Of a stretch of DNA of 64,000 nt, positions 1 to 64,000 are shown piece by piece. This stretch comes from Thermoplasmatales archaeon. Its GTDB lineage: Archaea; Thermoplasmatota; Thermoplasmata; Thermoplasmatales; Thermoplasmataceae. Position 1 is the first letter of the stretch. Each line of letters begins with the position of its first letter. The notes under the pieces were generated by a model that saw nothing but the letters and a program-made list of their open reading frames with translations, did not search any database and was not told the origin of the DNA. The stretch lies in NCBI GenBank assembly GCA_014874365.1, contig JACWAH010000002.1, positions 1-64,000 of the forward strand, in the 5' to 3' direction. The position numbers were made by a program, and so were the translations under genes.

Positions 1-243
1 AATTCATACTCTTTCAGCTTAACAAATGGAACATATTCATACACTATACAGGCTGCAAACAAGACCTATGAACCTTCTGTGTCATCAGGATCGTTCACTG
101 TTAAGGGTTCTTCTATTGCAGAAACTGTAACATTCTCAAAATCATCATCCATCTCGAGCTTCGAGATTTATGCCATTGCAGGTATCGTTGCTGCAATTGC
201 TCTGGTCGCGGGAGCTGTACTGGTAATGAGGAAAAAGAAATAA
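1..243 (+). CDS. C-terminal end of a secreted, membrane-anchored surface protein (thermopsin/S-layer-like)
   Basis: Only the last 80 codons lie in the window; the gene begins upstream. The visible part is rich in Ser, Thr, Tyr and Asn and contains a LTNGTYSYTIQA stretch of the beta-sandwich type seen repeatedly in Thermoplasmata thermopsin-like and S-layer proteins. It ends in one hydrophobic helix (about 20 residues, Ala/Ile/Val rich) followed by MRKKK, a classic C-terminal membrane anchor with positive cytoplasmic tail. The role is inferred: a cell-surface protein or anchored protease. The catalytic part, if any, is outside the window, so the family is not certain. Confidence 0.6.
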   Translation, partial: NSYSFSLTNGTYSYTIQAANKTYEPSVSSGSFTVKGSSIAETVTFSKSSSISSFEIYAIAGIVAAIALVAGAVLVMRKKK

Positions 244-781
244 TGTAATTGAGGGAATAGCAATATTCCCTCCTAATTCCTGGCTTGCCCTGTTTTCACC
301 ATCAAGCTATGAGGAATTACCTTTTTCCACATCCGAATACTGGAAATCGTTAGAGATTATCCTTGCCAATTACGTAATGCACGATGATGGCAAAATCGAT
401 TATATTGACGGGCCTGCAGACAGGAAACCTATCATTGCAAACGACATAAGATACATCGGAAAGGAATCGAATAACCTTGATGAGACTACTTTAACAAGTC
501 TTGATAACGATACCTATTTGGAAAACGAGAATCTTGCAGAATTCAAGGAATGGGTTTTATCACTCAAGTCTAAGGAAGTCAAAACATTAGGTATCTCGGA
601 ATGTGGTTTGAGAAATTTCAAAAATAAAATCAGGAATGGCAATGGATTGAAAAACAAATCAAAGATTACCGAGATACTTCTCGAAAAATATTTGAAAGCT
701 GCCAAGATCGAAAAAAATTCTAAAATTGAGGAAATTTGCAAGCTATCTGAGGAACAATATCTTACTGTTAAACTTCCATAA
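230..781 (+). pseudogene. 5'-truncated gene fragment with a C-terminal helix-turn-helix-like stretch
   Basis: The frame is open from 230 to the stop at 781, but the first ATG is at 377 (134 residues from there). The translation before this ATG (WLALFSPSSYEEL, then LPFSTSEYWKSLEIILANYV) looks like real protein, so the natural start seems lost and the fragment is the C-terminal part of a longer protein. The region around residue 75-95 counted from 377 (LGISECGLRNFKNKIRNG) has the shape of a helix-turn-helix. The family is not recognised. It directly follows the surface protein stop with no obvious promoter. It could still be a short expressed gene from 377. Confidence 0.4.
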
Positions 782-1104
782 AATACTCATAGGATGTAGA
801 TTGCCATAAACTAGGAAATTTGAACATTAAATAAGCAGAGGTCCGACAATAAGGATGTAAAAATTAAAAAGCTAAACTTCCCATCGTTAACCCATAGGAA
901 TCTGTTCCTTGACTAATTTTACGAGATATTCTACCTTCTTCGGAATCACTGCAAAATACTCTCAGACGGGAAGGCAGATATCAGGAGACGGCAAATCCTG
1001 GATTGAGGATTATGATTGCAGTTTAAACTTCAAGCCAGGTAAGATCCGGCTATGAAAGCACGGAAATCGATGGTTATTGGGAATCCTCCTGAAAAGACAC
1101 GACC
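782..1104. other. Intergenic region, no gene seen
   Basis: About 320 bases between the gene fragment and the otsA promoter. I see no ORF with coding character, RNA gene or clear repeat. It may be decayed sequence belonging to the fragment upstream. Confidence 0.4.
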
Positions 1105-1114
1105 TTTTAAATAA
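1105..1114 (+). promoter_or_regulatory. TATA box of the otsAB operon
   Basis: TTTTAAATAA lies with its centre about 27 nt before the otsA ATG at 1137. This is the distance expected for an archaeal TATA box that drives a leaderless transcript starting at or next to the start codon. No Shine-Dalgarno sequence is present before the ATG, which agrees. Confidence 0.55.
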
Positions 1115-1136
1115 GATGTACGGGTAAAGAAATATC

Positions 1137-2477
1137 ATGCCTTTCACAGTGGTTTCCACCCGTGGCCCATTTTCCCATGAAAGGGTTGGCGGGTCCTACA
1201 GAATCAGGTACAGTGCCGGTGGGGTGTCAAATTCCATCAGCAGGCTCATGGAACTGGAAGGAGGCACCTGGATCTGCCTAGGAGATGGAACAGGCGATTC
1301 TGCCTTCGAGGTTGAAGATCATGAGAATTACAAAATAGTGAGAGTCCTGATTGGTAAAAAAGAGATCAAGGGATTTTATGAAGGATATGCAAATGGTACC
1401 CTCTGGCCCCTGTTTCACTATTTCAGGGAAAGAGTGCATTTCAACCAGACCAATTACATGTATTACGAGGTTGTCAACAAACTGTTTGCGGAAACCGTAA
1501 AAAGAAATATAGATGACGACTCCACCATATGGATACATGACTACCAGCTTTCGTTGCTTCCCGGGATGCTGAGGAACGACAGCGTCACCAATCGGATAAT
1601 TTTCAGCTGGCATATCCCGTGGGTCTCCCCTGAGTTTTTCTCGACACTGCCGGAATCCAAGCAGATCGTACAGGGCATATCCAGGGCCGATGCCATAACG
1701 GTGCATACCAGTCTATACCGAACTAACCTTATTTCGTCATACAGTTTTGTAACGGGATCTGACAATGGAATTGATGGGAAGGTATTTTCAATCCCTCTTG
1801 GTATAGATAATAAATATTTTTCCAGGAAATCAGAACGTTCTCATTATCCGCTGGACAGGACTGACAGGAAGTTCATTTTCTCGATAGACAGGCTGGACTA
1901 TACAAAGGGATTGATTGACAGGGTCCTGGCAATAGAGAAACTGCTCAATTTGCATCCGGATTTGTCTGAGAAATTTGTTTATGTAATGGCAGTAAATCCA
2001 AGCAGAACTTCGGTGAGGCAGTACCAGATTTTCAAGAGGGAGCTTGAATTCCAGGTTGGCAGAATCAACGGGGAATTCGGGAATGTGAACTGGATGCCCA
2101 TACTCTATATGTACAAAAGACTCGGCGAAAGCGCCCTTCTCTCCTTTTACAGGCATGCGGATGTGGCACTAGTCACGCCACTCTTCGACGGGCTGAACCT
2201 TGTGTCCAAGGAATTTGTTGCCTGTTCCAAGGATGGAGTGCTGGTGCTCTCAAAATTTGCAGGTGCGGCACAGGATCTGCCTGGAGCGCTGATCGTAAAC
2301 CCGAATTCGCTGGAAGAAATGGCAAATGCGATCAAGCAGGCCCTGACCATGAATCCCGAGGAGAGGGCGGAAAGGTTGAAAAGGATGAAGGAGAGCGTGG
2401 AGAAAAAGAACCTTGCCTGGTGGCTGACAAGAGTAAGGTCCCTAGCTGTGAGGAAACCGCATGAAGTATCGTCCTGA
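1137..2477 (+). CDS. otsA: Trehalose-6-phosphate synthase (GT20 family)
   Basis: Makes trehalose 6-phosphate from a nucleotide-glucose donor and glucose 6-phosphate in the cytoplasm. The 446 residues match the usual GT20 size. Seen: an N-terminal loop with GGVSNSISRLM for the phosphosugar, IWIHDYQLSLLPGMLR, FSWHIPWVSPEFF, the SIDRLDYTKGL motif of retaining trehalose synthases near residue 250, and a C-terminal donor-site block with ALVTPLFDGLNLVSKEFVA. The gene overlaps the phosphatase gene otsB by 17 nt, so the two are co-translated. Trehalose is a compatible solute and protein protectant, consistent with a hot or acidic habitat (inference). TPS/TPP pairs are known from Thermoplasma. Confidence 0.95.
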   Translation: MPFTVVSTRGPFSHERVGGSYRIRYSAGGVSNSISRLMELEGGTWICLGDGTGDSAFEVEDHENYKIVRVLIGKKEIKGFYEGYANGTLWPLFHYFRERVHFNQTNYMYYEVVNKLFAETVKRNIDDDSTIWIHDYQLSLLPGMLRNDSVTNRIIFSWHIPWVSPEFFSTLPESKQIVQGISRADAITVHTSLYRTNLISSYSFVTGSDNGIDGKVFSIPLGIDNKYFSRKSERSHYPLDRTDRKFIFSIDRLDYTKGLIDRVLAIEKLLNLHPDLSEKFVYVMAVNPSRTSVRQYQIFKRELEFQVGRINGEFGNVNWMPILYMYKRLGESALLSFYRHADVALVTPLFDGLNLVSKEFVACSKDGVLVLSKFAGAAQDLPGALIVNPNSLEEMANAIKQALTMNPEERAERLKRMKESVEKKNLAWWLTRVRSLAVRKPHEVSS

Positions 2478-3201
2478 TTGCCCTTATACACTTTATGAAA
2501 AAATCAGGGAAAATAAACCAATTCTTTTTCTTGATTACGACGGCACACTGGTCAACATATTTCCGGACCCGGAGCTTGCCGTTGCAGACGATAAACTCAA
2601 GTCCTTGCTGAAAAACCTCAAAGAACTGTATGAAGTGTACATTGTCACCGGTAGGGCTTTTTCCGACATGAAGGGACTGCTGGGAATTGACATCAACCTC
2701 ATTGCTCTGCATGGTGCGGTCGGAATGATTGACGGGACAATGAAATACTTCGTGAAGGATTATGACCATTACGTTGCCCTGTGCAATGAACTTGAGATAA
2801 GGGAGCAGAGGATGAAGGACCGGTTCCAGGGCCTGAGGATATACAACAAGAAGGGAAACCTGTTATTTCATTACGGAAGGGTTCCGGTTGCCGAAAGAGA
2901 AGCCTTATTCGGAGAAGTGGAGTCACTGGGCAAAATCCATGTTTTGTCAGTTTACAGGGGGAAGCTGATAATTGAGCTCAGGATTCCCGGAGTCAATAAG
3001 GGCAGGACAATTTCCCTGCTGAGGAACGGAAGAAATGCCCTGATTGCAGGTGACGATACCACGGACGAGGAAGCATTTGAGAACAATAAGGACGCGTTGA
3101 AAATTGCAGTCGGCAGGGAGTTAAAAAACTCTGATTGCGTTCTTCCCAACCCGGAAGAAATGAGGAAATTTCTTTCCTTCCTGATTCAAAGCGCAGAGTA
3201 A
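2461..3201 (+). CDS. otsB: Trehalose-6-phosphate phosphatase (HAD superfamily)
   Basis: Removes the phosphate from trehalose 6-phosphate to give trehalose. It has 246 residues, typical for archaeal and bacterial OtsB. HAD motif I is FLDYDGTLVNIFPDP (nucleophile Asp near residue 21), motif II is the VTGRAF region, and motif IV is AGDDTTDEEAF near residue 200; KGRTISLLRNG contributes the conserved Lys. The start lies inside the end of otsA (17-nt overlap), showing one transcription unit. Its 3' end overlaps by 16 nt the convergent amidohydrolase gene on the other strand. Confidence 0.95.
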   Translation: MKYRPDCPYTLYEKIRENKPILFLDYDGTLVNIFPDPELAVADDKLKSLLKNLKELYEVYIVTGRAFSDMKGLLGIDINLIALHGAVGMIDGTMKYFVKDYDHYVALCNELEIREQRMKDRFQGLRIYNKKGNLLFHYGRVPVAEREALFGEVESLGKIHVLSVYRGKLIIELRIPGVNKGRTISLLRNGRNALIAGDDTTDEEAFENNKDALKIAVGRELKNSDCVLPNPEEMRKFLSFLIQSAE

Positions 3202-3971
3202 AGGTCTGTTCTTCTCTGATCCACCAGTGGATAATCCCTATCATAGGATTCTATCAGCGATGGAGTTATTTCCACGTCAATTATACCTTCTTCCTTGCCC
3301 ATTTTCCCAACAGTATTTCCATAAGGATCGAATACCACAGAATAGCCGGTGAATGACTTTCCTGTCTGGGCAACGCCCGCAACATAACACCCGTTTTCAA
3401 TAGCCCTGGAACCAAGCAGGGTCAGCCACTGTTCCTTCTTTCCCTTACCTGCAAACCAGCCGGACTGGTAGGTTATGAGTCTTGAACCATTCAGCCGGAG
3501 GGTTCTTGCTGCTTCAGGAAACCGCACGTCGTAACAGATAAGTGGTCCTACAGTGAATTCAGCCACCTTGAAACCCTTGTATGGATAGACCCCGTATTTG
3601 TAAACTGCACTTTCCTTTGATTTCAGTGCATCGTAAAGGTGCGTTTTATCATACCTGAAGGCTATTTTTCCGTCACTGATAAAGAGGGAACGGTTCCTGA
3701 CAAGGCCCTTCGGATCGACTATCGATCCATTGCATAGCACTGTTGAATTGGTTTCAACCGACAGATGACACATTGCCCTGACAAATTCCCCATCCTCGGT
3801 TTCCGCAAGTTTGCGCGTTTTCCCGGGCTGGGCAAAATCGGGGATCAGCATCTGGTATTCCGGGAATATGATAAGGTCCGAAGGCTGCCCAGATGAAGCA
3901 AGGCGAATGGATTTCTCTGTATTCCTGGATTTATCTGAACCAGAGGAAAGTTGCACAATCTTGACTTTCAT
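3186..3971 (-). CDS. Nitrilase-superfamily carbon-nitrogen hydrolase
   Basis: A cytoplasmic amidase-type enzyme of 261 residues. The Glu-Lys-Cys triad is visible: Glu in IIFPEYQML, Lys in RYDKTHLYD, and Cys in GPLICYDVRFPEAAR. The substrate cannot be told from sequence; omega-amidase (alpha-ketoglutaramate or deaminated glutathione type) is a common activity for this size class. Its ATG overlaps the stop of topVIA by 4 nt (3968-3971), so it is the last gene of the topoisomerase VI operon, without an obvious functional link. The gene ends convergent to otsB. Confidence 0.85.
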   Translation of the reverse strand: MKVKIVQLSSGSDKSRNTEKSIRLASSGQPSDLIIFPEYQMLIPDFAQPGKTRKLAETEDGEFVRAMCHLSVETNSTVLCNGSIVDPKGLVRNRSLFISDGKIAFRYDKTHLYDALKSKESAVYKYGVYPYKGFKVAEFTVGPLICYDVRFPEAARTLRLNGSRLITYQSGWFAGKGKKEQWLTLLGSRAIENGCYVAGVAQTGKSFTGYSVVFDPYGNTVGKMGKEEGIIDVEITPSLIESYDRDYPLVDQRRTDLYSAL

Positions 3972-5050
3972 CTTCCCCCGCCAACAGCCCCAAGTTTGTC
4001 CGGCAGATAAGTGTCAGTCACGAAATCGAGGCCGTATTTAGCCAGGGACTGTTGTTCAGCCTTCTTCCCCGACATGAGCATTGTGTCGATTTCCTGTTTC
4101 CAGAATTCCGTCTGGAATCTTGGATCCTTGAGTTCTGCATTCAGCGCCTGGATGTCTTTATCGGTCAACTTGTCTGACGGAAGCTCATAATTAAGTATGT
4201 CGCTGGCTGTTATCCCAATGAATTCCGCCGATGGCACCGCCAGGTAGTTCGAGATGTGAGCGGTTTTTATTGCACCATATGCAACGGAAGCGTAAATCCT
4301 GAATGACCAGGGATCACCGTCCGTAAAAACGTAAATCGGCAGCTTGAATTCCTCGTTGAGCCTCTTCAGCAGCCTGCGGCTGCTTCTTGCCGGTTGCCCT
4401 TTAAGGTGCAGGAGTATGCAGTTGAACGACTCATCAAAACCGTTCTCGACCAGCCTGTCAAACATTCCACCGGTTTCGATGGCAAGAATGAATTTGGCGT
4501 TGGTTCCTATCAGCCTGATTTTATCCGTTTCGACAGAATAGGGTATGTTGTATCCCCCATCTCCCACGTCATCCCTGCAGTTTATCTTCTTGAAATCCCC
4601 TTTCCTGTTCTTTTCCTCGATGGTAATGTCCCCGATAATGCTTGCACCGTTTTCCTCTGGCCTGAGGCTTAATTCCTCCCTCAGCATAGTCGTGATAACC
4701 TCAAGATCCTCCGCAAGCATGTTGGATTCCTCCTGGGCATGGAATTTAGCGTGACCCCAACCCTCGGAAATGTAGTACATTTCCCTCAATGTGGATGTTT
4801 TGGATACAGAATACATCTCCTTGATGAAGTCAATCAGGTATAGCGTTTTAAGGATGTATTCCGCACCGTCGAGGCTGGTTGCCGATCTTGTGGTCTTTGT
4901 GCTGCCGTACTTCCATACTAAAGAAAGCGTATCAAGTACGATGTTTTCCCTCGTTCTGGTTGGCAGGTCCAGTGCCGGCACTTCCCCATTTTCAAGACTG
5001 TCGTAAATTTTGCGTGCAAGGAGATCAAGTTTTTCAGATTTTTCGCTCAT
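3968..5050 (-). CDS. top6A: DNA topoisomerase VI subunit A (Spo11-like)
   Basis: The DNA-cleaving subunit of the type IIB topoisomerase, which relaxes and decatenates DNA. It has 360 residues, standard for the family. The catalytic Tyr lies in TLREMYYISEGWGHAKF (residue 92 or 93). The TOPRIM acidic cluster is seen as AIETGGMFDRL (Glu) and FTDGDPWSFRIYASVAYG (Asp-Gly-Asp). Its start overlaps the topVIB stop by 4 nt, as in many archaea. The key residues are intact, so the enzyme should be active. Topo VI has been reported missing from characterised Thermoplasmatales, so its presence is a lineage clue. Confidence 0.96.
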   Translation of the reverse strand: MSEKSEKLDLLARKIYDSLENGEVPALDLPTRTRENIVLDTLSLVWKYGSTKTTRSATSLDGAEYILKTLYLIDFIKEMYSVSKTSTLREMYYISEGWGHAKFHAQEESNMLAEDLEVITTMLREELSLRPEENGASIIGDITIEEKNRKGDFKKINCRDDVGDGGYNIPYSVETDKIRLIGTNAKFILAIETGGMFDRLVENGFDESFNCILLHLKGQPARSSRRLLKRLNEEFKLPIYVFTDGDPWSFRIYASVAYGAIKTAHISNYLAVPSAEFIGITASDILNYELPSDKLTDKDIQALNAELKDPRFQTEFWKQEIDTMLMSGKKAEQQSLAKYGLDFVTDTYLPDKLGAVGGGR

Positions 5051-6903
5051 TGGTCCTCAACCTCGTATGAGATTTCCTTCATCTGGTAGTCCGGTGGAAG
5101 CGCTTCCGCTCCGATTACGTATACTGGGTCGATTCCCTCGACATAGAAATCCGTCTCCTTATAGGGAGAATCGGAAGTGATCGTGAAGGTGAAAGATTTT
5201 GATCCAGCCTGCTCAAGACTATCAATGGATATTTTGTCCAGGTCGCTTGTGCCATTTGGAGGAGAAATGTGGATCGTGAAACTTCTTTTCTCGGACGTAT
5301 AATTTGTCACGTCGGCGGATACCAGATATTCACGTTCTGACTTCTTCTCAATCTTCTCTCTTATCAATACCACGTTTACCACCTTTGAAATGGTCTTTGA
5401 CGTGTCCGGTGGATCTCTTCCGAGTATCTTTCCACTTTTCGTCGAGATCTCCGGAATAATCTGCGCCACAAGCCGGTATTTTTCATTGGCTTTGCTCCTT
5501 CTTTCCCTCTTACGCATGAAAGTCCTGAGGCTTCTTGCTGAAAGCCGCAGGGCCTGCTTGATCTCTTCGATGATTTCTGGAACCTGTGCAATCGCTTCCT
5601 TGGATTCCGAGGTGTAAGGGATCTTTGTACCGCAAATGTGGACAAGAAGTATCATTGGGCCAAAAGGCAGTCCTGCGCCCGACCGCTGATCCAATCCAAA
5701 GCCTCTCCAGTCCATTTCTGAGACCGCCTTGGTTATTGCACAGCCTCCCTGCTGATACAGCAGGGGAACCTTGTTGGCGTATCTGACGAGCCTTACGTTC
5801 TCATCCGGACTGAGTTCCCCGCCGTATACCAGTCCCACTTCCACAATCATTGGATTTCCTTTGTACACGATGGGATTTCTGACTACAGGCTTGGAATAGA
5901 ATGATGGTTTCAGTTCCTCATACACGTTCCTTAACCCGCGACGCATATATTCTATACCCAACGGAGACAGGCAATCCGTCTGCGGTGGCATAATTTTTGT
6001 TTTTGTGAAACTTTCCACGATGGATTTGACATCCTTCAGGGGCAGATCGCCGGCTTTCTCTTCAGGGTCTACCCCGCTGATTGACAGTATCTCCTCTGCA
6101 ACTTTGTTGCTGACCCTTGAAAAACCGTTCTGCAGAACCTTTGAAATGGGATCTTCCCTGAACTCGGAAATTATGAACTGCAGGTCTCCAACCTCTGTCC
6201 CGTGAGGATGAGGTTTAATCGGGATCGATCTTTTAGGGAGCTCCTCTATTGTCCGCGGAAACCTTATTGTCTTGCCTTCGGTGTTGGTAAACCTGAGTTC
6301 CATATCCGGGTTTACCGCTGCGGTCTCCCTGAGATACTCAAGAATTGACTGCCTCCCTTCCTGGTATTTTCCCTTGGCCCATATTGTGACTGAAGTTCCG
6401 TGCTTCAGGTCTGTCACCAGGACGTCTTCCCTCGATATCACGCCGGAATTTGTCTTAACGTCTATTCCAATCTCGAACTGGTAGGTTACGTCGTCCTGTT
6501 CCCTCTTTGTGACAACCAGCGCATGTTTCCCTGTCGTGATTTGCCCATAAAAAACCGCTGCAGTGATCCCTATTCCCTGCTGGCCGCGCGACTGCCTCAG
6601 CTGATGAAATCTGGAGCCATAAAGAAGCTTCCCGAATACGTTGGCCACCTCTTTTCTATCTATTCCTGGCCCGTTGTCTGCAATGGTGATCTTGAATTCA
6701 TCCTGGCTGGCTTTCTCCATCTTTACATCCACCTGCGGAAGTATGCTGTACTCCTCGCATGCGTCCAGGGAATTGTCAACAGCCTCCTTGACAATCATGA
6801 AGAGAGACTTCTGGGGCGATTCAAATCCAAGAATATGCCTGTTTTTATTAAAAAATTCTGAAATTGAAATTTCTTTATTCTTCGAGATCAAGTCTTTATT
6901 CAT
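5047..6903 (-). CDS. top6B: DNA topoisomerase VI subunit B (GHKL ATPase)
   Basis: The ATP-driven gate subunit that pairs with subunit A to form the A2B2 enzyme. It has 618 residues. The GHKL fold is clear: EAVDNSLDACEE (Bergerat N box), ADNGPGI (G1) and RGQQGIGITAAVFYGQ (G2), followed by the helix-two-turn-helix region and a transducer domain ending in the QRSGAGLPFGP area with the conserved Lys of SKEAIAQVPEI. The extended C-terminal domain (about residues 480-618) looks like the beta-sandwich found in some archaeal B subunits. It is the first gene of a three-gene operon with top6A and the amidohydrolase. Confidence 0.96.
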   Translation of the reverse strand: MNKDLISKNKEISISEFFNKNRHILGFESPQKSLFMIVKEAVDNSLDACEEYSILPQVDVKMEKASQDEFKITIADNGPGIDRKEVANVFGKLLYGSRFHQLRQSRGQQGIGITAAVFYGQITTGKHALVVTKREQDDVTYQFEIGIDVKTNSGVISREDVLVTDLKHGTSVTIWAKGKYQEGRQSILEYLRETAAVNPDMELRFTNTEGKTIRFPRTIEELPKRSIPIKPHPHGTEVGDLQFIISEFREDPISKVLQNGFSRVSNKVAEEILSISGVDPEEKAGDLPLKDVKSIVESFTKTKIMPPQTDCLSPLGIEYMRRGLRNVYEELKPSFYSKPVVRNPIVYKGNPMIVEVGLVYGGELSPDENVRLVRYANKVPLLYQQGGCAITKAVSEMDWRGFGLDQRSGAGLPFGPMILLVHICGTKIPYTSESKEAIAQVPEIIEEIKQALRLSARSLRTFMRKRERRSKANEKYRLVAQIIPEISTKSGKILGRDPPDTSKTISKVVNVVLIREKIEKKSEREYLVSADVTNYTSEKRSFTIHISPPNGTSDLDKISIDSLEQAGSKSFTFTITSDSPYKETDFYVEGIDPVYVIGAEALPPDYQMKEISYEVEDQ

Positions 6904-6934
6904 TCTACGGAGAATCCCCGGCGATTAATAATAT

Positions 6935-7693
6935 TTAACCGAAGTAGCCCAGGTCATCCCTCTGCTGGGTTCTCTGCTGGAATTCCTCCGCAGCCTTGCC
7001 GGTAATCTGCTCCATCTGCTGTGATCTTGCTTCAATGTCAGCAAGGTCCACGTCCACCTGCATTATCATGGAGAGAATCTTGAGCACATTCATTGCACTC
7101 TTTGGATCGGCGAAGAAGCCGGAAGTTTCTCCCATCAGGCAGGCCCCATCAATCGAGAACAGTTCCTTGCCAATGCCAAGCATGACTCCGGCAGAACCGA
7201 TTATTCCTCCTCCAGGCTCCCCTTTGGGAAAAACCACGCCCATGGAAGAAAGGTCCTTTATCATAGACCGGTCAGTTACTGCACCCAATACCCTGGGGGC
7301 TTCGACAATCTTGCCTGTGCTGTACCCGCCCAGTGTGTAAATGGTCTTGAGGTTGAATTTGGTCAGGATTTCAAGAGTGTTGTAAGACAGTTCGTACTGT
7401 CCTTCCTGCGTGGTTCCCTGGAAATCCCCAACCAGAACCATCAGATCGCTTTTTCCAGGCAACTTCTTGTAATATACAGAATTCCTTACGAGATAAGTAA
7501 CGCCTTCCTCAGAAACGAAAACCTGTGGAGGAAAATATTCCGAGAATATCTCCATAAGTTTCTGCATCTTCAATTTGTCTACAATGTATTCGGCGGCGAT
7601 CTTGCCAACGTTACCTATTCCCGGTAAGCCACCAATTAGCATCGGTGTGTTGAGTTTTGGTTTCTTGAACTGCTTAATCAGGATTTTTTCCAT
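6935..7693 (-). CDS. PAC2-family protein (proteasome assembly chaperone 2-like)
   Basis: A 252-residue PAC2/DUF75 family protein. The family is related to eukaryotic proteasome assembly chaperones, and in archaea it is conserved beside Nop10 and aIF2-alpha. Seen: LIGGLPGIGNVGKIAAEYIV near residue 20, VLVGDFQGTTQEG, TLGGYSTGKI, and IIGSAGVMLGIG. The C-terminus is a helical, Gln-rich tail. The ATG lies within the end of the nop10 gene (20-nt overlap), giving one operon with the translation genes upstream. The precise function in archaea is unproven. Confidence 0.85.
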   Translation of the reverse strand: MEKILIKQFKKPKLNTPMLIGGLPGIGNVGKIAAEYIVDKLKMQKLMEIFSEYFPPQVFVSEEGVTYLVRNSVYYKKLPGKSDLMVLVGDFQGTTQEGQYELSYNTLEILTKFNLKTIYTLGGYSTGKIVEAPRVLGAVTDRSMIKDLSSMGVVFPKGEPGGGIIGSAGVMLGIGKELFSIDGACLMGETSGFFADPKSAMNVLKILSMIMQVDVDLADIEARSQQMEQITGKAAEEFQQRTQQRDDLGYFG

Positions 7694-7850
7694 TCTTTTC
7701 CATCTCCGTCATTAATCTGTATTTCATGAATTTGTCCCTGGGCGCAAATCTTGGAGGAATTGCCATTATTGTTTCCTTGCCGCATCTGGGGCAGTTAACG
7801 CTCAGGGTATACAATGAACAGTCTTTACACTTTCTAATGGTGGTTTTCAT
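7674..7850 (-). CDS. nop10: H/ACA ribonucleoprotein protein Nop10
   Basis: A 58-residue zinc-ribbon RNA-binding protein of the H/ACA RNP, which guides pseudouridylation of rRNA together with Cbf5, Gar1 and L7Ae. Seen: KCKDCSLYTL and CPRCGKET, giving the four zinc cysteines, then the conserved PPRFAPRDKFMKYR tail. The gene is short and easily missed. It starts at 7850, three nt after the aIF2-alpha stop region, and its last codons overlap the PAC2 start. The position between aIF2-alpha and PAC2 is the well-known archaeal order, which supports the call. Confidence 0.95.
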   Translation of the reverse strand: MKTTIRKCKDCSLYTLSVNCPRCGKETIMAIPPRFAPRDKFMKYRLMTEMEKNGKNPD

Positions 7851-7852
7851 TC

Positions 7853-8611
7853 TCAGGCTCTGGTAAACTCAAGCTGGACACCATTTGCCTTTGCTGCATC
7901 CGTCATGTTCTGGACGGATTTCTTTATTTTTTCCTCTGCGATTTTGTAATCGCTTTCCACAATTGTGACCCTGTATCTCGGAGCGCCGACGTAGGTGATT
8001 TCCGCTCCATCGACAACTCCTTCCTGCAGGGTTTTCTTCACCCTGATGACACCGTCTTTCTCAGTTGAATATGCATCAATGTAGCCTACAATCTTAACTG
8101 AAGATATGGAGACATTCTGCTGGGCGACCTCAACGAAACTTTTCTTCCAGTCACCCTCCATATCCGGAAGCCAGTTCTCGGAGGCTGCTGCATCCTGGAA
8201 CGCTTCGTACAGCGTGCCGTATTTAATTCTTAACGGGCCGCCAAACTCCTCCTCGCATTCCTCTTCCGTTTTGCCAAGAGACTTTGCTAAAATTTCAATC
8301 AGTTTCCTGGCTTTCTGATCCTCCTTCCAGAGTGAGATCTTTTCTCTTTTCGCATGATCGTTGATCCTCTTCAGGGAAAGATCAACGTTTCCTCTTTCGT
8401 GATTGACAGACAGGACTTTGCATACCGTTTTCTGTCCTTCCCTCAGGTAATCCCTGATGTGTTTCACCCAGCCGGTTGCAACCTCGGCTATGTGGATGAA
8501 TCCCTCTACTCCGGGGTATTCTTCAAGCTTTGCCTTGACGCCAAAACCTTTGACTTCTATGATAGTTACGACGACAAGTTCTCCTATTTCCGGAAATTTC
8601 TGCCTGCTCAT
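7853..8611 (-). CDS. Translation initiation factor aIF2 subunit alpha
   Basis: The alpha subunit of the heterotrimeric factor that brings initiator tRNA to the ribosome. The S1/OB domain is at the N-terminus (GELVVVTIIEVKGFGVKAKL, then GVEGFIHIAEVATGWV), followed by the helical domain and the C-terminal alpha-beta domain that binds the gamma subunit. I chose the start at 8611 (MSRQKFPEIGE), giving 252 residues; an upstream in-frame start adds residues that do not look like the family and overlap rps27e. The chosen ATG overlaps the rps27e stop by 4 nt, typical for this cluster. Confidence 0.93.
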   Translation of the reverse strand: MSRQKFPEIGELVVVTIIEVKGFGVKAKLEEYPGVEGFIHIAEVATGWVKHIRDYLREGQKTVCKVLSVNHERGNVDLSLKRINDHAKREKISLWKEDQKARKLIEILAKSLGKTEEECEEEFGGPLRIKYGTLYEAFQDAAASENWLPDMEGDWKKSFVEVAQQNVSISSVKIVGYIDAYSTEKDGVIRVKKTLQEGVVDGAEITYVGAPRYRVTIVESDYKIAEEKIKKSVQNMTDAAKANGVQLEFTRA

Positions 8612-8823
8612 ATCTCGCCGGTAACCTCTCCAGCTATGGCGATGTTTCCCCCTGTCGGGATGGCCAGCTTTGCACCGCAAACCGAACAGTTCACCACGCT
8701 TGAAGCCTTGACAAAGGTTACCTGTTCACTGCTGCAATCCGGGCACTTGATCTTGATGAATGAGGATTTTGAATTCCTGATCTTGACAAATTTTCTCTCT
8801 TCCTTCTGTTCTCCTTCAGGCAT
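8608..8823 (-). CDS. rps27e: Ribosomal protein S27e
   Basis: A zinc-ribbon protein of the small ribosomal subunit, 71 residues from MPEGEQKEER. The four cysteines are in IKCPDCSSEQ and NCSVCGAKLAIPTGG, the standard S27e pattern. The start at 8823 comes one nt after the L44e stop; the longer reading upstream would lie inside L44e and is not family-like. It is part of the L44e-S27e-aIF2a-Nop10-PAC2 operon. Confidence 0.95.
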   Translation of the reverse strand: MPEGEQKEERKFVKIRNSKSSFIKIKCPDCSSEQVTFVKASSVVNCSVCGAKLAIPTGGNIAIAGEVTGEI

Positions 8824-8824
8824 T

Positions 8825-9109
8825 TTACTGCGCCTCCACCAGCTCGAATTTCTTTGCTCTCTGTGTTGGAGAAGTAATGGCAACCTTGCACTTCAGGCAC
8901 CTGTACCTGATAGCGACCCTCTTGGTGGGTTTTTCCCTGCCTTCATATCGTGGCCTGGGGAAACCTCCATAACCGGAAGTAACTCTCCTGAATCTCCTCT
9001 GGCCAGCCTTAAGTTCACTGGCCTTCTTCTTCCTCACCCTCTCTACGTCATGATCGGTGTGAGTTCTGCATTTGGGGCAATACATTTTGATTATCTTTGG
9101 AAGCTTCAA
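8825..9109 (-). CDS. rpl44e: Ribosomal protein L44e
   Basis: A zinc-binding protein of the large ribosomal subunit near the E site, 94 residues. Seen: MYCPKCRTHTDHDVERVRKKK at the N-terminus, GYGGFPRPRYEGREKPTKRV in the middle, and YRCLKCKVAI for the second Cys pair. The full-length start is a TTG at 9109 (LPKII before MYCPKC matches the family) with AGGTGA about 7 nt upstream acting as a Shine-Dalgarno sequence. It is the first gene of the five-gene translation operon. Confidence 0.93.
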   Translation of the reverse strand: MKLPKIIKMYCPKCRTHTDHDVERVRKKKASELKAGQRRFRRVTSGYGGFPRPRYEGREKPTKRVAIRYRCLKCKVAITSPTQRAKKFELVEAQ

Positions 9110-9155
9110 TATTTCACCTTATCGTTATGAGTGTGCAGGGGTCTGAATACAAGTA

Positions 9156-9169
9156 AGTATTTTAATACT
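9156..9169. repeat. 14-bp inverted repeat in the L44e/epimerase divergent promoter
   Basis: AGTATT and AATACT arms separated by two T residues form a short palindrome between the divergent L44e operon and the epimerase gene. The AT-rich centre could itself be the TATA box of the L44e side (TTAAAATAC on the minus strand). A regulatory role is possible but unproven. Confidence 0.3.
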
Positions 9170-9221
9170 AACGTCGCTGGTCAAGAGGAATTGTTAATAT
9201 TTCCCTGACATTCCAGATCAG

Positions 9222-10181
9222 ATGCCCGGTCTAATCAAAGGCAAAAGTATTCTGGTCACCGGCGGCGCCGGATTCATAGGCTCCAACCTGGTCAAATTAC
9301 TGCTGAAGGAAAACGAAGTTACAGTTCTTGACAATTTCAGTGCTGTGGACGACAGATTCCTCAAGCCTTTACAGGGAGGCAAGCAACTGAAAATAATCAG
9401 GGGGGACATCACAAAAGCAGGCACTTTCTCTAATCTGCAGGGATTTGACATCATTTTCCACCTAGCAGCTAATTCCGACGTGAAATTTGGATCTAATAAC
9501 CCCATGATAGACGTGGTTACGAACGATACCGGAACAGTAAACGTACTGGAGTTTATGAGGAAAACAGACTCGAAGGAAATTGCATTTTCTTCCAGTTCTA
9601 CCGTATACGGTGAAGCCGAAATAATTCCCACCCCGGAAAGTTACGGCCCTTACAGGCCTATTTCATCATATGGTGCTTCCAAGGCTGCCGGCGAAGCTTA
9701 CATTTTCGCGTATTCCCATTATTACGGCCTGCGGGGTTCAATTTTCAGGTTTGCAAATGTTGTCGGCACAAATTCAACACACGGGGTAATCTTTGATTTC
9801 ATACACAAATTGAAAAAAGACCCGGGGAATCTTGAGATCCTGGGGGACGGGACACAGCAGAAGTCCTACATACACGTTTCAGACTGCACTGAATCCATGT
9901 GCTATGTACACAGTCTCAACAGAAAAACGGATGTGTACAATCTGGGAAACACTTCCATGACCAGGGTTCTGTTCATTGCAGACAGGATTTGCCAGAAGAT
10001 GGGCCTGAAAGATGTGAAGTACAATCTTGTCCCTTCTGAAGGAGGAAGGGGCTGGCCGGGAGACGTCAAGATGGCGCAGTTGTCAATAGAAAAACTGGAG
10101 TTGCTCGGATGGAAAAATAGGTACTCCAGCGATAAGGCAGTTGAACTCAGTATAGACGAAACACTTAAAATGCTGCAGTAG
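9222..10181 (+). CDS. NAD-dependent nucleotide-sugar epimerase (GalE-like, extended SDR)
   Basis: Probably interconverts UDP-glucose and UDP-galactose, or a related nucleotide sugar, in the cytoplasm for surface glycans. It has 319 residues. Seen: the Rossmann motif VTGGAGFIGSNL at the N-terminus, FHLAANSDV, the catalytic Ser in SSSSTVYGEA, and the YGASKAAGEAY Tyr-Lys pair. RFANVVG and GDGTQQKSYIHVSD are typical of UDP-glucose 4-epimerases. A TATA-like TTGTTAATATTT about 25 nt before the ATG suggests leaderless transcription. The exact sugar is not defined by sequence. Confidence 0.88.
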   Translation: MPGLIKGKSILVTGGAGFIGSNLVKLLLKENEVTVLDNFSAVDDRFLKPLQGGKQLKIIRGDITKAGTFSNLQGFDIIFHLAANSDVKFGSNNPMIDVVTNDTGTVNVLEFMRKTDSKEIAFSSSSTVYGEAEIIPTPESYGPYRPISSYGASKAAGEAYIFAYSHYYGLRGSIFRFANVVGTNSTHGVIFDFIHKLKKDPGNLEILGDGTQQKSYIHVSDCTESMCYVHSLNRKTDVYNLGNTSMTRVLFIADRICQKMGLKDVKYNLVPSEGGRGWPGDVKMAQLSIEKLELLGWKNRYSSDKAVELSIDETLKMLQ

Positions 10182-10259
10182 GCATTTTCATTTATGACTT
10201 TGCGGTATTCTGCCTTGGTTCAATTGAATCGGTGCACAGGCGAGATTCGGTGATCATGA

Positions 10260-11291
10260 ATGATTTCAAGACCCATGAGACTTAAGCCGGGAGACAAAGT
10301 TGCGATTGTTTCACCGTCCAGGCCTGTTCCCAGTTTATTCCCTGAGGTTGCCAATAAGGGGATAGAAAATATCCGAAAGTACTTCGATCTCGACCCGGAA
10401 ATATTCCCACACGCTTTCGATGACATTAAATATTCATATGAACACCCTGACTTAAGGGCAAAGGATATCAACGATGCATTTGGGAATCCTGAGATCAAAG
10501 CTGTGATTAGCACAATTGGAGGGGACGAGTCGATCAGGATATTGGAACATCTCAACAGGGAAATGATTATTCGTAATCCCAAGATTTTCATGGGTTTTTC
10601 GGATTGCACTACAATAACCACTTATCTTGCAATAAACGGGATGGCTTCAATCTATGGCGGAGCAGTGATGGCTGGCTTTGCACAGATGGATCACTTTCCA
10701 AAGGAATTCGCTGAATACTGGAAAAGCATATTATTTGATGATTCCAAAGACCTAACAATGAAAAGGTTCCGGAAGTATTCGCAGGGGTATCCGGACTGGA
10801 GAACCTCTGAAGATCCAGGTGCAGTTAAAGAGATAATTGATTCCAATAAGTGGAACTGGATAAATGGGAGTAGAATGGAAGGAAAAATCTTCGCAGCCAA
10901 TATCGAGGTATTGGATTGGATGAGAGGGACGAGGTATTTTCCTGAGCTTTCATTCTTTTCTGACAAAATATTGCTTCTAGAAACTTCTGAAGAAATACCT
11001 TCTCCGCTGGCAGTTGAAAGGATGATCCGAAATCTGGAAATAATAGGAGTTATAGATTTGATCAGGGGACTTGCATTTGGTAGATTTCGAGGTTATACAG
11101 AAGAAATGCAAAATGAGGCAAATAAAAGAATTGAGAGAATGATCAAAATTGAGTTCAAGGACAAGGATATCCCGGTCGTTGGCGGACTTGGCTTTGGCCA
11201 TACTGATCCTTATTTTCCCATTCCAAATGGAATCCCTGCAGTAGTAGAGAAAAGTTATATTCAATTAAAGGAGAGTTTTACGACGAATTAA
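10260..11291 (+). CDS. S66-family peptidase (LD-carboxypeptidase / MccF-like)
   Basis: A serine peptidase or amidase of 343 residues. The Ser-Glu-His triad of family S66 is present: Ser in FMGFSDCTTITTYLA, Glu in ILLLETSEEIP, and His in LGFGHTDPYFPIP. In bacteria this family trims murein peptides or inactivates microcin C-type aminoacyl nucleotides (MccF). This organism is expected to lack murein, so detoxification of peptide-nucleotide or recycling of a foreign peptide is more likely (inference). The start could also be the Met at codon 6 (MRLKPGDKVAIVSPS), which matches the family N-terminus better. Confidence 0.85.
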   Translation: MISRPMRLKPGDKVAIVSPSRPVPSLFPEVANKGIENIRKYFDLDPEIFPHAFDDIKYSYEHPDLRAKDINDAFGNPEIKAVISTIGGDESIRILEHLNREMIIRNPKIFMGFSDCTTITTYLAINGMASIYGGAVMAGFAQMDHFPKEFAEYWKSILFDDSKDLTMKRFRKYSQGYPDWRTSEDPGAVKEIIDSNKWNWINGSRMEGKIFAANIEVLDWMRGTRYFPELSFFSDKILLLETSEEIPSPLAVERMIRNLEIIGVIDLIRGLAFGRFRGYTEEMQNEANKRIERMIKIEFKDKDIPVVGGLGFGHTDPYFPIPNGIPAVVEKSYIQLKESFTTN

Positions 11292-11605
11292 GCATATTTT
11301 ACAACTGTGTCACTGCTCCTTTTTGCGTAAACCTTGCCTTGTTCCCTCATTATGGACTTTGGCTCAAATAATGGTTAAGAAACCTTCATTTTCTATATAT
11401 TGATGTCAGATTTCTCTAAAAGATAGAATTAAATGATGAAAAACGAATACTCTATCTGAAACGCTGTAAAATGTTCAATTTTTAAATCCCCAGGAAACTA
11501 CAAAATATTTCTATAAAAATTGGAGGTCTATCGGAAATCTCTTAGGTTGGTCTATTATTTGTTTGCCATTATCTTATATTGAAAATTGCTGTATTACACT
11601 CGCAA
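11292..11605. other. AT-rich intergenic region upstream of the pilin gene
   Basis: About 310 bases with no credible ORF and strikingly AT-rich compared with neighbours. It leads into the pilin promoter. No RNA gene recognised. Confidence 0.4.
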
Positions 11606-11616
11606 GATATAAATAG
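11606..11616 (+). promoter_or_regulatory. TATA box of the pilin gene
   Basis: GATATAAATAG lies about 25-34 nt before the ATG at 11640, with no Shine-Dalgarno, fitting a leaderless transcript. Confidence 0.55.
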
Positions 11617-11639
11617 TGAGATAACGTATTCGCTTTACG

Positions 11640-12173
11640 ATGAAAACAAAAGGGTTAATGCCTGTGATTGAGAAAAAAGACAAAGCTGTTTCACCTATAA
11701 TAGCAACAATATTATTGGTGGCAATAACTGTTATTCTGGCTAGCACGCTTTATTTGGCCCTTGGTGGATTCTTTAGCACAAAAACCACCTCAACACCAAC
11801 TGTTGCGATTGGTGCTACGAATACTAGTAGTTCCACGACCGCGTTCACCTATTCCATAACTATAGGTAGCCCTAGCTCAAATACGATAAGCTGGAGTTCC
11901 ACAGCGTGGATTGTGACTCTTGGCAGTACTCTTGTAACGGTTAGTTGGAGTAGTGCTACTACTGGCTGGACAGCAACTTTAACATCAACCGAAACAACAG
12001 CAGGATTATCCAGCATAGGTGTTAGCGCTCCTACAGGCACCTATGTAGCTGGTGGCGAAGCGTTGACATTAAACATAGCCTATACTGCTTACCCTCCTGG
12101 TTACGTTATTTCCACTCTAGCATTCAACTTAATAGGATCTAACGGCGGACAGATGGGAACAATCAGTCTTTAA
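11640..12173 (+). CDS. Archaeal type IV pilin (class III signal peptide, N-terminal DUF1628-like)
   Basis: A 177-residue pilin-like subunit. The N-terminus is IEKKDKAVSPIIATILLVAIT: a short charged leader, a prepilin peptidase cleavage point next to the AVSP motif, then about 20 hydrophobic residues that form the filament core. The rest is Ser/Thr/Gly rich and beta-prone with many potential N-glycosylation sites, suited to an exposed surface. It stands alone 2.1 kb before the two-ATPase secretion operon, for which it is a likely substrate. A T-rich stretch just after the stop is a probable terminator. Met7 is an alternative start. Confidence 0.8.
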   Translation: MKTKGLMPVIEKKDKAVSPIIATILLVAITVILASTLYLALGGFFSTKTTSTPTVAIGATNTSSSTTAFTYSITIGSPSSNTISWSSTAWIVTLGSTLVTVSWSSATTGWTATLTSTETTAGLSSIGVSAPTGTYVAGGEALTLNIAYTAYPPGYVISTLAFNLIGSNGGQMGTISL

Positions 12174-12200
12174 TTTTTATATTTCCCTTTAATTTCTTTT
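12174..12200 (+). terminator. Poly-T terminator after the pilin gene
   Basis: Right after the stop there are several T runs, including nine consecutive T residues, as expected for archaeal intrinsic termination. Confidence 0.4.
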
Positions 12201-12387
12201 TTTTTGTTAATTTCTCTTCAAGCTTTTTGATTTTTTCATATTTTTTCCAATAATTTTTCCTTTATCGAAATAACCGTTATTTATTTAGCCTTATTCAACC
12301 AATAATATGCAATTATACTTCAATCGCGCCGGTAACTAATCGTAGGGTCATATGGACCTTTGAATTTGGCCCTTCTTTGCTGAAATC

Positions 12388-12709
12388 CTAGAGATAAACC
12401 ACATCAGGCCAGAAGGAGCAGGTTCTGGCCAGCAATTCCCTTCCAGATAATTTTAGTGCTGGTGCTATCACAATAACTTGCTTCTCCGGCCCGTTCAGTG
12501 AGGCACCGAGTCTATTTGAAAGGGTCATGCCAGAGCCAGTTTTTGAACGATTCATCAGGTCGTTTCCACTTTCCGGGACCATCGCCTGCTAGATCCGGAA
12601 TGATGAACTGCTATTCCAGATCATCCCTAATAGCATATTGAGGAATTTGATCTTTTGGAGGCCCTACCAAGGTCTTAATTGGAATAGTACCCCTTTTTGA
12701 AATGCCCAT
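12388..12709 (-). pseudogene. Decayed ORF with an in-frame stop and a frameshift
   Basis: Reading leftwards from an ATG at 12709 gives 32 coding-like residues (MGISKRGTIPIKTLVGPP...), then a TAG at 12611-12613, then 33 more in the same frame (ending NWLWHDPFK), then a stop. A second frame from 12582 to 12388 continues with protein-like sequence (GPEKQVIVIAPALKLSG, FWPDVVYL). Taken together this looks like one old gene of about 105 codons broken by a stop and a shift. Family not recognised. It may be chance. Confidence 0.3.
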
Positions 12710-12760
12710 CCCTTAAGAGAACATTTGAGTCAAAAAGCAAGTTTTGTCGTTGTTCACCTA

Positions 12761-13039
12761 CTACTCCAGTTCTCCCCAGACTTCTACTGATACCCCATAT
12801 GGAAGACCCGAGCAGGCTCTGGCAATTTCCAGCGCCTCTTTAGATGAACCAGCTTCGATTACATCAATCCCCCTCAGACCGAGATCACTCTCTTTTGTTG
12901 AGTTCCTTGAGAGAGTTATGCCACTTTGCACTTCGAATCTAATAACCCGGTTCATTTTCCATGCACTCCAGGCCTTCGCTATTTCCGCCCCCTTGCCTTC
13001 CGGGAACTCGCCCCTAAGATACATCAAGAGGTATTTCAT
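12761..13039 (-). CDS. YCII-like small protein
   Basis: A 92-residue protein starting at MKYLLMYLRGEFP, which resembles the N-terminus of YCII/YciI-related proteins, ending in GVSVEVWGELE, a typical last beta-strand. The middle keeps the ferredoxin-like alternation (GIDVIEAGSSKEALEIARA). Function of most such proteins is unknown; some are dehydratase-like enzymes. I chose the start at 13039; the longer reading starts inside the gap after the next gene. It follows the unknown gene at 13071-13487 on the same strand, 31 nt away, so they may be co-transcribed. Confidence 0.5.
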   Translation of the reverse strand: MKYLLMYLRGEFPEGKGAEIAKAWSAWKMNRVIRFEVQSGITLSRNSTKESDLGLRGIDVIEAGSSKEALEIARACSGLPYGVSVEVWGELE

Positions 13040-13070
13040 TGTCTCACCCACACCAGCTTCTTCACTGCCA

Positions 13071-13487
13071 TCACACTTCTCTCCTTTTAAAGTCATACTC
13101 TTCAGACCATGCCACATCTCCTTCTGCTTTCTTTCCGGTCACTTTCAATTCATTCTCCCCAACCTTCATGTACTCTACCCTGGAAGTAAATGGACTCTTA
13201 CTGTTCGGCAGGCTCTGGATGATAAACCCGGTACCAGTAATTGTCAGGCTTTCAAGCGACTCCAGCACAAAATCTCCAAAGTTGGAGAAATCGAATAACT
13301 CCGTCCTGGCTTCCAGCATGCCATCAGCACTGTCAAAATAGAAATACATATGCTCAGAAAAGAATATGCTGTCTGTACCTGAGTCACCAAACTTCAAAAT
13401 CTGGAGCTCGTCTGAGCCCGGTTTCTTCAGGCATATCATGTTGGACACGAAATCAAACGTGCTGTCTTTAGTAATAATTTTTTGCAT
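13071..13487 (-). CDS. Protein of unknown function
   Basis: A 138-residue protein without a recognised family. The start at 13487 (MQKIITKDSTFD) is favoured because GGAGAGG lies just upstream as a Shine-Dalgarno sequence; a start 13 codons earlier has none. The sequence is mixed alpha-beta, acidic, with no signal peptide or membrane segment and no Cys-rich motif. It probably forms a two-gene unit with the YCII-like gene. It lies in a gene-poor area with decayed ORFs, so it may be a recent arrival. Confidence 0.5.
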   Translation of the reverse strand: MQKIITKDSTFDFVSNMICLKKPGSDELQILKFGDSGTDSIFFSEHMYFYFDSADGMLEARTELFDFSNFGDFVLESLESLTITGTGFIIQSLPNSKSPFTSRVEYMKVGENELKVTGKKAEGDVAWSEEYDFKRREV

Positions 13488-13526
13488 GTCCTCTCCACTC
13501 ACCCAGCAAATACAGGAGTTCATCAA

Positions 13527-14125
13527 CTTTTGACTCTGGCTTTAAATCAGAATATTTTTCCATGTTTGTACAGTATTCTTAGGTATAAAATGCAAAAAGG
13601 GAGTAAAAGTATACCTGTGTTACCTTCACATATTCCCTGTTTACCACCTATGACTTTGCGCAGGTTACCGCCATGTTAAAGTCAATGGTTTTATGGTTCT
13701 AATCGCCAATCTATATTTGCCCGAAATAGCTGGAGTTAGGTTAATTCACTGGACTCATAAAGAAATGCCTTGTGTCGATTTTCATTTAGGCAAATTGAAC
13801 ATGTTTCTTGCTTGTATTACAGGTTCTTGATCGCTGGAAGCCGGTTTCCCTGCATTCGGTTTTTTGTAAAGAATTCTCGGAAGATCGTTGTAGGCGAATG
13901 CTTTCAAGGAGGCTCCCATCGCATCTTTTTTCTGGAATATCCCCCCTGATCATCATGGGATCTTTTCCGAATCCTTTCCTCCTGCATTTTTCGCTAATAG
14001 TAGTGTTTTAGTTTCCACATCATATTTATACATAAATATATATCAAAAATGCTAAGGAAGAGTTTATAACAATATTGCCAGAAGAAGCCTTTGCCTTATA
14101 TTATTTCATTCGATTTGTATAAAAA
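13527..14125. other. Gene-poor stretch downstream of tRNA-Ala
   Basis: About 600 bases without a solid gene. On the minus strand at 13782-13919 there is a 45-codon ORF (MGASLKAFAYNDLPRILYKK...) with protein-like composition; it could be a remnant of a longer gene. No insertion sequence ends or attachment-site repeat were found by eye. The region lies on the 3' side of the tRNA gene, where integrating elements often sit. Confidence 0.35.
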
Positions 14126-14197
14126 TGGACCGGCGGGGATTTGAACCCCGGGCCTCTTCCATGCCAAGGAAGCGATCTACCTCTGATCTACCGGCCC
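14126..14197 (-). tRNA. tRNA-Ala (anticodon GGC)
   Basis: Read on the minus strand the acceptor stem GGGCCGG pairs with CCGGTCC and contains the G3-U70 wobble pair that marks alanine tRNAs. The anticodon loop is TTGGCAT within a CTTCC/GGAAG stem, so the anticodon is GGC. The T arm is CCGGG-GTTCAAAT-CCCCG. No intron and no encoded CCA. Discriminator base is A. Confidence 0.96.
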
Positions 14198-14286
14198 AAT
14201 GCGAGCGTAATATAGGATTACCTATAAAATTTGCTTATAGACTGTAATATTTGCATTGGCCCCAAATTATGTACTGCATACTTAAA

Positions 14287-14296
14287 GGATAAATAG
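14287..14296 (+). promoter_or_regulatory. TATA box of the two-ATPase secretion operon
   Basis: GGATAAATAG sits about 25 nt before the ATG at 14318. No Shine-Dalgarno precedes the ATG, so the transcript is probably leaderless. Confidence 0.5.
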
Positions 14297-14317
14297 ACTG
14301 GTTGTAATTGTAGTACA

Positions 14318-15871
14318 ATGCCGGAATTTAATATCAGGAGAAGGGCGAGAACAAGAAGGCCAATGGTCAAGTCCACGGAGGCTGATAATCTCGACCTTGT
14401 CGACAGATATGAAGTAATAAAAGGATACGGGTCTGTCGAAATACTTTGGAACAGGAATACACTTGAGAATATTTATTCGGTAGTTGAACCAAGACTTGAT
14501 GATAACGAGAAACAGTTGATGAACATACTACCAAAGGAAATGGAGATGGTAATTCCTAACCTCAAGAACTTTTCCACCGAGTACGTTAAACTTGATGTCG
14601 GGAGACTGCTGGACATCTATTCCAAAAACTATGAGGTTAATGTGGGGGAAGAATCAAAAGAAAAGATCAAGTACTACCTGAGCAGGGATTTTTCTGGACT
14701 TGGAGCTATCGAAGTAATCGTTAAAGATCCATATGTAGAGGACGTTTCCTGTGATGGATATAACGTTCCAATTTTCGTATACCACAGGAAATATGGGTCC
14801 ATAAAAACAAACGTCAGCTTCAAGACAAAGGAGTTGTTGAACTCATATGTGGTTAAGCTTGCACAGCTTTGCGGAAAGGAAATATCCGTGAGCGAGCCAA
14901 TTCTTGATGGCGCTACGCCGCAGGGACACAGGGTCCAGGCGATATACGGAGAGGAAATTTCAACAAGAGGATCAACTTTTACTTTTAGATTGTTCAGGGA
15001 GAAGCCTTTTACTCCCGTGGAATTGATTAAATACGGCACTGCCAGCGCTGAAATGGTAACTTATTTTTGGTACATGATTGAGTATCTGGCTTCTGCCTTA
15101 ATAGCAGGGGTTCCTGCTGTGGGGAAAACGTCCACCATGAATGCAATGCTGATGCTGGTTCCCCCAACTTCAAAAATATTCAGCATAGAGGAAACAAGGG
15201 AGATCAACATTCTACACACTAACTGGGTTGCGACCTCTACCAGGGAGGCAGAATTCGAGTCCAACCAGAATAACACTGGAACCATGAGAATTGACATGTT
15301 CGAACTCGTGAAAATGGCTATGAGGCAGAGACCCACATACATAGTGGTCGGAGAAGTTAGGGGAAGAGAAGCATCTTCCTTGTTCCAGGCTATGTCAACT
15401 GGACACACTACCTATTCAACAATTCATGCAGATTCCATGGAGGCCACTGTTAACAGGCTGGAGAGCAATCCTCTTAACATTCCAAGGATAATGATCACTT
15501 ACCTGAACACAGTAATTTTCAACAAGTTCGTCAGGAGCGGTGATTCGGTGAGCAGGAGGATAACTGAAGTGGACGAGATGTCCGGTTTCAATACCGAAAC
15601 TAACGAGGTAGTATACAACAAGGTTTTCAACTACGATTCTTTTAGAGGGAAGCACTCGTTTATGGGCTACAGCAACTTATACAAGAAAATTCAATACATT
15701 AAGGGGATTGGCCCAGCTCAATTCAAGAAGGAATTCGACGAAAGGAAGCGTTTACTGGAAGAGATGGTGAGGTCTGATATCACCAATTATATCGACATTC
15801 ACAGGATTATCAGTACCTTCTACAGGGAGCCTGAAAAGGCCATGGCGCAGGCATCTGGTGGTACTGCGTGA
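14318..15871 (+). CDS. Type II/IV secretion system ATPase (GspE/PilB/TadA superfamily), first copy
   Basis: A hexameric motor ATPase on the cytoplasmic side of the membrane, 517 residues. Walker A is GVPAVGKTS (about residues 264-272), with the usual GTGSGKT replaced by a less common version. The Asp box region follows (KIFSIEETREINI), and Walker B plus His box are YIVVGEVRGREASSLFQAMSTGHTTYSTIHAD. The N-terminal domain contains VKDPYVEDVSCDGYNVPIFVYHRKYG, shared with the second ATPase. Its stop overlaps the next gene by 4 nt. It powers assembly or retraction of a pilus-like fibre, or secretion. It differs from the second ATPase in Walker A and in a longer insert before Walker B. Confidence 0.92.
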   Translation: MPEFNIRRRARTRRPMVKSTEADNLDLVDRYEVIKGYGSVEILWNRNTLENIYSVVEPRLDDNEKQLMNILPKEMEMVIPNLKNFSTEYVKLDVGRLLDIYSKNYEVNVGEESKEKIKYYLSRDFSGLGAIEVIVKDPYVEDVSCDGYNVPIFVYHRKYGSIKTNVSFKTKELLNSYVVKLAQLCGKEISVSEPILDGATPQGHRVQAIYGEEISTRGSTFTFRLFREKPFTPVELIKYGTASAEMVTYFWYMIEYLASALIAGVPAVGKTSTMNAMLMLVPPTSKIFSIEETREINILHTNWVATSTREAEFESNQNNTGTMRIDMFELVKMAMRQRPTYIVVGEVRGREASSLFQAMSTGHTTYSTIHADSMEATVNRLESNPLNIPRIMITYLNTVIFNKFVRSGDSVSRRITEVDEMSGFNTETNEVVYNKVFNYDSFRGKHSFMGYSNLYKKIQYIKGIGPAQFKKEFDERKRLLEEMVRSDITNYIDIHRIISTFYREPEKAMAQASGGTA

Positions 15872-17484
15872 GCGAAGAACCAGAGAGGGCGAAACTTGCC
15901 AAGAGGCGTAGAAGCTCAAGACCGGTAATAAACGAGCCTGCTGCAAATGCAGAAGTGGAAAACTCATCGCCGCAAGATGAGCTTCCCCCGGTATCAGCAG
16001 ATATTCCTCCCGCTGAAGCAGCACAAACTCAGGAGAAAATAGAAGAAAAAGAGTCACCTCCAGTAGATAAAGAATTTCAAGAGCAATTGGCCAAAAGGGA
16101 TGCAGAAACATCAGAAATAACGGAACCAGTGCTGCAGGAAAAGCCGGCAGAGGAGCCCAAAGAGGAAGAAGCTAAAAAAGAGGCAATTGCAACAGCCGGA
16201 CAAACTGCGGTTGATTTTGAGAAGTTTAATCTGGAAGCACCCAAAACAGAATTTGATGAACTCACTTACGAGGAGAAAAGACACAGGAGGAGCCGAAACC
16301 CACTTAGCCGAAAGGTAAGCAAGGATCTGATGGAAAAGATTCATGAAATAGACAGGACAAAGGAACCAGAATTTCAGGAACCAACCATCGTTACCGGTAT
16401 AGTTTCCAGGAATAAAACCGGGGGATCTTCAAAGGAACTGATTCGCAACAAGGCCAGAAGCAAGGATAGGTCTTCAAAAATAAGAAAGAATAAAAATGCT
16501 GCGGGAATTGATACAGTTCAGGAGAACCCCCGGGTCACAAAGTTTTTTGGCAGGGTAAGGGACGTTTCAGGAGTACTTTCTGTCACACCAAAAGTGCAGA
16601 CTCTTGAGAGTACAATAAAACCACCGTCTCCGTTCCTTAAGATTGCCCTGAAGATGTTCAGGGAATATTTCCAGGCCAGGGAAAGCAAGTACTCAAAACT
16701 GGAGAATACGCTTAGAGCTTCTAAAATGCCATACTCAAGCGTCCAGTATCTCTCACTTGCAGTATTCGTTTCCCTGTTAATTGCAGGTATTAGCGGGTTC
16801 GCAATAGCTTATTTTGCCTACCTGCTTGGCCCATTCTACATTTTAGCTATTGCAGGGGGAGCCATGGCTGTTGTTATCTTCATCACTATATTTTTATCCC
16901 TTCCAGGGTCAACTTCCAAGAAGAGAAAGAAGGATATTGAATCTAAACTGCCCATGGCCCTTGGTTATATTGCGACTATGGCATCTGCAGATATGCCTGT
17001 TGATCAGATCCTGTTTGAACTTGGAGAAAGCCCAGAGTACGGTGCCGTTTCCAAGGAGGCCAAGACAATTTCGCTTGCGACAAGGGTATTTGGCAAGGAT
17101 ATAGTGACGGCATTGCGCGATGGAGCCAAATATTCACCTTCGCCCAAGCTGGCAGAATTCCTTCAGGGCATTGTTACTACCGTAACATCCGGAGGCAACC
17201 TTAAGCAGTATTTCAAAACAAAGGCAGTCCAATACCAGGGAGAATTGAGCAACCTGATCAGGAGCAACGCAGAATCCATTGGCATACTCGCAGAGAGTTA
17301 TGTTACTGTAGGAGTCGCTTTCCCACTTATGCTGATTGTAATCCTCGGCGTGGTGGCTTCCCTTCAATCCTCATCTTCAGGCATGCTTGTTGTTTTATAT
17401 TTAATAGATTTGATGATTATACCTCTCATAACGATTATGTTTGCATTTCTAATATCATCAACAATAAAGGAGATCAAGATATGA
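15868..17484 (+). CDS. TadC/GspF-like membrane platform protein with long charged N-terminal extension
   Basis: The inner membrane platform of the pilus motor, 538 residues. The last half is a T2SSF domain: two membrane helices around residues 290-345, a cytoplasmic four-helix domain (SKLPMALGYIATMASADMPV), and two more helices at the C-terminus (about 475-535). The first 285 residues are unlike normal TadC: about 140 residues of acidic, Pro/Ala/Glu-rich sequence, then a basic Arg/Lys/Ser-rich part, predicted to be disordered and cytoplasmic. It lies between an ATPase and a second TadC-like protein, overlapping both by 4 nt. Confidence 0.85.
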   Translation: MSEEPERAKLAKRRRSSRPVINEPAANAEVENSSPQDELPPVSADIPPAEAAQTQEKIEEKESPPVDKEFQEQLAKRDAETSEITEPVLQEKPAEEPKEEEAKKEAIATAGQTAVDFEKFNLEAPKTEFDELTYEEKRHRRSRNPLSRKVSKDLMEKIHEIDRTKEPEFQEPTIVTGIVSRNKTGGSSKELIRNKARSKDRSSKIRKNKNAAGIDTVQENPRVTKFFGRVRDVSGVLSVTPKVQTLESTIKPPSPFLKIALKMFREYFQARESKYSKLENTLRASKMPYSSVQYLSLAVFVSLLIAGISGFAIAYFAYLLGPFYILAIAGGAMAVVIFITIFLSLPGSTSKKRKKDIESKLPMALGYIATMASADMPVDQILFELGESPEYGAVSKEAKTISLATRVFGKDIVTALRDGAKYSPSPKLAEFLQGIVTTVTSGGNLKQYFKTKAVQYQGELSNLIRSNAESIGILAESYVTVGVAFPLMLIVILGVVASLQSSSSGMLVVLYLIDLMIIPLITIMFAFLISSTIKEIKI

Positions 17485-18308
17485 AAACGAAGTTTAAGGC
17501 GCTTCTGGTGGCATACTTTGCAGCCATCGTATTCATAGTGCTTTACCTGTTCATATCTATAAATAATCCAACGGTTAGCTTCAACTATCTGCTGGCCTTC
17601 TCACTTTTCTTTATTATTATTTTCATACCGTATGGATTCTTTGATTCAGTGGAAATGAAAAGGTTTTACGACGCAGAAAGGAGGGTCCCTGATTTTTTGA
17701 GAGACCTTGCAGAGTTCACTACCTTTGGAATGCCTATCGCTGAAGCTATAGTGAGATCTTCAAAGGCTGACTATGGACCGCTGTCGGGTGAAATCAAGAG
17801 AGTAGCCGCGTTAATTTCTTGGGGGATATCTGTCGAGGAGGCCTTATTCGACTTTGGAAAGGACCTGGAATCCGAGAATATTATCAGGGCTGGAAAAATC
17901 ATAGTTAAGGCGAGCGAATCCGGAAGCAACATATCAGACGTTATGACAATGGTCTCTGACTTTACCGGGCAGTTGCAGTTGATGAGGAACTCGCGTTTTG
18001 CGGAAATGAAGAACTATACAATGGTAATGATGATCTCGTTCGGCGTGTTTCTTTTCGTTATACTTACGCTTGACATCGACTTCCTGCCTCAGCTGGGTTC
18101 TGGTGGATTTTCGCTGAGCGGGTCTGGAGCACCCGTGAGCGCAACTTCAATTGAACAGGTGTTCAACATTGGAATGCTTGTCCAGGCTGGAGGTACGGGA
18201 ATTCTATCCGGAGTGCTCAGGGATGGAAGGATCAGTTCCGGCATAATGTTGTCGGGAATTCTATTGGCCGTTGGCCTCGCAATTCTTTTAATGATAAACG
18301 TGGTGTGA
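17481..18308 (+). CDS. TadC/GspF-like membrane platform protein, short form
   Basis: A second T2SSF-type platform subunit, 275 residues. Helices near residues 8-28 and 33-53 are followed by the cytoplasmic domain (RRVPDFLRDLAEFTTFGMPIAEAI, KIIVKASESGSNISDVM), then helices at about 180-205 and two near the C-terminus. It resembles the second half of long FlaJ/TadC proteins, so with the preceding gene it may form a two-part platform. It starts 4 nt before the end of the previous gene, and the second ATPase starts 1 nt after its stop. Tight spacing indicates one operon and a fixed stoichiometry. Confidence 0.85.
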   Translation: MKTKFKALLVAYFAAIVFIVLYLFISINNPTVSFNYLLAFSLFFIIIFIPYGFFDSVEMKRFYDAERRVPDFLRDLAEFTTFGMPIAEAIVRSSKADYGPLSGEIKRVAALISWGISVEEALFDFGKDLESENIIRAGKIIVKASESGSNISDVMTMVSDFTGQLQLMRNSRFAEMKNYTMVMMISFGVFLFVILTLDIDFLPQLGSGGFSLSGSGAPVSATSIEQVFNIGMLVQAGGTGILSGVLRDGRISSGIMLSGILLAVGLAILLMINVV

Positions 18309-18309
18309 A

Positions 18310-19875
18310 ATGCTAAGGAGAAATAGAAGAAAACAAGATACATCGATGGAGATTAAGCTCTCCGAGAATTCAGAACCGGACGACCTGTCTTTCGAGGAAA
18401 TTGAACCAGGCCTGGTTTACTCCAGAGTTTTTGTTAACAAAGTCGACCAGTCGATTAATTACCACCTGATTGAACCGTATATCGATGCTGAGATGATTGA
18501 TGCCATCGAGGACATAAAGGAACTTATCATTGACACGGTTGCAGAAAGCAGAACGGCCAGTGAAAGCAGGAAAGCCGATTTTGAAGGCGTATACAATAAT
18601 GCGGTGAAAGCCCTGAGGATTGAGTTTTTACCTCAGGAAATGACAGTAGTTCATTATTACGTTCACAGGGACATCGTAGGTTTTGGCCAGATTGACGGAC
18701 TCATGAGAGACCAGGACATTGAGGATGTGTCATGCGACGCGCCTAAAGTCCCGGTTTTTGCCTTCCACAGGACTCATGGCTTTATTCCGACCAATGTAGT
18801 ATTCAAGGATGAAGATATACTGAATACTTATGTCAAGAGGGTTGTCCAGGATTCTGGGAAGCACATTTCTATCTCCGTCCCCATCATTGATACGACCCTG
18901 AAAGATGGATCAAGACTCCAGGCTTCACTGGGGCATTACATTACCAACAACGGCCCGGCTTTCACAGTCAGGAAATTCAAGGCAAATCCATTGAGCCCGG
19001 TAAGCCTGGTTATGGCAAATACTGTTTCGGCACGAATTGTTGCCTACCTATGGACAATTACCGAATATGGTGCGAACATAATGGTTGCAGGCGGAACCGG
19101 TTCCGGTAAAACGACCCTGCTAAATGCCATATTGCTTTTCATTCCTCCGCAAATGAAGGTAGTCAGTATCGAGGATACCAGGGAAATAAACATCCCGCAT
19201 GAAAACTGGATTGCAATGGTGACGAGACCGGGTTTTGGAGACTTTAACCCTGAAACAGGCAAGAGAGGAGGGGAGATTGATATGTTTGACCTTCTGGCTG
19301 CCTCACTCAGGCAGAGACCCAACTACGTCATCATAGGGGAGGTGAGAGGGAAAGAGGCTTTCACTGTCTTCCAGGCAATGTCGGCAGGAAGGTATGGTTT
19401 TGGAACTTTCCATGCTGAAGACCCAAAAACGCTCATACACAGGCTGGAATCTCCTCCAATCAATATTCCGAGAACACTCATCACTTCCCTGGACGTGATT
19501 ATCATGCAGTCGCAGATCAGTTACAACCAGAAACTTGTCCGGAGGTCGGTATCAGTCTCGGAATTGACTGGACTCGATCCTGGTTCCAATGACATTGTGG
19601 TCAACAACATATTCAAATGGACCCCAACCAATGATACATTCACTTTCAGCGGCTTCAGCTACGTTTTAAACAGGATAGCGCAGAGAATAGGCAAAACCGA
19701 GGCAGAACTTGAAAGGGAAGTCGAGACAAGGGAGCTCATCCTTACCAGGATGATTGAGAACAAGTTCTACACTTACAAGGACGTAACGAGGATGATAACT
19801 CTATTCTACAAGGACAGGGAAACTTTGCTCAAGGAACTGAAAATATCCGGCGCACCCATTGAAGGTGTACCTTAA
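18310..19875 (+). CDS. Type II/IV secretion system ATPase (GspE/PilB/TadA superfamily), second copy
   Basis: A second motor ATPase, 521 residues, with canonical Walker A GGTGSGKTT (about residue 260), KVVSIEDTREINI, and YVIIGEVRGKEAFTVFQAMSAGRYGFGTFHAED. The N-terminal domain shares DIEDVSCDAPKVPVFAFHRTHG with the first ATPase, so they are paralogues, but the Walker A and the residues after the His box differ, suggesting different jobs. It is the last gene of the operon; the convergent antiporter gene ends one nt later. Whether it extends, retracts or forms a mixed hexamer with the first ATPase cannot be told here. Confidence 0.92.
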   Translation: MLRRNRRKQDTSMEIKLSENSEPDDLSFEEIEPGLVYSRVFVNKVDQSINYHLIEPYIDAEMIDAIEDIKELIIDTVAESRTASESRKADFEGVYNNAVKALRIEFLPQEMTVVHYYVHRDIVGFGQIDGLMRDQDIEDVSCDAPKVPVFAFHRTHGFIPTNVVFKDEDILNTYVKRVVQDSGKHISISVPIIDTTLKDGSRLQASLGHYITNNGPAFTVRKFKANPLSPVSLVMANTVSARIVAYLWTITEYGANIMVAGGTGSGKTTLLNAILLFIPPQMKVVSIEDTREINIPHENWIAMVTRPGFGDFNPETGKRGGEIDMFDLLAASLRQRPNYVIIGEVRGKEAFTVFQAMSAGRYGFGTFHAEDPKTLIHRLESPPINIPRTLITSLDVIIMQSQISYNQKLVRRSVSVSELTGLDPGSNDIVVNNIFKWTPTNDTFTFSGFSYVLNRIAQRIGKTEAELEREVETRELILTRMIENKFYTYKDVTRMITLFYKDRETLLKELKISGAPIEGVP

Positions 19876-19876
19876 C

Positions 19877-21169
19877 CTATTTCAATTCCACTCCCACGAG
19901 CTTCCGGGAAATATAGGGGAAATAGATTGTCTGAATCACTATTGAAATGATCACGACAAATGAAGTCACGACATAGATGACCGGCCCCCAGGTTATGAGT
20001 TCCTTGACATTGCCTGCCACTCCAACTGAATATGGAATCAGGGAAACCACTATGGAGACCACCCCTCTGGGTCCTACAAGTGCAATGAATGATCTTATCC
20101 GGTTGTTCATCTTGAATCTTTGGGGTACTATATCCGACAGCATAAGGGATGTGAAAACGGCAATTGGCCTGGCCAGGAATATTACCCCGACTGCCAGCAG
20201 TATTCCAACTAAAAAGTAGGATTCGACCTCACTGACAACCAGTATGCTTCCCAGGGTGAAAAATATGATTGCCCGAGCAAGGAAAGAGAGGGACTGCTGG
20301 AAGCTTTCCTCTCTCTGCCAGAACAGGGATTTATCAGAATAGTTTCCAATGATTCCACCCGTGGCTATGATTGCCGGAAATGGAGTAAGTTCCAATACCT
20401 CAAGCATGGCAAATTCCAGGATAAGGATTCCAAGTGCAAAGGCAAGCAGAAGATTGTCGAACTTCATCACTCTCTGCAGGTATATTACTGAAAAGCCCAC
20501 GATAATCCCTATCGCTGTTGGAATTGACACCTGTATGATGAAGAAAATTGCAGAGGTAATCAGGAGAGATGCATGAGTCGAAATTGTGTGGAAAAGTGGC
20601 ATATAACCTGAAGTTGGCGCAACCAGGGAGATACCAAGTGCAACCAGGATAATTGCAATGGGATCGTTGAATATACTCTCTCCTACCAGCGTTCCGGAGA
20701 CTTCCTCCTTCATGCTTACATTCCTGAAGAGCGGTATCAGGCTCGCAGGGTCCGTGGGAGCAACTGCAGCGCCGAAAATGAAACCTATTAAAAGCGGTGC
20801 ACCGGTCACTATGCTGAACAGGAAAGCAGCTACCACAGTTGTGATGACCACGCCCAATGTGTCCAGCAGCGCTATCCTGAGGAGTTCCCTCCTGATAATC
20901 CTGAAATTAATGCTATGGCTCTCGTAATACAGTATAATTACGATTCCAATCATTCCAAGACCAACCCCGCCGAATTGTGTCATAAGGTATGTGGAAAAGC
21001 TGGTATTCACAATCCCCAAAGCAGGACCAAGCAGGATCCCCAGGAATATCAGCACCGGGATGTCTATCATTGAGGCTTTTCTTGAAATGGGTATGGCAAA
21101 AGACGCAACAATCAGAATGAAACTTAACTGGAAATACTGGTCATAGCCGAACAACACTGGACTTACCAC
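19877..21169 (-). CDS. Na+/H+ antiporter, CPA1 (NhaP) family
   Basis: A membrane transporter of 430 residues with about 12-13 helices. The ion-binding motifs of CPA1 are visible: FGAAVAPTDPASLIPLFR, and GESIFNDPIAIILVALG with the Asp of the ND pair. VGPRGVVSIVVSLIPY is the conserved Arg region. It exchanges cytoplasmic sodium for outside protons or the reverse, important for pH control in an acidic habitat (inference). Its start overlaps the nadE stop by 7 nt, so they are likely co-transcribed. Confidence 0.9.
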   Translation of the reverse strand: MVSPVLFGYDQYFQLSFILIVASFAIPISRKASMIDIPVLIFLGILLGPALGIVNTSFSTYLMTQFGGVGLGMIGIVIILYYESHSINFRIIRRELLRIALLDTLGVVITTVVAAFLFSIVTGAPLLIGFIFGAAVAPTDPASLIPLFRNVSMKEEVSGTLVGESIFNDPIAIILVALGISLVAPTSGYMPLFHTISTHASLLITSAIFFIIQVSIPTAIGIIVGFSVIYLQRVMKFDNLLLAFALGILILEFAMLEVLELTPFPAIIATGGIIGNYSDKSLFWQREESFQQSLSFLARAIIFFTLGSILVVSEVESYFLVGILLAVGVIFLARPIAVFTSLMLSDIVPQRFKMNNRIRSFIALVGPRGVVSIVVSLIPYSVGVAGNVKELITWGPVIYVVTSFVVIISIVIQTIYFPYISRKLVGVELK

Positions 21170-21894
21170 TTTTCCAGCAAGCTTGGCGGAAGTCTTCTCT
21201 TGTGCTCACTTTCCCTGATTAATCCTAAAACGTTTTCAGAAACCTCACTGCGATTTGATCCTTCCTCCGCTTTTCTAAGCTCTATATCCAATTGATCGTA
21301 AGTCATTCCCAGTTCGGCTTCATCGGTCTGCCCAGGCCATAAACCAGCCGAAGGGCTCTTCCTTATTATTGAATCCGGTACGCCAAGATACCTGGCTATC
21401 CCCTTTATCTCACTTTTGTAAAGATGGAGAATAGGCTCCAGATCGCAGGCTCCATCGCCATACTTTGTGAAATATCCTGTAAGGTACTCAGACCTGTTGG
21501 TCGTTCCAATGACCATCCCCGAATACAGATTTGCAAAATAATATAGAATCGACATCCTGATCCTTGCTTTCAGGTTCCCCAGGACTTTCCTGTCTCCCTT
21601 TACATTCAACGTCTTCTGAAAACTATCCTCGATCTCTGCAATACTGAATTTTTCCACCGAAACGCCGCTGGATTTTTCGAGCTCTGCCAAATCTAAAAAG
21701 TCCGACTCAGGAGTTGCTTCATCATGCATGAAGTACGCGTGGATTGATTTCCTGTCCATTCTCGCACAGAGCATCAGTACAACTGCACTGTCTATCCCTG
21801 TGCTAACAGCAATAATCAATGGTTTTCCGGCAGTCCGTTTCTCCAAAAAAATGAGTGCGTCAGAAACGACATTTCCCGCCACTCCGGAATCCAT
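21163..21894 (-). CDS. nadE: NAD+ synthetase, NH3-dependent type
   Basis: Joins ammonia to nicotinic acid adenine dinucleotide with ATP to make NAD+. It has 243 residues, the size of the short archaeal/bacterial NadE lacking the glutaminase domain. The PP-loop reads AVSTGIDSAVV, where the family usually has SGGxDS, so one Gly is replaced by Thr. Other hallmarks are present: VIGTTNRSEYLTGYFTKYGDGACDLEP, LYKSEIKGIARYLGVP, and PSAGLWPGQTDEAELGMTYDQLD. The Asp and Ser of the loop are kept, so activity is likely. Confidence 0.92.
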   Translation of the reverse strand: MDSGVAGNVVSDALIFLEKRTAGKPLIIAVSTGIDSAVVLMLCARMDRKSIHAYFMHDEATPESDFLDLAELEKSSGVSVEKFSIAEIEDSFQKTLNVKGDRKVLGNLKARIRMSILYYFANLYSGMVIGTTNRSEYLTGYFTKYGDGACDLEPILHLYKSEIKGIARYLGVPDSIIRKSPSAGLWPGQTDEAELGMTYDQLDIELRKAEEGSNRSEVSENVLGLIRESEHKRRLPPSLLEKW

Positions 21895-21945
21895 AGTCGT
21901 TAATGTATACTTGTTAAATAAATTTTTTAATCGAATAAAAAAACT

Positions 21946-22773
21946 CTATGCACCACTTTTCCTGATCCCGCTGTATACGTTATAGAATGCCATTACGTTC
22001 GTAACCGGCCCTACACCTCCGGGAACAGGCGTGATTCTTTCAACAAATTCTGGCAGAGATGGAGAACTGTCTCCAACAAGTTTACCATCAAGGCTGTTCA
22101 CAGATGCATCTATTACGATGCTGTCCCTGCTGACATATTCCTCAGTAAGAAATCCGGCCCTGCCTGTGGCAGTAACAACCACCCTTGCCCTTTTTGCCTT
22201 ATCCTTCAGATTAATTGTTTTTGAATGGCAGATGGTGATTGAATAATCCTTGTTGAGGAGGGCTATTGCCAGAGGCCTGCCTATTATCACTGATCTGTTG
22301 ATGATGCAGATTTCTGATCCCACCTCAAGTTTCTGCTTCCCTATGATATAAGCTATCGACCTGGCCGTAGCCGGATAGATGGAATCATCCTTCAGCATAA
22401 GATTGCCCAAATTCAGGGGGCTAATTCCATCCATGTCCTTATGCGGCGGGATCATTGACTGCAATTTGGAGGCGTCCAGTCCCTTTGCCACAGGCATGTT
22501 GACGAAAACGGAATCATAACCTGAGTTGCACACCCTGGCAAGTTCTTTTTCAACCTCTCCCTGAGCAGAGCCCTCCCTGACCGTAACAGTATCAATCTCA
22601 ACGCCCAGCCTTTTAGCCAGGTTTCTTCGCGCTTTTCCATATGAAGCGGAATCCGCGGATTCTATTGTTGAAAATTCACAGATCCTGATTTCTTTTCCCA
22701 GTTCCAGCAGCTTTGGCCTGATATCCTCTTCAAGCTCCTTTGCAAGTGACTTTCCGTCTATTACAACCGCCAT
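21946..22773 (-). CDS. folD: Methylenetetrahydrofolate dehydrogenase/cyclohydrolase
   Basis: A bifunctional one-carbon enzyme that makes 10-formyl-folate from methylene-folate in two steps. It has 275 residues, slightly short. Seen: the catalytic Lys in SYGKARRNLAKRLG, DGISPLNLGNL (substrate site), INRSVIIGRPLAIALL and the C-terminal ITPVPGGVGPVTNVM. The usual GRSxxVGxP signature is RSVIIGRPL here. It lies 6 nt before the glucose dehydrogenase gene in the direction of transcription (gdh first). Needed for purine and methionine-related one-carbon supply. Confidence 0.93.
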   Translation of the reverse strand: MAVVIDGKSLAKELEEDIRPKLLELGKEIRICEFSTIESADSASYGKARRNLAKRLGVEIDTVTVREGSAQGEVEKELARVCNSGYDSVFVNMPVAKGLDASKLQSMIPPHKDMDGISPLNLGNLMLKDDSIYPATARSIAYIIGKQKLEVGSEICIINRSVIIGRPLAIALLNKDYSITICHSKTINLKDKAKRARVVVTATGRAGFLTEEYVSRDSIVIDASVNSLDGKLVGDSSPSLPEFVERITPVPGGVGPVTNVMAFYNVYSGIRKSGA

Positions 22774-22779
22774 TTGTCA

Positions 22780-23865
22780 TCATTCCCATTTAATGACCGC
22801 CTTTATCTCAGTTGGATTTCGCCGGGTAAACACGGTAGTATCCTGAGGATTATACAGGCCGGTAATAAGTTTCTTCAAAGGGGAATTCGGTAAGCTGCCC
22901 CATCTAGAAAGTTTCTCAAGAGCCTGAACGTAGTGTATCTTTGCCGCATCTACTGTCCCGAAAATAGTAAGATTCCTTTCTATCATCAGATCGATGTCTA
23001 CGCCGCTTATCTCTGATGGCTGGGCTTTTCCATTTGTGCCGAACAGCATCACCATCCCGTTATAATTCAGTTTCCTGTAAAATTTCAAAATGGTTCCTGG
23101 ATCTCCGCTTGTATCGACAACTACGTCAATGCCGGAATCAAACGCCTTCTCGTTAGTTGAATAGTCCACGAACTGGAGATTGAAGAACTTACAGATATTC
23201 AGCCTGTTATCATCTACAGTGTGCCTGTTGGTTATGGAGGTGCTGAATCCAAGATCTGAAAAAGCCATAGCGTAAAGGTATGCCTCTGGACCTGTACCAA
23301 TAACAACGCATCTCTTTGATCCGTAAGTTGAATCTTCGCCGGTAAAGATTGATCTTTCCGAGATCTTCCTGAACACTTCCATCGCCTTCATAACATTCTT
23401 TGTGGGCTCAGTGAGAACGGCGTAATCCTTCATGGACTGATCCGGGACTTTGACCAGGTATTCTTCAGTATCAAAGAAAGTCGAGCGCATAAACCCATTT
23501 TTGCCTGTTATACCTGCTTCATGCTTCTTGCCGTCTGAGCAATTGTCCTGCCTGCCGATCCTGCAGTTTACACAGTCTCCGGGTCTTCTTACTACAGGCA
23601 CGACGAGGTCGCCTTTCCTGAATAACCTGGAACTTCCAGGATCGATTACCCTGCCGACTGCCTCATGTCCAAGCACTGTGAACTCCTGATTTTCCGGGTT
23701 ATAAGCAAATTGCAAATGACCTGCAACCATCCCTCTATCAGTACCACAGACTCCGGTGTACAGCGTTTGAACTTCAACATCGCCTGTGTCATTTTCTATC
23801 TGGTAATTCCCATAGGTCGCTCCGCCCTTTGGCGCGTTCGTAATAATCCCTTCGATTTTCTGCAT
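22780..23865 (-). CDS. Glucose 1-dehydrogenase, Zn-dependent (medium-chain)
   Basis: The first enzyme of the nonphosphorylating Entner-Doudoroff pathway, oxidising glucose (and galactose) with NADP+. It has 361 residues, close to the T. acidophilum enzyme. Seen: catalytic zinc site CGTDRGMVAGH, VLGHEAVGRVI, the zinc-lobe region DCVNCRIGRQDNC, and the NADP-binding VIGTGPEAYLYAMAFSDLG. The first TATA is not clear, but the upstream 150 bases are AT-rich. It is followed by folD. The N-terminal ANATYGNY-like GGATYGNYQI stretch is also Thermoplasma-like. Confidence 0.9.
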   Translation of the reverse strand: MQKIEGIITNAPKGGATYGNYQIENDTGDVEVQTLYTGVCGTDRGMVAGHLQFAYNPENQEFTVLGHEAVGRVIDPGSSRLFRKGDLVVPVVRRPGDCVNCRIGRQDNCSDGKKHEAGITGKNGFMRSTFFDTEEYLVKVPDQSMKDYAVLTEPTKNVMKAMEVFRKISERSIFTGEDSTYGSKRCVVIGTGPEAYLYAMAFSDLGFSTSITNRHTVDDNRLNICKFFNLQFVDYSTNEKAFDSGIDVVVDTSGDPGTILKFYRKLNYNGMVMLFGTNGKAQPSEISGVDIDLMIERNLTIFGTVDAAKIHYVQALEKLSRWGSLPNSPLKKLITGLYNPQDTTVFTRRNPTEIKAVIKWE

Positions 23866-24013
23866 GTTTCAACATGACTTCATGTCTAAATCTGTTTCTA
23901 TTTCTCGGATTGCTAAAATGTTCCCCGTTTAAGAGGCTTTATTCAATCATCTTGGATTTCGTCAAATAGTTAAAGCATGACACCCAAAAATGGATGTTGC
24001 AGGATCAGGGAAT

Positions 24014-24991
24014 TCAGCCCTTGATCTTTATTGATTTCCAGTCGGATTTTGTCGCCGTAAGCCCCTTTTTCGCCTGCACGTAATTATATGCAGAAAGTGC
24101 CGCGGTTGCCCCCATTCCTGCTGAGATAACTGCCTGTTTATACGGTATCTGTGTTATATCGCCGCATGCGAACACCCCGCTGGTGGAGGTGGTACCGTCC
24201 AGATTTACAACGATTTCGCCCTTGCCGTTGAGGGGGACTATATCCTTTACAAATTCACTCTTTGCTATATACCCAATTTCCACAAAGACTCCGTCTACCT
24301 TCTCTTCGGTTATCTTTCCGTCCGCACCCTTTATTGAAATAGATTCAACTTTCTTCTCGCCGTTGATAGCAACTATCTGGGAAGACGGGTAAAACTTCAC
24401 CCTTCCATTCTCGATTAACCCCTGTACTATTTCTCCCCCTGCTGTCAATCTTGGAGGCTTATGTATCAGTGACAATTCTCCTACTACGTTTGCAAGATAG
24501 TTGACTGCCTCGTAAGCCTGATCACCCACGCCAACCACAGCAATCTTCCTTCCCTTGAATAGAGGGCCATCACACACTGCGCAATACGAAACTCCTCTTC
24601 CCTTCAGCTTTTCTTCTCCTGGTACACCGAGATCCCTGGGCGTCTTTCCGAAGGCCAGGATGACTGACATTGTTTTCAGCGTAGCGGAATTTGTCTTCAG
24701 CACAAAGATGTCTCCATCTCTGTCAATGCTCTTGATCTCGTCATAGAGAAACTCGGCACCGTAAGTCTTGGCCTGTTCCTGGAATTTGTTCATGAGTTCA
24801 AATCCACTGATATCCAGGAATCCAGGGAAGTTTTGTATTTCGTTGGTAAGCAGTGCCTGTCCTCCGACGTCCTTGGTTACTATAAGTGTTTTCATCTGCT
24901 GCCTTGAAGTGTAAATTGCAGCAGATAGCCCTGCCGATGCCCCGCCTATGATGATAACGTCATAAAGGGCAGTTTCCGGCAACCTGTTCAC
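24014..24991 (-). CDS. trxB: Thioredoxin reductase-like flavoprotein
   Basis: An FAD enzyme, 325 residues, that reduces thioredoxin. FAD motif IIIGGASAGLSAAIYTSRQ is at the N-terminus, the redox pair is SYCAVCDGPLF (residues about 138-141), and the C-terminal FAD block is GVFACGDITQIPYKQAVISAGMG. The NAD(P) part reads VGVGDQAYEAVNYLANVVGE and then IHKPPRL; the HRRxxxR pattern that binds the NADPH phosphate is missing. The T. acidophilum enzyme is known to lack this pattern too and not to use NADPH. The thioredoxin gene ends 3 nt upstream, so they form an operon. Confidence 0.92.
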   Translation of the reverse strand: MNRLPETALYDVIIIGGASAGLSAAIYTSRQQMKTLIVTKDVGGQALLTNEIQNFPGFLDISGFELMNKFQEQAKTYGAEFLYDEIKSIDRDGDIFVLKTNSATLKTMSVILAFGKTPRDLGVPGEEKLKGRGVSYCAVCDGPLFKGRKIAVVGVGDQAYEAVNYLANVVGELSLIHKPPRLTAGGEIVQGLIENGRVKFYPSSQIVAINGEKKVESISIKGADGKITEEKVDGVFVEIGYIAKSEFVKDIVPLNGKGEIVVNLDGTTSTSGVFACGDITQIPYKQAVISAGMGATAALSAYNYVQAKKGLTATKSDWKSIKIKG

Positions 24992-24993
24992 CT

Positions 24994-25410
24994 TCAGTTC
25001 TTCAGGAATTTCTCGATCCTGGATTTCAGGGCTTCCTTTGGCATATACCCTATCACACCATCCATCGCCTGCCCATCCCTGAAGAACAGCAGTGTAGGAA
25101 TGCTCTGTATTGAGAATTCACTGGATACCCTGGGGTTTTCGTCAACGTTCAATCTTCCAAATGATACTTTCCCGTTATATTCCTGTGCAAGTTCATCCAC
25201 TATTGGCGAGACCATTCTGCATGGACCGCACCAGGGAGCCCAGAAATCAACTACCATGTGCTTTTGCTTCTTCACTGCGTCAAAGAAATCCCTATCCTCT
25301 AAAGTCTGAGGTTCAACTTTTCCAACCATCTTTTTTTCACTCCTTGCATCCGTAAGGAATTTATTGTATATACGTTCCCTAATCTTATCCAGGTCCGAGT
25401 CCATTTTCAT
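24994..25410 (-). CDS. Thioredoxin with N-terminal extension
   Basis: A dithiol electron carrier, 138 residues. The active site is WAPWCGPCRMV, followed by the cis-Pro strand (SIQSIPTLLFF) and the FRDGQAMDGVIGY edge. The first 33 residues before the thioredoxin fold are charged and helical (DSDLDKIRERIYNKFL) and not part of a normal thioredoxin; there is no signal peptide. It shares an operon with trxB and has a TATA-like TATATATTTAC about 30 nt upstream. A Cys-rich regulator is divergently transcribed from the same intergenic region. Confidence 0.93.
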   Translation of the reverse strand: MKMDSDLDKIRERIYNKFLTDARSEKKMVGKVEPQTLEDRDFFDAVKKQKHMVVDFWAPWCGPCRMVSPIVDELAQEYNGKVSFGRLNVDENPRVSSEFSIQSIPTLLFFRDGQAMDGVIGYMPKEALKSRIEKFLKN

Positions 25411-25439
25411 CCCTTAGGCACTCCAGTATGAATGCTGTA

Positions 25440-25486
25440 AATATATATGTTACGTTTTTGCCAATAACGCGCAAAGTCTAAATATC
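25440..25486. promoter_or_regulatory. Divergent promoters of trx-trxB and the Cys-rich regulator
   Basis: Between the two genes, AT-rich ATATATATTTAC near 25440-25452 fits a minus-strand TATA box for trx, and AGTCTAAATATC near 25475-25486 fits a plus-strand TATA box for the regulator, each about 25-30 nt before its start codon. The 94-bp gap is short enough for one bound protein to affect both. Confidence 0.4.
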
Positions 25487-25504
25487 CGCTCTACATGTGG
25501 ATGT

Positions 25505-25891
25505 GTGGAAAGCCTGCACTCTTTTTCGAGGCGGGAGATCAAATGCGATAGCGTTTTGTGCTCCCTGTTCGGTATAAACGACGTTGAATGCAGGGCCTTC
25601 TTCCTGATAAGCTCCAAGGGAGAAGCTTCACTCGAGCAAATTGCTGAATCGCTCGGAAAGGACAAAAGCACAACACATCGTTGCCTTGAAAAACTGGTGA
25701 GCCTGAGATTGTGCTTCAAGGAAAGCCACAGCCTTGCAGCAGGCGGACACAAGAATATTTACAGCGCAGCCAAGCCCAGGGCGATCAGGGATGACGCACT
25801 GAAAATACTGGAAACTTTCTACTCAACAATGAAGGAAAAAGTGCTGTACCTTGACGAATATATCGAAATGGAGATCAAGCAGCTTCCCTGA
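25505..25891 (+). CDS. Winged-helix transcription regulator, Cys-rich (TrmB-like)
   Basis: A 128-residue DNA-binding protein. The helix-turn-helix is in the middle (ASLEQIAESLGKDKSTTHRCLEKLVSLRL), with a wing after it (ESHSLAAGGHKNIYSAA). It has five cysteines, three of them before the helix-turn-helix and two within or just after it (IKC, VLC, VEC, HRC, RLC). The GTG start at 25505 fits the TATA spacing. It is divergent from trx-trxB, so a thiol-based redox switch for thioredoxin expression is a good guess, not proven. Its end overlaps the convergent aminotransferase gene. Confidence 0.7.
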   Translation: MESLHSFSRREIKCDSVLCSLFGINDVECRAFFLISSKGEASLEQIAESLGKDKSTTHRCLEKLVSLRLCFKESHSLAAGGHKNIYSAAKPRAIRDDALKILETFYSTMKEKVLYLDEYIEMEIKQLP

Positions 25892-26891
25892 GTTCTTTCA
25901 GGAATGCAGAAAGAGCATCTAACCCGTGTGAAAGGGTCTCCGAATCCGTCGTAAAGCAGAGCCTGAAATGTTTCTCTTTTCCGAAAAAAGAACCTGGAAT
26001 CAATAGGACGCCAGCCTTTTCAATGGCCATACGGCAGAGCTGATCCGAGGTATATGGAAGATGGAACTCAGGGAAGCAGAACGGAATGCCGTCTGTTAAT
26101 CTGCAGTCAAGATAATTCTGTTCCAGGAATTCCTCCACCAGCTTCCTGTTCTCCGTAATGGTTTTATTATTCCTTCTTCGAATTGCATCCTCGCTTTTCA
26201 GTATCATTGCCGCGACATAAAGCATGAAACCTGGGTCGCCATTGGTTGTCAGGTTTTGCATCTCAATGAGGCGATCCATGAATTCTCCCCTGGCAATTAT
26301 CCAGCCTGCCCGGGTCATTGAAAGTCCATAAAATTTTGACATTGTTCCTGCAATGGCAGTATTATCCTTCAAACGAAGAGCTGGCTGTCTACCAGTGAAA
26401 TCCATAAAAGTCTCATCGATGAATACTTCCCTGTACCTGTCCAGGTTCGGAGGAAAAATCAGCGCTCCTGTAGGGTTATTGGGATTGGAAAATGCAATTG
26501 CAGAATTCTCATAATCAACCTCTCCCGCGAGCTGCAAATCTGTAAGTACAGTTTCCTTGGCAAGAACTTCCGCCACCCTGTAAAATGGCTCATATTCAGG
26601 TATATTCAGGTAGACTTTCTCTGAGAGCATAGCAGAAATTCCCAGGAAAATTGCCTCGCTTGCCCCGATAGTGGGCAATACGTTTTCCTCCTTGACAGAG
26701 TATTTCTTTGCTACCGTTTTCCTGAAAACTTCTTCACCCTTAATATCCGATTCAAGGTATTCCTTGAACGAAACTTCCAGGCCGAGTTCCTTGAAGTCGG
26801 GCTTTGGCATTCCGCTCATGGAAAGATGATAGTATTTCACGTTCATGTTCTGTTTCAGCCACTTGAACAGCTTTAAATCTATCTGCTTCAT
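25875..26891 (-). CDS. PLP-dependent aminotransferase, class I/II
   Basis: A fold-type I aminotransferase of 338 residues, shorter than typical aspartate aminotransferases. Seen: SNPNNPTGALIFPP, IDETFMDF and the PLP lysine in AGTMSKFYGLSMTRAGWII; FRLCFTTDSETL carries the C-terminal carboxylate-binding Arg. Which amino acid is used cannot be told; histidinol-phosphate- or aspartate-type are the nearest styles. The N-terminal region is compact and lacks the first helix of larger members. It is convergent with the regulator, overlapping by 17 nt. Confidence 0.8.
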   Translation of the reverse strand: MKQIDLKLFKWLKQNMNVKYYHLSMSGMPKPDFKELGLEVSFKEYLESDIKGEEVFRKTVAKKYSVKEENVLPTIGASEAIFLGISAMLSEKVYLNIPEYEPFYRVAEVLAKETVLTDLQLAGEVDYENSAIAFSNPNNPTGALIFPPNLDRYREVFIDETFMDFTGRQPALRLKDNTAIAGTMSKFYGLSMTRAGWIIARGEFMDRLIEMQNLTTNGDPGFMLYVAAMILKSEDAIRRRNNKTITENRKLVEEFLEQNYLDCRLTDGIPFCFPEFHLPYTSDQLCRMAIEKAGVLLIPGSFFGKEKHFRLCFTTDSETLSHGLDALSAFLKELREAA

Positions 26892-26973
26892 GCCTGGGAA
26901 GTTTTAACTTACTATTATTTGCTTCTAATTATGGCTTTCAGAACCTATATTAGCGTTCCGTTGATCCTAGTAT

Positions 26974-27945
26974 ATGACGAGGACAAAGATTTCGGTTATA
27001 GGTGCCGGCAATGTCGGAGCTTCGCTCGCGCAGTTCCTGGTTAACAGGGATTTGGGGGATGTCAGCCTGTTCGATGTTATTGAAGGTGTGCCAGAAGGAA
27101 AAGCCCTGGACCTGTATGAGGGAACACCGCATTGGGGGGTGGACTCAAGAATATCCGGGTTCACCACAAAATCTCCGGAAGTGTACAAGAACCTGGAGGG
27201 TTCTGAAGTGATCGTTGTCACCGCAGGCCTGGCCAGGAAACCTGGAATGAGCAGGGATGACCTTCTCAACAAGAATATAGAGATTATAAGGGATGTGGCA
27301 AAAAGCGTTGGCAAGTATGCCCCGAAGGCAAAAGTGATAGTCGTCACGAATCCAGCAGACATCATGGCATACGCGTTTTACAAAATGTCCGGCTTAAAAC
27401 CAGAAAATATACTTGGCTTGGGAGGCGCTCTGGACAGTGCAAGATTCAGGACTTTCCTCGCAATGGAGCTGGGAGTATCGGTCAAGGACGTCAATGGCTT
27501 CGTAATAGGCGGACATGGGGACGACATGGTTCCTTTCATACGCTATTCCAGTGCTGGTGGAATACCGATCGAAAAACTCCTTTCCAGGGAGAAAATAGAC
27601 GAAATTGTGAAGAGAACGCGCTTTGGCGGAGGGGAGATTGTTAATTTCCTCAAGACAGGAAGCGCATACTATGCTCCTGGTATTTCCATTACTTCAATGG
27701 CAGAATCCATAATTAAAGATAAGAAGAGGATAATCCCATGCGCAGCATTCATTTCCGGCAAGCATGCAGAGCATTATGGCATTTCCGGAAAGTTCATTGG
27801 TGTACCGGTCAAGATTGGGACTGAGGGTGCAGAGCACATTTATGACATAGACTTCCAGCCTGCAGAACTGGAACTTTGGAAGAAGACAGTCGAATCGGTA
27901 AACAGCAGCTGCGCACTGGTTGATAAATTCCTTTCAACCCACTGA
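26974..27945 (+). CDS. mdh: Malate dehydrogenase (LDH-like)
   Basis: Oxidises malate to oxaloacetate with NAD(P)+ in the citrate cycle. It has 323 residues. Seen: NAD motif SVIGAGNVGASLAQFL, GLARKPGMSRDDLLNKN with the substrate-binding Arg, VTNPADIMAY, the second Arg in GGALDSARFRTFLA, and the catalytic His in VIGGHGDDMVPF. The Arg at the specificity loop supports malate over lactate. It ends 12 nt inside the convergent queC gene. Confidence 0.92.
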   Translation: MTRTKISVIGAGNVGASLAQFLVNRDLGDVSLFDVIEGVPEGKALDLYEGTPHWGVDSRISGFTTKSPEVYKNLEGSEVIVVTAGLARKPGMSRDDLLNKNIEIIRDVAKSVGKYAPKAKVIVVTNPADIMAYAFYKMSGLKPENILGLGGALDSARFRTFLAMELGVSVKDVNGFVIGGHGDDMVPFIRYSSAGGIPIEKLLSREKIDEIVKRTRFGGGEIVNFLKTGSAYYAPGISITSMAESIIKDKKRIIPCAAFISGKHAEHYGISGKFIGVPVKIGTEGAEHIYDIDFQPAELELWKKTVESVNSSCALVDKFLSTH

Positions 27946-28677
27946 TTTTTTAATTTTCCCTTTTTTCTTATTTTCCATCCATTTCATATAAAATTCCGGG
28001 AATTCAGCGTATTCTATTGGATCTTCGAGACCAGCCTCCATAAACCCTTTCAACCTCAGCAGGCACGAATCGCATTTGCCGCAGGCTTTGCTTTCTCCCC
28101 GATAGCATGACCAGGACATTTCGTAATGGGCCGAATTGGAAATCCCCAGCTCTATTATCTGCCTTTTATCTAAATATTGAAGGGGAGCCTCTATTATCAT
28201 CTTGCCGGAGAGGTTGAGCCCTATGTTGATTGTCCTTTCCATGCTTGCTATGAATTCCGGCCTGCAGTCAGGATAACCGGAATAATCAAGGGAATTCACG
28301 CCTATTGCAATGGAATTTACGTAAATGGAGTACGCGTATGAGGCGGCAACTGAAAGGAAAATAATATTCCTTGATGGGACGAATGTGCTCGGCAATCCGT
28401 CCTTGATTTCATCCAATCCTCTTGATTCAATGCTTCCGTTCCCCACAAGTGAACTTGCGGCGAGTGAAAGATCGATTTTTACTACCCTAGGACTGAGTCC
28501 ATAATGCCTGCATAACACCCGCATGCTTTCAAGCTCTTTTGCATGAGTCTGGCCATATTCAAAACTGATAGGAAATATCTCGTAACCCTTCTTATCGTAT
28601 AATGACAGCAGGGTGGCAGAATCCAGGCCTCCCGAAAGCAGGAGTACTACTCTTTTACTCCCTGAATTTGATTTCAT
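27934..28677 (-). CDS. queC: 7-cyano-7-deazaguanine synthase
   Basis: Makes preQ0 from 7-carboxy-7-deazaguanine with ATP and ammonia. In archaea preQ0 is the precursor of archaeosine in tRNA. The PP-loop LLLSGGLDSATLL is at the N-terminus, and the zinc cluster is SCYRGESKACGKCDSCLLRLKGF near the C-terminus. I chose MKSNSGSKR (28677) as start, giving 247 residues; the longer reading overlaps queD by 50 nt. It follows queD in the same operon. QueE and the transglycosylase are outside the window. Confidence 0.93.
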   Translation of the reverse strand: MKSNSGSKRVVLLLSGGLDSATLLSLYDKKGYEIFPISFEYGQTHAKELESMRVLCRHYGLSPRVVKIDLSLAASSLVGNGSIESRGLDEIKDGLPSTFVPSRNIIFLSVAASYAYSIYVNSIAIGVNSLDYSGYPDCRPEFIASMERTINIGLNLSGKMIIEAPLQYLDKRQIIELGISNSAHYEMSWSCYRGESKACGKCDSCLLRLKGFMEAGLEDPIEYAEFPEFYMKWMENKKKGKIKKSVG

Positions 28678-29131
28678 AACAGGCTCCCATTCCAGGACCT
28701 TCATCGACGCATACCTGTATCATTTCTATATTCTTGTTGCCAGAGAGGGACTTCCTGAGTTCCTCGGCAACATACCGCGAAATTTCTTCGCTTGCGCTGC
28801 TGGCCGTCGGAATCTCAAATACGTCAATTTTACTGATCCTGATCTCCTTGTCGCCGTAGGAAATAGTGCAGATGCCATTCTCTATTTTGTAAGTTGAACT
28901 TGTTGACTTAACGGGAACAAGCAGCCTGTGATCCATCCTCTGGGTGATAATCTTAAGTTGCTGTATCAATTCCAGATAATCAACAATAAACTCTCCCTCA
29001 GCCTCCCCATAGACCCTTGCCCTTACAAAGTAATCATGACCATGCAATCTAGAACATTTTGTATGTGAAGGTATGAAATGCGCCGCGGAAAACCTGATAT
29101 CGGTTTTCCATCCGTCTACTTCCAGGAACAT
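28655..29131 (-). CDS. queD: 6-carboxytetrahydropterin synthase / PTPS-family protein
   Basis: A zinc enzyme of the T-fold family, early in preQ0 synthesis from GTP-derived dihydroneopterin triphosphate. It has 158 residues. Zinc His residues are in FSAAHFIPS and RLHGHDYFV; the catalytic Cys is four residues before the LHGH motif (TKCSRLHGH), MDHRLLVP is the usual Asp-His, and the C-terminal Glu is in VCVDEGPGMGACYE. The Cys favours QueD activity over a pure PTPS-III. It starts about 60 nt after a perfect palindrome and overlaps queC. Confidence 0.88.
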   Translation of the reverse strand: MFLEVDGWKTDIRFSAAHFIPSHTKCSRLHGHDYFVRARVYGEAEGEFIVDYLELIQQLKIITQRMDHRLLVPVKSTSSTYKIENGICTISYGDKEIRISKIDVFEIPTASSASEEISRYVAEELRKSLSGNKNIEMIQVCVDEGPGMGACYEIKFRE

Positions 29132-29189
29132 GCATGGTTAATTACGGACTCGTATTTTATCCGTTCCGAGGGTTTGCATTATTTAATAT

Positions 29190-29213
29190 GGGGATTTATC
29201 ATGATAAATCCCC
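29190..29213. promoter_or_regulatory. Perfect 24-bp palindrome between nicO-like gene and queD
   Basis: The half-site GGGGATTTATCA is followed directly by its exact reverse complement, with no spacer. It lies 43 nt after the stop of the transporter gene and about 60-80 nt before the queD start, and just upstream of a minus-strand ATTAAATA that could be the queD TATA box. It may be an operator of a dimeric regulator or, as a hairpin of 12 bp, a transcription end for the transporter gene. Confidence 0.5.
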
Positions 29214-29256
29214 TTAATCCTAATATTAAAGGTGGATCCCCAAAAGGGACCCCTTC

Positions 29257-30195
29257 TCATTGGTCCGCATCAGGTTCCGCAGTCTTGGGCGGAAGTTTCG
29301 TTATCTCCCTGTAACCTTTGAATATGTTGCCCAGGCCTATTACTCCAACTACAATTAACACCAGAATGGTTGCAACTCCGATTGACCCCAGGTTAGGTAT
29401 GGGGTTGCCTGTGCTCAATGCAAAGTTATCTAACGCAGGAAACCCAATTACGAATCCCCCAATCAGGACGAATGCCAGTCCCCCCAGGTAAAGCGTCCTT
29501 GCGGCTGCAGATCTTCCCACGTATTTTATCTGGTTTATGTTGAGCTTCTTTACACGCATGATGTTTGCAAATATAGCCCCGATGATAATCTGCATTATCA
29601 TTGTGCCAATTCCAAAAAAGGTACCAACCAGTGCTGCATAGTATATATTTGGCATCTGCGGCGCAAGCACAAAAACTACTATTGTTGCATACCCGCCGAA
29701 TCCCCAGCCTGCAATAAATCCATGAACAACCGCAAGCCTTAACGGGATAGGCTTGACCGTGTTTTCAACTTCTCCCATTGGGACTCTTTCCGCTTTTGTG
29801 GTGTGGTGGATCTTTCCTCCAAAGAGCCTGTCAAGTGGTATATGCAAGTATGATCCTTTTATGAGGTAGTACCCGACTACAAACATAACAAATCCCACAA
29901 GGACGTAAATGTATCCATCCAGATTGTAGGTTATATAGATCGCCGCCAGGCCAACAAATCCAAGAGTCGTGAGGATTGTTCTTTGCACTGTAAACCCGGC
30001 TGAAAATGTGAAACCTGCCTTCATTCCTCCCCTGGTACTGTAACTTCCCACGGAATAACTGAATGTTATTGGCCAGGTGTGCTCGTCTGGAGTCAGCCCA
30101 TGCAGCATCCCAAGCACCAGCGCGATCACTAGGATAACAACCACTGAAAGACCAGTTGTGGGGTTCAGGAAGAAATCCAGTCCAACCATATTCAC
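29257..30195 (-). CDS. NicO/UreH-like metal transporter, putative nickel/cobalt exporter or importer
   Basis: An integral membrane protein of 312 residues with about 8 helices. The first helix has HGLTPDEHTWPITF, close to the HxxxxDH metal-binding motif of the NicO/RcnA and UreH families but with a Glu inserted. A second cluster lies around YSVGSYSTRGGMKAGFTFSAGF. The adjacent gene, read just before and overlapping by 4 nt, is a DtxR-like metal regulator, supporting metal transport. The metal could be Ni, Co, Mn or Fe; no nickel enzyme is visible in this window. Confidence 0.65.
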   Translation of the reverse strand: MNMVGLDFFLNPTTGLSVVVILVIALVLGMLHGLTPDEHTWPITFSYSVGSYSTRGGMKAGFTFSAGFTVQRTILTTLGFVGLAAIYITYNLDGYIYVLVGFVMFVVGYYLIKGSYLHIPLDRLFGGKIHHTTKAERVPMGEVENTVKPIPLRLAVVHGFIAGWGFGGYATIVVFVLAPQMPNIYYAALVGTFFGIGTMIMQIIIGAIFANIMRVKKLNINQIKYVGRSAAARTLYLGGLAFVLIGGFVIGFPALDNFALSTGNPIPNLGSIGVATILVLIVVGVIGLGNIFKGYREITKLPPKTAEPDADQ

Positions 30196-30608
30196 TGCAC
30201 CGTAGAAATTGGTTTTCCATGAGGACAGTTGCTTGGGCTGTCAATACGCTTCAGCACAAGTTTAGCGTTTTCAATGGGCAATATGAAATCTATATCGCTT
30301 GCTTCCAGGCAAGCTACATCTTCTGAGACTCCGCTTTGGCAAAATAATGACTCATAGGTACGATGAACCATGAGAATTCTTTTAGTTGTTTCAATCCCGC
30401 TTTCAGTGAGCATAATCATTCCGTCCCTCGAATCTGCAAGACCCTTGAACATCAATCTCTTTACAACGCTAAACGCGGTTGGCGCGCTCACCCTCATATT
30501 CTCCGCGATTTCGTGGAGCCGCATCGGAAAACGTGAATCCGATTTTTCTCCAATTAATACCAGGCAGTCTCGTTCACGCTTCGTAACATTATTAGTAGCA
30601 GTAACCAT
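30192..30608 (-). CDS. DtxR/MntR-family metal-dependent repressor
   Basis: A 138-residue regulator. The winged helix is at the N-terminus (MRLHEIAENMRVSAPTAFSVVKRLMFKGLA), then the dimer and metal domain with HRTYESLF (His and Glu of the ancillary site), VACLEASDIDFILP and the tail NCPHGKPI that is diagnostic of DtxR proteins. The His after the Cys-x-x-Glu of classic members is missing, so metal choice may differ. It lacks the SH3-like third domain. It overlaps the transporter gene by 4 nt and has an inverted repeat right before its start, so it likely represses its own operon. Confidence 0.8.
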   Translation of the reverse strand: MVTATNNVTKRERDCLVLIGEKSDSRFPMRLHEIAENMRVSAPTAFSVVKRLMFKGLADSRDGMIMLTESGIETTKRILMVHRTYESLFCQSGVSEDVACLEASDIDFILPIENAKLVLKRIDSPSNCPHGKPISTVQ

Positions 30609-30629
30609 ACGTTAGTATCATTCTAATGT
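30609..30629. promoter_or_regulatory. Putative operator of the DtxR-like gene, with TATA box 30629-30636
   Basis: ACGTTAG and CTAATGT are near-perfect inverted arms around a 7-nt centre, and contain TTAG...CTAA, as in DtxR/IdeR-type operators. The element directly touches the start codon at 30608, and the minus-strand TATA-like TTTAATAA begins at its upstream edge. A protein bound here would cover the transcription start, so autorepression is expected. Confidence 0.55.
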
Positions 30630-30740
30630 TATTAAAGATTATTATCTAAAAATCAACCGGAGATTGACGATCACCACCAATCAAAACTATTAATTACATT
30701 CAAGACGATTAACGCACTTGAAAATGGAAGGTATGTTTGT

Positions 30741-31475
30741 ATGTCAAGATTGACCCTCTCCGTCAAGAACCTTAAAGAGATTGCTGACCTGCTTAACACG
30801 GTAGTTACCGAAGCTAAGTTCAAGCTTGATCAAACCGGGATTTCTATTAAAGCGGTGGACCCCTCGCATGTTGCAATGATAAGCATTGACATCCCCAAGG
30901 AGCTTTTCACCGAGTATTCCCTCGAAAAAGATGATGAACTCGCGATTGACGTGGAGAAACTGAAGACCACTCTGAAAGTTGCCAGGGATTCGGATGAAAT
31001 AACAGTGAAGATTGAAAAAGACAAGATTGCCTTCGAGATAGGTGCTGTCATCAGAACAATGAATCTTCTTGACGGAAATGCTGTCTCGATTCCCAGGATA
31101 CCTAAGATTACTTCTGAGTTCTATGTTGTTCTTGCGAAACAGGAGTTCGACAAGGGATTGAGGGCGGCCGAAGACGTTTCAGATTCGATCAAGCTTTCTT
31201 TGAGCGCAACAGAATTCAAGGCAAAATCAAGTTCCGAAACGGAAGAATCCGAACTTATTTTACCCAAAGATCTCCTGAAAGAAGTAAGTTGCGAATCTCC
31301 TGTCAAGAGTTCTTACCCGATTGAATATTTGATTAAATTTACACGCGCCCTGCAATCCTGCGAAGAATTTAAATTAAGTTTCCGGGACGACTACCCGCTT
31401 ACCGTGGATTTCAGATTTGGTAAAGATTCACTGATTAATGGTGCATTCTACCTTGCACCAAGAATGGAGGAGTAG
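30741..31475 (+). CDS. pcn: DNA polymerase sliding clamp (PCNA)
   Basis: A ring-shaped trimer that tethers DNA polymerase and other enzymes to DNA. It has 244 residues, standard. Seen: LKEIADLLNTVVTEAKFKLDQTGISIKAVDPSHVAMI at the N-terminal domain, the interdomain connector (near AVIRTMNLLDGNAVS), and the C-terminal LIKFTRALQSCEEFKLSF region with APRMEE at the end, which forms the client pocket. The gene has a GGAAGG Shine-Dalgarno-like sequence about 9 nt upstream. It is divergent from the DtxR-like gene and ends 6 nt before the convergent winged-helix gene. Confidence 0.97.
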   Translation: MSRLTLSVKNLKEIADLLNTVVTEAKFKLDQTGISIKAVDPSHVAMISIDIPKELFTEYSLEKDDELAIDVEKLKTTLKVARDSDEITVKIEKDKIAFEIGAVIRTMNLLDGNAVSIPRIPKITSEFYVVLAKQEFDKGLRAAEDVSDSIKLSLSATEFKAKSSSETEESELILPKDLLKEVSCESPVKSSYPIEYLIKFTRALQSCEEFKLSFRDDYPLTVDFRFGKDSLINGAFYLAPRMEE

Positions 31476-31481
31476 ATCCGT

Positions 31482-32078
31482 TCAAGGATCAATTCTCCCA
31501 ACTATTGCTTCTACCAGATTCCTGGGAATCCCTGTTTTCCTGGCCACGTCCTCTGTATTGAGAGAATCTATGTACCGGAGTGCGACCTCTCTGCTAATTG
31601 GATCATTATAAATTCTGTTGATTTCTGCCTGCAGGGAAGATATTACTGCATTCCTTTCTCTGAGTAAAGTCCCCCTTTCGTTCATTATGTTGTCAATTCT
31701 CTGGTCTATCTCCCTTAACTTGGATATTGAACTTTTTTCATTTATCCTGTCCGGATTTTCATTGTCACTTTGTTCCGGAAGGATGTCGTACATCTTGACA
31801 CGAACAAAGTTGGGAGAATAATCAAAAACAAGAGTTCGAAAATTAGTGGGCCTGTACACCCTTCTCGGTGGCCCACTGTTATTGGAAATCACTCCTTCAA
31901 GGGTGATCAGGCCCGCTTTCTCAAGAAAATAGAGTTGCTTGTTGATGGCCTGTTGCGATATCCCGGTCCTCCTGCTCATCTCCAGGGCGTAGGAAGGGTC
32001 CATGGTGAGCATCCTGAGTATTTCTCTCCTGGTATCGTTTTCAATTGCCGAGAGAAAGTAATCAATAAGCTCATCCAT
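31482..32078 (-). CDS. Winged-helix regulator (ArsR-like), putative heat-shock regulator
   Basis: A DNA-binding protein with a classic ArsR-type helix-turn-helix (ENDTRREILRMLTMDPSYALEMSRRTGISQQAINKQLYFLEKAGLI) at the N-terminus and a C-terminal coiled-coil part (INEKSSISKLREIDQRIDNIMNERGTLL). I chose the Met at 32078, giving 198 residues; a start at 32102 overlaps hsp20. It lies right after hsp20 on the same strand, as the Archaeoglobus HSR1 regulator is in an operon with hsp20. By analogy it may control the inverted repeat in front of hsp20 (inference). Confidence 0.7.
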   Translation of the reverse strand: MDELIDYFLSAIENDTRREILRMLTMDPSYALEMSRRTGISQQAINKQLYFLEKAGLITLEGVISNNSGPPRRVYRPTNFRTLVFDYSPNFVRVKMYDILPEQSDNENPDRINEKSSISKLREIDQRIDNIMNERGTLLRERNAVISSLQAEINRIYNDPISREVALRYIDSLNTEDVARKTGIPRNLVEAIVGRIDP

Positions 32079-32088
32079 TGGGGTATCT

Positions 32089-32652
32089 TCACTCGATCTC
32101 AACGTTTTTCCCTGAAGGCTTGGTCTTTTTCTGCTTGTTCACAACCACATCAAGTATTCCGTTGGTGAACTTGGCCTTTGCTGTGTCAGGGTTAACGGGA
32201 GATTCGAAGTTCAGTTCCTTGTAGTATTTTCTGACTTCATCCTTCGTACTGATCACGATGTTTTCCTCGTTTATCTCGAGATTAACTTCGTTCTTTGCGA
32301 CGCCTGGAAGCTCAAATGTCATGTAGTATTTCTCTTCGTCCTCGTTGAGATCTGCTATTGGCTCTCTTACGTTTCCTCCTCTTATGGATTTTGGTTCGCT
32401 ACCCGGAGTCCTTACAAGGCCGGGGACGTTTCCGAATTCCTGAAATACGGGTTTGCCGTCTGGTCCAACACGATACGTGAAACCATAGACAAAAGGTTCG
32501 TCTCCTGTTTCATCTATACTCTGCCTCAATTTGCCGAATACCTTCATCATTCTATCGTTGAGTCGCCTGAAATCGAAGTCAAAGTCATCGAAGAAGTCAC
32601 CAAAGAAATCTCCTCTCCAGTCATCCGAGTCTCTATTTTTCTTACCTACCAT
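32089..32652 (-). CDS. hsp20: Small heat shock protein (Hsp20/alpha-crystallin)
   Basis: An ATP-independent chaperone that forms large oligomers and holds unfolding proteins. It has 187 residues. The N-terminus is acidic and hydrophilic (many Asp/Phe), the alpha-crystallin domain runs from about residue 95 to 175 (YYMTFELPGVAKNEVNLEI, NIVISTKDE, FTNGILDVVV), and the tail ends KNVEIE, an IxI-type motif. It is first in an operon with the winged-helix gene. TATATATA-like sequence lies 50-60 nt upstream and an AGGTGA Shine-Dalgarno just before the ATG, so unlike many neighbours it has a leader. Confidence 0.93.
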   Translation of the reverse strand: MVGKKNRDSDDWRGDFFGDFFDDFDFDFRRLNDRMMKVFGKLRQSIDETGDEPFVYGFTYRVGPDGKPVFQEFGNVPGLVRTPGSEPKSIRGGNVREPIADLNEDEEKYYMTFELPGVAKNEVNLEINEENIVISTKDEVRKYYKELNFESPVNPDTAKAKFTNGILDVVVNKQKKTKPSGKNVEIE

Positions 32653-32667
32653 TTTAATTCACCTACT

Positions 32668-32686
32668 TGACAACCACACGTTGTCA
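32668..32686. promoter_or_regulatory. Inverted repeat at the hsp20 transcription start
   Basis: TGACAAC and GTTGTCA are perfect 7-bp arms around CACAC, 16-34 nt before the hsp20 ATG. The minus-strand TATA box (TTATATATCA, 32703-32714) predicts a transcription start within this repeat. This is the place for a heat-shock repressor, or for a 5'-leader hairpin near the Shine-Dalgarno sequence. Confidence 0.6.
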
Positions 32687-32776
32687 TCCTGCTATTTACA
32701 ACTGATATATAAAGATTATTAAGTGAACCTAGGAACCAGCCAAAATCATGCTGCAGAGCTCTGGATATTTGAAAAA

Positions 32777-32851
32777 CGGGCGCGAGGGGATTTGGACCCC
32801 TGATCTACAGCTTAGGAGGCTGTTGCCTTATCCGGACTGGGCCACGCGCCC
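32777..32851 (-). tRNA. tRNA-Arg (anticodon CCT)
   Basis: Read on the minus strand, the acceptor arms GGGCGCG and CGCGCCC pair fully and the discriminator is G. The anticodon stem ACAGC/GCTGT encloses loop CTCCTAA, giving anticodon CCT, which reads AGG, a codon used very often in the genes here. The T arm is AGGGG-TCCAAAT-CCCCT. No intron and no encoded CCA. Confidence 0.95.
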
Positions 32852-32994
32852 TGCCACCTTTGATGACTGGAGAATATATAAAATTGCCATTATTCGTAGT
32901 TTCGCAGAATGCTTATAGCTCTGATTCGGGAAGCCAGGTTTTAGTTCCATGGATTCCAGCGTAACCTACAATTAGATGCGAGGCATACGACACT

Positions 32995-33456
32995 GTGCGT
33001 GTCCAGGATATTCTGGAGAGAGATCATGAGGCCGAAACCAAGCGGATTAAATCAATCTTAAAGCTTGCGGAAAACGGTAAATTTGTCCCTGATTCCTTTG
33101 AACTGTTCCAGCAAAACCTCAAAAAACACATTTACATTGAGGAGCAATTTGTGTTCCCAAGTCTTCTGGAGGGTGATCCTGACTTGAGAGGCCCCCTGGC
33201 AGGGCTTGAAATGGAACATGCATCGTTGTGGATGCTGATGGATCGCATAGAATCTGAAATTCTGGACAGCAATTTCACCAAGACGCCGAAATATCTTGAT
33301 GAGATCTTGCGAATATTGACAGTTCATAACGACCTGGAATCCAGAAACATCTATCCCAGGATTGTGGATGATTCCAGCCTCCTGATAGATGAAATTGTGC
33401 GACCTGAAGGCTGGGTTTGCAAGAGATATAGAAATCACAAAAGAACTGGTCATTGA
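32995..33456 (+). CDS. Hemerythrin-like HHE-domain protein
   Basis: A 153-residue four-helix bundle likely to bind a di-iron centre. Seen ligands: His in LERDHEAETKRI, His-Ile-Tyr-Ile-Glu-Glu in LKKHIYIEEQFVFP, His in EMEHASLWM, and the HNDLESRNIYP motif near the end. Such proteins sense or carry oxygen or nitric oxide, or help repair iron-sulfur clusters. The start is a GTG at 32995; a nearby ATG is in another frame. It stands between the tRNA-Arg and the MscS gene. Confidence 0.8.
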   Translation: MRVQDILERDHEAETKRIKSILKLAENGKFVPDSFELFQQNLKKHIYIEEQFVFPSLLEGDPDLRGPLAGLEMEHASLWMLMDRIESEILDSNFTKTPKYLDEILRILTVHNDLESRNIYPRIVDDSSLLIDEIVRPEGWVCKRYRNHKRTGH

Positions 33457-33508
33457 AAAAGCATCTGATTTGTAAACGATTTATATTGTATGCCTTAATG
33501 AAGAGGTA

Positions 33509-34420
33509 ATGGAACGACCCAGGTTCAGGCGCTGGCTGATCTCAATCGGACTGATCATAGTAGGGATGACTGCGGTTTTCGTAGGCCTCTATTTCACGAA
33601 TTATTATTTGCACCTGGTTCCAGTTGGGTTAAATAAATTTCTTTATGCAGGCATAGTTGCAATCTCAATATTTGCCATTATCCGGATAGTTGTAGTAGCA
33701 CTCGAAAGATACTTCTCTAAGTATGCTTCTACAGCAAAGGTCAGGCCGTTTGTTTTCGTAATCTCGTTGATAGGCTATTTTGTCCTTGCTCTCGCAGTCT
33801 TTGCAGTGCTTGGGTTCGACATTTCTTCCATAGTTCTGGGCAGCACTTTCATTTCCTTGATTCTTGGACTGGCTGCTCAGAATGTCTTAAGCAATGTATT
33901 TGCCGGATTAATGATTATCCTGGCAAGGCCATTTGCTGACGGCGATTTTATAACTTTGAATACTTGGCAATATGGAGCGATTTTGCCAAGTTATCCTCCG
34001 AAATATTTTTCCCGAGACAATATAAGACCAGGGTACATAGGGAGGGTCTCAAAAACAGACCTGCTCTACACCTCCATAAAGGATGAAATGGGCCAGATAG
34101 TGAAGATACCAAATTCCATTGTTATTCAAGCTGCGGTGCAGAAAATTGGGAGTGAGGGCATCGTAAGAACTAGATATGAAATTCCCAAGGAAATTGAATT
34201 CCGTCTGGTGGAAGAACTCCTTAGAAAGAAAATTTCTGAGCTGCAGGATGCTAAGTCTGTTCCAAAAATATTGATTGATGAAAGCACCCAGGCAACTTAC
34301 ATAATCACCGTAGACGTAAATTTCAGAACGGAGGACCCGGATTCGAAAAAGAGCGAAGTCCTCCAGGTGATCATGAATGCAGTTGAGCCTTTGAAGAAGA
34401 AAATTCAAAGTCCGGAGTAA
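33509..34420 (+). CDS. Small-conductance mechanosensitive channel (MscS family)
   Basis: A membrane channel that opens under tension to release solutes. It has 303 residues: three helices in the first 125 residues (LISIGLIIVGMTAVFVG, IVAISIFAIIRIVV, and FVISLIGYFVLALAVFAVLG), the pore helix STFISLILGLAAQNVLSNVFAG with Gly/Ala spacing, then the beta domain RPFADGDFITL and KIPNSIV. The C-terminal alpha-beta domain is present. It is convergent with EF-2 and overlaps its end by 16 nt. Confidence 0.88.
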   Translation: MERPRFRRWLISIGLIIVGMTAVFVGLYFTNYYLHLVPVGLNKFLYAGIVAISIFAIIRIVVVALERYFSKYASTAKVRPFVFVISLIGYFVLALAVFAVLGFDISSIVLGSTFISLILGLAAQNVLSNVFAGLMIILARPFADGDFITLNTWQYGAILPSYPPKYFSRDNIRPGYIGRVSKTDLLYTSIKDEMGQIVKIPNSIVIQAAVQKIGSEGIVRTRYEIPKEIEFRLVEELLRKKISELQDAKSVPKILIDESTQATYIITVDVNFRTEDPDSKKSEVLQVIMNAVEPLKKKIQSPE

Positions 34421-36606
34421 TAGGCTTCGTCATAAGGCTCTGGCCTTATGCCTTTCCTTTCCCTGATCTTTGTCACAACTTCTTTCTGCAATTCAGGTGG
34501 AACGCGCTGGTATCCAAAGTTCTCAGAACTCCACAGCACTTTTCCTCCTGTGGCACTCCTGATCGAAGAGGCAAATCCAAACATTCCGGCGACGGGTACT
34601 TTGGCTATGATCATCATCTCTTCGCCTTCCTGGTTCATTTCCTCAACGATTCCTCTTCTCTGCTGGATCTCGTTGGTCACTGAACCCATGATTTCTATTG
34701 GGACGTTGATGAAAACTTTCTGGATTGGTTCCATAAGTACTCTTTTGGCTTCGCACATGGCGCCGTATATTGAGTTCCTGCCTGCTGGAATCACCTGGGC
34801 AGGCCCTCTGTGGATGCTATCCTCGTGAAGCTTGGCGTCGGTCAGGTCGAATTTCACTCCATATACATGCTCATTTGCCAGCGGGCCGCGCTTTATGACC
34901 TCCTTGTATGGTTCTATCAGGAGTTCCATTGTCTCGTCGAGATACTGGATTCCTTTTGTAGTGTCAGTCATGAGGTTCATCCCCTCCACTGCAACAAGCC
35001 CCCTTGCTTCTTCCCTGGACAATCCTGCAGTCTGCAGCATTTCCACGATGGACTTCTTGTCCTTGAATTTAGTTCCCTGTGGAATCTTGTTCTCTTTTAT
35101 CAGCGTAATTACTTCTTCAGGAAGAGGTTCCACCTTGAAATAGAATTTATTGTGCTTGTTTGGTGACTTTCCTTCAAATGGGCCCCCCTCGCCTTCAACC
35201 GTCTCCCTGTATACGACGATTGGATCTGAGGTTGTCACTTCCACCTTGTAATCATTTCTTATCCTGTAAAGCGTGATTTCCAAATGAAGTTCCCCCATTC
35301 CGGAGATAAGGTGTTCACCAGTCTCCTGGTTAATATCAATTTGAATTGACGGATCAGCCTTGGAAACATTCCTCAAAACCTCGATTAGTTTTGGCAGATC
35401 CGCTGTGTGCTTTGCCTCTATTGCGAGCGTGACTACTGGCTCTGTATAATGAACCATGGGTTCAAACGGGTCAATAACTTCAGAGGATACTGTACATCCG
35501 GCAATTGCCCCCTTAAGTCCTATCATGGCTGCAATGTTGCCAGCAGTCAGGTGATCAACCTGTATCCTGTCCGGACCAACCATCATTGCAAGAACCTGTA
35601 TCTTGACCTTGCTGTTCCCTGCACCGCTAACATAAACTTCAGTCCCTTTCCTTAAGGTACCGCTGAAAATCCTTCCAACAGAAACTTCTCCAGCATGAGG
35701 ATCGATTATCATCTTTGTTATCATCATGCTCACCGGGCCGTTTGGGTCGCAGTCGGTCATTGCCTTGCCCACCTTTGACTCAGGGTCTCCTTTCCATATC
35801 TGGGCAACCCTGTAAGCCTGAGCTTCCCTGGGGTTAGGAAGATGCTTGATTACCATGTCAAGTACAACCTGGTGCAGCTGGCTCTTATGCGCAAGTTCCT
35901 TCTGTTTTCCTTCCCTGACCAACTCAAGGATATCCTTGAAAGTTGTCTTGTTTGCAGCCATGGAATGAGATGAAATTGCCCAGTTGTTGAATGCGGACCC
36001 GAAAGCAACCGTTCCGGCCTGGACACCGACTTTCCAGCTTTCTCCAAATTCCTTGGCTAAATTTTTCTGTATCAATCTATTCACGTCGTTGATAATGCGG
36101 ACAAATCTTTTCTGCATCTCCTCGACGTTTAACTTAAGTTCATTTATGAGCCTGTCAACCTTGTTAATGAAAAGAACCGGATGCACCCTCTCCCGCAACG
36201 CCTGTTTTATCACAGTCTCAGTCTGGGGCATTATTCCTTCCACAGCATCTACCACGATTATCACGCCGTCAACGGCCCTCATAGCGCGGGTAACGTCTCC
36301 CCCAAAGTCCACGTGCCCTGGGGTATCTATGAGATTAATCAGGAAATCCTGTCCATCATGCTGGTGTACCATTGAAGCTACTGCAGCATTTATTGTGATG
36401 CCTCGAGCCTGTTCCTGCTCGTCGTAGTCAAGCATCAACTGCTTGCCTGCAAGTTCCTCGCTCATCATTCCCGCTCCCGCGATCAAATTATCGCTTAATG
36501 TGGTCTTCCCATGGTCAATGTGAGCCGCGATTCCGATGTTTCTGATTCGGGTATAATCCTTTAAAATTTCCATTGCCTTAGCAATATTATCTTCCTTTCG
36601 TCCCAT
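34405..36606 (-). CDS. Translation elongation factor 2
   Basis: The GTPase that moves tRNA and mRNA on the ribosome. It has 733 residues, full length for an archaeal EF-2. Seen: P-loop AAHIDHGKTTLSD, switch II DTPGHVDFGGDV, NKVDRL; the diphthamide His in SIHRGPAQVIPAG in domain IV; C-terminal GFQR-like GYQRVPPELQ. The start has AGGGG upstream as Shine-Dalgarno. It is the last gene of the EF-1-alpha, S10, EF-2 operon, 36 nt after S10. Confidence 0.97.
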   Translation of the reverse strand: MGRKEDNIAKAMEILKDYTRIRNIGIAAHIDHGKTTLSDNLIAGAGMMSEELAGKQLMLDYDEQEQARGITINAAVASMVHQHDGQDFLINLIDTPGHVDFGGDVTRAMRAVDGVIIVVDAVEGIMPQTETVIKQALRERVHPVLFINKVDRLINELKLNVEEMQKRFVRIINDVNRLIQKNLAKEFGESWKVGVQAGTVAFGSAFNNWAISSHSMAANKTTFKDILELVREGKQKELAHKSQLHQVVLDMVIKHLPNPREAQAYRVAQIWKGDPESKVGKAMTDCDPNGPVSMMITKMIIDPHAGEVSVGRIFSGTLRKGTEVYVSGAGNSKVKIQVLAMMVGPDRIQVDHLTAGNIAAMIGLKGAIAGCTVSSEVIDPFEPMVHYTEPVVTLAIEAKHTADLPKLIEVLRNVSKADPSIQIDINQETGEHLISGMGELHLEITLYRIRNDYKVEVTTSDPIVVYRETVEGEGGPFEGKSPNKHNKFYFKVEPLPEEVITLIKENKIPQGTKFKDKKSIVEMLQTAGLSREEARGLVAVEGMNLMTDTTKGIQYLDETMELLIEPYKEVIKRGPLANEHVYGVKFDLTDAKLHEDSIHRGPAQVIPAGRNSIYGAMCEAKRVLMEPIQKVFINVPIEIMGSVTNEIQQRRGIVEEMNQEGEEMMIIAKVPVAGMFGFASSIRSATGGKVLWSSENFGYQRVPPELQKEVVTKIRERKGIRPEPYDEAYYSGL

Positions 36607-36642
36607 TATTGTAACCCCTTCACTCTTTGAAAAAAATCTTGT

Positions 36643-36957
36643 TCAGCTCTTGATCTGGATCTCTATCTGAACTCCGTCCGGGATTGGTATTCTCATCAAT
36701 TGCCTGATTGTACGCTCGTCAGCATCCACGTCGATGAGCCTCTTATGAATCCTCATTTCCCATCTGTCCCATGTTGGCGAACCTTCCCCGTCCGGACTCT
36801 TTCTGACCGGGACCATTAATCTTCTGGTGGGTAAAGGAACAGGACCATGAATCTCCACTCCAGTTCTCTGTGCTATCCCTCTTATCTCGTTACAAACTGA
36901 ATCTACAATTTTGTGTTCTGTTCCGCTAAGAGAGATTCTTGCCCTGTAAGAAACCAT
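36643..36957 (-). CDS. rps10: Ribosomal protein S10
   Basis: A small-subunit protein, 104 residues. Seen: [22 protein letters not shown] at the N-terminus, [22 protein letters not shown] (the loop that enters the 30S head), [12 protein letters not shown] and [10 protein letters not shown]. It lies between EF-1-alpha (4-nt gap) and EF-2, a normal archaeal link of tuf and rps10. Confidence 0.97.
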
Positions 36958-36961
36958 GAGA

Positions 36962-38236
36962 TCACTTCTTCTCGATATCTATGCACTGGCCAGCCGCCAC
37001 AGTCTGGCCCATATCCCTGATTGCAAACCTTCCCATTTCAGGGATATCTGCAGTCTTCTCAAGTACAATGGGTCTGTCCGGTACAACCTTGACAAGCGCG
37101 ACGTCTCCGGTTTTTATGTAATCTGGTTTCTCCTGAAGCGGAGTTCCATCCTTGGGATTCAATGTTCTTATAATTTCCTCAAATCTGCAGGCTACCTGGG
37201 CAGTATGCACATGGAAGACCGGTTTGTATCCGTTTGCAATAACACTCGGATGGTTCAGAATGACGATCCTCGCGGTAAAAGACTTAACTACAGTTGGCGG
37301 GTTAGTAGTATGTCCACAAACATCTCCCCTTTTTATGTCATTCTTCGCGATCCCCCTAACGTTAAAACCAACGTTGTCTCCGGGTTCTGCCTGGTTCATT
37401 GACTCGTGATGCATTTCGATTGTCTTGACTTCTCCCTGCTTATCTGCTGGCAGGAAAATAACCTTGTCGCCAATCTTCATCACTCCTGTTTCTACTCTTC
37501 CTACAGGTACAGTTCCTATTCCAGTTATAGAATAAACATCCTGGACCGGAAGCCTGAGCGGCTTATTCGTAGGTTTCTCAGGAACCTTAAGGGAATCAAG
37601 TGCCTGGAGCATTGTCGGTCCACTGTACCACTTCAAATTCTCGCTTGGTTTGGTTATGTTGTCTCCCTTGTAACCGCTTATCGGAATGATCGGAATATCT
37701 TTGTAACCGATTGAAAGAAGGAATTTTTCAACTTCAAGTTTCATTTCCTTGTATCTCTTTTCAGAGTATGGGGGCTGGGTAGAATCCATCTTGTTTGCAG
37801 CAACGACCAGTTGCTTCACGCCCATTGTTCTGGCAAGGAATCCATGCTCTCTGGTCTGTGCCATGACTCCCTCTCCTTCCTTGAATGATATTACAAGGAT
37901 GGCGGCATCGGCCTGGCTGGTACCGGTAATCATATTCTTGACGAAGTCCCTGTGACCGGGAGCGTCAATTATAGTAAAGTAGTACTTGTCTGTTTCAAAC
38001 TTTTTGTGATTAAGATCAATTGTGACTCCTCTCTCTCTTTCTTCCTTGAGTCTGTCCATAACCCATGCAAATTCAAAAGTAGCCTTTCCCTTCTCCTGAG
38101 CCTGTTTCTTGTACTCTTCGATAATATGCGCAGGTACTTCCCCGTGCTCGAACATAAGTCTCCCTACCAGGGTAGACTTACCATGATCTACGTGCCCAAT
38201 CGTTATTAGATTTATGTGTGGTTTCTGAGTTGCCAT
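36962..38236 (-). CDS. tuf: Translation elongation factor 1-alpha
   Basis: The GTPase that brings aminoacyl-tRNA to the ribosome. It has 424 residues from [22 protein letters not shown]; an upstream in-frame GTG is not used, since GGTGA lies 5-8 nt before this ATG as a Shine-Dalgarno sequence. Seen: [27 protein letters not shown], and domain [13 protein letters not shown]. First gene of the operon EF-1-alpha, S10, EF-2. Confidence 0.97.
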
Positions 38237-38410
38237 TAAATTCACCGAGTTTTAATGCGTCATGGCGATTCATACCTGATATAAGGATTTTCTTAATGTC
38301 GAGCGCACATGGTAGCGTAGCATTTGCATCCCATTTTAGGCAATTTGGCTGTATTTTCCGATGGCAAACGTAAATCCGTTGCACAAGGAAAAAAGTGAAT
38401 AAAATACAGA

Positions 38411-39241
38411 TTACTTTTTTACCGGAGCAACAGCAAGATCGTCAACCGTATGTTTTACATATTCCGCTTCATCTTTCGAGAGACCTGCGAATGCCCGCCA
38501 CTTCCGTTCTCTGATCACATGATCTATCCTCGGAGATCTCCTGAAATTACTTTCCGTCTGGTCACTCTGTATTTGACCCGCCATTAGTGCATTATCTTCC
38601 GAATTCGCCTTGCCTGAAACGCGAATGAAACCGAGACCTTTTTTTCTGCGGATAAAGACCACAGTGTAATATTCGCGAAAGAGGAATCCCTTTCCCTGAA
38701 CAATCTGCGTGCCGCTGATTTCGCTAATTGGTACGGCAACATCGTCTCTTCCCTTATTGTGCCCGTACACTATCACTCTGCTGCTTGTAATCAGGTACCG
38801 TACACGTTTCAGCTTAACCACTTCACCGATGCTCGTGAATATCGTCGGCCCCATGAGATAGAAGAGAATTGGAATCAGAATGACAAATTCCGAAGCGCTG
38901 AACTGAAAATTAAACAATACGTTGATAAGTATCGGTACGAGAAAGATAAGTGAAGCAATGACGCCAGCAATATAAATCAACCAGGCTTTTCTTGAAATAT
39001 ATCTGCGAGCAGGCCTCAATTCCTTTAATACAGTTTCATTCTTTTCCAGTGAAACGGGCTGCCGAACGGACTGTGTAATGTTCTCGCCGGATTTCTTAAC
39101 ATGAGTGTCTAACGTTTGAATACCTGGAAGACCCGTATCATAGGAGTTGCCAGCAGAAATGAGTGGGTTCCCGCAAAATTTACACTTCCTTCTCCTCCCG
39201 GAATTCTCTGTGCCGCAGGTGGGGCATATCACAACCTGCAA
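38411..39241 (-). CDS. Membrane protein with N-terminal zinc ribbon and PH-like domain
   Basis: A 276-residue protein of unknown role. It starts with a two-pair zinc ribbon (ICPTCGTENSGRRRKCKFCGNPL), a linker, two membrane helices near residues 88-140 (AWLIYIAGVIASLIFLVPIL and FVILIPILFYLMGP), and a PH-like beta domain (RYLITSSRVIVYG, AVPISEISGTQI). Such proteins are widespread in archaea but uncharacterised. It is a single gene, downstream of EF-1-alpha in the opposite spacing sense. Confidence 0.6.
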   Translation of the reverse strand: MQVVICPTCGTENSGRRRKCKFCGNPLISAGNSYDTGLPGIQTLDTHVKKSGENITQSVRQPVSLEKNETVLKELRPARRYISRKAWLIYIAGVIASLIFLVPILINVLFNFQFSASEFVILIPILFYLMGPTIFTSIGEVVKLKRVRYLITSSRVIVYGHNKGRDDVAVPISEISGTQIVQGKGFLFREYYTVVFIRRKKGLGFIRVSGKANSEDNALMAGQIQSDQTESNFRRSPRIDHVIRERKWRAFAGLSKDEAEYVKHTVDDLAVAPVKK

Positions 39242-39632
39242 TTAGGTGTGCAATAAAAGGAGTTGCAAAGCTAAAAACATGGAAGTTCTCCGATTGCAGT
39301 TGAATTTTCTTTCCAGACTGCATTATGGGCCGTTAGCCCATTTTCTAAGTTTTACATTACTTTCGGCCAATGTGTGCTGGTCCTGATAGGCTATTTTTAG
39401 ATTGTCTTCCCTGTTATTTCTTTCCCGCATCCCATTGTGTGACTGATATACTCTCTGGAAGTCCACAGGAAATTCAAATGGAGGGCCTTCCAAATGCTCC
39501 AAACCAGGCATAAACATGCAATACATTATTGTGAGCACATTATATCCATAGGATTAAGCAGTTTCTTTCAGGGCATCTGGAGACCCTGAATTTAAAAGCT
39601 TACGGTTATATTACTGAAAATAGTTAAGCGTC
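39242..39632. other. Intergenic region upstream of PGI/PMI
   Basis: About 390 bases with no firm gene. A minus-strand ORF of 71 codons at 39323-39538 has odd composition and no family resemblance, and I do not call it. TTTAAAAGC and TTATATTA near 39591-39612 are likely TATA elements of the PGI/PMI gene. Confidence 0.4.
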
Positions 39633-40565
39633 ATGTATGTATACCAAGCAATGGAAATGAAGAAACAGATTCTCAGCCTGAAGGAACAGGTGCTAGATGA
39701 TTCCAAGATAGACCTTGATCTTCACAAATACCAGAATATAATTGTGGCGGGGATGGGCGGATCTGGAATTGCTGGCATGATCCTTTCCGACCTTTATGAT
39801 GGTTTACCTGTGATATCGGTGACAGGTTACCAGCTACCTGCGTTTGCTGGAAAGTCCTCACTGGTAATTGTGATCAGTTATTCCGGAAACACTGAAGAAG
39901 CCGTGTCATGCTTTACCCAGGCTAAGGAGAAGGGGTGCGATTCGCTGGTTATAACTTCTGGTGGGAAACTCTCCGGATTATCAGCAAAGGTAATTGGAAT
40001 CCCCAAGAATTTGCAGCCCAGGTCTGCCATTGGCTACATGCTGATGCCCCTGCTGAATTCCTTCCTTAATCTTACTCCTGAAGATAGAAAAGCCATAAGC
40101 TCAAGGGTCTCCTTGGTATTTGACAGAGAGCCTGAGATCAGGGCGATTGCCCATAGAATAGTTTCAGAAAGAAGGATACCCGTGATAATCGGAAGCGGTG
40201 AATCCAGGAGCGTTGCGTTGAGGTGGAAAACTCAATTCAACGAAAACTCAAAGATCTTTGCATACTCAACTTATTTACCAGAGACCAACCACAACGATAC
40301 CGTATGGATGGCTTCCAGTAATCAGTATCCTTATGAAGTGCTTGCTTTCGAATCAACTGACAAGAAAATAAACAAGAGAATTGAGCTGACGCAAAAGTTA
40401 ACCGGCAACAAGTTTACCATAATCAGAACAGAAGGAAATGCGGTAGAGAGAGTTTTTTCGCTTATTGCATATGGGGATTTGCTTTCGTATTACGTTGCAG
40501 TAGAGCAGAATATTGATCCAGAGGACGTTTCCGTTCTTGTACGCCTGAAAAAAGAACTGGCTTAA
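39633..40565 (+). CDS. Bifunctional phosphoglucose/phosphomannose isomerase
   Basis: Interconverts fructose 6-phosphate with glucose 6-phosphate and mannose 6-phosphate. It has 310 residues, like the small archaeal PGI/PMI enzymes. The first SIS domain has VAGMGGSGIAGMILSD, VISYSGNTEEAVSCF and TSGGKLSG; the second has IIGSGESRSVALRWKTQFNEN, and the ETNHND motif carries the catalytic His. It is convergent with the NFACT gene, overlapping by 4 nt. Provides sugar phosphates for glycans and trehalose. Confidence 0.9.
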   Translation: MYVYQAMEMKKQILSLKEQVLDDSKIDLDLHKYQNIIVAGMGGSGIAGMILSDLYDGLPVISVTGYQLPAFAGKSSLVIVISYSGNTEEAVSCFTQAKEKGCDSLVITSGGKLSGLSAKVIGIPKNLQPRSAIGYMLMPLLNSFLNLTPEDRKAISSRVSLVFDREPEIRAIAHRIVSERRIPVIIGSGESRSVALRWKTQFNENSKIFAYSTYLPETNHNDTVWMASSNQYPYEVLAFESTDKKINKRIELTQKLTGNKFTIIRTEGNAVERVFSLIAYGDLLSYYVAVEQNIDPEDVSVLVRLKKELA

Positions 40566-42379
40566 TCCACCTGGATTATGCTTCCTCCTGGCGGTATTAC
40601 CGGGTCAACGTCATCCGGCACGAAGGAGTATTTGTCGGATATTTTCCTTACAATTTCACCCCTTGAAGCTTTGCCAGGCATAATTTTAATAGCATTTTCG
40701 CTGAACATTGGGTTTTCACTTACTGTAGAAGCCATCATGAGACTATCACCCTGATATTCGATCGGAGCCAGATAGATCACCAAAGGCAGGCTGAACACAT
40801 AATTCCTTTTTCCCCTGATGATCCACGAGCCTGTGGAAACGTATTCTCCAGATTCCGGGCTCTTGCTCACCTGTTCCGGGTAAACCCAGTAAGCAGATCC
40901 GGAACTGATCCCAGCTGACCAGGCCCTGGAAAATGAGACGGCGAAGGCGCATGCTTCTTCTATGCTCTTCTGTTCCGGCCTCTTACCATCCAGCGATTTG
41001 ACTATGGTGCTTGGCGCACCGTAAAGATCTGCATGCACGTAAATGTCGGAGCTCTCCATGTGCTTCTTGACCGCAGTTTCATTGGTTTTCCTGTCTCTTC
41101 CGGCAATTACCAGATTTCCCTCTGATGTGAATGTCCACCTGTACTTTTCAAACCAGAACTTCCTCTTCCTCGCCTTTCTTTTCTCACCTTCTTTTGCCGT
41201 GGATTTTATGCTTTCCTGAAGTGCTATCCTGGCGTTTTCTATTCTTTTCTTGTAATCCTTTCCGCTGATGAAATATTCGTCCGCGTTTTCGCCTGCGCTT
41301 TTGCGGATATCGAGTGAAATGACGGCATCATCAATCGTTAAATCAACAGTCTTCTTAGCCCTGTCAAGTACTGCGTTTTCAGGAAGTTTCCTGTTGCCTT
41401 CCCGGGAATCAATCATCCTTGCATCGCTGATAATCCGGTTCATTTCCTTCAACCTTGACATTATAATTGTTCCACAGTGGAACATCAGGATGGATTTTGC
41501 CTCATATTCCTCGATAGTTTTCTGCTGCGACTCGATCCTCTTTTTCATTGAAATGCTTTCAGCGCTTTCCTCTATGAGTTCCACCATTCTTTTCCCAATT
41601 TCTGCATTAAAGTCATCCGTGACGAGGGATGGTTCTTCGCCAAGGTGATTTAACCTGACCGGCGATATAATTCCCTGATTATCGTAGACATAGCATTTTC
41701 CCTCTTCCGACTCGCCCAGAGTTGACTGCAGTTGATCCCTCAGCTTTGCAATGAATTCAGTTGATTCCTTTGCAGGGGTGGACTTGTCAATCCCTGCCCT
41801 GTAGCACAATTCTTCTGCCAGGTCACCTCCAAGGTTCATTCTCGTAGCAAGCGTCTGTACCACCGTAGCGCTGCTGCCGGACAGTATTTTTTCTATTTCG
41901 TCATTCCGGGATGTAATTGGATCAAACTGGGATGGCGGAAGGTAAATTTCCCCCTTTATGATCTTCCTGTTTTTCCATTCCCTCTGGTGGACTGCAAATT
42001 CGATCTTGTCGTCCACAGTCACGATCAGGTTACCTTCCCTGAAAAGTTCTATAATGACCGAAATATTTGGATGAATTCTTATCTTTACGACTCTATCAAA
42101 ATTTATCTGCTCTATCCTTTGAATTTTCTTTTCCTGAAGTATCTTCCTCAGGTTCAATGCAGTCTGTGTAGGTTGAACGTCTTCAATTTTTGTGGACGTA
42201 TAAATCCCCTTTTCCAACGACATATAGAGATCGATTCTTCCAGTGCCTGGGCTGTTTATCTGCAGAATAAATAACTTGGGAGGAATGTGGTAAACCTTCT
42301 TTATGAAGGCGCCATCCAGCAGGCTTCTGTATCTTGACAAAAAGGCGTAGATATCAAGGGAAGACTCTTTTCTGTCCAC
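40562..42379 (-). CDS. NFACT-family ribosome quality control protein (RqcH/Rqc2/NEMF homologue)
   Basis: Binds stalled large subunits with peptidyl-tRNA and is thought to add C-terminal tails in ribosome rescue. Seen: N-terminal NFACT-N (SSLDIYAFLSRYRSLLDGAFIKKVYHI), a middle coiled-coil (MKKRIESQQKTIEEYE), and the C-terminal NFACT-R with FRWTF-like YRWTFTSEGNLVIAGRDRKTNE, DIYVHADLYGAPSTIVK and SAYWVYPEQVSKSPESGEYV. The longer reading from 42445 would overlap the divergent gene; a GTG at 42379 fits the family N-terminus and a TATA box about 25 nt upstream. 605 residues. Confidence 0.9.
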   Translation of the reverse strand: MDRKESSLDIYAFLSRYRSLLDGAFIKKVYHIPPKLFILQINSPGTGRIDLYMSLEKGIYTSTKIEDVQPTQTALNLRKILQEKKIQRIEQINFDRVVKIRIHPNISVIIELFREGNLIVTVDDKIEFAVHQREWKNRKIIKGEIYLPPSQFDPITSRNDEIEKILSGSSATVVQTLATRMNLGGDLAEELCYRAGIDKSTPAKESTEFIAKLRDQLQSTLGESEEGKCYVYDNQGIISPVRLNHLGEEPSLVTDDFNAEIGKRMVELIEESAESISMKKRIESQQKTIEEYEAKSILMFHCGTIIMSRLKEMNRIISDARMIDSREGNRKLPENAVLDRAKKTVDLTIDDAVISLDIRKSAGENADEYFISGKDYKKRIENARIALQESIKSTAKEGEKRKARKRKFWFEKYRWTFTSEGNLVIAGRDRKTNETAVKKHMESSDIYVHADLYGAPSTIVKSLDGKRPEQKSIEEACAFAVSFSRAWSAGISSGSAYWVYPEQVSKSPESGEYVSTGSWIIRGKRNYVFSLPLVIYLAPIEYQGDSLMMASTVSENPMFSENAIKIMPGKASRGEIVRKISDKYSFVPDDVDPVIPPGGSIIQVD

Positions 42380-42398
42380 CTGGCAGTATTGACTCAGG

Positions 42399-42411
42399 TT
42401 AATTAAAAAAT
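42399..42411. promoter_or_regulatory. Shared TATA-like element between NFACT gene and the divergent unknown gene
   Basis: TTAATTAAAAAAT is AT-only and contains the palindrome TTAATTAA. It lies about 25 nt before the NFACT GTG (42379) and about 25 nt before the GTG at 42432 of the gene on the other strand. It could be read as TATA box in both directions. Confidence 0.4.
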
Positions 42412-42431
42412 AGGACTTGGGTTTCACTCCT

Positions 42432-42947
42432 GTGGAAATCTTCACCCCGAATCATCGATTGACCGGACCCCGAATCTTGATTTTAATCTCAGATCACCCT
42501 GAACACAGGGAACTGGCCGACAGGCTTTCAGAGAAACTGCACCTGGATACCGCCGTTGTGCATATTGACGAAGGGTCGCTTGATCCGGAAATTGTGCTGC
42601 AAAAATTAAGAGGCAGGTTCTCCCAGATGACTGAGGTCTTTCTGGCTGGTTTTGACCATTTGTCTCTTCCTGTTCTCAAACTTGTCGTCAGCGGTTTTTC
42701 CCTGCATACATTCCTAATAAATGCTGAATTCACACCTGAAATGCATCCTTTCTTTCCAAGAGTAGAGAGACCGGTGACCCTGATTTACTCGGGTGCAGGC
42801 GAAGATGTAAGGATAAACTCCCAGAAAATACACGACTTCACCCCGATGTCCGATATAGTGAAAGTCCCATGCGATTCCTCGAGAATGATTAACTTCATGT
42901 GTGAACCAATGATTAGTGCCATCAGGAGGAGATTGAATGACGAATGA
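42432..42947 (+). CDS. Protein of unknown function, alpha/beta-hydrolase-like shape
   Basis: A 171-residue protein from GTG at 42432; an ATG at 42417 is also possible. It has alternating strands and helices (PRILILISDHPEHRELADRLSEKL, FLAGFDHLSLPVLKLVVSG, PVTLIYSGAGEDVRINSQKIHDF), which recalls a small alpha/beta hydrolase, but there is no GxSxG nucleophile and the fold guess is weak. It overlaps the thioesterase gene by 11 nt, so they are co-translated. It shares a promoter region with the ribosome rescue gene. Confidence 0.5.
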   Translation: MEIFTPNHRLTGPRILILISDHPEHRELADRLSEKLHLDTAVVHIDEGSLDPEIVLQKLRGRFSQMTEVFLAGFDHLSLPVLKLVVSGFSLHTFLINAEFTPEMHPFFPRVERPVTLIYSGAGEDVRINSQKIHDFTPMSDIVKVPCDSSRMINFMCEPMISAIRRRLNDE

Positions 42948-43335
42948 CCCGGATACCCTCGCCTTGCAGTTAAGGTACTCAGATTTTGATGATCAGGGTG
43001 TACTGAACAACGCGGTATACCTCTCCCTTTTTGAGTTGGGAAGGGTGAATTACGTGATCAGGCGGGTTCCGCATTCGGAGTTGAAGCTGAGGCTGCTTGT
43101 CGCCCACATCGAAGTGGATTACCTGAAACCTGTAACTTTTGGAGCGAAGCTGTCCTGCAGGTCTTCTGTTGCATCTACCGGCAATACCAGCGTGACGTTC
43201 TCGCAGGAGCTATTCTTTACAGAAAGTGGGGAGGTTGCAGCCAGAGCCAGGTGCATTGCAGTGGCAATTGACAGGGAAGGAAATAAGCAGCCAGTGCCTG
43301 AAATATTCAAGCTCGAATCAGGTAGGAAGGAATAG
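42937..43335 (+). CDS. 4HBT hot-dog fold thioesterase
   Basis: An acyl-CoA thioesterase-like protein of 132 residues. Seen: the family signature YSDFDDQGVLNNAVYLSLFELGR at the N-terminus with the catalytic Asp and the NN pair, and VAHIEVDYLKPVTFGAKLSC in the following strands. Substrate unknown. Co-translated with the unknown gene before it; the oxidase operon ends against it from the other side (18-nt overlap). Confidence 0.8.
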   Translation: MTNDPDTLALQLRYSDFDDQGVLNNAVYLSLFELGRVNYVIRRVPHSELKLRLLVAHIEVDYLKPVTFGAKLSCRSSVASTGNTSVTFSQELFFTESGEVAARARCIAVAIDREGNKQPVPEIFKLESGRKE

Positions 43336-43965
43336 GTAGGGAATCCAGCCCAGGCTCACTACCACAAATGACATCGCATACAGGGATAGGTGAATGCTCA
43401 TGTCTATGTAAATGGACTTCCTTATCATGTAAATCACTCCATAAAGTATGCCCATGGAAAACATATCGACTATGAAGAGAGTATAGTAAATGCCGGGGTA
43501 CGCCTGCGGAAAGAAGACCAGGAAGCTGAAATAATAAAGTGCAAACAGTACGGACTGCACAAATACTGCCTTTTTTGTCCCGATGAATATAGCCAGGAAG
43601 GGAATGAGAAACAGCCTGAAATTTATCTCGTCTACAAATTCAGGTTCCCAGAATACTGAAATAACGTTAATGTGTTTTATCGCAAATATGTAAATCCAGA
43701 ACAGCAGCACAAAGAAAAAGACAAACATATCTGGGTTCCCCAGCGATTTGACGGCTGTCCACGCCACGCCCCTGTTAAACCAGAACATCAACCCGAGGCA
43801 GACGGGCACGAGGATTTCAAATGCCGGATATATTAAAGTTGAGTTCGGGAGCGGAGCCATCGTGGCATAAAAAAGCAGGAAAATGACCCCTTCAGCAATG
43901 ATCACGGAAAGCTTGGCTTTAACTCCTTTTTCCGCTGAATGATTATGCTGTTGCTGCATTGGCAT
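43318..43965 (-). CDS. CPBP-family intramembrane protease-like membrane protein
   Basis: A 215-residue membrane protein with about 6 helices. The pattern FVDEINFRLFLIP resembles the first CPBP motif (EExxxR), though the first Glu is Asp here, and a later helix SIYIDMSIHLSLYAM has the conserved His. The family includes Rce1-type CAAX proteases and bacterial self-immunity proteins. It is the last gene of the oxidase operon and overlaps the previous gene by 23 nt, so it may process or protect an oxidase subunit, but this is a guess. Confidence 0.55.
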   Translation of the reverse strand: MPMQQQHNHSAEKGVKAKLSVIIAEGVIFLLFYATMAPLPNSTLIYPAFEILVPVCLGLMFWFNRGVAWTAVKSLGNPDMFVFFFVLLFWIYIFAIKHINVISVFWEPEFVDEINFRLFLIPFLAIFIGTKKAVFVQSVLFALYYFSFLVFFPQAYPGIYYTLFIVDMFSMGILYGVIYMIRKSIYIDMSIHLSLYAMSFVVVSLGWIPYLFLPT

Positions 43966-45385
43966 TGCACTTCATTTCTATTGACGCGTAGTTGAAAAAC
44001 CATAGGAAAGGCAGGGAGATCATTATTAACAGCACTGCAAAAAGGAGTTGATCCGGAATGGTGAAACCGTACCATAAGGTTGGCTGGAACAGGTCTGTAT
44101 AATAAAGAACGAATACGCCGGCAAGGGTGAACATCATGGACACCATTTCAAGTACCAGGTTCTTCTGTATTTTGTTCATCTCCCTGTTCCCAAGGGCAAG
44201 CATGCTTCCACCAGCAAATGATGACAATTCCATGATCCCGAAAACTGCATAATTCTGATATGCAATGGCCTCCATATATGGGATAAGCCAGGCAATCATG
44301 ATTCCCATTGAAAGAACGATTTCCGATATGGCAGTAAATCGTGCCTTGCCCTGTATCACTTCTTTCCGGAACAGACCTGAAACAAGAACGTAGGAAGCCG
44401 CGAACACCAGGAAGTTAAGTCCGTAGAAATAGAAAATGTCAAGTTCCCAGGAGAACAAAACCCCCAGCGTTGATACAAGAATCAGGATCAGCATTCCGAT
44501 TCCCGTTGTTATTGCTGTTTTTCGGGAATTAAACGAATCGGCAATCTTCTGCATCCTGTTTCCCCTCATCCTGCTGAGGCCACGAAGGAAAATGTTCGAA
44601 AGGATCAGGAGAACTATTCCTGCTGCCATCAGAGGAATGAGTATCAGGGAAACCAGAATTGCAGAAAAAACCGGAACCGTATAAATTATGGTTTCGCACT
44701 GGCATCCAAGCACGAAGGCCAGGCTCCCGGTAATGGAGGACCTGATTCCACCGGCGTATTTTCTCAAATTTGTGTAAATGAGGATGAAGTTCTCTGACAG
44801 CAGGGAGGCGGCCAGGAGAATGACAAAAAGGAACTGGATGCTGACTGTGAGGACATATTCGTTTGTTATCATCACAAGCGCATCCTGGAATAAAAGCGGG
44901 ATTCCCTGTGGAAGTTCGTCATTGTTGATCGATGTTACAGTGAAAGGAAACGGGGCATTGCTCACGATAAACCGGAGAAGAGTAGAGACAAGCGCCAGGA
45001 TAAGAAAAGAAGCTATGAAAATGGATGCCCTTGATACCCAGAGCCTGTCATTTTTGGTTATATAGTAAAAGGAAGCCAAAATTGGTATCAGGTAAAGCGG
45101 CAGGATTGAAAATTCCGCTGACAAGGCAAATGCCCATGCCGCCAGCAAAGCAAAGACTATACTTACAAGTAAAAGGTAAGTGGTCGCAACCTGGAACTTA
45201 TTGATGAATGCAAGCGGTACTGCGATGGTATTAGGCACAATAAAAACGACCAGAAAATACGGCATGAGTCCCGCCTGCACGTAGAGAATGTTTCCCTTCA
45301 GCGAAAGCCAGATCCCTAAGATCAGGGATATTTCCGAGATTAACGGGTAAAAGGATTTCCCGGGATAATTCATAATGCTATCCAC
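43943..45385 (-). CDS. Polytopic membrane protein of unknown function in the oxidase operon
   Basis: A 480-residue protein with about 13 membrane helices. It has no His residue at all, so it is not a haem A synthase. The only notable motif is LAFVLGCQCETIIYT, a Cys-x-Cys at the start of a helix, which could bind copper or form a disulfide. No recognised family. It lies between ctaB (16-nt overlap) and the CPBP-like gene (23-nt overlap), and is co-transcribed with them; a role in oxidase assembly, copper or haem handling is plausible. Confidence 0.6.
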   Translation of the reverse strand: MDSIMNYPGKSFYPLISEISLILGIWLSLKGNILYVQAGLMPYFLVVFIVPNTIAVPLAFINKFQVATTYLLLVSIVFALLAAWAFALSAEFSILPLYLIPILASFYYITKNDRLWVSRASIFIASFLILALVSTLLRFIVSNAPFPFTVTSINNDELPQGIPLLFQDALVMITNEYVLTVSIQFLFVILLAASLLSENFILIYTNLRKYAGGIRSSITGSLAFVLGCQCETIIYTVPVFSAILVSLILIPLMAAGIVLLILSNIFLRGLSRMRGNRMQKIADSFNSRKTAITTGIGMLILILVSTLGVLFSWELDIFYFYGLNFLVFAASYVLVSGLFRKEVIQGKARFTAISEIVLSMGIMIAWLIPYMEAIAYQNYAVFGIMELSSFAGGSMLALGNREMNKIQKNLVLEMVSMMFTLAGVFVLYYTDLFQPTLWYGFTIPDQLLFAVLLIMISLPFLWFFNYASIEMKCNANAATA

Positions 45386-46230
45386 CAGACAGATATCAGT
45401 ATGGCAAGCAGGTACACATTAGAAAAATGAAATGCCTGCCTGAACCACTTTCTATCTGGAAGCTTGCGATGTGCCTTAAGAATAAGCGCTATCATGATCG
45501 CATCCATGACCACCGCAGCCGGAATGAAGAGAATTCCGACCCCGATCTGCCGGAAGAAAAGAGGAAGAAGCGTGTATATGATCAAAACAACCGTATTGAT
45601 TATCACAAACATGGATGCTTTTTCTTCCTTAACAATGGAAGGCAGCATTGGTACCCCCGCAGACGCATAGTCGTCTTTTAACCCGATTGCGAGACTCCAG
45701 AAATGAGTCGGCGTCCACATGAACACAAGTAACGCAATGTAAAGTGCAGTCCATGAGACGCCGCCGGTTACCGCAGCCCAACCCGCCATTGCTGGAAAGC
45801 TGCCTGCTATCCCGCCTATTACGATATTCCATGAAGTCCGCCTTTTCAGGAATGCAGTGTACAGGAAAACGTAACTGCAAAACCCAAGAAGGATAAACAG
45901 CGTTGCAAGATAATTGATTGTTATCACCCCGATGAAGGTCGAGAGAACAAGCATTATTGCGGCTAAACCAAAGAATTTGCGAGAACTCTGGTCGTCGAGA
46001 TAATATCTTCTCGAAGCTGTTCTCTTCATCTTGCTGTCTATGTCGCGATCATAGATGTTGTTGAAAATTGCAGCCGACATTGACGCAAGGGAGCCTGCTA
46101 TCACGAGTGGAACCAGAAGCACTGCTTTTGAAGCAGCAGACGGAGCAGATAAAAATCCGGTAATTGCAACTATGATGACGAGAAATGTGATCTCTGCCTT
46201 GGATATATTCAGTATGTCCTTGAATCGCAT
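45370..46230 (-). CDS. ctaB: Protohaem IX farnesyltransferase (haem O synthase)
   Basis: Adds a farnesyl chain to protohaem IX to make haem O for the terminal oxidase. It has 286 residues, UbiA superfamily, about 9 helices. The first Asp-rich motif is FNNIYDRDIDSKMKRTASR, with the second near GLKDDYASAGVPMLPS. Other marks: WNIVIGGIAGSFPAMAGWAAVTG and MWTPTHFWSLAIGL. It overlaps the cupredoxin gene end by 22 nt and the next gene by 16 nt, in one operon with the oxidase. No CtaA (haem A synthase) is seen in the window. Confidence 0.93.
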   Translation of the reverse strand: MRFKDILNISKAEITFLVIIVAITGFLSAPSAASKAVLLVPLVIAGSLASMSAAIFNNIYDRDIDSKMKRTASRRYYLDDQSSRKFFGLAAIMLVLSTFIGVITINYLATLFILLGFCSYVFLYTAFLKRRTSWNIVIGGIAGSFPAMAGWAAVTGGVSWTALYIALLVFMWTPTHFWSLAIGLKDDYASAGVPMLPSIVKEEKASMFVIINTVVLIIYTLLPLFFRQIGVGILFIPAAVVMDAIMIALILKAHRKLPDRKWFRQAFHFSNVYLLAILISVWWIAL

Positions 46231-47729
46231 GCCGTCACTACCTGGGCTATAGGATTATCGTTATTTAACAAGTTATTAATTGCTGGAGTGGAAGAACTCC
46301 CGCCTGCAGAAAGATTAAGAGATGTCACGTCAATTTCAAGTATGTCCGAAGACGGGTGATATGTATTCCACAGGGTATAAGTTCCAGCGTTGATGAAAAG
46401 GTAGTAACCAGTGGAAGCGGGCGTGCCGGCAGGTGTCAATGCAATTATTGTATGATTGGACAGGTTTGCTGACCCACCTGCATTTATCACAAGGGAATTG
46501 TTCAGGTTATCGCTGTTATTCAACGTGAATCTGACTATCGTGTACTGGGTGAAGTTCAGGTTCGGATTATTAACACCGTTGATGACGAATCCGGTCAGAG
46601 TCGAGTCTACAGTGAGATTCACTTCTTTAAGATAAACGTCTATGGAATTGGTGGAAGCGCTTGGAAGGGATGCGTTCAGAATGTCCTGGCCAGCCTGCTG
46701 GAATGACAGGTAGAACACTGAACCTGTGCTTCCGGACATATTGATCTCATCGGCTGGATTGCCTGAAATCGAGAAGCTGTAACTGAAACTGCCGCTATCA
46801 TTGAGAACGAATCTCACGTTGGTGCTGTTTGCAACTGCAATCGTGAAATTACTGCTGCCGCCGTACATAATCCCGGTGTTGGTAACGTTCAGAACGGCGG
46901 TCTGGTTGTTATCCGCAATGAATACGTGTCCTTCAGTGCTGTTTGGAGAATAAGCATTCCAGTAGGTATATTCGCCGGGTGTTTTGAAGTAGGCGAAAAA
47001 GCTCTTATGATTTCCAGGAGTATTCCCTAATGCTGAAGCATTTACTGCTGTTTCGTTGTATGAGGACTCTGCCGATCCAAATGCAATGTTAAATGAAGAA
47101 TTAGAGGTCACTCCCTGTATGATTGTAAAATTTACCGCAGAACCTGTTGGATAGAATAGATTGGGGTTATGGGATCCGGTTGAATTTGCAATGTATCCGC
47201 TATCCATAGTAAAGGAATAGGAATAGTTGACCGGGTAACCAGCCGGCAAAGGTGGTAATGAATACGTATTCGACACGGTCTTATTCACGTATATCCTGCC
47301 CACCATTGTGGTTGGATGCACGGTGCACCAGTAAGTGTATATCCCTGTGTCGCTGAAATATACCTGTGCCTTCTGAACTGAAAGTTGTGGCGGCCCTATA
47401 TTGAGCAGGATCGAGGCGTTAGATGCTTCTGAACTTCCTGGATTTATTGCAAGGTTGTGGATCAGGGTATCCTCTTCTATCACTGTGAAATTAACCACCG
47501 TTCCAACCTGGAATACAAGCGTTGGATTGGCAAGCGAAGGTCCCAGGTTGTAATCCCAGCCTGGTTGCTCGGCATATAGCGTAACGTCAACAAATTGTGT
47601 TGCATTGGCAGGAACAGGGGAAAAACTGAAGGTGTTTAATTTCGGAACGTTCAGTTCATACGAGACGAAGAACGCGGAAGAAACGACGATCAGCACGGCA
47701 AGAACAATCCCTGTAGCCCGGCTGCTCAT
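46209..47729 (-). CDS. Membrane-anchored protein with four tandem cupredoxin-like domains
   Basis: A 506-residue extracytoplasmic protein with an N-terminal helix (TGIVLAVLIVVSSAFFVSY) that acts as signal anchor. The first domain (about residues 45-150) has copper ligands: His in TLIHNLAINPG, then WCTVHPTTM with Cys, His and Met, as in type 1 copper proteins. Three further domains repeat the same layout but with changed ligands: in the second YWNAYSPNSTEGH lacks the Cys, in the fourth WNTYHPSSD keeps only the His. Rich in Asn and Ser, likely glycosylated. It overlaps coxA by 4 nt and may feed electrons to it. Confidence 0.8.
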   Translation of the reverse strand: MSSRATGIVLAVLIVVSSAFFVSYELNVPKLNTFSFSPVPANATQFVDVTLYAEQPGWDYNLGPSLANPTLVFQVGTVVNFTVIEEDTLIHNLAINPGSSEASNASILLNIGPPQLSVQKAQVYFSDTGIYTYWCTVHPTTMVGRIYVNKTVSNTYSLPPLPAGYPVNYSYSFTMDSGYIANSTGSHNPNLFYPTGSAVNFTIIQGVTSNSSFNIAFGSAESSYNETAVNASALGNTPGNHKSFFAYFKTPGEYTYWNAYSPNSTEGHVFIADNNQTAVLNVTNTGIMYGGSSNFTIAVANSTNVRFVLNDSGSFSYSFSISGNPADEINMSGSTGSVFYLSFQQAGQDILNASLPSASTNSIDVYLKEVNLTVDSTLTGFVINGVNNPNLNFTQYTIVRFTLNNSDNLNNSLVINAGGSANLSNHTIIALTPAGTPASTGYYLFINAGTYTLWNTYHPSSDILEIDVTSLNLSAGGSSSTPAINNLLNNDNPIAQVVTACDSRTY

Positions 47730-49408
47730 TCCATCTCACCCTTCGGAACTACCGTTACTATTGGATTAGGCGACTCCAGCAAATTCTGATTGTCTACAGA
47801 AGGAGACTTGAGCCAGCTTGCTGCCATATTCCAAAGGAAAAATATCTGGCCGATTCCTACAATAAACCCGCCAAGAATGGATCCTAGTTGATAAGGCAGG
47901 AAGAATGAAAAGTATCCGGCAGTGGCTCTTGGCATTCCAAGTGCACCGCCAACGATCCAGGAACTCGACATTATCAGTGAACCGACCGCAGTAAAATAGA
48001 AATGTAGTCTGGCAAGTGGAACGTTATACGTTCTGCCACCGCTGATAGTTGGAAACAGCATATAGAAAGCTGCAAAACTGATCCCGGTGGTAATTCCAAG
48101 GAATATGAAATGAAAATGACCGGTTACAAAATACGTTCCGTGTACGTCTGCATTTACAGGGTATGCGGACTGCATGACACCGATAACTCCTCCAATTATG
48201 AAATCCACGATTCCGTTTATGACGAACAGCATTGGGGTAGTCAGCCTGATTTTATCCGAAGACCAGAGCGTCGCGATGTAATTGAATACAGTTACGGCTG
48301 AAGGAATTACCACCAGGAATGAGGTAGTTGAGAAAAACAGTACCCAGGCGAATCCCAATCCGGAATTGAACAAATGATGCCCCCAGACAACTTCGCTCAG
48401 GATCAGCAGAAGCCCAAGACCAAATACCCCGGATTTATAGCTGAAAATTTTCTGCCCGGTGAACTTGGGTATGATTTCGTAAATTAGCCCGAAATACGGG
48501 ATTATCGCCACATAAACCACGGGATGGCCCCAGAACCAGAATAGTATAGTGAAAAGAAGTACGGAACCCGAGGACGCTGTGAAAAACACAGGGTTGAAGA
48601 AATCGTAAAAGAGCATTGTAAATCCCACCATTAAAGGGGGTGCTGATACAAGAATCATCAGGGCAGTAAAGATAATCGACCATGTGAAAAGGCTGAACTG
48701 ATCCCTCTTAACTTCCGGGGATCTGTCACGCATGACAATCAGCAGGATTGTGATGCAGGTAATCATCAGTCCAACTAACACTATTTCAATTCCCAATACC
48801 GCCAACCAGTCGTACAATCCTCCACCGTTTGGATTAAGTTGAAGTGACAGCGGTGGATAGAAATACCACCTGGGAGACGATTGGGCGAGAAGCACGAGGA
48901 ATCCTCCAAGAAGCCATAGCCAGTACCCAATTGAGGAAAATAACCCCCGGATGTCCCTGTACACCTTGAGATGTGATGGCAGCAGATAGTACCCAAATCC
49001 CAGGGCACTGCCCACCGCCCACATATAGATCATCAATACCGCATGCTGGGAAATAAGTACGTTGTATTCATCTCCCGTCAAGAAAGTCAGATTCGGTCCG
49101 GTAAGGCTTAACCTCATGGTAAGCCCGAATGCACCTCCAATGAAGAAGAAAAGAATACTCGTAACGATATATCTTAGACCAATGCTCTTGGCATCGTCGT
49201 TCAAAAATATTGAAAGTGTAAGTTCCCTTGGCTTGGTCAGAAGTGAATCCCTGATGAACTGATTATCACTATCATATCCCTCCTTAGAGGCCATTTCCGA
49301 AACTATGTCCTTCCTGGTGCTCAGGAGGTTATATACTGCAAATATTACTATGGCAAAAACGGCAGCGATTCCACCATAAATTGTGAGAGTGGTAACATAA
49401 TCACTCAT
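47726..49408 (-). CDS. coxA: Haem-copper oxidase subunit I (B-family-like)
   Basis: The catalytic subunit that reduces oxygen to water and pumps protons. It has 560 residues and about 13 helices. Low-spin haem His is in SQHAVLMIYM; CuB/Tyr motif is FWGHPVVYVAIIP (about residue 293); CuB His pair is WGHHLF (about 344); high-spin haem and other His are in VTGHFHFIFLG (about 431). The Glu of A-family GHPEVY is missing, and the K-channel Lys is replaced in IPSAVTVFNYIA by Thr, as in ba3-type oxidases. It overlaps coxB by 4 nt. Confidence 0.92.
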   Translation of the reverse strand: MSDYVTTLTIYGGIAAVFAIVIFAVYNLLSTRKDIVSEMASKEGYDSDNQFIRDSLLTKPRELTLSIFLNDDAKSIGLRYIVTSILFFFIGGAFGLTMRLSLTGPNLTFLTGDEYNVLISQHAVLMIYMWAVGSALGFGYYLLPSHLKVYRDIRGLFSSIGYWLWLLGGFLVLLAQSSPRWYFYPPLSLQLNPNGGGLYDWLAVLGIEIVLVGLMITCITILLIVMRDRSPEVKRDQFSLFTWSIIFTALMILVSAPPLMVGFTMLFYDFFNPVFFTASSGSVLLFTILFWFWGHPVVYVAIIPYFGLIYEIIPKFTGQKIFSYKSGVFGLGLLLILSEVVWGHHLFNSGLGFAWVLFFSTTSFLVVIPSAVTVFNYIATLWSSDKIRLTTPMLFVINGIVDFIIGGVIGVMQSAYPVNADVHGTYFVTGHFHFIFLGITTGISFAAFYMLFPTISGGRTYNVPLARLHFYFTAVGSLIMSSSWIVGGALGMPRATAGYFSFFLPYQLGSILGGFIVGIGQIFFLWNMAASWLKSPSVDNQNLLESPNPIVTVVPKGEME

Positions 49409-49875
49409 CGGGAGACGACCTCCATGTATCCCCTCATTTCATAATGGTACTCACCACAGTATTCAACGCATTCAAAGTAGTAACTGCCGACAACAGTCGG
49501 CTCGAAAGTAACCGTATTATTCTGGCCAGGTACCGCGTAAATCTGAATATCCATCTGCGGAATCAGCAAATCGTGAATGACTGCCGATTGCTGAGCTCCA
49601 GCAATGGATGTAACGACTAACGAAACATTAGTGTCCACAGGCACTGTAAGCGAGCCAACACTCGTAGTGTTGTTTGGATATTCAAATGACCATGCCCATT
49701 GAGTCGCAAAAACTCTTACCACATATGAACCAGCCGGAGGAATAGCGTTTTCGGTTGGGATGGAACCTGGGTTTGCGGCAATTTCCACATAATTGGCTGC
49801 AGCGCTCCCCAGCAACACGACCAATACACCGATCATGAAGTACAGCTCCAGATTTCTGCCTTTCTTGTCGCTCAT
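49405..49875 (-). CDS. coxB: Cytochrome c oxidase subunit II with CuA site
   Basis: A 156-residue subunit with one N-terminal helix (LYFMIGVLVVLLGSAAANY) and an outer cupredoxin domain. The CuA ligands are all there: His in AVIHDLLIPQMDI, and YYFECVEYCGEYHYEMRGY with two Cys, His and Met. QWAWSFEY is the aromatic electron entry patch. A small single-anchor form like ba3 subunit II. It overlaps its neighbours on both sides by 4 nt. Confidence 0.92.
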   Translation of the reverse strand: MSDKKGRNLELYFMIGVLVVLLGSAAANYVEIAANPGSIPTENAIPPAGSYVVRVFATQWAWSFEYPNNTTSVGSLTVPVDTNVSLVVTSIAGAQQSAVIHDLLIPQMDIQIYAVPGQNNTVTFEPTVVGSYYFECVEYCGEYHYEMRGYMEVVSR

Positions 49876-50123
49876 CTGTAATCATCACCTTCGGATCCGA
49901 TTTTTACTCCTTTCTTGACAACAGGGTAAAAAAGCAGCATTATTGTGAACGCTGCGGCTGCAACGCCAGTAGCCAGAAATGAAGCTGTAAAATCCACGTC
50001 TGACAGGCCTGGATTTCCTCCATAAAAGCCAAGATAAAGATTATAAATAATAACCCCGGAAACAACTCCAATGATAACCGATACTGCGAAAATCAAGAGC
50101 ACTACGGTTGTGCCGTCTCCCAT
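49872..50123 (-). CDS. Small two-helix membrane subunit of the oxidase
   Basis: An 83-residue protein with two membrane helices (VVLLIFAVSVIIGVVSGVIIY and FLATGVAAAAFTIMLLFYP) and a short acidic-basic tail. No family recognised. It is the first gene of the oxidase operon and overlaps coxB by 4 nt, so it is likely a small structural subunit. The promoter is just upstream. Confidence 0.65.
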   Translation of the reverse strand: MGDGTTVVLLIFAVSVIIGVVSGVIIYNLYLGFYGGNPGLSDVDFTASFLATGVAAAAFTIMLLFYPVVKKGVKIGSEGDDYR

Positions 50124-50140
50124 AACACGTTAATTTAATC

Positions 50141-50150
50141 TATTATTTAT
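50141..50150 (-). promoter_or_regulatory. TATA box of the oxidase operon
   Basis: On the minus strand ATAAATAATA lies about 18-27 nt before the start codon at 50123. This is the right place for the start of a leaderless transcript of the seven-gene oxidase operon. Confidence 0.5.
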
Positions 50151-50371
50151 TGGTAATGCTTCGGGCAATACTTCATGAAGTAGGGTTCTCTAATCCTGCA
50201 AACCGTATTATGGCACTTATTGAGAGGAAACCACGCAATTGAATTCCATATTATGGAAATGGCCCGGCCACAGATCAATTAACTTTGTACCGGTAGACCC
50301 TGCAATAGTTCGATCTTTCAGGTATCACACAATCATTGGGAATCAAACTTTCTGGGAAAACTGTTTAATGG

Positions 50372-50383
50372 TGATATACTTTA
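50372..50383 (+). promoter_or_regulatory. TATA box of the S2P gene
   Basis: TGATATACTTTA is centred about 24 nt before the ATG at 50402, suggesting a leaderless transcript. The 200 bases between this and the divergent oxidase promoter hold no gene that I can support. Confidence 0.45.
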
Positions 50384-50401
50384 ACCCTTGTCGATGCTTG
50401 A

Positions 50402-51952
50402 ATGATAAATGGACTTCTTGAAGCTCTTTTTGTTGTGCTTGTCTGGCTTATTGTAATGATTAAGCTTGCCCCAAGAATCAGGAAGAGTTCACACTTTTCT
50501 CTGCTTGGCCCTGCTCTTATGATCAAGTCCCCAAAGAATCGGGGAATTCTAGACAAGTTTTCCAGAATATTCCCGAAAGAGCTGACATCCAGGGTATCCG
50601 TGGCGATTGTTCTCGTCACGATGCTGGGGGCTTTCATTTTCCTGTTTTACGAAGTTTATCTTTCACTGGCAATCAGGGTAGTTGTCAACCAGCCAGCTTC
50701 ATTTTATCTTGCCCTGCCCGGAATCAATCCCTTCATCCCGATATTTTACGGTACCATGGCACTTGTAGTCGGAGTAGTAATCCACGAACTTATGCATGGA
50801 GTACTTTCCAGAAAACATGGTATAACCGTGAAATCGGTAGGCGCACTTTTCTTCGTGATTCCTGTTGGAGCATTTGTTGAACCGGACGAGGAAGAGATGA
50901 TGAAGGCTTCACCAATCATCAGGAGAAGGATTTTTGCGGCTGGACCTGCGACGAACATCGTTCTTGCACTGATATTCTTCCTGTTGCTGATGATGGTAAT
51001 GGGTCCGTTGGCTACACCAACTCACAATGGTGTTTACCTGGAATCAACCCAGTCCCAGATTAGCGGAATAAGTAATCTTTCAGGGCTGGAAATTACAAGC
51101 TTCGGCAGTTATTCCGGCAATGACCTGGCCAATCTTGCAAGTTCTTCGAATATTACACCTGGACAGCAGGTCAGCATAACCGTCTACAATGGTCATACCC
51201 TGTTCAATGGCACTGCAATAGCGGGTGTTGTAGTTTATTCTACACTTCCGGGTTTTCCCGCATACAAAAGCAATCTTTCCTCAGGCGATATAATACTCTC
51301 GATAAATGGCAGCACTGTGTGGAATTTGAACACAATGAACAGCATCCTCGATAACATCACACCTGGAACGAACGTTACAGTTAGGGCTTTGAATACCTCT
51401 TCTCACAGTTCATTTTATACGTACATTGTGACAGTATCCAAATACAGCTATTACAACCAATATTACCCATTGGAGAATTCACAATCATACCGGCATCAGA
51501 GCTTCATCGGCGTGTCGGTGGATTATGCAGGATTGCAATTTATCCCGCTCTCTGATATGAAATCACTGGAATTCGGAAATTATGCCATCAGCACAAGCAA
51601 TTTTCCCAACGGGATTATAGAATTCATTATCCTGCCTTTGCAGGGCTTTTCCCCCGTCCCGGCTTCCCTTGAGTCGCTTTACTCGGTTCCCTTCTTCCCC
51701 AGCCTTTTCTGGGTATTGGCAAACTCTTTTTACTGGCTATTCTGGATGAATTTCCTACTTGGCCTGACTAACGCACTTCCTCTATTCATACTTGACGGGG
51801 GACAATTTTTCAAGGACACCCTTTTGATTAATTCAACCAAAAAGGGCTTCCGGTTCCTCACCGAAAGCAGGGTCAAGAAAATCTCAAATTTCTTCGGAAT
51901 TCTGGTGCTCGTCTTATTAATGTGGAATTTGATAATACCGCGAATACTTTAA
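50402..51952 (+). CDS. Site-2 protease family intramembrane metalloprotease (M50) with PDZ domain
   Basis: Cuts membrane-bound substrates within the bilayer. It has 516 residues. The zinc motif is VVIHELMHGVLSRKHG (HExxH near residue 128), and the third ligand is in ALPLFILDGGQFFKD (about 465). Between them is a PDZ-like domain with GDIILSINGSTVW, and a large extracytoplasmic insert rich in Asn-x-Ser/Thr. About 6-7 helices. In bacteria such enzymes act on anti-sigma factors; in archaea the targets are unknown. It lies just before the GrpE-DnaK-DnaJ genes, so a link to stress is possible. Confidence 0.87.
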   Translation: MINGLLEALFVVLVWLIVMIKLAPRIRKSSHFSLLGPALMIKSPKNRGILDKFSRIFPKELTSRVSVAIVLVTMLGAFIFLFYEVYLSLAIRVVVNQPASFYLALPGINPFIPIFYGTMALVVGVVIHELMHGVLSRKHGITVKSVGALFFVIPVGAFVEPDEEEMMKASPIIRRRIFAAGPATNIVLALIFFLLLMMVMGPLATPTHNGVYLESTQSQISGISNLSGLEITSFGSYSGNDLANLASSSNITPGQQVSITVYNGHTLFNGTAIAGVVVYSTLPGFPAYKSNLSSGDIILSINGSTVWNLNTMNSILDNITPGTNVTVRALNTSSHSSFYTYIVTVSKYSYYNQYYPLENSQSYRHQSFIGVSVDYAGLQFIPLSDMKSLEFGNYAISTSNFPNGIIEFIILPLQGFSPVPASLESLYSVPFFPSLFWVLANSFYWLFWMNFLLGLTNALPLFILDGGQFFKDTLLINSTKKGFRFLTESRVKKISNFFGILVLVLLMWNLIIPRIL

Positions 51953-52112
51953 TTATTTATCACTCAATTTAGATTGAACATTGAATTTATCCAAGGGCCA
52001 ATTTCAGTCATTTTATGTTATTTACCTTTTTTTGCGCAAAATCTGCATAACCAGTTAACTTTTTACATCATGGAAAAAGTGTTCCGCTATACCTGTTATT
52101 TTCGGCCCCTTT

Positions 52113-52229
52113 ATGCTTCCTGAGCCGCCTGAATACAACAAGGAAACATACGAAGAAGCGAAAGGAAATCCAGAGGAATTGCTTGGAAGGCAGCCTTCCG
52201 CAAAAACAATATTTGATAGTTCAGATTAA
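52113..52229 (+). CDS. Putative small protein upstream of grpE
   Basis: An ATG at 52113 opens 38 codons that end with TAA at 52229. The product (MLPEPPEYNKETYEEAKGNP...) is acidic, Pro/Glu rich and has no membrane helix. It lies 66 nt before the likely grpE start. It is too short to judge by composition and may be a leader peptide or chance. Confidence 0.25.
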   Translation: MLPEPPEYNKETYEEAKGNPEELLGRQPSAKTIFDSSD

Positions 52230-52295
52230 TTGGACTTCAGTCCCAAAATCAGCAGGATTAGCAAGTTTAATATTGAAGAACATATATACACCGCG

Positions 52296-52835
52296 ATGCG
52301 TTTCCCTATTGAATCCGGCTCCGGGAATCAAGAAGATCCTATTTCAGAAGAGCTTGAATTGGCAAGGGATCTTAGTAAATCCAAGATCAAGAACCAGCTG
52401 ATTAAGGAGAGGGCAGACAATAAGAGACTTAAGGAGGAACTGGCCAGTTTAAGAGACCAGATGCTCAGGGCGCTGGCGAACAGTGACAATTTGCTCAAGG
52501 CAAAAGAAAAAGAACTTGCAGTTGAGAGAAAGAGGTTGAACAAATCCTTGATCAGTGATCTGCTCCCAACGCTGGATTCCATGGATGCCGCGATAAAATC
52601 TGGAGAGGATTCAGAAACAATAACCACAATCAGGGATCAATTGATCACCTCACTTTCCAGGTATGGTCTCAAGTACATTGAGGCGAAGGGAAAAAGATAT
52701 GATCCATTTCTCCATGAGGTGCTTGGTGTATCTCAGGAAGGAGAGGACGGCTTGATCGCCGAAGAGGTCCAAAAGGGATATATGCTGGGCGACGAGGTAC
52801 TTCGAAGCTCAAAAGTAATAGTAACAAAGAGGTAA
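52296..52835 (+). CDS. grpE: Nucleotide exchange factor GrpE
   Basis: Releases ADP from DnaK. A long N-terminal coiled coil (KERADNKRLKEELASLRDQMLRALANSDNLL) is followed by the C-terminal beta domain (KRYDPFLHEVLGVSQ, GYMLGDEVLRSSKVIV). I chose the ATG at 52296 (179 residues); GTTTAATAT about 25-30 nt before it is a good TATA box. A TTG at 52230 is an unlikely longer start. The stop is 3 nt before dnaK, so all three chaperone genes form an operon. Confidence 0.93.
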   Translation: MRFPIESGSGNQEDPISEELELARDLSKSKIKNQLIKERADNKRLKEELASLRDQMLRALANSDNLLKAKEKELAVERKRLNKSLISDLLPTLDSMDAAIKSGEDSETITTIRDQLITSLSRYGLKYIEAKGKRYDPFLHEVLGVSQEGEDGLIAEEVQKGYMLGDEVLRSSKVIVTKR

Positions 52836-52838
52836 AAA

Positions 52839-54701
52839 ATGTCTAAAATCATAGGAATAGATCTGGGAACTAGTAATTCAGCCGCCGCCGTAGTATTAGG
52901 AGGAAAAGCAACTATTATACCAAGTTCAGAGGGTGTATCTCTGGGCGGGAAGTCATTTCCAAGTTATGTGGCTTTCACCAAGGAAGGCGATTTGCTCGTT
53001 GGCGAACCTGCGAGGAGGCAAGCACTGCTGAATCCGGAGGGTACAGTGCTGGCGGCTAAGAGAAAGATGGGAACCGATTACAAATTCAAGGTTTATGGAA
53101 AGGAATACACACCGCAGCAGATATCCGCCTTTATCCTCCAGAAGATAAAGAAAGATGCTGAAGCTTTTCTGGGAGAACCGGTTACGCAGGCAGTCATTAC
53201 TGTACCTGCATACTTCAACGACAATCAGAGGCAGGCCACAAAGGATGCCGGACAGATTGCCGGGCTTGAAGTTAAGAGAATTATAAACGAACCGACGGCT
53301 GCGTCTCTCGCATACGGCATTGACAAAGTAAACCAGTCGCAGAAGATCCTGGTATTCGATCTGGGAGGTGGGACGCTTGACGTAACCATAATGGATTTTG
53401 GAGACGGCGTATTTGAAGTAGTTTCTACATCCGGTGATACCCAGCTGGGGGGCACTGACATGGACGAAGCCATCATCGACTACCTTGCAAGGAAATTCAA
53501 GGAGAAAGAAGGCATCGACCTGAAGGCTGACAAGAACGCATACGTAAGGCTTAAGGATGCAGCCGAAAAGGCAAAGATCGAACTCTCCTCTACCCTTTCG
53601 ACAGAAATTAACATCCCGTACATAGCCAACACCATTACCGGACCAAAACACCTGCAAATTGCATTCACAAGGGCAGATCTTGAGAGATTGATTGCCCCGA
53701 TAATGGAAAAGGCAAGAGCACCTATTGAGAATGCGCTCAAAGGGGGGAAGATGGATAAGGACAACCTGACCAAGGTGATACTGGTAGGTGGGCCCACCAG
53801 GATTCCATATGTAAGGAAATTTGTCGAGGATTATTTCGGCAGGAAGATTGAAGGAGGCGTTGATCCTATGGAGTGCGTTGCCATTGGCGCTGCACTACAG
53901 GGTGCTGTATTGTCGGGTGACATTAAGGACATAGTCCTTCTGGACGTTACGCCTCTCACACTCGGAATAGAAACACTCGGTGGAGTTATAACCCCCATTA
54001 TTCCTGCAAACACCACTATTCCAACCAACAAATCCCAGGTTTTCACTACCGCTGCTGACATGCAGACTGCTGTAACCATACACATTGTACAGGGCGAGAG
54101 ACCGATGGCTTCTGCCAACGTCTCGCTGGGAATGTTCAACCTCGTTGGCATCCCCCCGGCTCCACGAGGTATTCCCCAGATTGAGGTTACATTCGACATC
54201 GACGCAAACGGGATACTGAATGTAACCGCTCACGACAAGGGCTCCGGAAAGAAACAGAGTATTTCCATATCCGCTACCAACAAGCTTAGCAAGGAAGAAG
54301 TGGAGAGGATGAAGAAAGAGGCAGAGCAGTTTGCCGAAGAGGACAAGAAGAACAAGGAGCAGATAGAGATCGTGAATAATGCCGAAACCCTCATTTATAC
54401 TGTAGAAAAGACAATTAGCGATGCAGGAGATAAAATAAACCAGGCTTCAAAGGAAGAACTGCAAAAAATAATCGGTGACATAAGGAAAGCCACGGATGAG
54501 AAGAATTACGACGAAATCAAGACGAAACAGGAGGAACTTGCCAAGAAGATACAGGAGATCGGTGCAAGCATGTACCAGTCTGCCTCCCAGGAAGCTTCTT
54601 CACAGGAATCCTCTGCCGAATCTGGCCAGGACCAGGGAACAGACCATGGCGGTTCTGGTGAAACATCAAACGAAACCATAGATGGCAACTCCCAACCATA
54701 A
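52839..54701 (+). CDS. dnaK: Molecular chaperone DnaK (Hsp70)
   Basis: The ATP-driven chaperone, 620 residues. ATPase domain motifs: [57 protein letters not shown]. Linker [14 protein letters not shown] leads to the peptide-binding domain, and the helical lid and Ser/Gln/Glu/Gly-rich tail are bacterial in style. The family was acquired by Thermoplasmata from bacteria. Operon with grpE (3-nt gap) and dnaJ (12-nt gap). Confidence 0.97.
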
Positions 54702-54713
54702 AACGGATGATTG

Positions 54714-55802
54714 ATGGCCAAGGACTACTACAAGATTCTGGGTGTTGATAAAACCGCAACTGGAGAAGAGATACAAAAATCTTTCAGGCAGTTGGCAAGA
54801 AAATATCACCCTGACGCCAATCCTGACAACAAAAAGGAAGCTGAAGAAAAGTTCAAGGAAATAAGCGAAGCTTACGAAGTTCTTTCCGATCCAGACAAAA
54901 GGACCACGTATGATCGAACCGGCCAGGTGAATTTCGGCGGAGGAGGCAGCAACTTCAGGTGGGAGGACTTTACTCATTTCACCGATTTTGAAGACATTTT
55001 TAACAGGGTTTTCGGATCATTTGGTAACGGTTCCATGTTTACCAGTGCTCGTAATGAGGGGCCGGATCTGGATCTCGCCGTAAGAATAACCATAGACCTT
55101 GAAGACGCGTATTACGGCAGAAAACAGAGCGTAAGGTACAGGAGGAATGTCACCTGCCAGGCCTGCAAAGGATCAGGCTCCAAGGATGGAGTTCTCAACA
55201 CTTGCAGGACCTGCGGAGGGACAGGGCAGGAACGCGTGGTACAGGGGCAGGGATTCTTCAACATGGTGACGGTTATTTCCTGCAGAACGTGCGGGGGCAG
55301 GGGAAAAATACCGAGAATAGTATGCCAGACCTGCCATGGCTCAGGGTCGGTTTCAGCCACAGAATCCCTGGAGGTAGAAGTACCCAAAGGGGCAGTAAAC
55401 AATTTGAAGATAAGGTTCAAGGGAAGAGGGCAATCTTATCATGGCAGAACCGGAGACTTATTTGTGGTGCTCTCCATTGAGAACAGAACAGACTTTGTCA
55501 GGGATGGGGACAATATCCTGACTAAGGAATGGATTTCATTCCCGGAAGCCGCGCTTGGAACGGAGAGGGACATAAAGGTGTTCAATGAAACTTTCCATTA
55601 CAAAATACCGCCTGGGACCCAGCCAGGCGAGATGATAAGGGTAAAGAGCTGCGGTTTCCCAAAATTTAAGGGATCTGGCAATGGAGACCTGCTTGTCAGG
55701 GTGCAGATAGAGGTCCCCAAGCGTCTCTCTTCCACACAGAAAGAACTGCTTGAGAAGTTGTTAAGCGAACAGGACAAAAAGCGCTTCTGGCAAAAGACAT
55801 AG
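54714..55802 (+). CDS. dnaJ: Chaperone DnaJ (Hsp40)
   Basis: Stimulates DnaK and delivers clients. It has 362 residues from [12 protein letters not shown]. The J domain has KYHPDANPD; a Gly/Phe-rich part ([12 protein letters not shown]) follows; the zinc region has all four CxxCxGxG repeats ([36 protein letters not shown]), and the substrate domain follows. An ATG 3 nt earlier is also in frame. Last gene of the chaperone operon. Confidence 0.97.
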
Positions 55803-55836
55803 CAACTATTATTAACGCTCTGAATGTTTATGTAAT

Positions 55837-56277
55837 GTGAAAATGCTCCTTGCCTATGACGGCACACCCCCGGCAAAATGCGCACTCAAATTCCTGTCTG
55901 GCTTTTGCCAGGCAATCGAACGCTTACTGGTACTGTACGTCATACCGCCTGTTATTAGTTCGTCCGTAGCTTTTGACTCGTTCATTCCTTCTTCAGTATT
56001 CCAGGGCCAGGCTGAGATAGCCTCAGGAATCCTGGACATGGCGAAAAAGCAGGCTGAAGAGTATAAACTCAAAGCTGAATTCCAGTCGATTGACGCTGCC
56101 GGTGACCTGGTTCCCCGGGTAATATACAAAGTGGCAAAGGAAAATGGAATGGATACAATAGTTACAGGGACCAGAAGGCTTAAGGGACTCAGCAAAGTTA
56201 TACTTGGATCTGTGAGTTCTGAATTGATCTCGCTTTCTGATATACCCGTATTGACGGTTCCTCGCACCGAGGACTGA
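55837..56277 (+). CDS. Universal stress protein (UspA family)
   Basis: A 146-residue nucleotide-binding alpha/beta protein. Seen: KMLLAYDGTPPAKCALKF at the N-terminus, and the ATP-binding loop VTGTRRLKGLSKVILGSVSSELI with the last strand DIPVLTVPR. The start is GTG at 55837 or ATG at 55843. It may be monocistronic after the chaperones. Its role is general stress adaptation; the substrate is unknown. Confidence 0.85.
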   Translation: MKMLLAYDGTPPAKCALKFLSGFCQAIERLLVLYVIPPVISSSVAFDSFIPSSVFQGQAEIASGILDMAKKQAEEYKLKAEFQSIDAAGDLVPRVIYKVAKENGMDTIVTGTRRLKGLSKVILGSVSSELISLSDIPVLTVPRTED

Positions 56278-56281
56278 AACA

Positions 56282-56292
56282 GTTTTATATCT
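56282..56292 (+). promoter_or_regulatory. TATA box of rps17e
   Basis: GTTTTATATCT lies about 22-32 nt before the ATG at 56314, with no clear Shine-Dalgarno. It overlaps the very end of the uspA region. Confidence 0.45.
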
Positions 56293-56313
56293 CTCTATAA
56301 TCAACCGGGGCAA

Positions 56314-56553
56314 ATGGGTAGTATAAGACCTTCTAACGTCAAGAGAATTGCAGAGAAGCTTGTCAGCAACCATGCAACTCTTTTCAATAACGATTTTCAC
56401 CACAACCGCGAGATTTTAAAAGTTGCAGGGAAGGATATGACGAAGAAGACTCTTAACGCAGTTTCCGGATACGTGACCAGATTTGTGATAAAGAAGGAAA
56501 GCAGGCTGAAGAAAGAGATGGAAGATTATTCGCCTGCTGAAGAGAATTCCTAA
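56314..56553 (+). CDS. rps17e: Ribosomal protein S17e
   Basis: A small-subunit protein of 79 residues. Seen: MGSIRPSNVKRIAEKLVSNH at the N-terminus, LFNNDFHHNREILKV in the middle, and LNAVSGYVTRFVIKKE at the C-terminal domain, which match the archaeal S17e pattern. It stands alone between uspA and the thiolase gene with its own TATA box. Confidence 0.93.
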   Translation: MGSIRPSNVKRIAEKLVSNHATLFNNDFHHNREILKVAGKDMTKKTLNAVSGYVTRFVIKKESRLKKEMEDYSPAEENS

Positions 56554-56597
56554 TCACCGGTAAAGCATTAAATTATCTCCTGCGATACGCGGGCATT

Positions 56598-57761
56598 ATG
56601 TCGCATTCCTACATTATTTCAGCCGTCAGGACTCCGATTGGTAAGTTTGGAAGGTCCCTTAGCAAGTTAAAGGCAATGGAACTGGGATCCGTCGCCATAA
56701 AGGAAGCAATATCGCGTTCGAAGGTTGATCCTTCCAGAATTGAGGAAGTAATTCTAGGAAATGTGATTCAGGCAGGTAATGGCCAGAATCCCGCTGGACA
56801 GGCATCCACTCTCGCAGGATTGAGTGACACAGTCGTAAAGAACACTGTAAACACAGTATGTGCTTCGGGAATGCTTGCAGTTGAAAACGCAGACAGGGAA
56901 ATTTCGCTGGGAGAAAAGGACCTGATAGTTGCTGGCGGGATGGAAAGCATGAGCAATGCACCACTGTTGCTCCCGCCTGAGCTAAGATGGGGGCCAAAGC
57001 AGCTCCTGTACAAGAATTTCAAGCTCGATGATTCCATGCTGAAAGACGGGCTGATGGATGCGTTCTATTTTGAACATATGGGAACCTCCGCAGAAATTAC
57101 CGGGAAAAAGTATTCCATCACGAGGGAAATGGTAGATCAATTCGCTGTAAGGAGCCAGAGACTCGCAATAAAAGCTACAGAATCCGGAGCAATGCAAAAA
57201 GAAATCGTGAAAATGGATAACCTGGCCAAAGACGAAGGTTTGAGAAACACCAGCATGCAGGACCTGGCCAAGTTACAACCAGCGTTCGACAGAAACGGCA
57301 TCCTGACTGCCGGAAATTCCTCACAGCTTTCTGATGGTGCTTCTGCACTGGTCCTGGCTTCTGAAAAAGCAGTTAACGAATATGGCCTCAAGCCCGTTGC
57401 GAAAATAGAAGGGTATTCCTCGGCGTCCCTGAACTCAAGGGATTTTGTCGAAGCCCCAATCCCTGCAACTAAGTTTCTTCTGGAAAAACTCAAAAGGAAG
57501 ATAGACGACTATGATCTGGTTGAGCATAACGAAGCTTTTGCCATCGCGTCCATTGTAGTCCAGTATGAGCTTAAAATCCAGGAAGACCGGTTCAACGTTT
57601 ATGGCGGAGCTATTGCATTGGGCCACCCGTTAGGAAACAGCGGTTCGAGAATCATGGTGACACTCATAAACGCGTTGCAACAGAACAAAGGCAGATACGG
57701 GCTCGCAACACTCTGCCATGGTGGTGGAGGAGCACATACCATTTCGATTGAAATACTATGA
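56598..57761 (+). CDS. Acetyl-CoA C-acetyltransferase (thiolase)
   Basis: Joins or cleaves acetyl-CoA and acyl-CoA. It has 387 residues. The nucleophile Cys is in NTVCASGMLAVENA (about residue 90), then GGMESMSNAPLLL, the active-site EHNEAFAIAS, GGAIALGHPLGNSGSR with the conserved His, and LCHGGGGAHT with the second Cys. The full set of catalytic residues favours a biosynthetic or degradative acetyl-CoA acetyltransferase, not an archaeal Cys-only SCP2-type. There is no HMG-CoA synthase or DUF35 gene next to it, so a link to fatty acid or amino acid breakdown with the crotonase downstream is likely. Confidence 0.92.
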   Translation: MSHSYIISAVRTPIGKFGRSLSKLKAMELGSVAIKEAISRSKVDPSRIEEVILGNVIQAGNGQNPAGQASTLAGLSDTVVKNTVNTVCASGMLAVENADREISLGEKDLIVAGGMESMSNAPLLLPPELRWGPKQLLYKNFKLDDSMLKDGLMDAFYFEHMGTSAEITGKKYSITREMVDQFAVRSQRLAIKATESGAMQKEIVKMDNLAKDEGLRNTSMQDLAKLQPAFDRNGILTAGNSSQLSDGASALVLASEKAVNEYGLKPVAKIEGYSSASLNSRDFVEAPIPATKFLLEKLKRKIDDYDLVEHNEAFAIASIVVQYELKIQEDRFNVYGGAIALGHPLGNSGSRIMVTLINALQQNKGRYGLATLCHGGGGAHTISIEIL

Positions 57762-57803
57762 AGTCATAAGCGCTCAAAATTAGAGAATTATGGTGAATTC
57801 CCC

Positions 57804-58712
57804 ATGGGCGAAATCATAAAAGTGAATAATCTTAAGAAATCCTACGGTAAACTGAGTGCAGTCAGGGGAATATCATTTCACGTTAATTCCGGTGAAGTCT
57901 TCAGCCTGCTTGGCCCTAATGGTGCCGGGAAAACCACAACTGTAGAAATACTTGAAGGTGTCAGGAAAAGAACATCAGGAGTTGTGAGTGTGCTAGGTCA
58001 GGATCCGGAACGCATAACTGAATCTTTCAGGAAACGCGTAGGAATTCTGCCTCAGGATTTCAATTTCCTTGAAAGATGCACTGCGAATGAGGCACTGGAA
58101 TTCTACATTGGTTCTCTGGACAGCAGCCTGAAACCTGACGAACTGCTTAAAACGGTTGAGCTTTCCGATAAGAAGAACGTGTATTTTTCCCGGCTTTCCG
58201 GAGGACAGAAGCAGAAACTCGGAATAGCACTTGCTCTCAGCAACGACCCTGAACTGATCTTCCTGGACGAACCCACTGCGGGCCTGGATCCACTATCCAG
58301 GCGGTCGATCCAGGAAGTGATGAGGAACCTGAGGTCACTGGGAAAGACTATCTTTCTCACCACTCATTATCTGGAGGAAGCTGAGAAACTTGCGGATAGG
58401 GTCGCAATAATAAATTTTGGAATGATTGTTGACGAGGGAACGCCGGAAGAACTGGTGCAGAAGAACAAGACCAGTGATATGCTGGTAGTCACCGTTCAGG
58501 ACGGTGTCAGTCTTTCAGGAGTATTGCCTTCATTGGCCAGGGAGAAAAGCAAGGGTGTTTACGAGATGCCAATCAAGAGTAATGATGATTTATTCCTGGT
58601 TTTGGATTCCATCTCGAAGAGCAGAATCCCGGTAAACAACATTTCCCTGGTCAGGGAAAATCTCGAGGATGTATTCATGAGAATCGTGGGGGCTGAAGAA
58701 AATGAATCTTAA
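57804..58712 (+). CDS. ABC transporter ATP-binding protein
   Basis: The ATPase half of an exporter, 302 residues. Walker A GPNGAGKTT, Q-loop LPQDFNFLER, signature RLSGGQKQKLGIAL, Walker B LIFLDEPTAGLDP, and switch His in FLTTHYLEEAE are all complete. A C-terminal extension (about residues 220-302) is typical of ABC-2/drug exporter ATPases such as DrrA or CcmA. It overlaps the permease by 11 nt. The substrate is unknown. Confidence 0.93.
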   Translation: MGEIIKVNNLKKSYGKLSAVRGISFHVNSGEVFSLLGPNGAGKTTTVEILEGVRKRTSGVVSVLGQDPERITESFRKRVGILPQDFNFLERCTANEALEFYIGSLDSSLKPDELLKTVELSDKKNVYFSRLSGGQKQKLGIALALSNDPELIFLDEPTAGLDPLSRRSIQEVMRNLRSLGKTIFLTTHYLEEAEKLADRVAIINFGMIVDEGTPEELVQKNKTSDMLVVTVQDGVSLSGVLPSLAREKSKGVYEMPIKSNDDLFLVLDSISKSRIPVNNISLVRENLEDVFMRIVGAEENES

Positions 58713-59793
58713 ACGAATCCTTCTGTATTTGCGGCTTCACATCAAGCTCTTTTCCAGAACCAGGAGCGGACCGTTCTTTCTGATAATTTTCCCTGTGATA
58801 CTCATGCTGCTTTTTGGATCTATATTTGGTTCAAGCAGTATAGGAAAGGAATCCCTCGCCGTCCAGAATGACGGGCCCAGTTCTGCATACATTACTGGTT
58901 CACTGAAAGCAATAAATGAATCAGGACTCTTTAATGTATACATGGTCCCCGCCGGCCAGAGCCTCTCCAGTTACATGAAGTCAAATTCCGTCAGCATTGG
59001 CATCAGCTTCCCCAGTAACTTTTCCGCAAATCTCGCAAATCATTCGGCTGGAGTACAGTATTATTCTGAGCCGGGGGATCAGGCCGCTTCAACCTATGAA
59101 CCGGTATTGATCAACCTGATTCTTGCAGGAACCGGATCTACCTCAGCAATTGTAACTGCGCAGCCCGTATCCGTATCAGGACTTGGGAAACCCGTGGATT
59201 ACTACATTCCTGCGCTCATAGGTTATACTATCATAAACGGAATATTTTCAATGGTGTACGTTGTCCCGAATTACAGGAAGGACAGGATTTTCAGGCAACT
59301 TTCTTTTGCCAATTTAACAAAGTCAGAATGGTTAACGGCTACCACGCTTTTCTATGTTGTAACCACATTTCTTTCTGACCTGATAATTTTCGGGATCGGT
59401 GTACTCGTGTTCGGAATTTCCTTGCAGGTTACACTGCTGGGCGTTGCGCTTTCTGCGGTGGTAATAGTATCCGGACTCTTACTGTTCACTGCCATTGGCC
59501 TGCTTGCAGGTTTGTATACCAGGGATGAAGAAAGCGCAGCTTTAGCTGCAAATGTCATATTCTTCCCTATGCTCTTCCTGTCCGGCGTATTTTACCCTAT
59601 ATCGGTAATGCCCGGTTACCTGCAGACGGTAGCTTATCTCCTTCCGCTGACCTATTTTAACCTGACATTAAAGAGCATTCTCCTGTACAACTCCATAGGG
59701 CCCGTATTGCTCCAGATTGGACTTATGGTGCTGGCCGGAATTGTACTGTTTGGGTTATCTGCTTACATAGCCACAAAGAAGATCGAAGGATGA
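58702..59793 (+). CDS. ABC-2 type transporter permease
   Basis: A 363-residue membrane partner for the ATPase. One helix near the N-terminus (GPFFLIIFPVILMLLFGSIFG), an extracytoplasmic domain of about 130 residues with several Asn-x-Ser/Thr sites, then five or six helices (FLSDLIIFGIGVLVFGISL, LFLSGVFYPISVMPG). The FYPISVMP and LLPLTYFN motifs near the end are typical for ABC-2 permeases. Exports lipid, polysaccharide or drug; a precise substrate is not indicated. Confidence 0.88.
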   Translation: MNLKRILLYLRLHIKLFSRTRSGPFFLIIFPVILMLLFGSIFGSSSIGKESLAVQNDGPSSAYITGSLKAINESGLFNVYMVPAGQSLSSYMKSNSVSIGISFPSNFSANLANHSAGVQYYSEPGDQAASTYEPVLINLILAGTGSTSAIVTAQPVSVSGLGKPVDYYIPALIGYTIINGIFSMVYVVPNYRKDRIFRQLSFANLTKSEWLTATTLFYVVTTFLSDLIIFGIGVLVFGISLQVTLLGVALSAVVIVSGLLLFTAIGLLAGLYTRDEESAALAANVIFFPMLFLSGVFYPISVMPGYLQTVAYLLPLTYFNLTLKSILLYNSIGPVLLQIGLMVLAGIVLFGLSAYIATKKIEG

Positions 59794-59821
59794 GTTTTAA
59801 CCATTGAAATGATCTCCTGCC

Positions 59822-60577
59822 ATGGTAGGAAAATCTGTTAATGGGATAGAAGTCCAGGAACGGGATGGAATAAGAATTATTTCGATCAGGAAAGACAATA
59901 AACTCAATCCCCTGGACGCAGACACTCTTGAGGAGATTGCCAACAACCTGAGATCAAAACCCATGGTAACGGTGATTGAAGGAAGCGAGAAGGCTTTTTC
60001 AGCTGGAGCAAATATAAAGGAATTCCAGAAACTGAAACCTGAGGAGGCTTATCATTTCGCCATAAGGGGACAGATTGCACTTGACTACATCGCATCATAT
60101 GAAAGGCCTGTTATTGCAGCTATCAGGGGATTTGCGCTTGGAGGCGGGTTCGAGCTTGCTCTCTCGTGCGACATGAGAGTCTGCTCACCGGGAACAAAGA
60201 TGGCTCTTCCGGAAGTCACTCTTGGAATTCTTCCCGGGTGGGGAGGAACCCAGCGACTGAGGCACTCGATTGGGCAGACTCGTGCCTTTGAAATTGTTAC
60301 AACCGGACGGATGGTTGAGGCTGATGAAGCATTATCACTTGGCATAATTAACTCCATTGAAGAGGATCCTGAAAAGGCTGCTATAGCTCTGGCAATCAAC
60401 TATTCCAGGAGCGCACTTGTTTCTGTCGCAGCCATAAAGAAGCTGGTAAGGGGCAAAACATATGATCTTTTTGATGCCGAAAAAGAGGCGTTTGGCAAGA
60501 TTTTCGAGACCGAGGACTACAGGGAAGGGGTAAAAGCTTTTATTGAAAAAAGGAAACCGGTGTTTAAGGGCAGGTAG
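59822..60577 (+). CDS. Enoyl-CoA hydratase/isomerase (crotonase family)
   Basis: Adds water to enoyl-CoA or isomerises it. It has 251 residues. Oxyanion-hole and catalytic parts: FSAGANIKEFQKL, ALGGGFELALSCDMRVCS, and LPEVTLGILPGWGGTQRL with the catalytic Glu of true hydratases (ILPGWGG context). The C-terminal helices are complete. It lies near the thiolase gene with the ABC genes in between. Likely fatty acid or branched amino acid breakdown. Confidence 0.9.
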   Translation: MVGKSVNGIEVQERDGIRIISIRKDNKLNPLDADTLEEIANNLRSKPMVTVIEGSEKAFSAGANIKEFQKLKPEEAYHFAIRGQIALDYIASYERPVIAAIRGFALGGGFELALSCDMRVCSPGTKMALPEVTLGILPGWGGTQRLRHSIGQTRAFEIVTTGRMVEADEALSLGIINSIEEDPEKAAIALAINYSRSALVSVAAIKKLVRGKTYDLFDAEKEAFGKIFETEDYREGVKAFIEKRKPVFKGR

Positions 60578-60603
60578 ATTCCGCGTTTTTTGGAATGGAA
60601 TAA

Positions 60604-61566
60604 CTAAATTCCATGCTTTTGATAAATTGACCTGTATTTCTCAGGCCCGTCCGGAAATATGGTCAGGACAGTACCAGCCTTCAAACGCCTGGCTACCTTC
60701 ATGCTGGCCATGTAGTTTGCCCCGGATGACAGTCCAACTTCATAACCGAGTTCCTTAAGCTCCCTGACACCATCAAAGGCAATCTTGTCACTAACGCTTA
60801 CCCAGTCGTCGATCAAATTCCTGTTCGATTCGATGATTCTCGGCACCCTGGATGCCTTGAGATTTTTCAATCCCTGTATGTGATGATTGGGACCCGGCTC
60901 GGCCGCGGTAACTTTCGTTTTCCAGTTTATCTCTTTCAGGTACATACCCAGCCCCATTATTGTTCCACCCGTCCCAATTCCAGTTACGAGATGATCAATA
61001 ACCTTCTCTTTGCTTGATATTTCTGGCCCGGTCGTATGATAATGACTCCTGAAGTTTGATGGATTGGAATATTGGTCCAGGTTGACATACCTTTCAGGAT
61101 CGTCTCTCATTAACTCCTCCAGGCGCTTTAATGCACCATCGATGTTGATCTTGCCCATCCTGCTGTTTTGGTCCTCCACCTCAATGATGTTTTGATGAGA
61201 ATCCTTCAGGACTTTCTTTGTTTCGACGCTGCTGGAAGCCGGTACCAGTATGGTGGCCTTAAGCCCGAGAATTCTTGAAATATAAGCAAGAGCGATCCCT
61301 GTATTACCGGAGCTTGCCTCGATAACTTCCTTTCCTCCGGCCATTTTTCCTTCTTTCATTGCAACGCTCAACATGAAGAACGCAGGCCTGTCCTTTACGG
61401 AGCCAAATTTGTTGTAGGACTCAAATTTTGCAACTACCCTGACATCACCACGGCAGTATATTTCCCTGATGGGTGTATTTCCTATGCCATTGCTATAGGC
61501 CATCTTGCCGATAGTCCTGTACACCTCGTCATTCACAATCATAATTTCCCAGTATTCAATTTCCAC
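60604..61566 (-). CDS. Cysteine synthase-like PLP enzyme (fold type II)
   Basis: A beta-replacement enzyme, 320 residues, that may make cysteine from O-acetylserine or O-phosphoserine and sulfide. The PLP Lys is in FGSVKDRPAFFM, the substrate loop is EASSGNTGIALAY, and the phosphate-cradle is GIGTGGTIMGLG. A later SSGAN holds the PLP nitrogen. The N-terminal Met could also be MIVNDEVYR at codon 9. Archaeal O-phosphoserine sulfhydrylases are longer, so the donor is uncertain; cystathionine beta-synthase-like activity is an alternative. Confidence 0.87.
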   Translation of the reverse strand: MEIEYWEIMIVNDEVYRTIGKMAYSNGIGNTPIREIYCRGDVRVVAKFESYNKFGSVKDRPAFFMLSVAMKEGKMAGGKEVIEASSGNTGIALAYISRILGLKATILVPASSSVETKKVLKDSHQNIIEVEDQNSRMGKINIDGALKRLEELMRDDPERYVNLDQYSNPSNFRSHYHTTGPEISSKEKVIDHLVTGIGTGGTIMGLGMYLKEINWKTKVTAAEPGPNHHIQGLKNLKASRVPRIIESNRNLIDDWVSVSDKIAFDGVRELKELGYEVGLSSGANYMASMKVARRLKAGTVLTIFPDGPEKYRSIYQKHGI

Positions 61567-61645
61567 TCGATTATTAACTGCTTTGTTTCATATGCGACAA
61601 GGGAAAATAAGATAATTGGGCTTATCCAAACAGGTGCAAGGTTCC

Positions 61646-62464
61646 TTACTCAACAGACCATTCTGTTTTCAGGGAAAACATCCCTCTGAACGTTTTGCCT
61701 GCTCCAAGGCCAATTAGTCCCATTCCATTGTTGAAGCAATCCGGGGCACCGGTCATTGGTTCAACGGCAATTGATTTACCTTCACAATATTTTCCATCGT
61801 AAAGCATGAAATATGGCATTTTTTCTGTGTTGAGAATAATCTTATGGTCTCCAAGATGAATATTCAGTGCTTCACTTGCAATAAATGGGTTATCATATCC
61901 CCCTGGCCGGGGCAATATCTCATTTATGGGGCCCAAAAACTTGCCTGTGGGAAAATATCCTCCAAGACAATTGACCTCCTTCATGTTATTTGATTCAATT
62001 TTCCAGTCTCCACTGAAATAAAGATATGGATGAGCACCTATCATCAGAGGGCCAGTTTTTTCCGATTCGTTTTTAACTTTATAACTTATTTTAAATTCGT
62101 TTCCGGAGACCGAGTAACTTATCCTTACCATGTATACCCAGGGAAAATCATTGCTTGACAGGACCCCTTCAGCAACTATCCCGTTGCCCGATTCAGCCAA
62201 TTGAAAATCCATGTTCCTTGTCAAGCCATGAATTGCATTTGGCGGATCATCCGCTCCAAGCTTTATCTCTCTGCCTTCGAAGTTAAAAGTTGCGTTCCTG
62301 ACCCTGTTCGCAAATGGAATAAGCTGGGCACAACCACCGTGAGTCTCTTTCTTATCGCTGGCAGGTTTCAGGATGGATCTTCCCTCGTAACGCAGGGTCG
62401 AAAGATATGCACCTTTAGAGGAAACAGAAAACGAGTATTTCCCATGGCTTACGTCAATTTCCAT
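61646..62464 (-). CDS. Aldose 1-epimerase (galactose mutarotase family)
   Basis: Interconverts alpha and beta sugars. It has 272 residues. The catalytic His is in MIGAHPYLYFSG, the catalytic Glu in IAVEPMTGAPDCFNNG, and the front of the sugar site in LIPFANRVRNATFNF. The first His of the classic set corresponds to NAIHGLTRN. It is divergent to the nucleotidyltransferase gene. Together they point to sugar handling for surface glycans; glucose oxidation by glucose dehydrogenase in this window also starts from a beta anomer. Confidence 0.85.
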   Translation of the reverse strand: MEIDVSHGKYSFSVSSKGAYLSTLRYEGRSILKPASDKKETHGGCAQLIPFANRVRNATFNFEGREIKLGADDPPNAIHGLTRNMDFQLAESGNGIVAEGVLSSNDFPWVYMVRISYSVSGNEFKISYKVKNESEKTGPLMIGAHPYLYFSGDWKIESNNMKEVNCLGGYFPTGKFLGPINEILPRPGGYDNPFIASEALNIHLGDHKIILNTEKMPYFMLYDGKYCEGKSIAVEPMTGAPDCFNNGMGLIGLGAGKTFRGMFSLKTEWSVE

Positions 62465-62590
62465 TCAAATTTGGCATTCCCCCATTGTATTCTAATCTGC
62501 CTGTGCCAGAGCGAGATATCCCCAAAGGAAGAGCAGTGCTTCCCCAAACACGGGCGAAAATCTAAATCTTCATTGCCGCTATGCAGGCAG

Positions 62591-63310
62591 ATGATAGGCA
62601 TAATATTGGCGGGCGGTACTGGAACAAGGTTATTGCCACTTACAAAAGTAACCAACAAACATCTTCTTCCGGTCTACGACAAACCAATGATATATTATCC
62701 GCTGGAAACTCTGATAAATGCCGGAATCAAAGAGATAATAATTGTCACCGGAAAGGAACATGCTGGAAATTTTATGGCGCTTCTTGCGTCCGGGACGGAG
62801 TTCGGTGCAAGATTTGCCTACGTGCTTCAGGAAGGTGCAGGAGGGATTGCTGAGGCGATCGGGCTGACCGAACATTTTGCTGGTGGGGACAGCGTCGTTG
62901 TTATGTTGGGTGACAATGTGTTATTCGACGACATTTCCTCGGAGATAAACTCTTTCAGGGAAGGATGCAAAATTTTCCTGAAAGAAGTACAGGATCCCGA
63001 AAGGTTCGGGGTCCCAGAATTTGAAAGGGATGGCAGGATCATCAATATAGAAGAAAAACCTAAAATACCAAAGAGCAAGTTTGCAGTTACCGGCTTATAT
63101 ATTTATGACTCCACAGTCTTTGACAGAATAAGAGCGTTGAAACCATCGGCCAGGGGTGAACTCGAGGTTACCGATCTGAACAACGCCTACCTGAAAGATG
63201 GAAAACTCAGTTATGGTTTTATTAAAGGGCAGTGGATTGATGCCGGCACAATTGAAAATTTGCATTTGGCTTCGAACCTGGTGAAGAACAAAACGAGAAC
63301 CAAAAGCTAG
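62591..63310 (+). CDS. rmlA: Sugar-1-phosphate nucleotidyltransferase (RmlA-like, short form)
   Basis: Activates glucose 1-phosphate with dTTP (or UTP) to a nucleotide sugar. From ATG at 62591 it is 239 residues; a longer reading starts inside the divergent epimerase gene and has no family match. Seen: LAGGTGTRLLPLTKVTNKHLLPVYDKPM, MLGDNVLFDD for the metal-binding Asp, VQDPERFGVPEF, IEEKPKIPKS, and GQWIDAGTIENL. Bacterial RmlA is about 50 residues longer at the C-terminus. It is convergent with rmlD (4-nt overlap). Confidence 0.87.
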   Translation: MIGIILAGGTGTRLLPLTKVTNKHLLPVYDKPMIYYPLETLINAGIKEIIIVTGKEHAGNFMALLASGTEFGARFAYVLQEGAGGIAEAIGLTEHFAGGDSVVVMLGDNVLFDDISSEINSFREGCKIFLKEVQDPERFGVPEFERDGRIINIEEKPKIPKSKFAVTGLYIYDSTVFDRIRALKPSARGELEVTDLNNAYLKDGKLSYGFIKGQWIDAGTIENLHLASNLVKNKTRTKS

Positions 63311-64000
63311 TCACCAAGCATTGTTTCAAGGGAGCTTCCTAAATCCTGTATCTTCAGGATATTTCCCACTTTATACAGATTGAAGCTGGTATCTCTGGGC
63401 CTCTTCGCGGTAAATTTGAGATCTGAGAGCTTGGCCTTACCGATAAGCTCAGCATTAAGGCTGAAACGTTCTGCAACTGCCAATGCAAATTCGTACCTGC
63501 TTACCCTGTCCTTTACCCCAAGATGAAATATTCCTGCAAAGCCTTTTTTTGAACCTGCCTTTATAAATCTTAAAACATCTGCTATATAAGTAGGGTTGGT
63601 GAATTGATCTGTAACGACGCTGATCTTCTTGCCATGCGACAGATTCTCCATAACGTATTCCATAAACGTCTTTTTTCTCCTGGACCAATTCTTGCCGAAT
63701 GGAGTAGAGATTCTCAGGATTACGTCTCTGTTGAGATCAACAGCCTTTTCCCCGATGAGTTTGGACTTTCCATATTCGTTTATGGGATTTGGAAAATCGA
63801 CTTCGCGATAATTCCCATGCTCGCCGTCGAAAACGTAATCCGTTGATATATGGATTAGTTTGAACCCTGATGTTTTCCCTGCCTGGGCAATGTTTTCTAC
63901 CAATTTTGCATTCGAAAGGAAGGCACTTTCAGGTTCCTTTTCGCAGTTATCGACGTTAGTAAAACCGGCACAGTTGATCACGACATCGTATCTTTGCTTG
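63307..64000 (-). CDS. rmlD: dTDP-4-dehydrorhamnose reductase-like (partial, 5' end outside the window)
   Basis: An extended SDR reductase that makes the last step to dTDP-rhamnose. Only about 230 C-terminal residues are in the window; reading is open to the edge. Seen: NCAGFTNVDNCEKEPESAF, HISTDYVFDGEHGNYREVD, YGKSKLIGE with the Tyr-Lys pair, and RISTPFGKNW. The Rossmann GxxGxxG lies beyond 64000. It is convergent with rmlA. A methionine in the visible part is not the true start. Confidence 0.85.
   Translation of the reverse strand, partial: KQRYDVVINCAGFTNVDNCEKEPESAFLSNAKLVENIAQAGKTSGFKLIHISTDYVFDGEHGNYREVDFPNPINEYGKSKLIGEKAVDLNRDVILRISTPFGKNWSRRKKTFMEYVMENLSHGKKISVVTDQFTNPTYIADVLRFIKAGSKKGFAGIFHLGVKDRVSRYEFALAVAERFSLNAELIGKAKLSDLKFTAKRPRDTSFNLYKVGNILKIQDLGSSLETMLGD

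Follow-up and report, generated by a model that had tools for sequence, protein, structure and literature searches.

A probable CdiP-type pilus operon with two ATPases and a split platform in a Thermoplasmatales archaeon, and the occurrence of its gene order across the class

Background

Which machine is encoded by an operon in which two paralogous ATPase genes enclose two platform genes, and what would two motors do in it? The question is raised by positions 14318-19875 of a stretch of 64,000 nucleotides from an acid-loving Thermoplasmatales archaeon (contig JACWAH010000002.1; hereafter the window). In a sequence-only reading of the window, the locus was taken for a four-gene pilus operon whose two ATPases are paralogues and whose TadC-like platform is split, and its two-ATPase layout was held to be unusual.

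This layout has, however, already been published. In Cuniculiplasma divulgatum, a cultured relative, the ATPases CSP5_0712 and CSP5_0715 flank the TadC genes CSP5_0713-14, the pilin genes are situated elsewhere, and the locus was likened to that of Aciduliprofundum (Golyshina 2016, PMC5155288). For A. boonei, two distinct ATPases in one locus are described, and two tadC-like genes for many euryarchaeal clade 2 loci (Makarova 2016, PMC4858521). Gaines 2025 (PMC12448462) introduced the names CdiPE1, CdiPFa, CdiPFb and CdiPE2, solved the C. divulgatum pilus by cryoEM (8REY), observed no twitching in this species, and described the presence of two ATPases as unique for an archaeal operon and the role of the second one as enigmatic. 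The exact layout is thus not novel; the machine is of a known kind and is new in the species of the window.

Organization of the operon

All four open reading frames are situated on the + strand at 14318-19875, in the order and with the junctions initially described: E1 and Fa overlap by 4 nt, Fa and Fb overlap by 4 nt, and a gap of 1 nt lies between Fb and E2. The features of the window referred to in the following are:

11605..11614, + strand: TATA-box-like sequence ATATAAATAG, found by sequence reading, ~25 nt 5' of the pilin start codon and conserved in locus L048
11640..12173, + strand: type IV pilin (Pilin_N 2.2e-10; TIGR02537 2e-13)
14286..14296, + strand: TATA-like sequence AAGGATAAATA, found by sequence reading, ~22 nt 5' of the E1 start codon
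14318..15871, + strand: E1, ATPase of FlaI/GspE2 type, orthologue of CdiPE1 (517 aa; Pfam T2SSE 3.9e-28)
15868..17484, + strand: Fa, T2SSF protein, CdiPFa, N-half of the platform (538 aa; Pfam T2SSF 3.2e-12, residues 365-492)
17481..18308, + strand: Fb, T2SSF protein, CdiPFb, C-half of the platform (275 aa; Pfam T2SSF 3.0e-16, residues 72-195)
18310..19875, + strand: E2, second ATPase of FlaI/GspE2 type, orthologue of CdiPE2 (521 aa; Pfam T2SSE 7.7e-30)

Profile searches of the host genome (1.48 Mb in 26 contigs, 96% complete) revealed neither a further strong T2SSE match nor a further T2SSF domain outside the operon. As the sole strong T2SSE and the sole T2SSF genes of the genome are united here, the operon encodes its only recognisable pilus motor, and the genome is without an archaellum motor.

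Concerning the platform, profile alignment places Fa in the N-terminal and Fb in the C-terminal half of the fused platform proteins of archaea (ArlJ/UpsF): of the UpsF model (NCBIfam, 484 residues) Fa covers positions 9-248 and Fb 261-437, and of the ArlJ model (NCBIfam, 555 residues) Fa covers 6-240 and Fb 271-449. Together with the T2SSE and T2SSF matches, this bears out the initial description of the locus as a pilus operon with two ATPases and a split platform. At its N-terminus, Fa is longer by a highly charged segment of ~200 residues, which is found only in the genus of the window and its close neighbours.

Outside the class Thermoplasmata, the same split platform is accompanied by one ATPase in L173-L181 and in other loci. 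The split does therefore not require two motors, and these loci indicate that Fa and Fb together constitute one platform rather than two, which would be equivalent to the fused AapF/ArlJ. The single-ATPase loci likewise weaken the idea of one platform half per ATPase. A double machine, a possibility that had been raised initially, is unlikely, since the genome holds one platform pair and one recognised pilin, and the same split platform occurs elsewhere with one ATPase.

Family and catalytic motifs of the two ATPases

E1 and E2 match archaeal GspE (2OAP) and FlaI with E < 1e-76, the values for archaeal GspE reaching 1e-113, whereas PilT chains are matched with ~1e-4 to 1e-7 and the PilT/PilU model (NCBIfam) scores 38-43 bits against a cut-off of 319. 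With scores so far below this cut-off, and with neither protein closer to PilT than to FlaI/GspE2, membership of the PilT subfamily was rejected for both, and the PilB/PilT pair considered in the sequence-only reading is, as far as phylogenetic affiliation is concerned, not supported. The FlaI model of NCBIfam is matched with 4e-114 and 6e-122 (382 and 408 bits, below its equivalog cut-off of 550); in view of these scores, and as the operon accounts for all strong T2SSE and all T2SSF matches of the genome, an archaellum motor (FlaI/ArlI) or a remnant of one was discarded too.

Both ATPases possess the Walker A, ASP box, Walker B Glu, HIS box and arginine fingers that characterise the FlaI/GspE2 family. 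Among 67 E1 and 67 E2 sequences, the Walker A Lys, the Walker B Glu and the second HIS-box His are conserved to 93-100% in both paralogues. The same range applies to the equivalents of AfGspE R127, R208, R227, R312, R331, R333 and R343; the sign of decay named in the sequence-only reading, a loss of catalytic arginines in one copy, is thus absent. The acidic residues of the ASP box are conserved to the same extent in both, with the exception of Asp295, which is Glu in E1 of the window family. With the catalytic motifs kept, neither E1 nor E2 is a decayed copy, and both are expected to hydrolyse ATP. The Walker A motifs differ between the two, as first noticed, but the N-terminal motif then attributed to both as PVF.FHR reads DVSCDGYNVPIFVYHR in E1. 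Both Walker A motifs conform to GxxxxGK[ST]; that of E1 is therefore not degenerate but diverges at its variable positions.

Each paralogue exhibits marks of its own. In the window, these are the N-terminal loop GATPQGHR and the P-loop GVPAVGKTS of E1, and in E2 the HIS box SAGRYGFGTFHAED, whose first His is replaced by Arg. Most E1 possess [EQ]-G-[HN]-R, as opposed to DGSR in single ATPases, and GKTS instead of GKTT; most E2 possess Lys or Arg in place of the first HIS-box His, as does the second ATPase of the families f33 and f36 outside the class. In terms of AfGspE positions, T269 is Pro in E1 throughout the window family, H358 is Lys or Arg in most E2, and the N-terminal domain of E2 has a derived residue, E216 being replaced by His or Tyr.

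Two ATPase lineages

In the IQ-TREE phylogeny (LG+F+R4, 50 sequences), all E1 form one clade (SH-aLRT 97.1 / UFBoot 95) and all E2 another one (SH-aLRT 100 / UFBoot 79). Both clades include the respective ATPase of genome G039 (locus L071, with the same gene order), which is probably C. divulgatum, given that its pilins are ~533 kb away. In a FastTree analysis of 168 ATPases, E1 and E2 of the window family, both of which evolve fast, fall together; this is read as long-branch attraction, given that the IQ-TREE clades and the diagnostic residues disagree with it. Forcing E1 and E2 of the window family together costs 24.5 log units (AU test, p = 0.22), and E1 and E2 as exclusive sisters are retained as well (AU test, p = 0.18), so that a single old duplication is favoured but not proven. 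On tree topology, E1 and E2 are thus best regarded as ancient paralogues in two supported clades, with the alternatives statistically retained. Within the window, E1 and E2 are 35% identical, and they share 51% and 48%, respectively, with their G039 orthologues.

Distribution of the gene order

Around 100 regions were fetched across the class and beyond, and their ORFs were typed by HMMs built from the order. The exact succession E1-Fa-Fb-E2 with short junctions is present in 60 of the fetched loci, belonging to many families of the class, which answers the earlier suggestion to look for the same four genes in other Thermoplasmata. A shared gene order in 60 loci is far beyond chance; it is therefore neither a local duplication nor unique, contrary to the statement by Gaines 2025. 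A survey of 89 genomes from the order showed two T2SSE genes on the same strand, 3.2-4.1 kb apart, in the majority of genomes of at least four families. A search of the class yielded at least two ATPase matches in 147 of the 153 genomes with any match; of the six genomes with one match, four show a fragment at a contig edge or a partial cluster, and the remaining two are divergent or degraded. In G193 and G205, the single match is not explained by an assembly gap. Within the class, E1-Fa-Fb-E2 is the rule. The published peculiarity of one species thereby becomes a class-wide question, namely why two motors are kept.

Some lineages deviate from this arrangement. In family f2, E1 is unlinked in most genomes and Fa-Fb-E2 stay together, both ATPases being kept (L075, L094-L097). 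The machine has been lost altogether from the genera g2, g5, g10 and g12, which contain no ATPase over the cut-off. Genus g13, which presumably corresponds to Thermoplasma acidophilum and T. volcanium, has no ATPases other than distant relatives, and behind these stands a long gene with a weak match to Fa, an arrangement that would resemble that of an archaellum motor. Outside the class, the order is E-Fa-Fb-E in f33 and E-E-Fa-Fb in f36 and f38, and many families have one ATPase together with Fa-Fb. Since single-ATPase loci with a split platform are frequent, the second ATPase was probably added to a platform that was already split.

Comparison with known systems

The closest counterpart is the CdiP system of C. 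divulgatum, with which the window shares ATPases flanking a split platform, an operon without AapX, and a genome without an archaellum. The gene order is the same, and the two ATPases fall into the CdiPE1 and CdiPE2 lineages. The pilin is of the CdiPB kind: in a comparison with solved structures, 8REY is its first match (E 1.6e-6, pilin residues 17-121). Differences consist in the position of the pilin gene, which lies 2.1 kb upstream of E1 in the window and ~500 kb away in C. divulgatum, and in the N-terminal extension of the window's Fa. We consider it quite likely that the operon encodes the motor and the platform of a CdiP-type archaeal type IV pilus, in which two active, non-redundant ATPases serve one platform and one pilus. 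By analogy with the Tad motor, E1 and E2 would both act on the one Fa-Fb platform, and the pilin of 11640-12173 would be polymerised into a filament that, judging from C. divulgatum, may be adhesive.

The clade 2 locus of Aciduliprofundum boonei, compared by means of its published description, likewise has two distinct ATPases and one PilA-like pilin. The Aap pilus of Sulfolobus acidocaldarius is also an archaeal type IV pilus with a FlaI-like ATPase and a platform, but possesses one ATPase (AapE), a fused platform (AapF) and AapX. The bacterial Tad pilus resembles the window in its two-gene platform (CpaG-CpaH/TadB-TadC, one T2SSF domain each) and in a related ATPase (CpaF/TadA; CpaF versus E2, E 5e-44), and differs in having one bifunctional ATPase, a secretin and outer-membrane parts. 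The PilB/PilT/PilU systems share with the window the presence of more than one ATPase per platform, whereas their ATPases belong to other subfamilies and their platform (PilC) is fused.

How two ATPases may serve one platform

As to the way in which two ATPases could work in a CdiP-type machine, one sub-model, tentative and somewhat doubtful, is a mixed ring, in which E1 and E2 alternate in an (E1E2)3 hexamer that sits on three Fa-Fb pairs arranged as a trimer, so that each ring would have two kinds of ATP site. The Tad model provides a precedent for such a stoichiometry, with a CpaF hexamer on three CpaG-CpaH pairs and each platform subunit in contact with one ATPase monomer (PMC12019362); furthermore, C3 symmetry is known from crystal structures of archaeal GspE2 and of FlaI (PMC5424180). 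In PilB structures, T327 of the P-loop contacts T411 across the subunit interface, and H413 and H420 of the HIS box flank T411 (PMC5424180). In the alignment, PilB H413 corresponds to AfGspE H358 and PilB T327 to AfGspE T269, the latter equivalence being a presumed one via the residue offset and an assumed tag of 20 residues. The changes at T269 in E1 and at H358 in E2 would accordingly be situated at a PilB-type interface (T327-T411, H413), and alternation would place most of the derived marks in one kind of site and leave the other canonical. The replacement of E216 by His or Tyr in E2 itself spoils this neat one-site picture. Where E1 has Pro269, E2 has Lys or Arg at 358 in 39/39 loci; where E1 has Thr269, this is the case in 11/21. 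The co-occurrence is a hint at a mixed ring, confounded by shared ancestry and few independent events. If true, a mixed ring would constitute a motor for type IV filaments in which each ring contains ATP sites of two chemically distinct kinds. An obligate (E1E2)3 heterohexamer of alternating subunits on (FaFb)3, kept across the whole class, appears rather doubtful.

Separate E1 and E2 hexamers could instead dock in turn, the one extending and the other retracting or depolymerising the filament, as a functional analogue of PilB and PilT. We regard this as unlikely, even though bacterial two-motor systems operate in this way, the possibility has been raised by Gaines 2025 (PMC12448462), both ATPases are intact and distinctly marked, and archaeal pili are able to retract (PMC11178785). 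The Aap pili of S. acidocaldarius, however, need just one ATPase gene and no PilT homologue in order to retract (PMC11178785), so that retraction alone needs no second motor. C. divulgatum exhibits no twitching (PMC12448462), and a retraction role of the second motor thus has no phenotype yet; moreover, the FlaI/GspE2 affinity of both paralogues does not single out either of them as the PilT-like one.

A further arrangement would be that of one main motor and a helper that works only together with it and adds force or speed, in the manner in which PilU, a second ATPase, depends on PilT (PMC6762196). The co-retention of E1 and E2, even where they are unlinked, fits such a dependence, but the sequences do not separate a helper from a mixed ring, and we likewise judge it not to be likely. 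The residues that should discriminate among the mixed-ring, alternating-ring and helper-motor models are AfGspE positions 205, 207, 269 and 358. Finally, a recent duplication with one copy redundant or decaying, to which the unusual P-loop GVPAVGKTS and the Asp-to-Glu exchange in the ASP box of the window family's E1 might point, is highly improbable in the face of class-wide conservation of the catalytic residues in both copies, an identity between E1 and E2 below that of each to its own G039 orthologue, and a layout that spans the class.

The pilin gene and its surroundings

The presence of a pilin gene ~2 kb upstream of the operon, noticed at the outset, is confirmed by its Pilin_N match, which is the only one in the genome, and the gene probably encodes the major pilin of the E1-Fa-Fb-E2 machine. 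In a congener (G061, locus L048), the orthologous pilin gene (64% identity) stops 310 bp 5' of E1, with just a tRNA-Ala gene on the opposite strand between them; in the window, ~1.9 kb of unrelated DNA separates the pilin gene from this tRNA-Ala gene.

Searches of the genome with PF01478, PF06847 and the divergent homologue of a relative detected no prepilin peptidase; as the homologues in other members of the order are themselves barely detectable, this does not establish that the genome lacks one. Pilin processing without an identified peptidase was counted against the CdiP-type interpretation.

The position of the TATA-box-like sequence so close to the pilin start codon suggests a leaderless transcript of the pilin gene's own. 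Upstream of E1, where AAAGGATAAATA is kept in L048, the TATA-like sequence is probably the promoter of the four-gene operon. The two boxes near the two start codons are in keeping with separate promoters for pilin and operon, and this fits the finding that the pilin gene is the most expressed gene in C. divulgatum (PMC12448462).

Duplicated ATPases in relatives

One relative of the window's genome, G004, carries an additional set of two ATPases flanking the split platform beside its ordinary one:
L074 (G004:C66), 5255-10151: divergent E-Fa-Fb-E set

Both the E1 and the E2 marks are found on the ATPases of this divergent set, so two-motor sets can duplicate as wholes. In family f38, two ATPase genes lie adjacent to each other upstream of Fa-Fb (loci L169, L170, and L187), and this pair looks like an independent duplication, separate from that of E1 and E2. 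One ATPase of the pair has Lys at the position of R127 (AfGspE numbering). The ORF of the first ATPase, at 756-1032 aa, exceeds the usual length.

Extra regions of the platform proteins

In the N-terminal half of the platform, the following part is additional:
15868-16700 (+): Fa N-terminal region of around 200 residues, rich in charged residues

This region is found in the window's genus and in genera g9, g11, and g16, is missing from the other families, and aligns poorly even among congeners. Concerning Fb, its ORF reaches around 800-835 aa in several single-ATPase loci of phylum relatives (L176, L177, L178, L183, L184, and L186), and these long forms contain an additional part.

Prepilin peptidase

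Matches to PF01478 (prepilin peptidase) exist in 9 of the 89 genomes of the order, all of them weak; this model detects no prepilin peptidase in the window's genome or in most genomes of the order. Equally, searches of the window's genome with PF06847 and with a divergent homologue from locus L215 found nothing. Pilins exist in this genome and in the order despite the peptidase not being detected. The prepilin peptidase of the order is of another family or very divergent.

Surroundings of the tRNA-Ala gene

Between the pilin gene and tRNA-Ala(ggc), the window contains:
12184-14125: interval of around 1.9 kb, missing in congener G061
12761-13117 (-) and 13071-13526 (-): two mutually overlapping ORFs inside this interval

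Neither ORF has a match in Pfam or NCBIfam. In the G061 locus (L048), the tRNA almost adjoins the pilin gene. In congener G062 (L049, 5200-6000), the pilin is missing upstream of the equivalent tRNA-Ala, and no Pilin_N pilin was detected in that genome. The sequence upstream of this tRNA-Ala includes a segment similar to a tyrosine recombinase terminus (QLLGHEDLESTSIYLHPSQ), a hint that this tRNA serves as an integration site.
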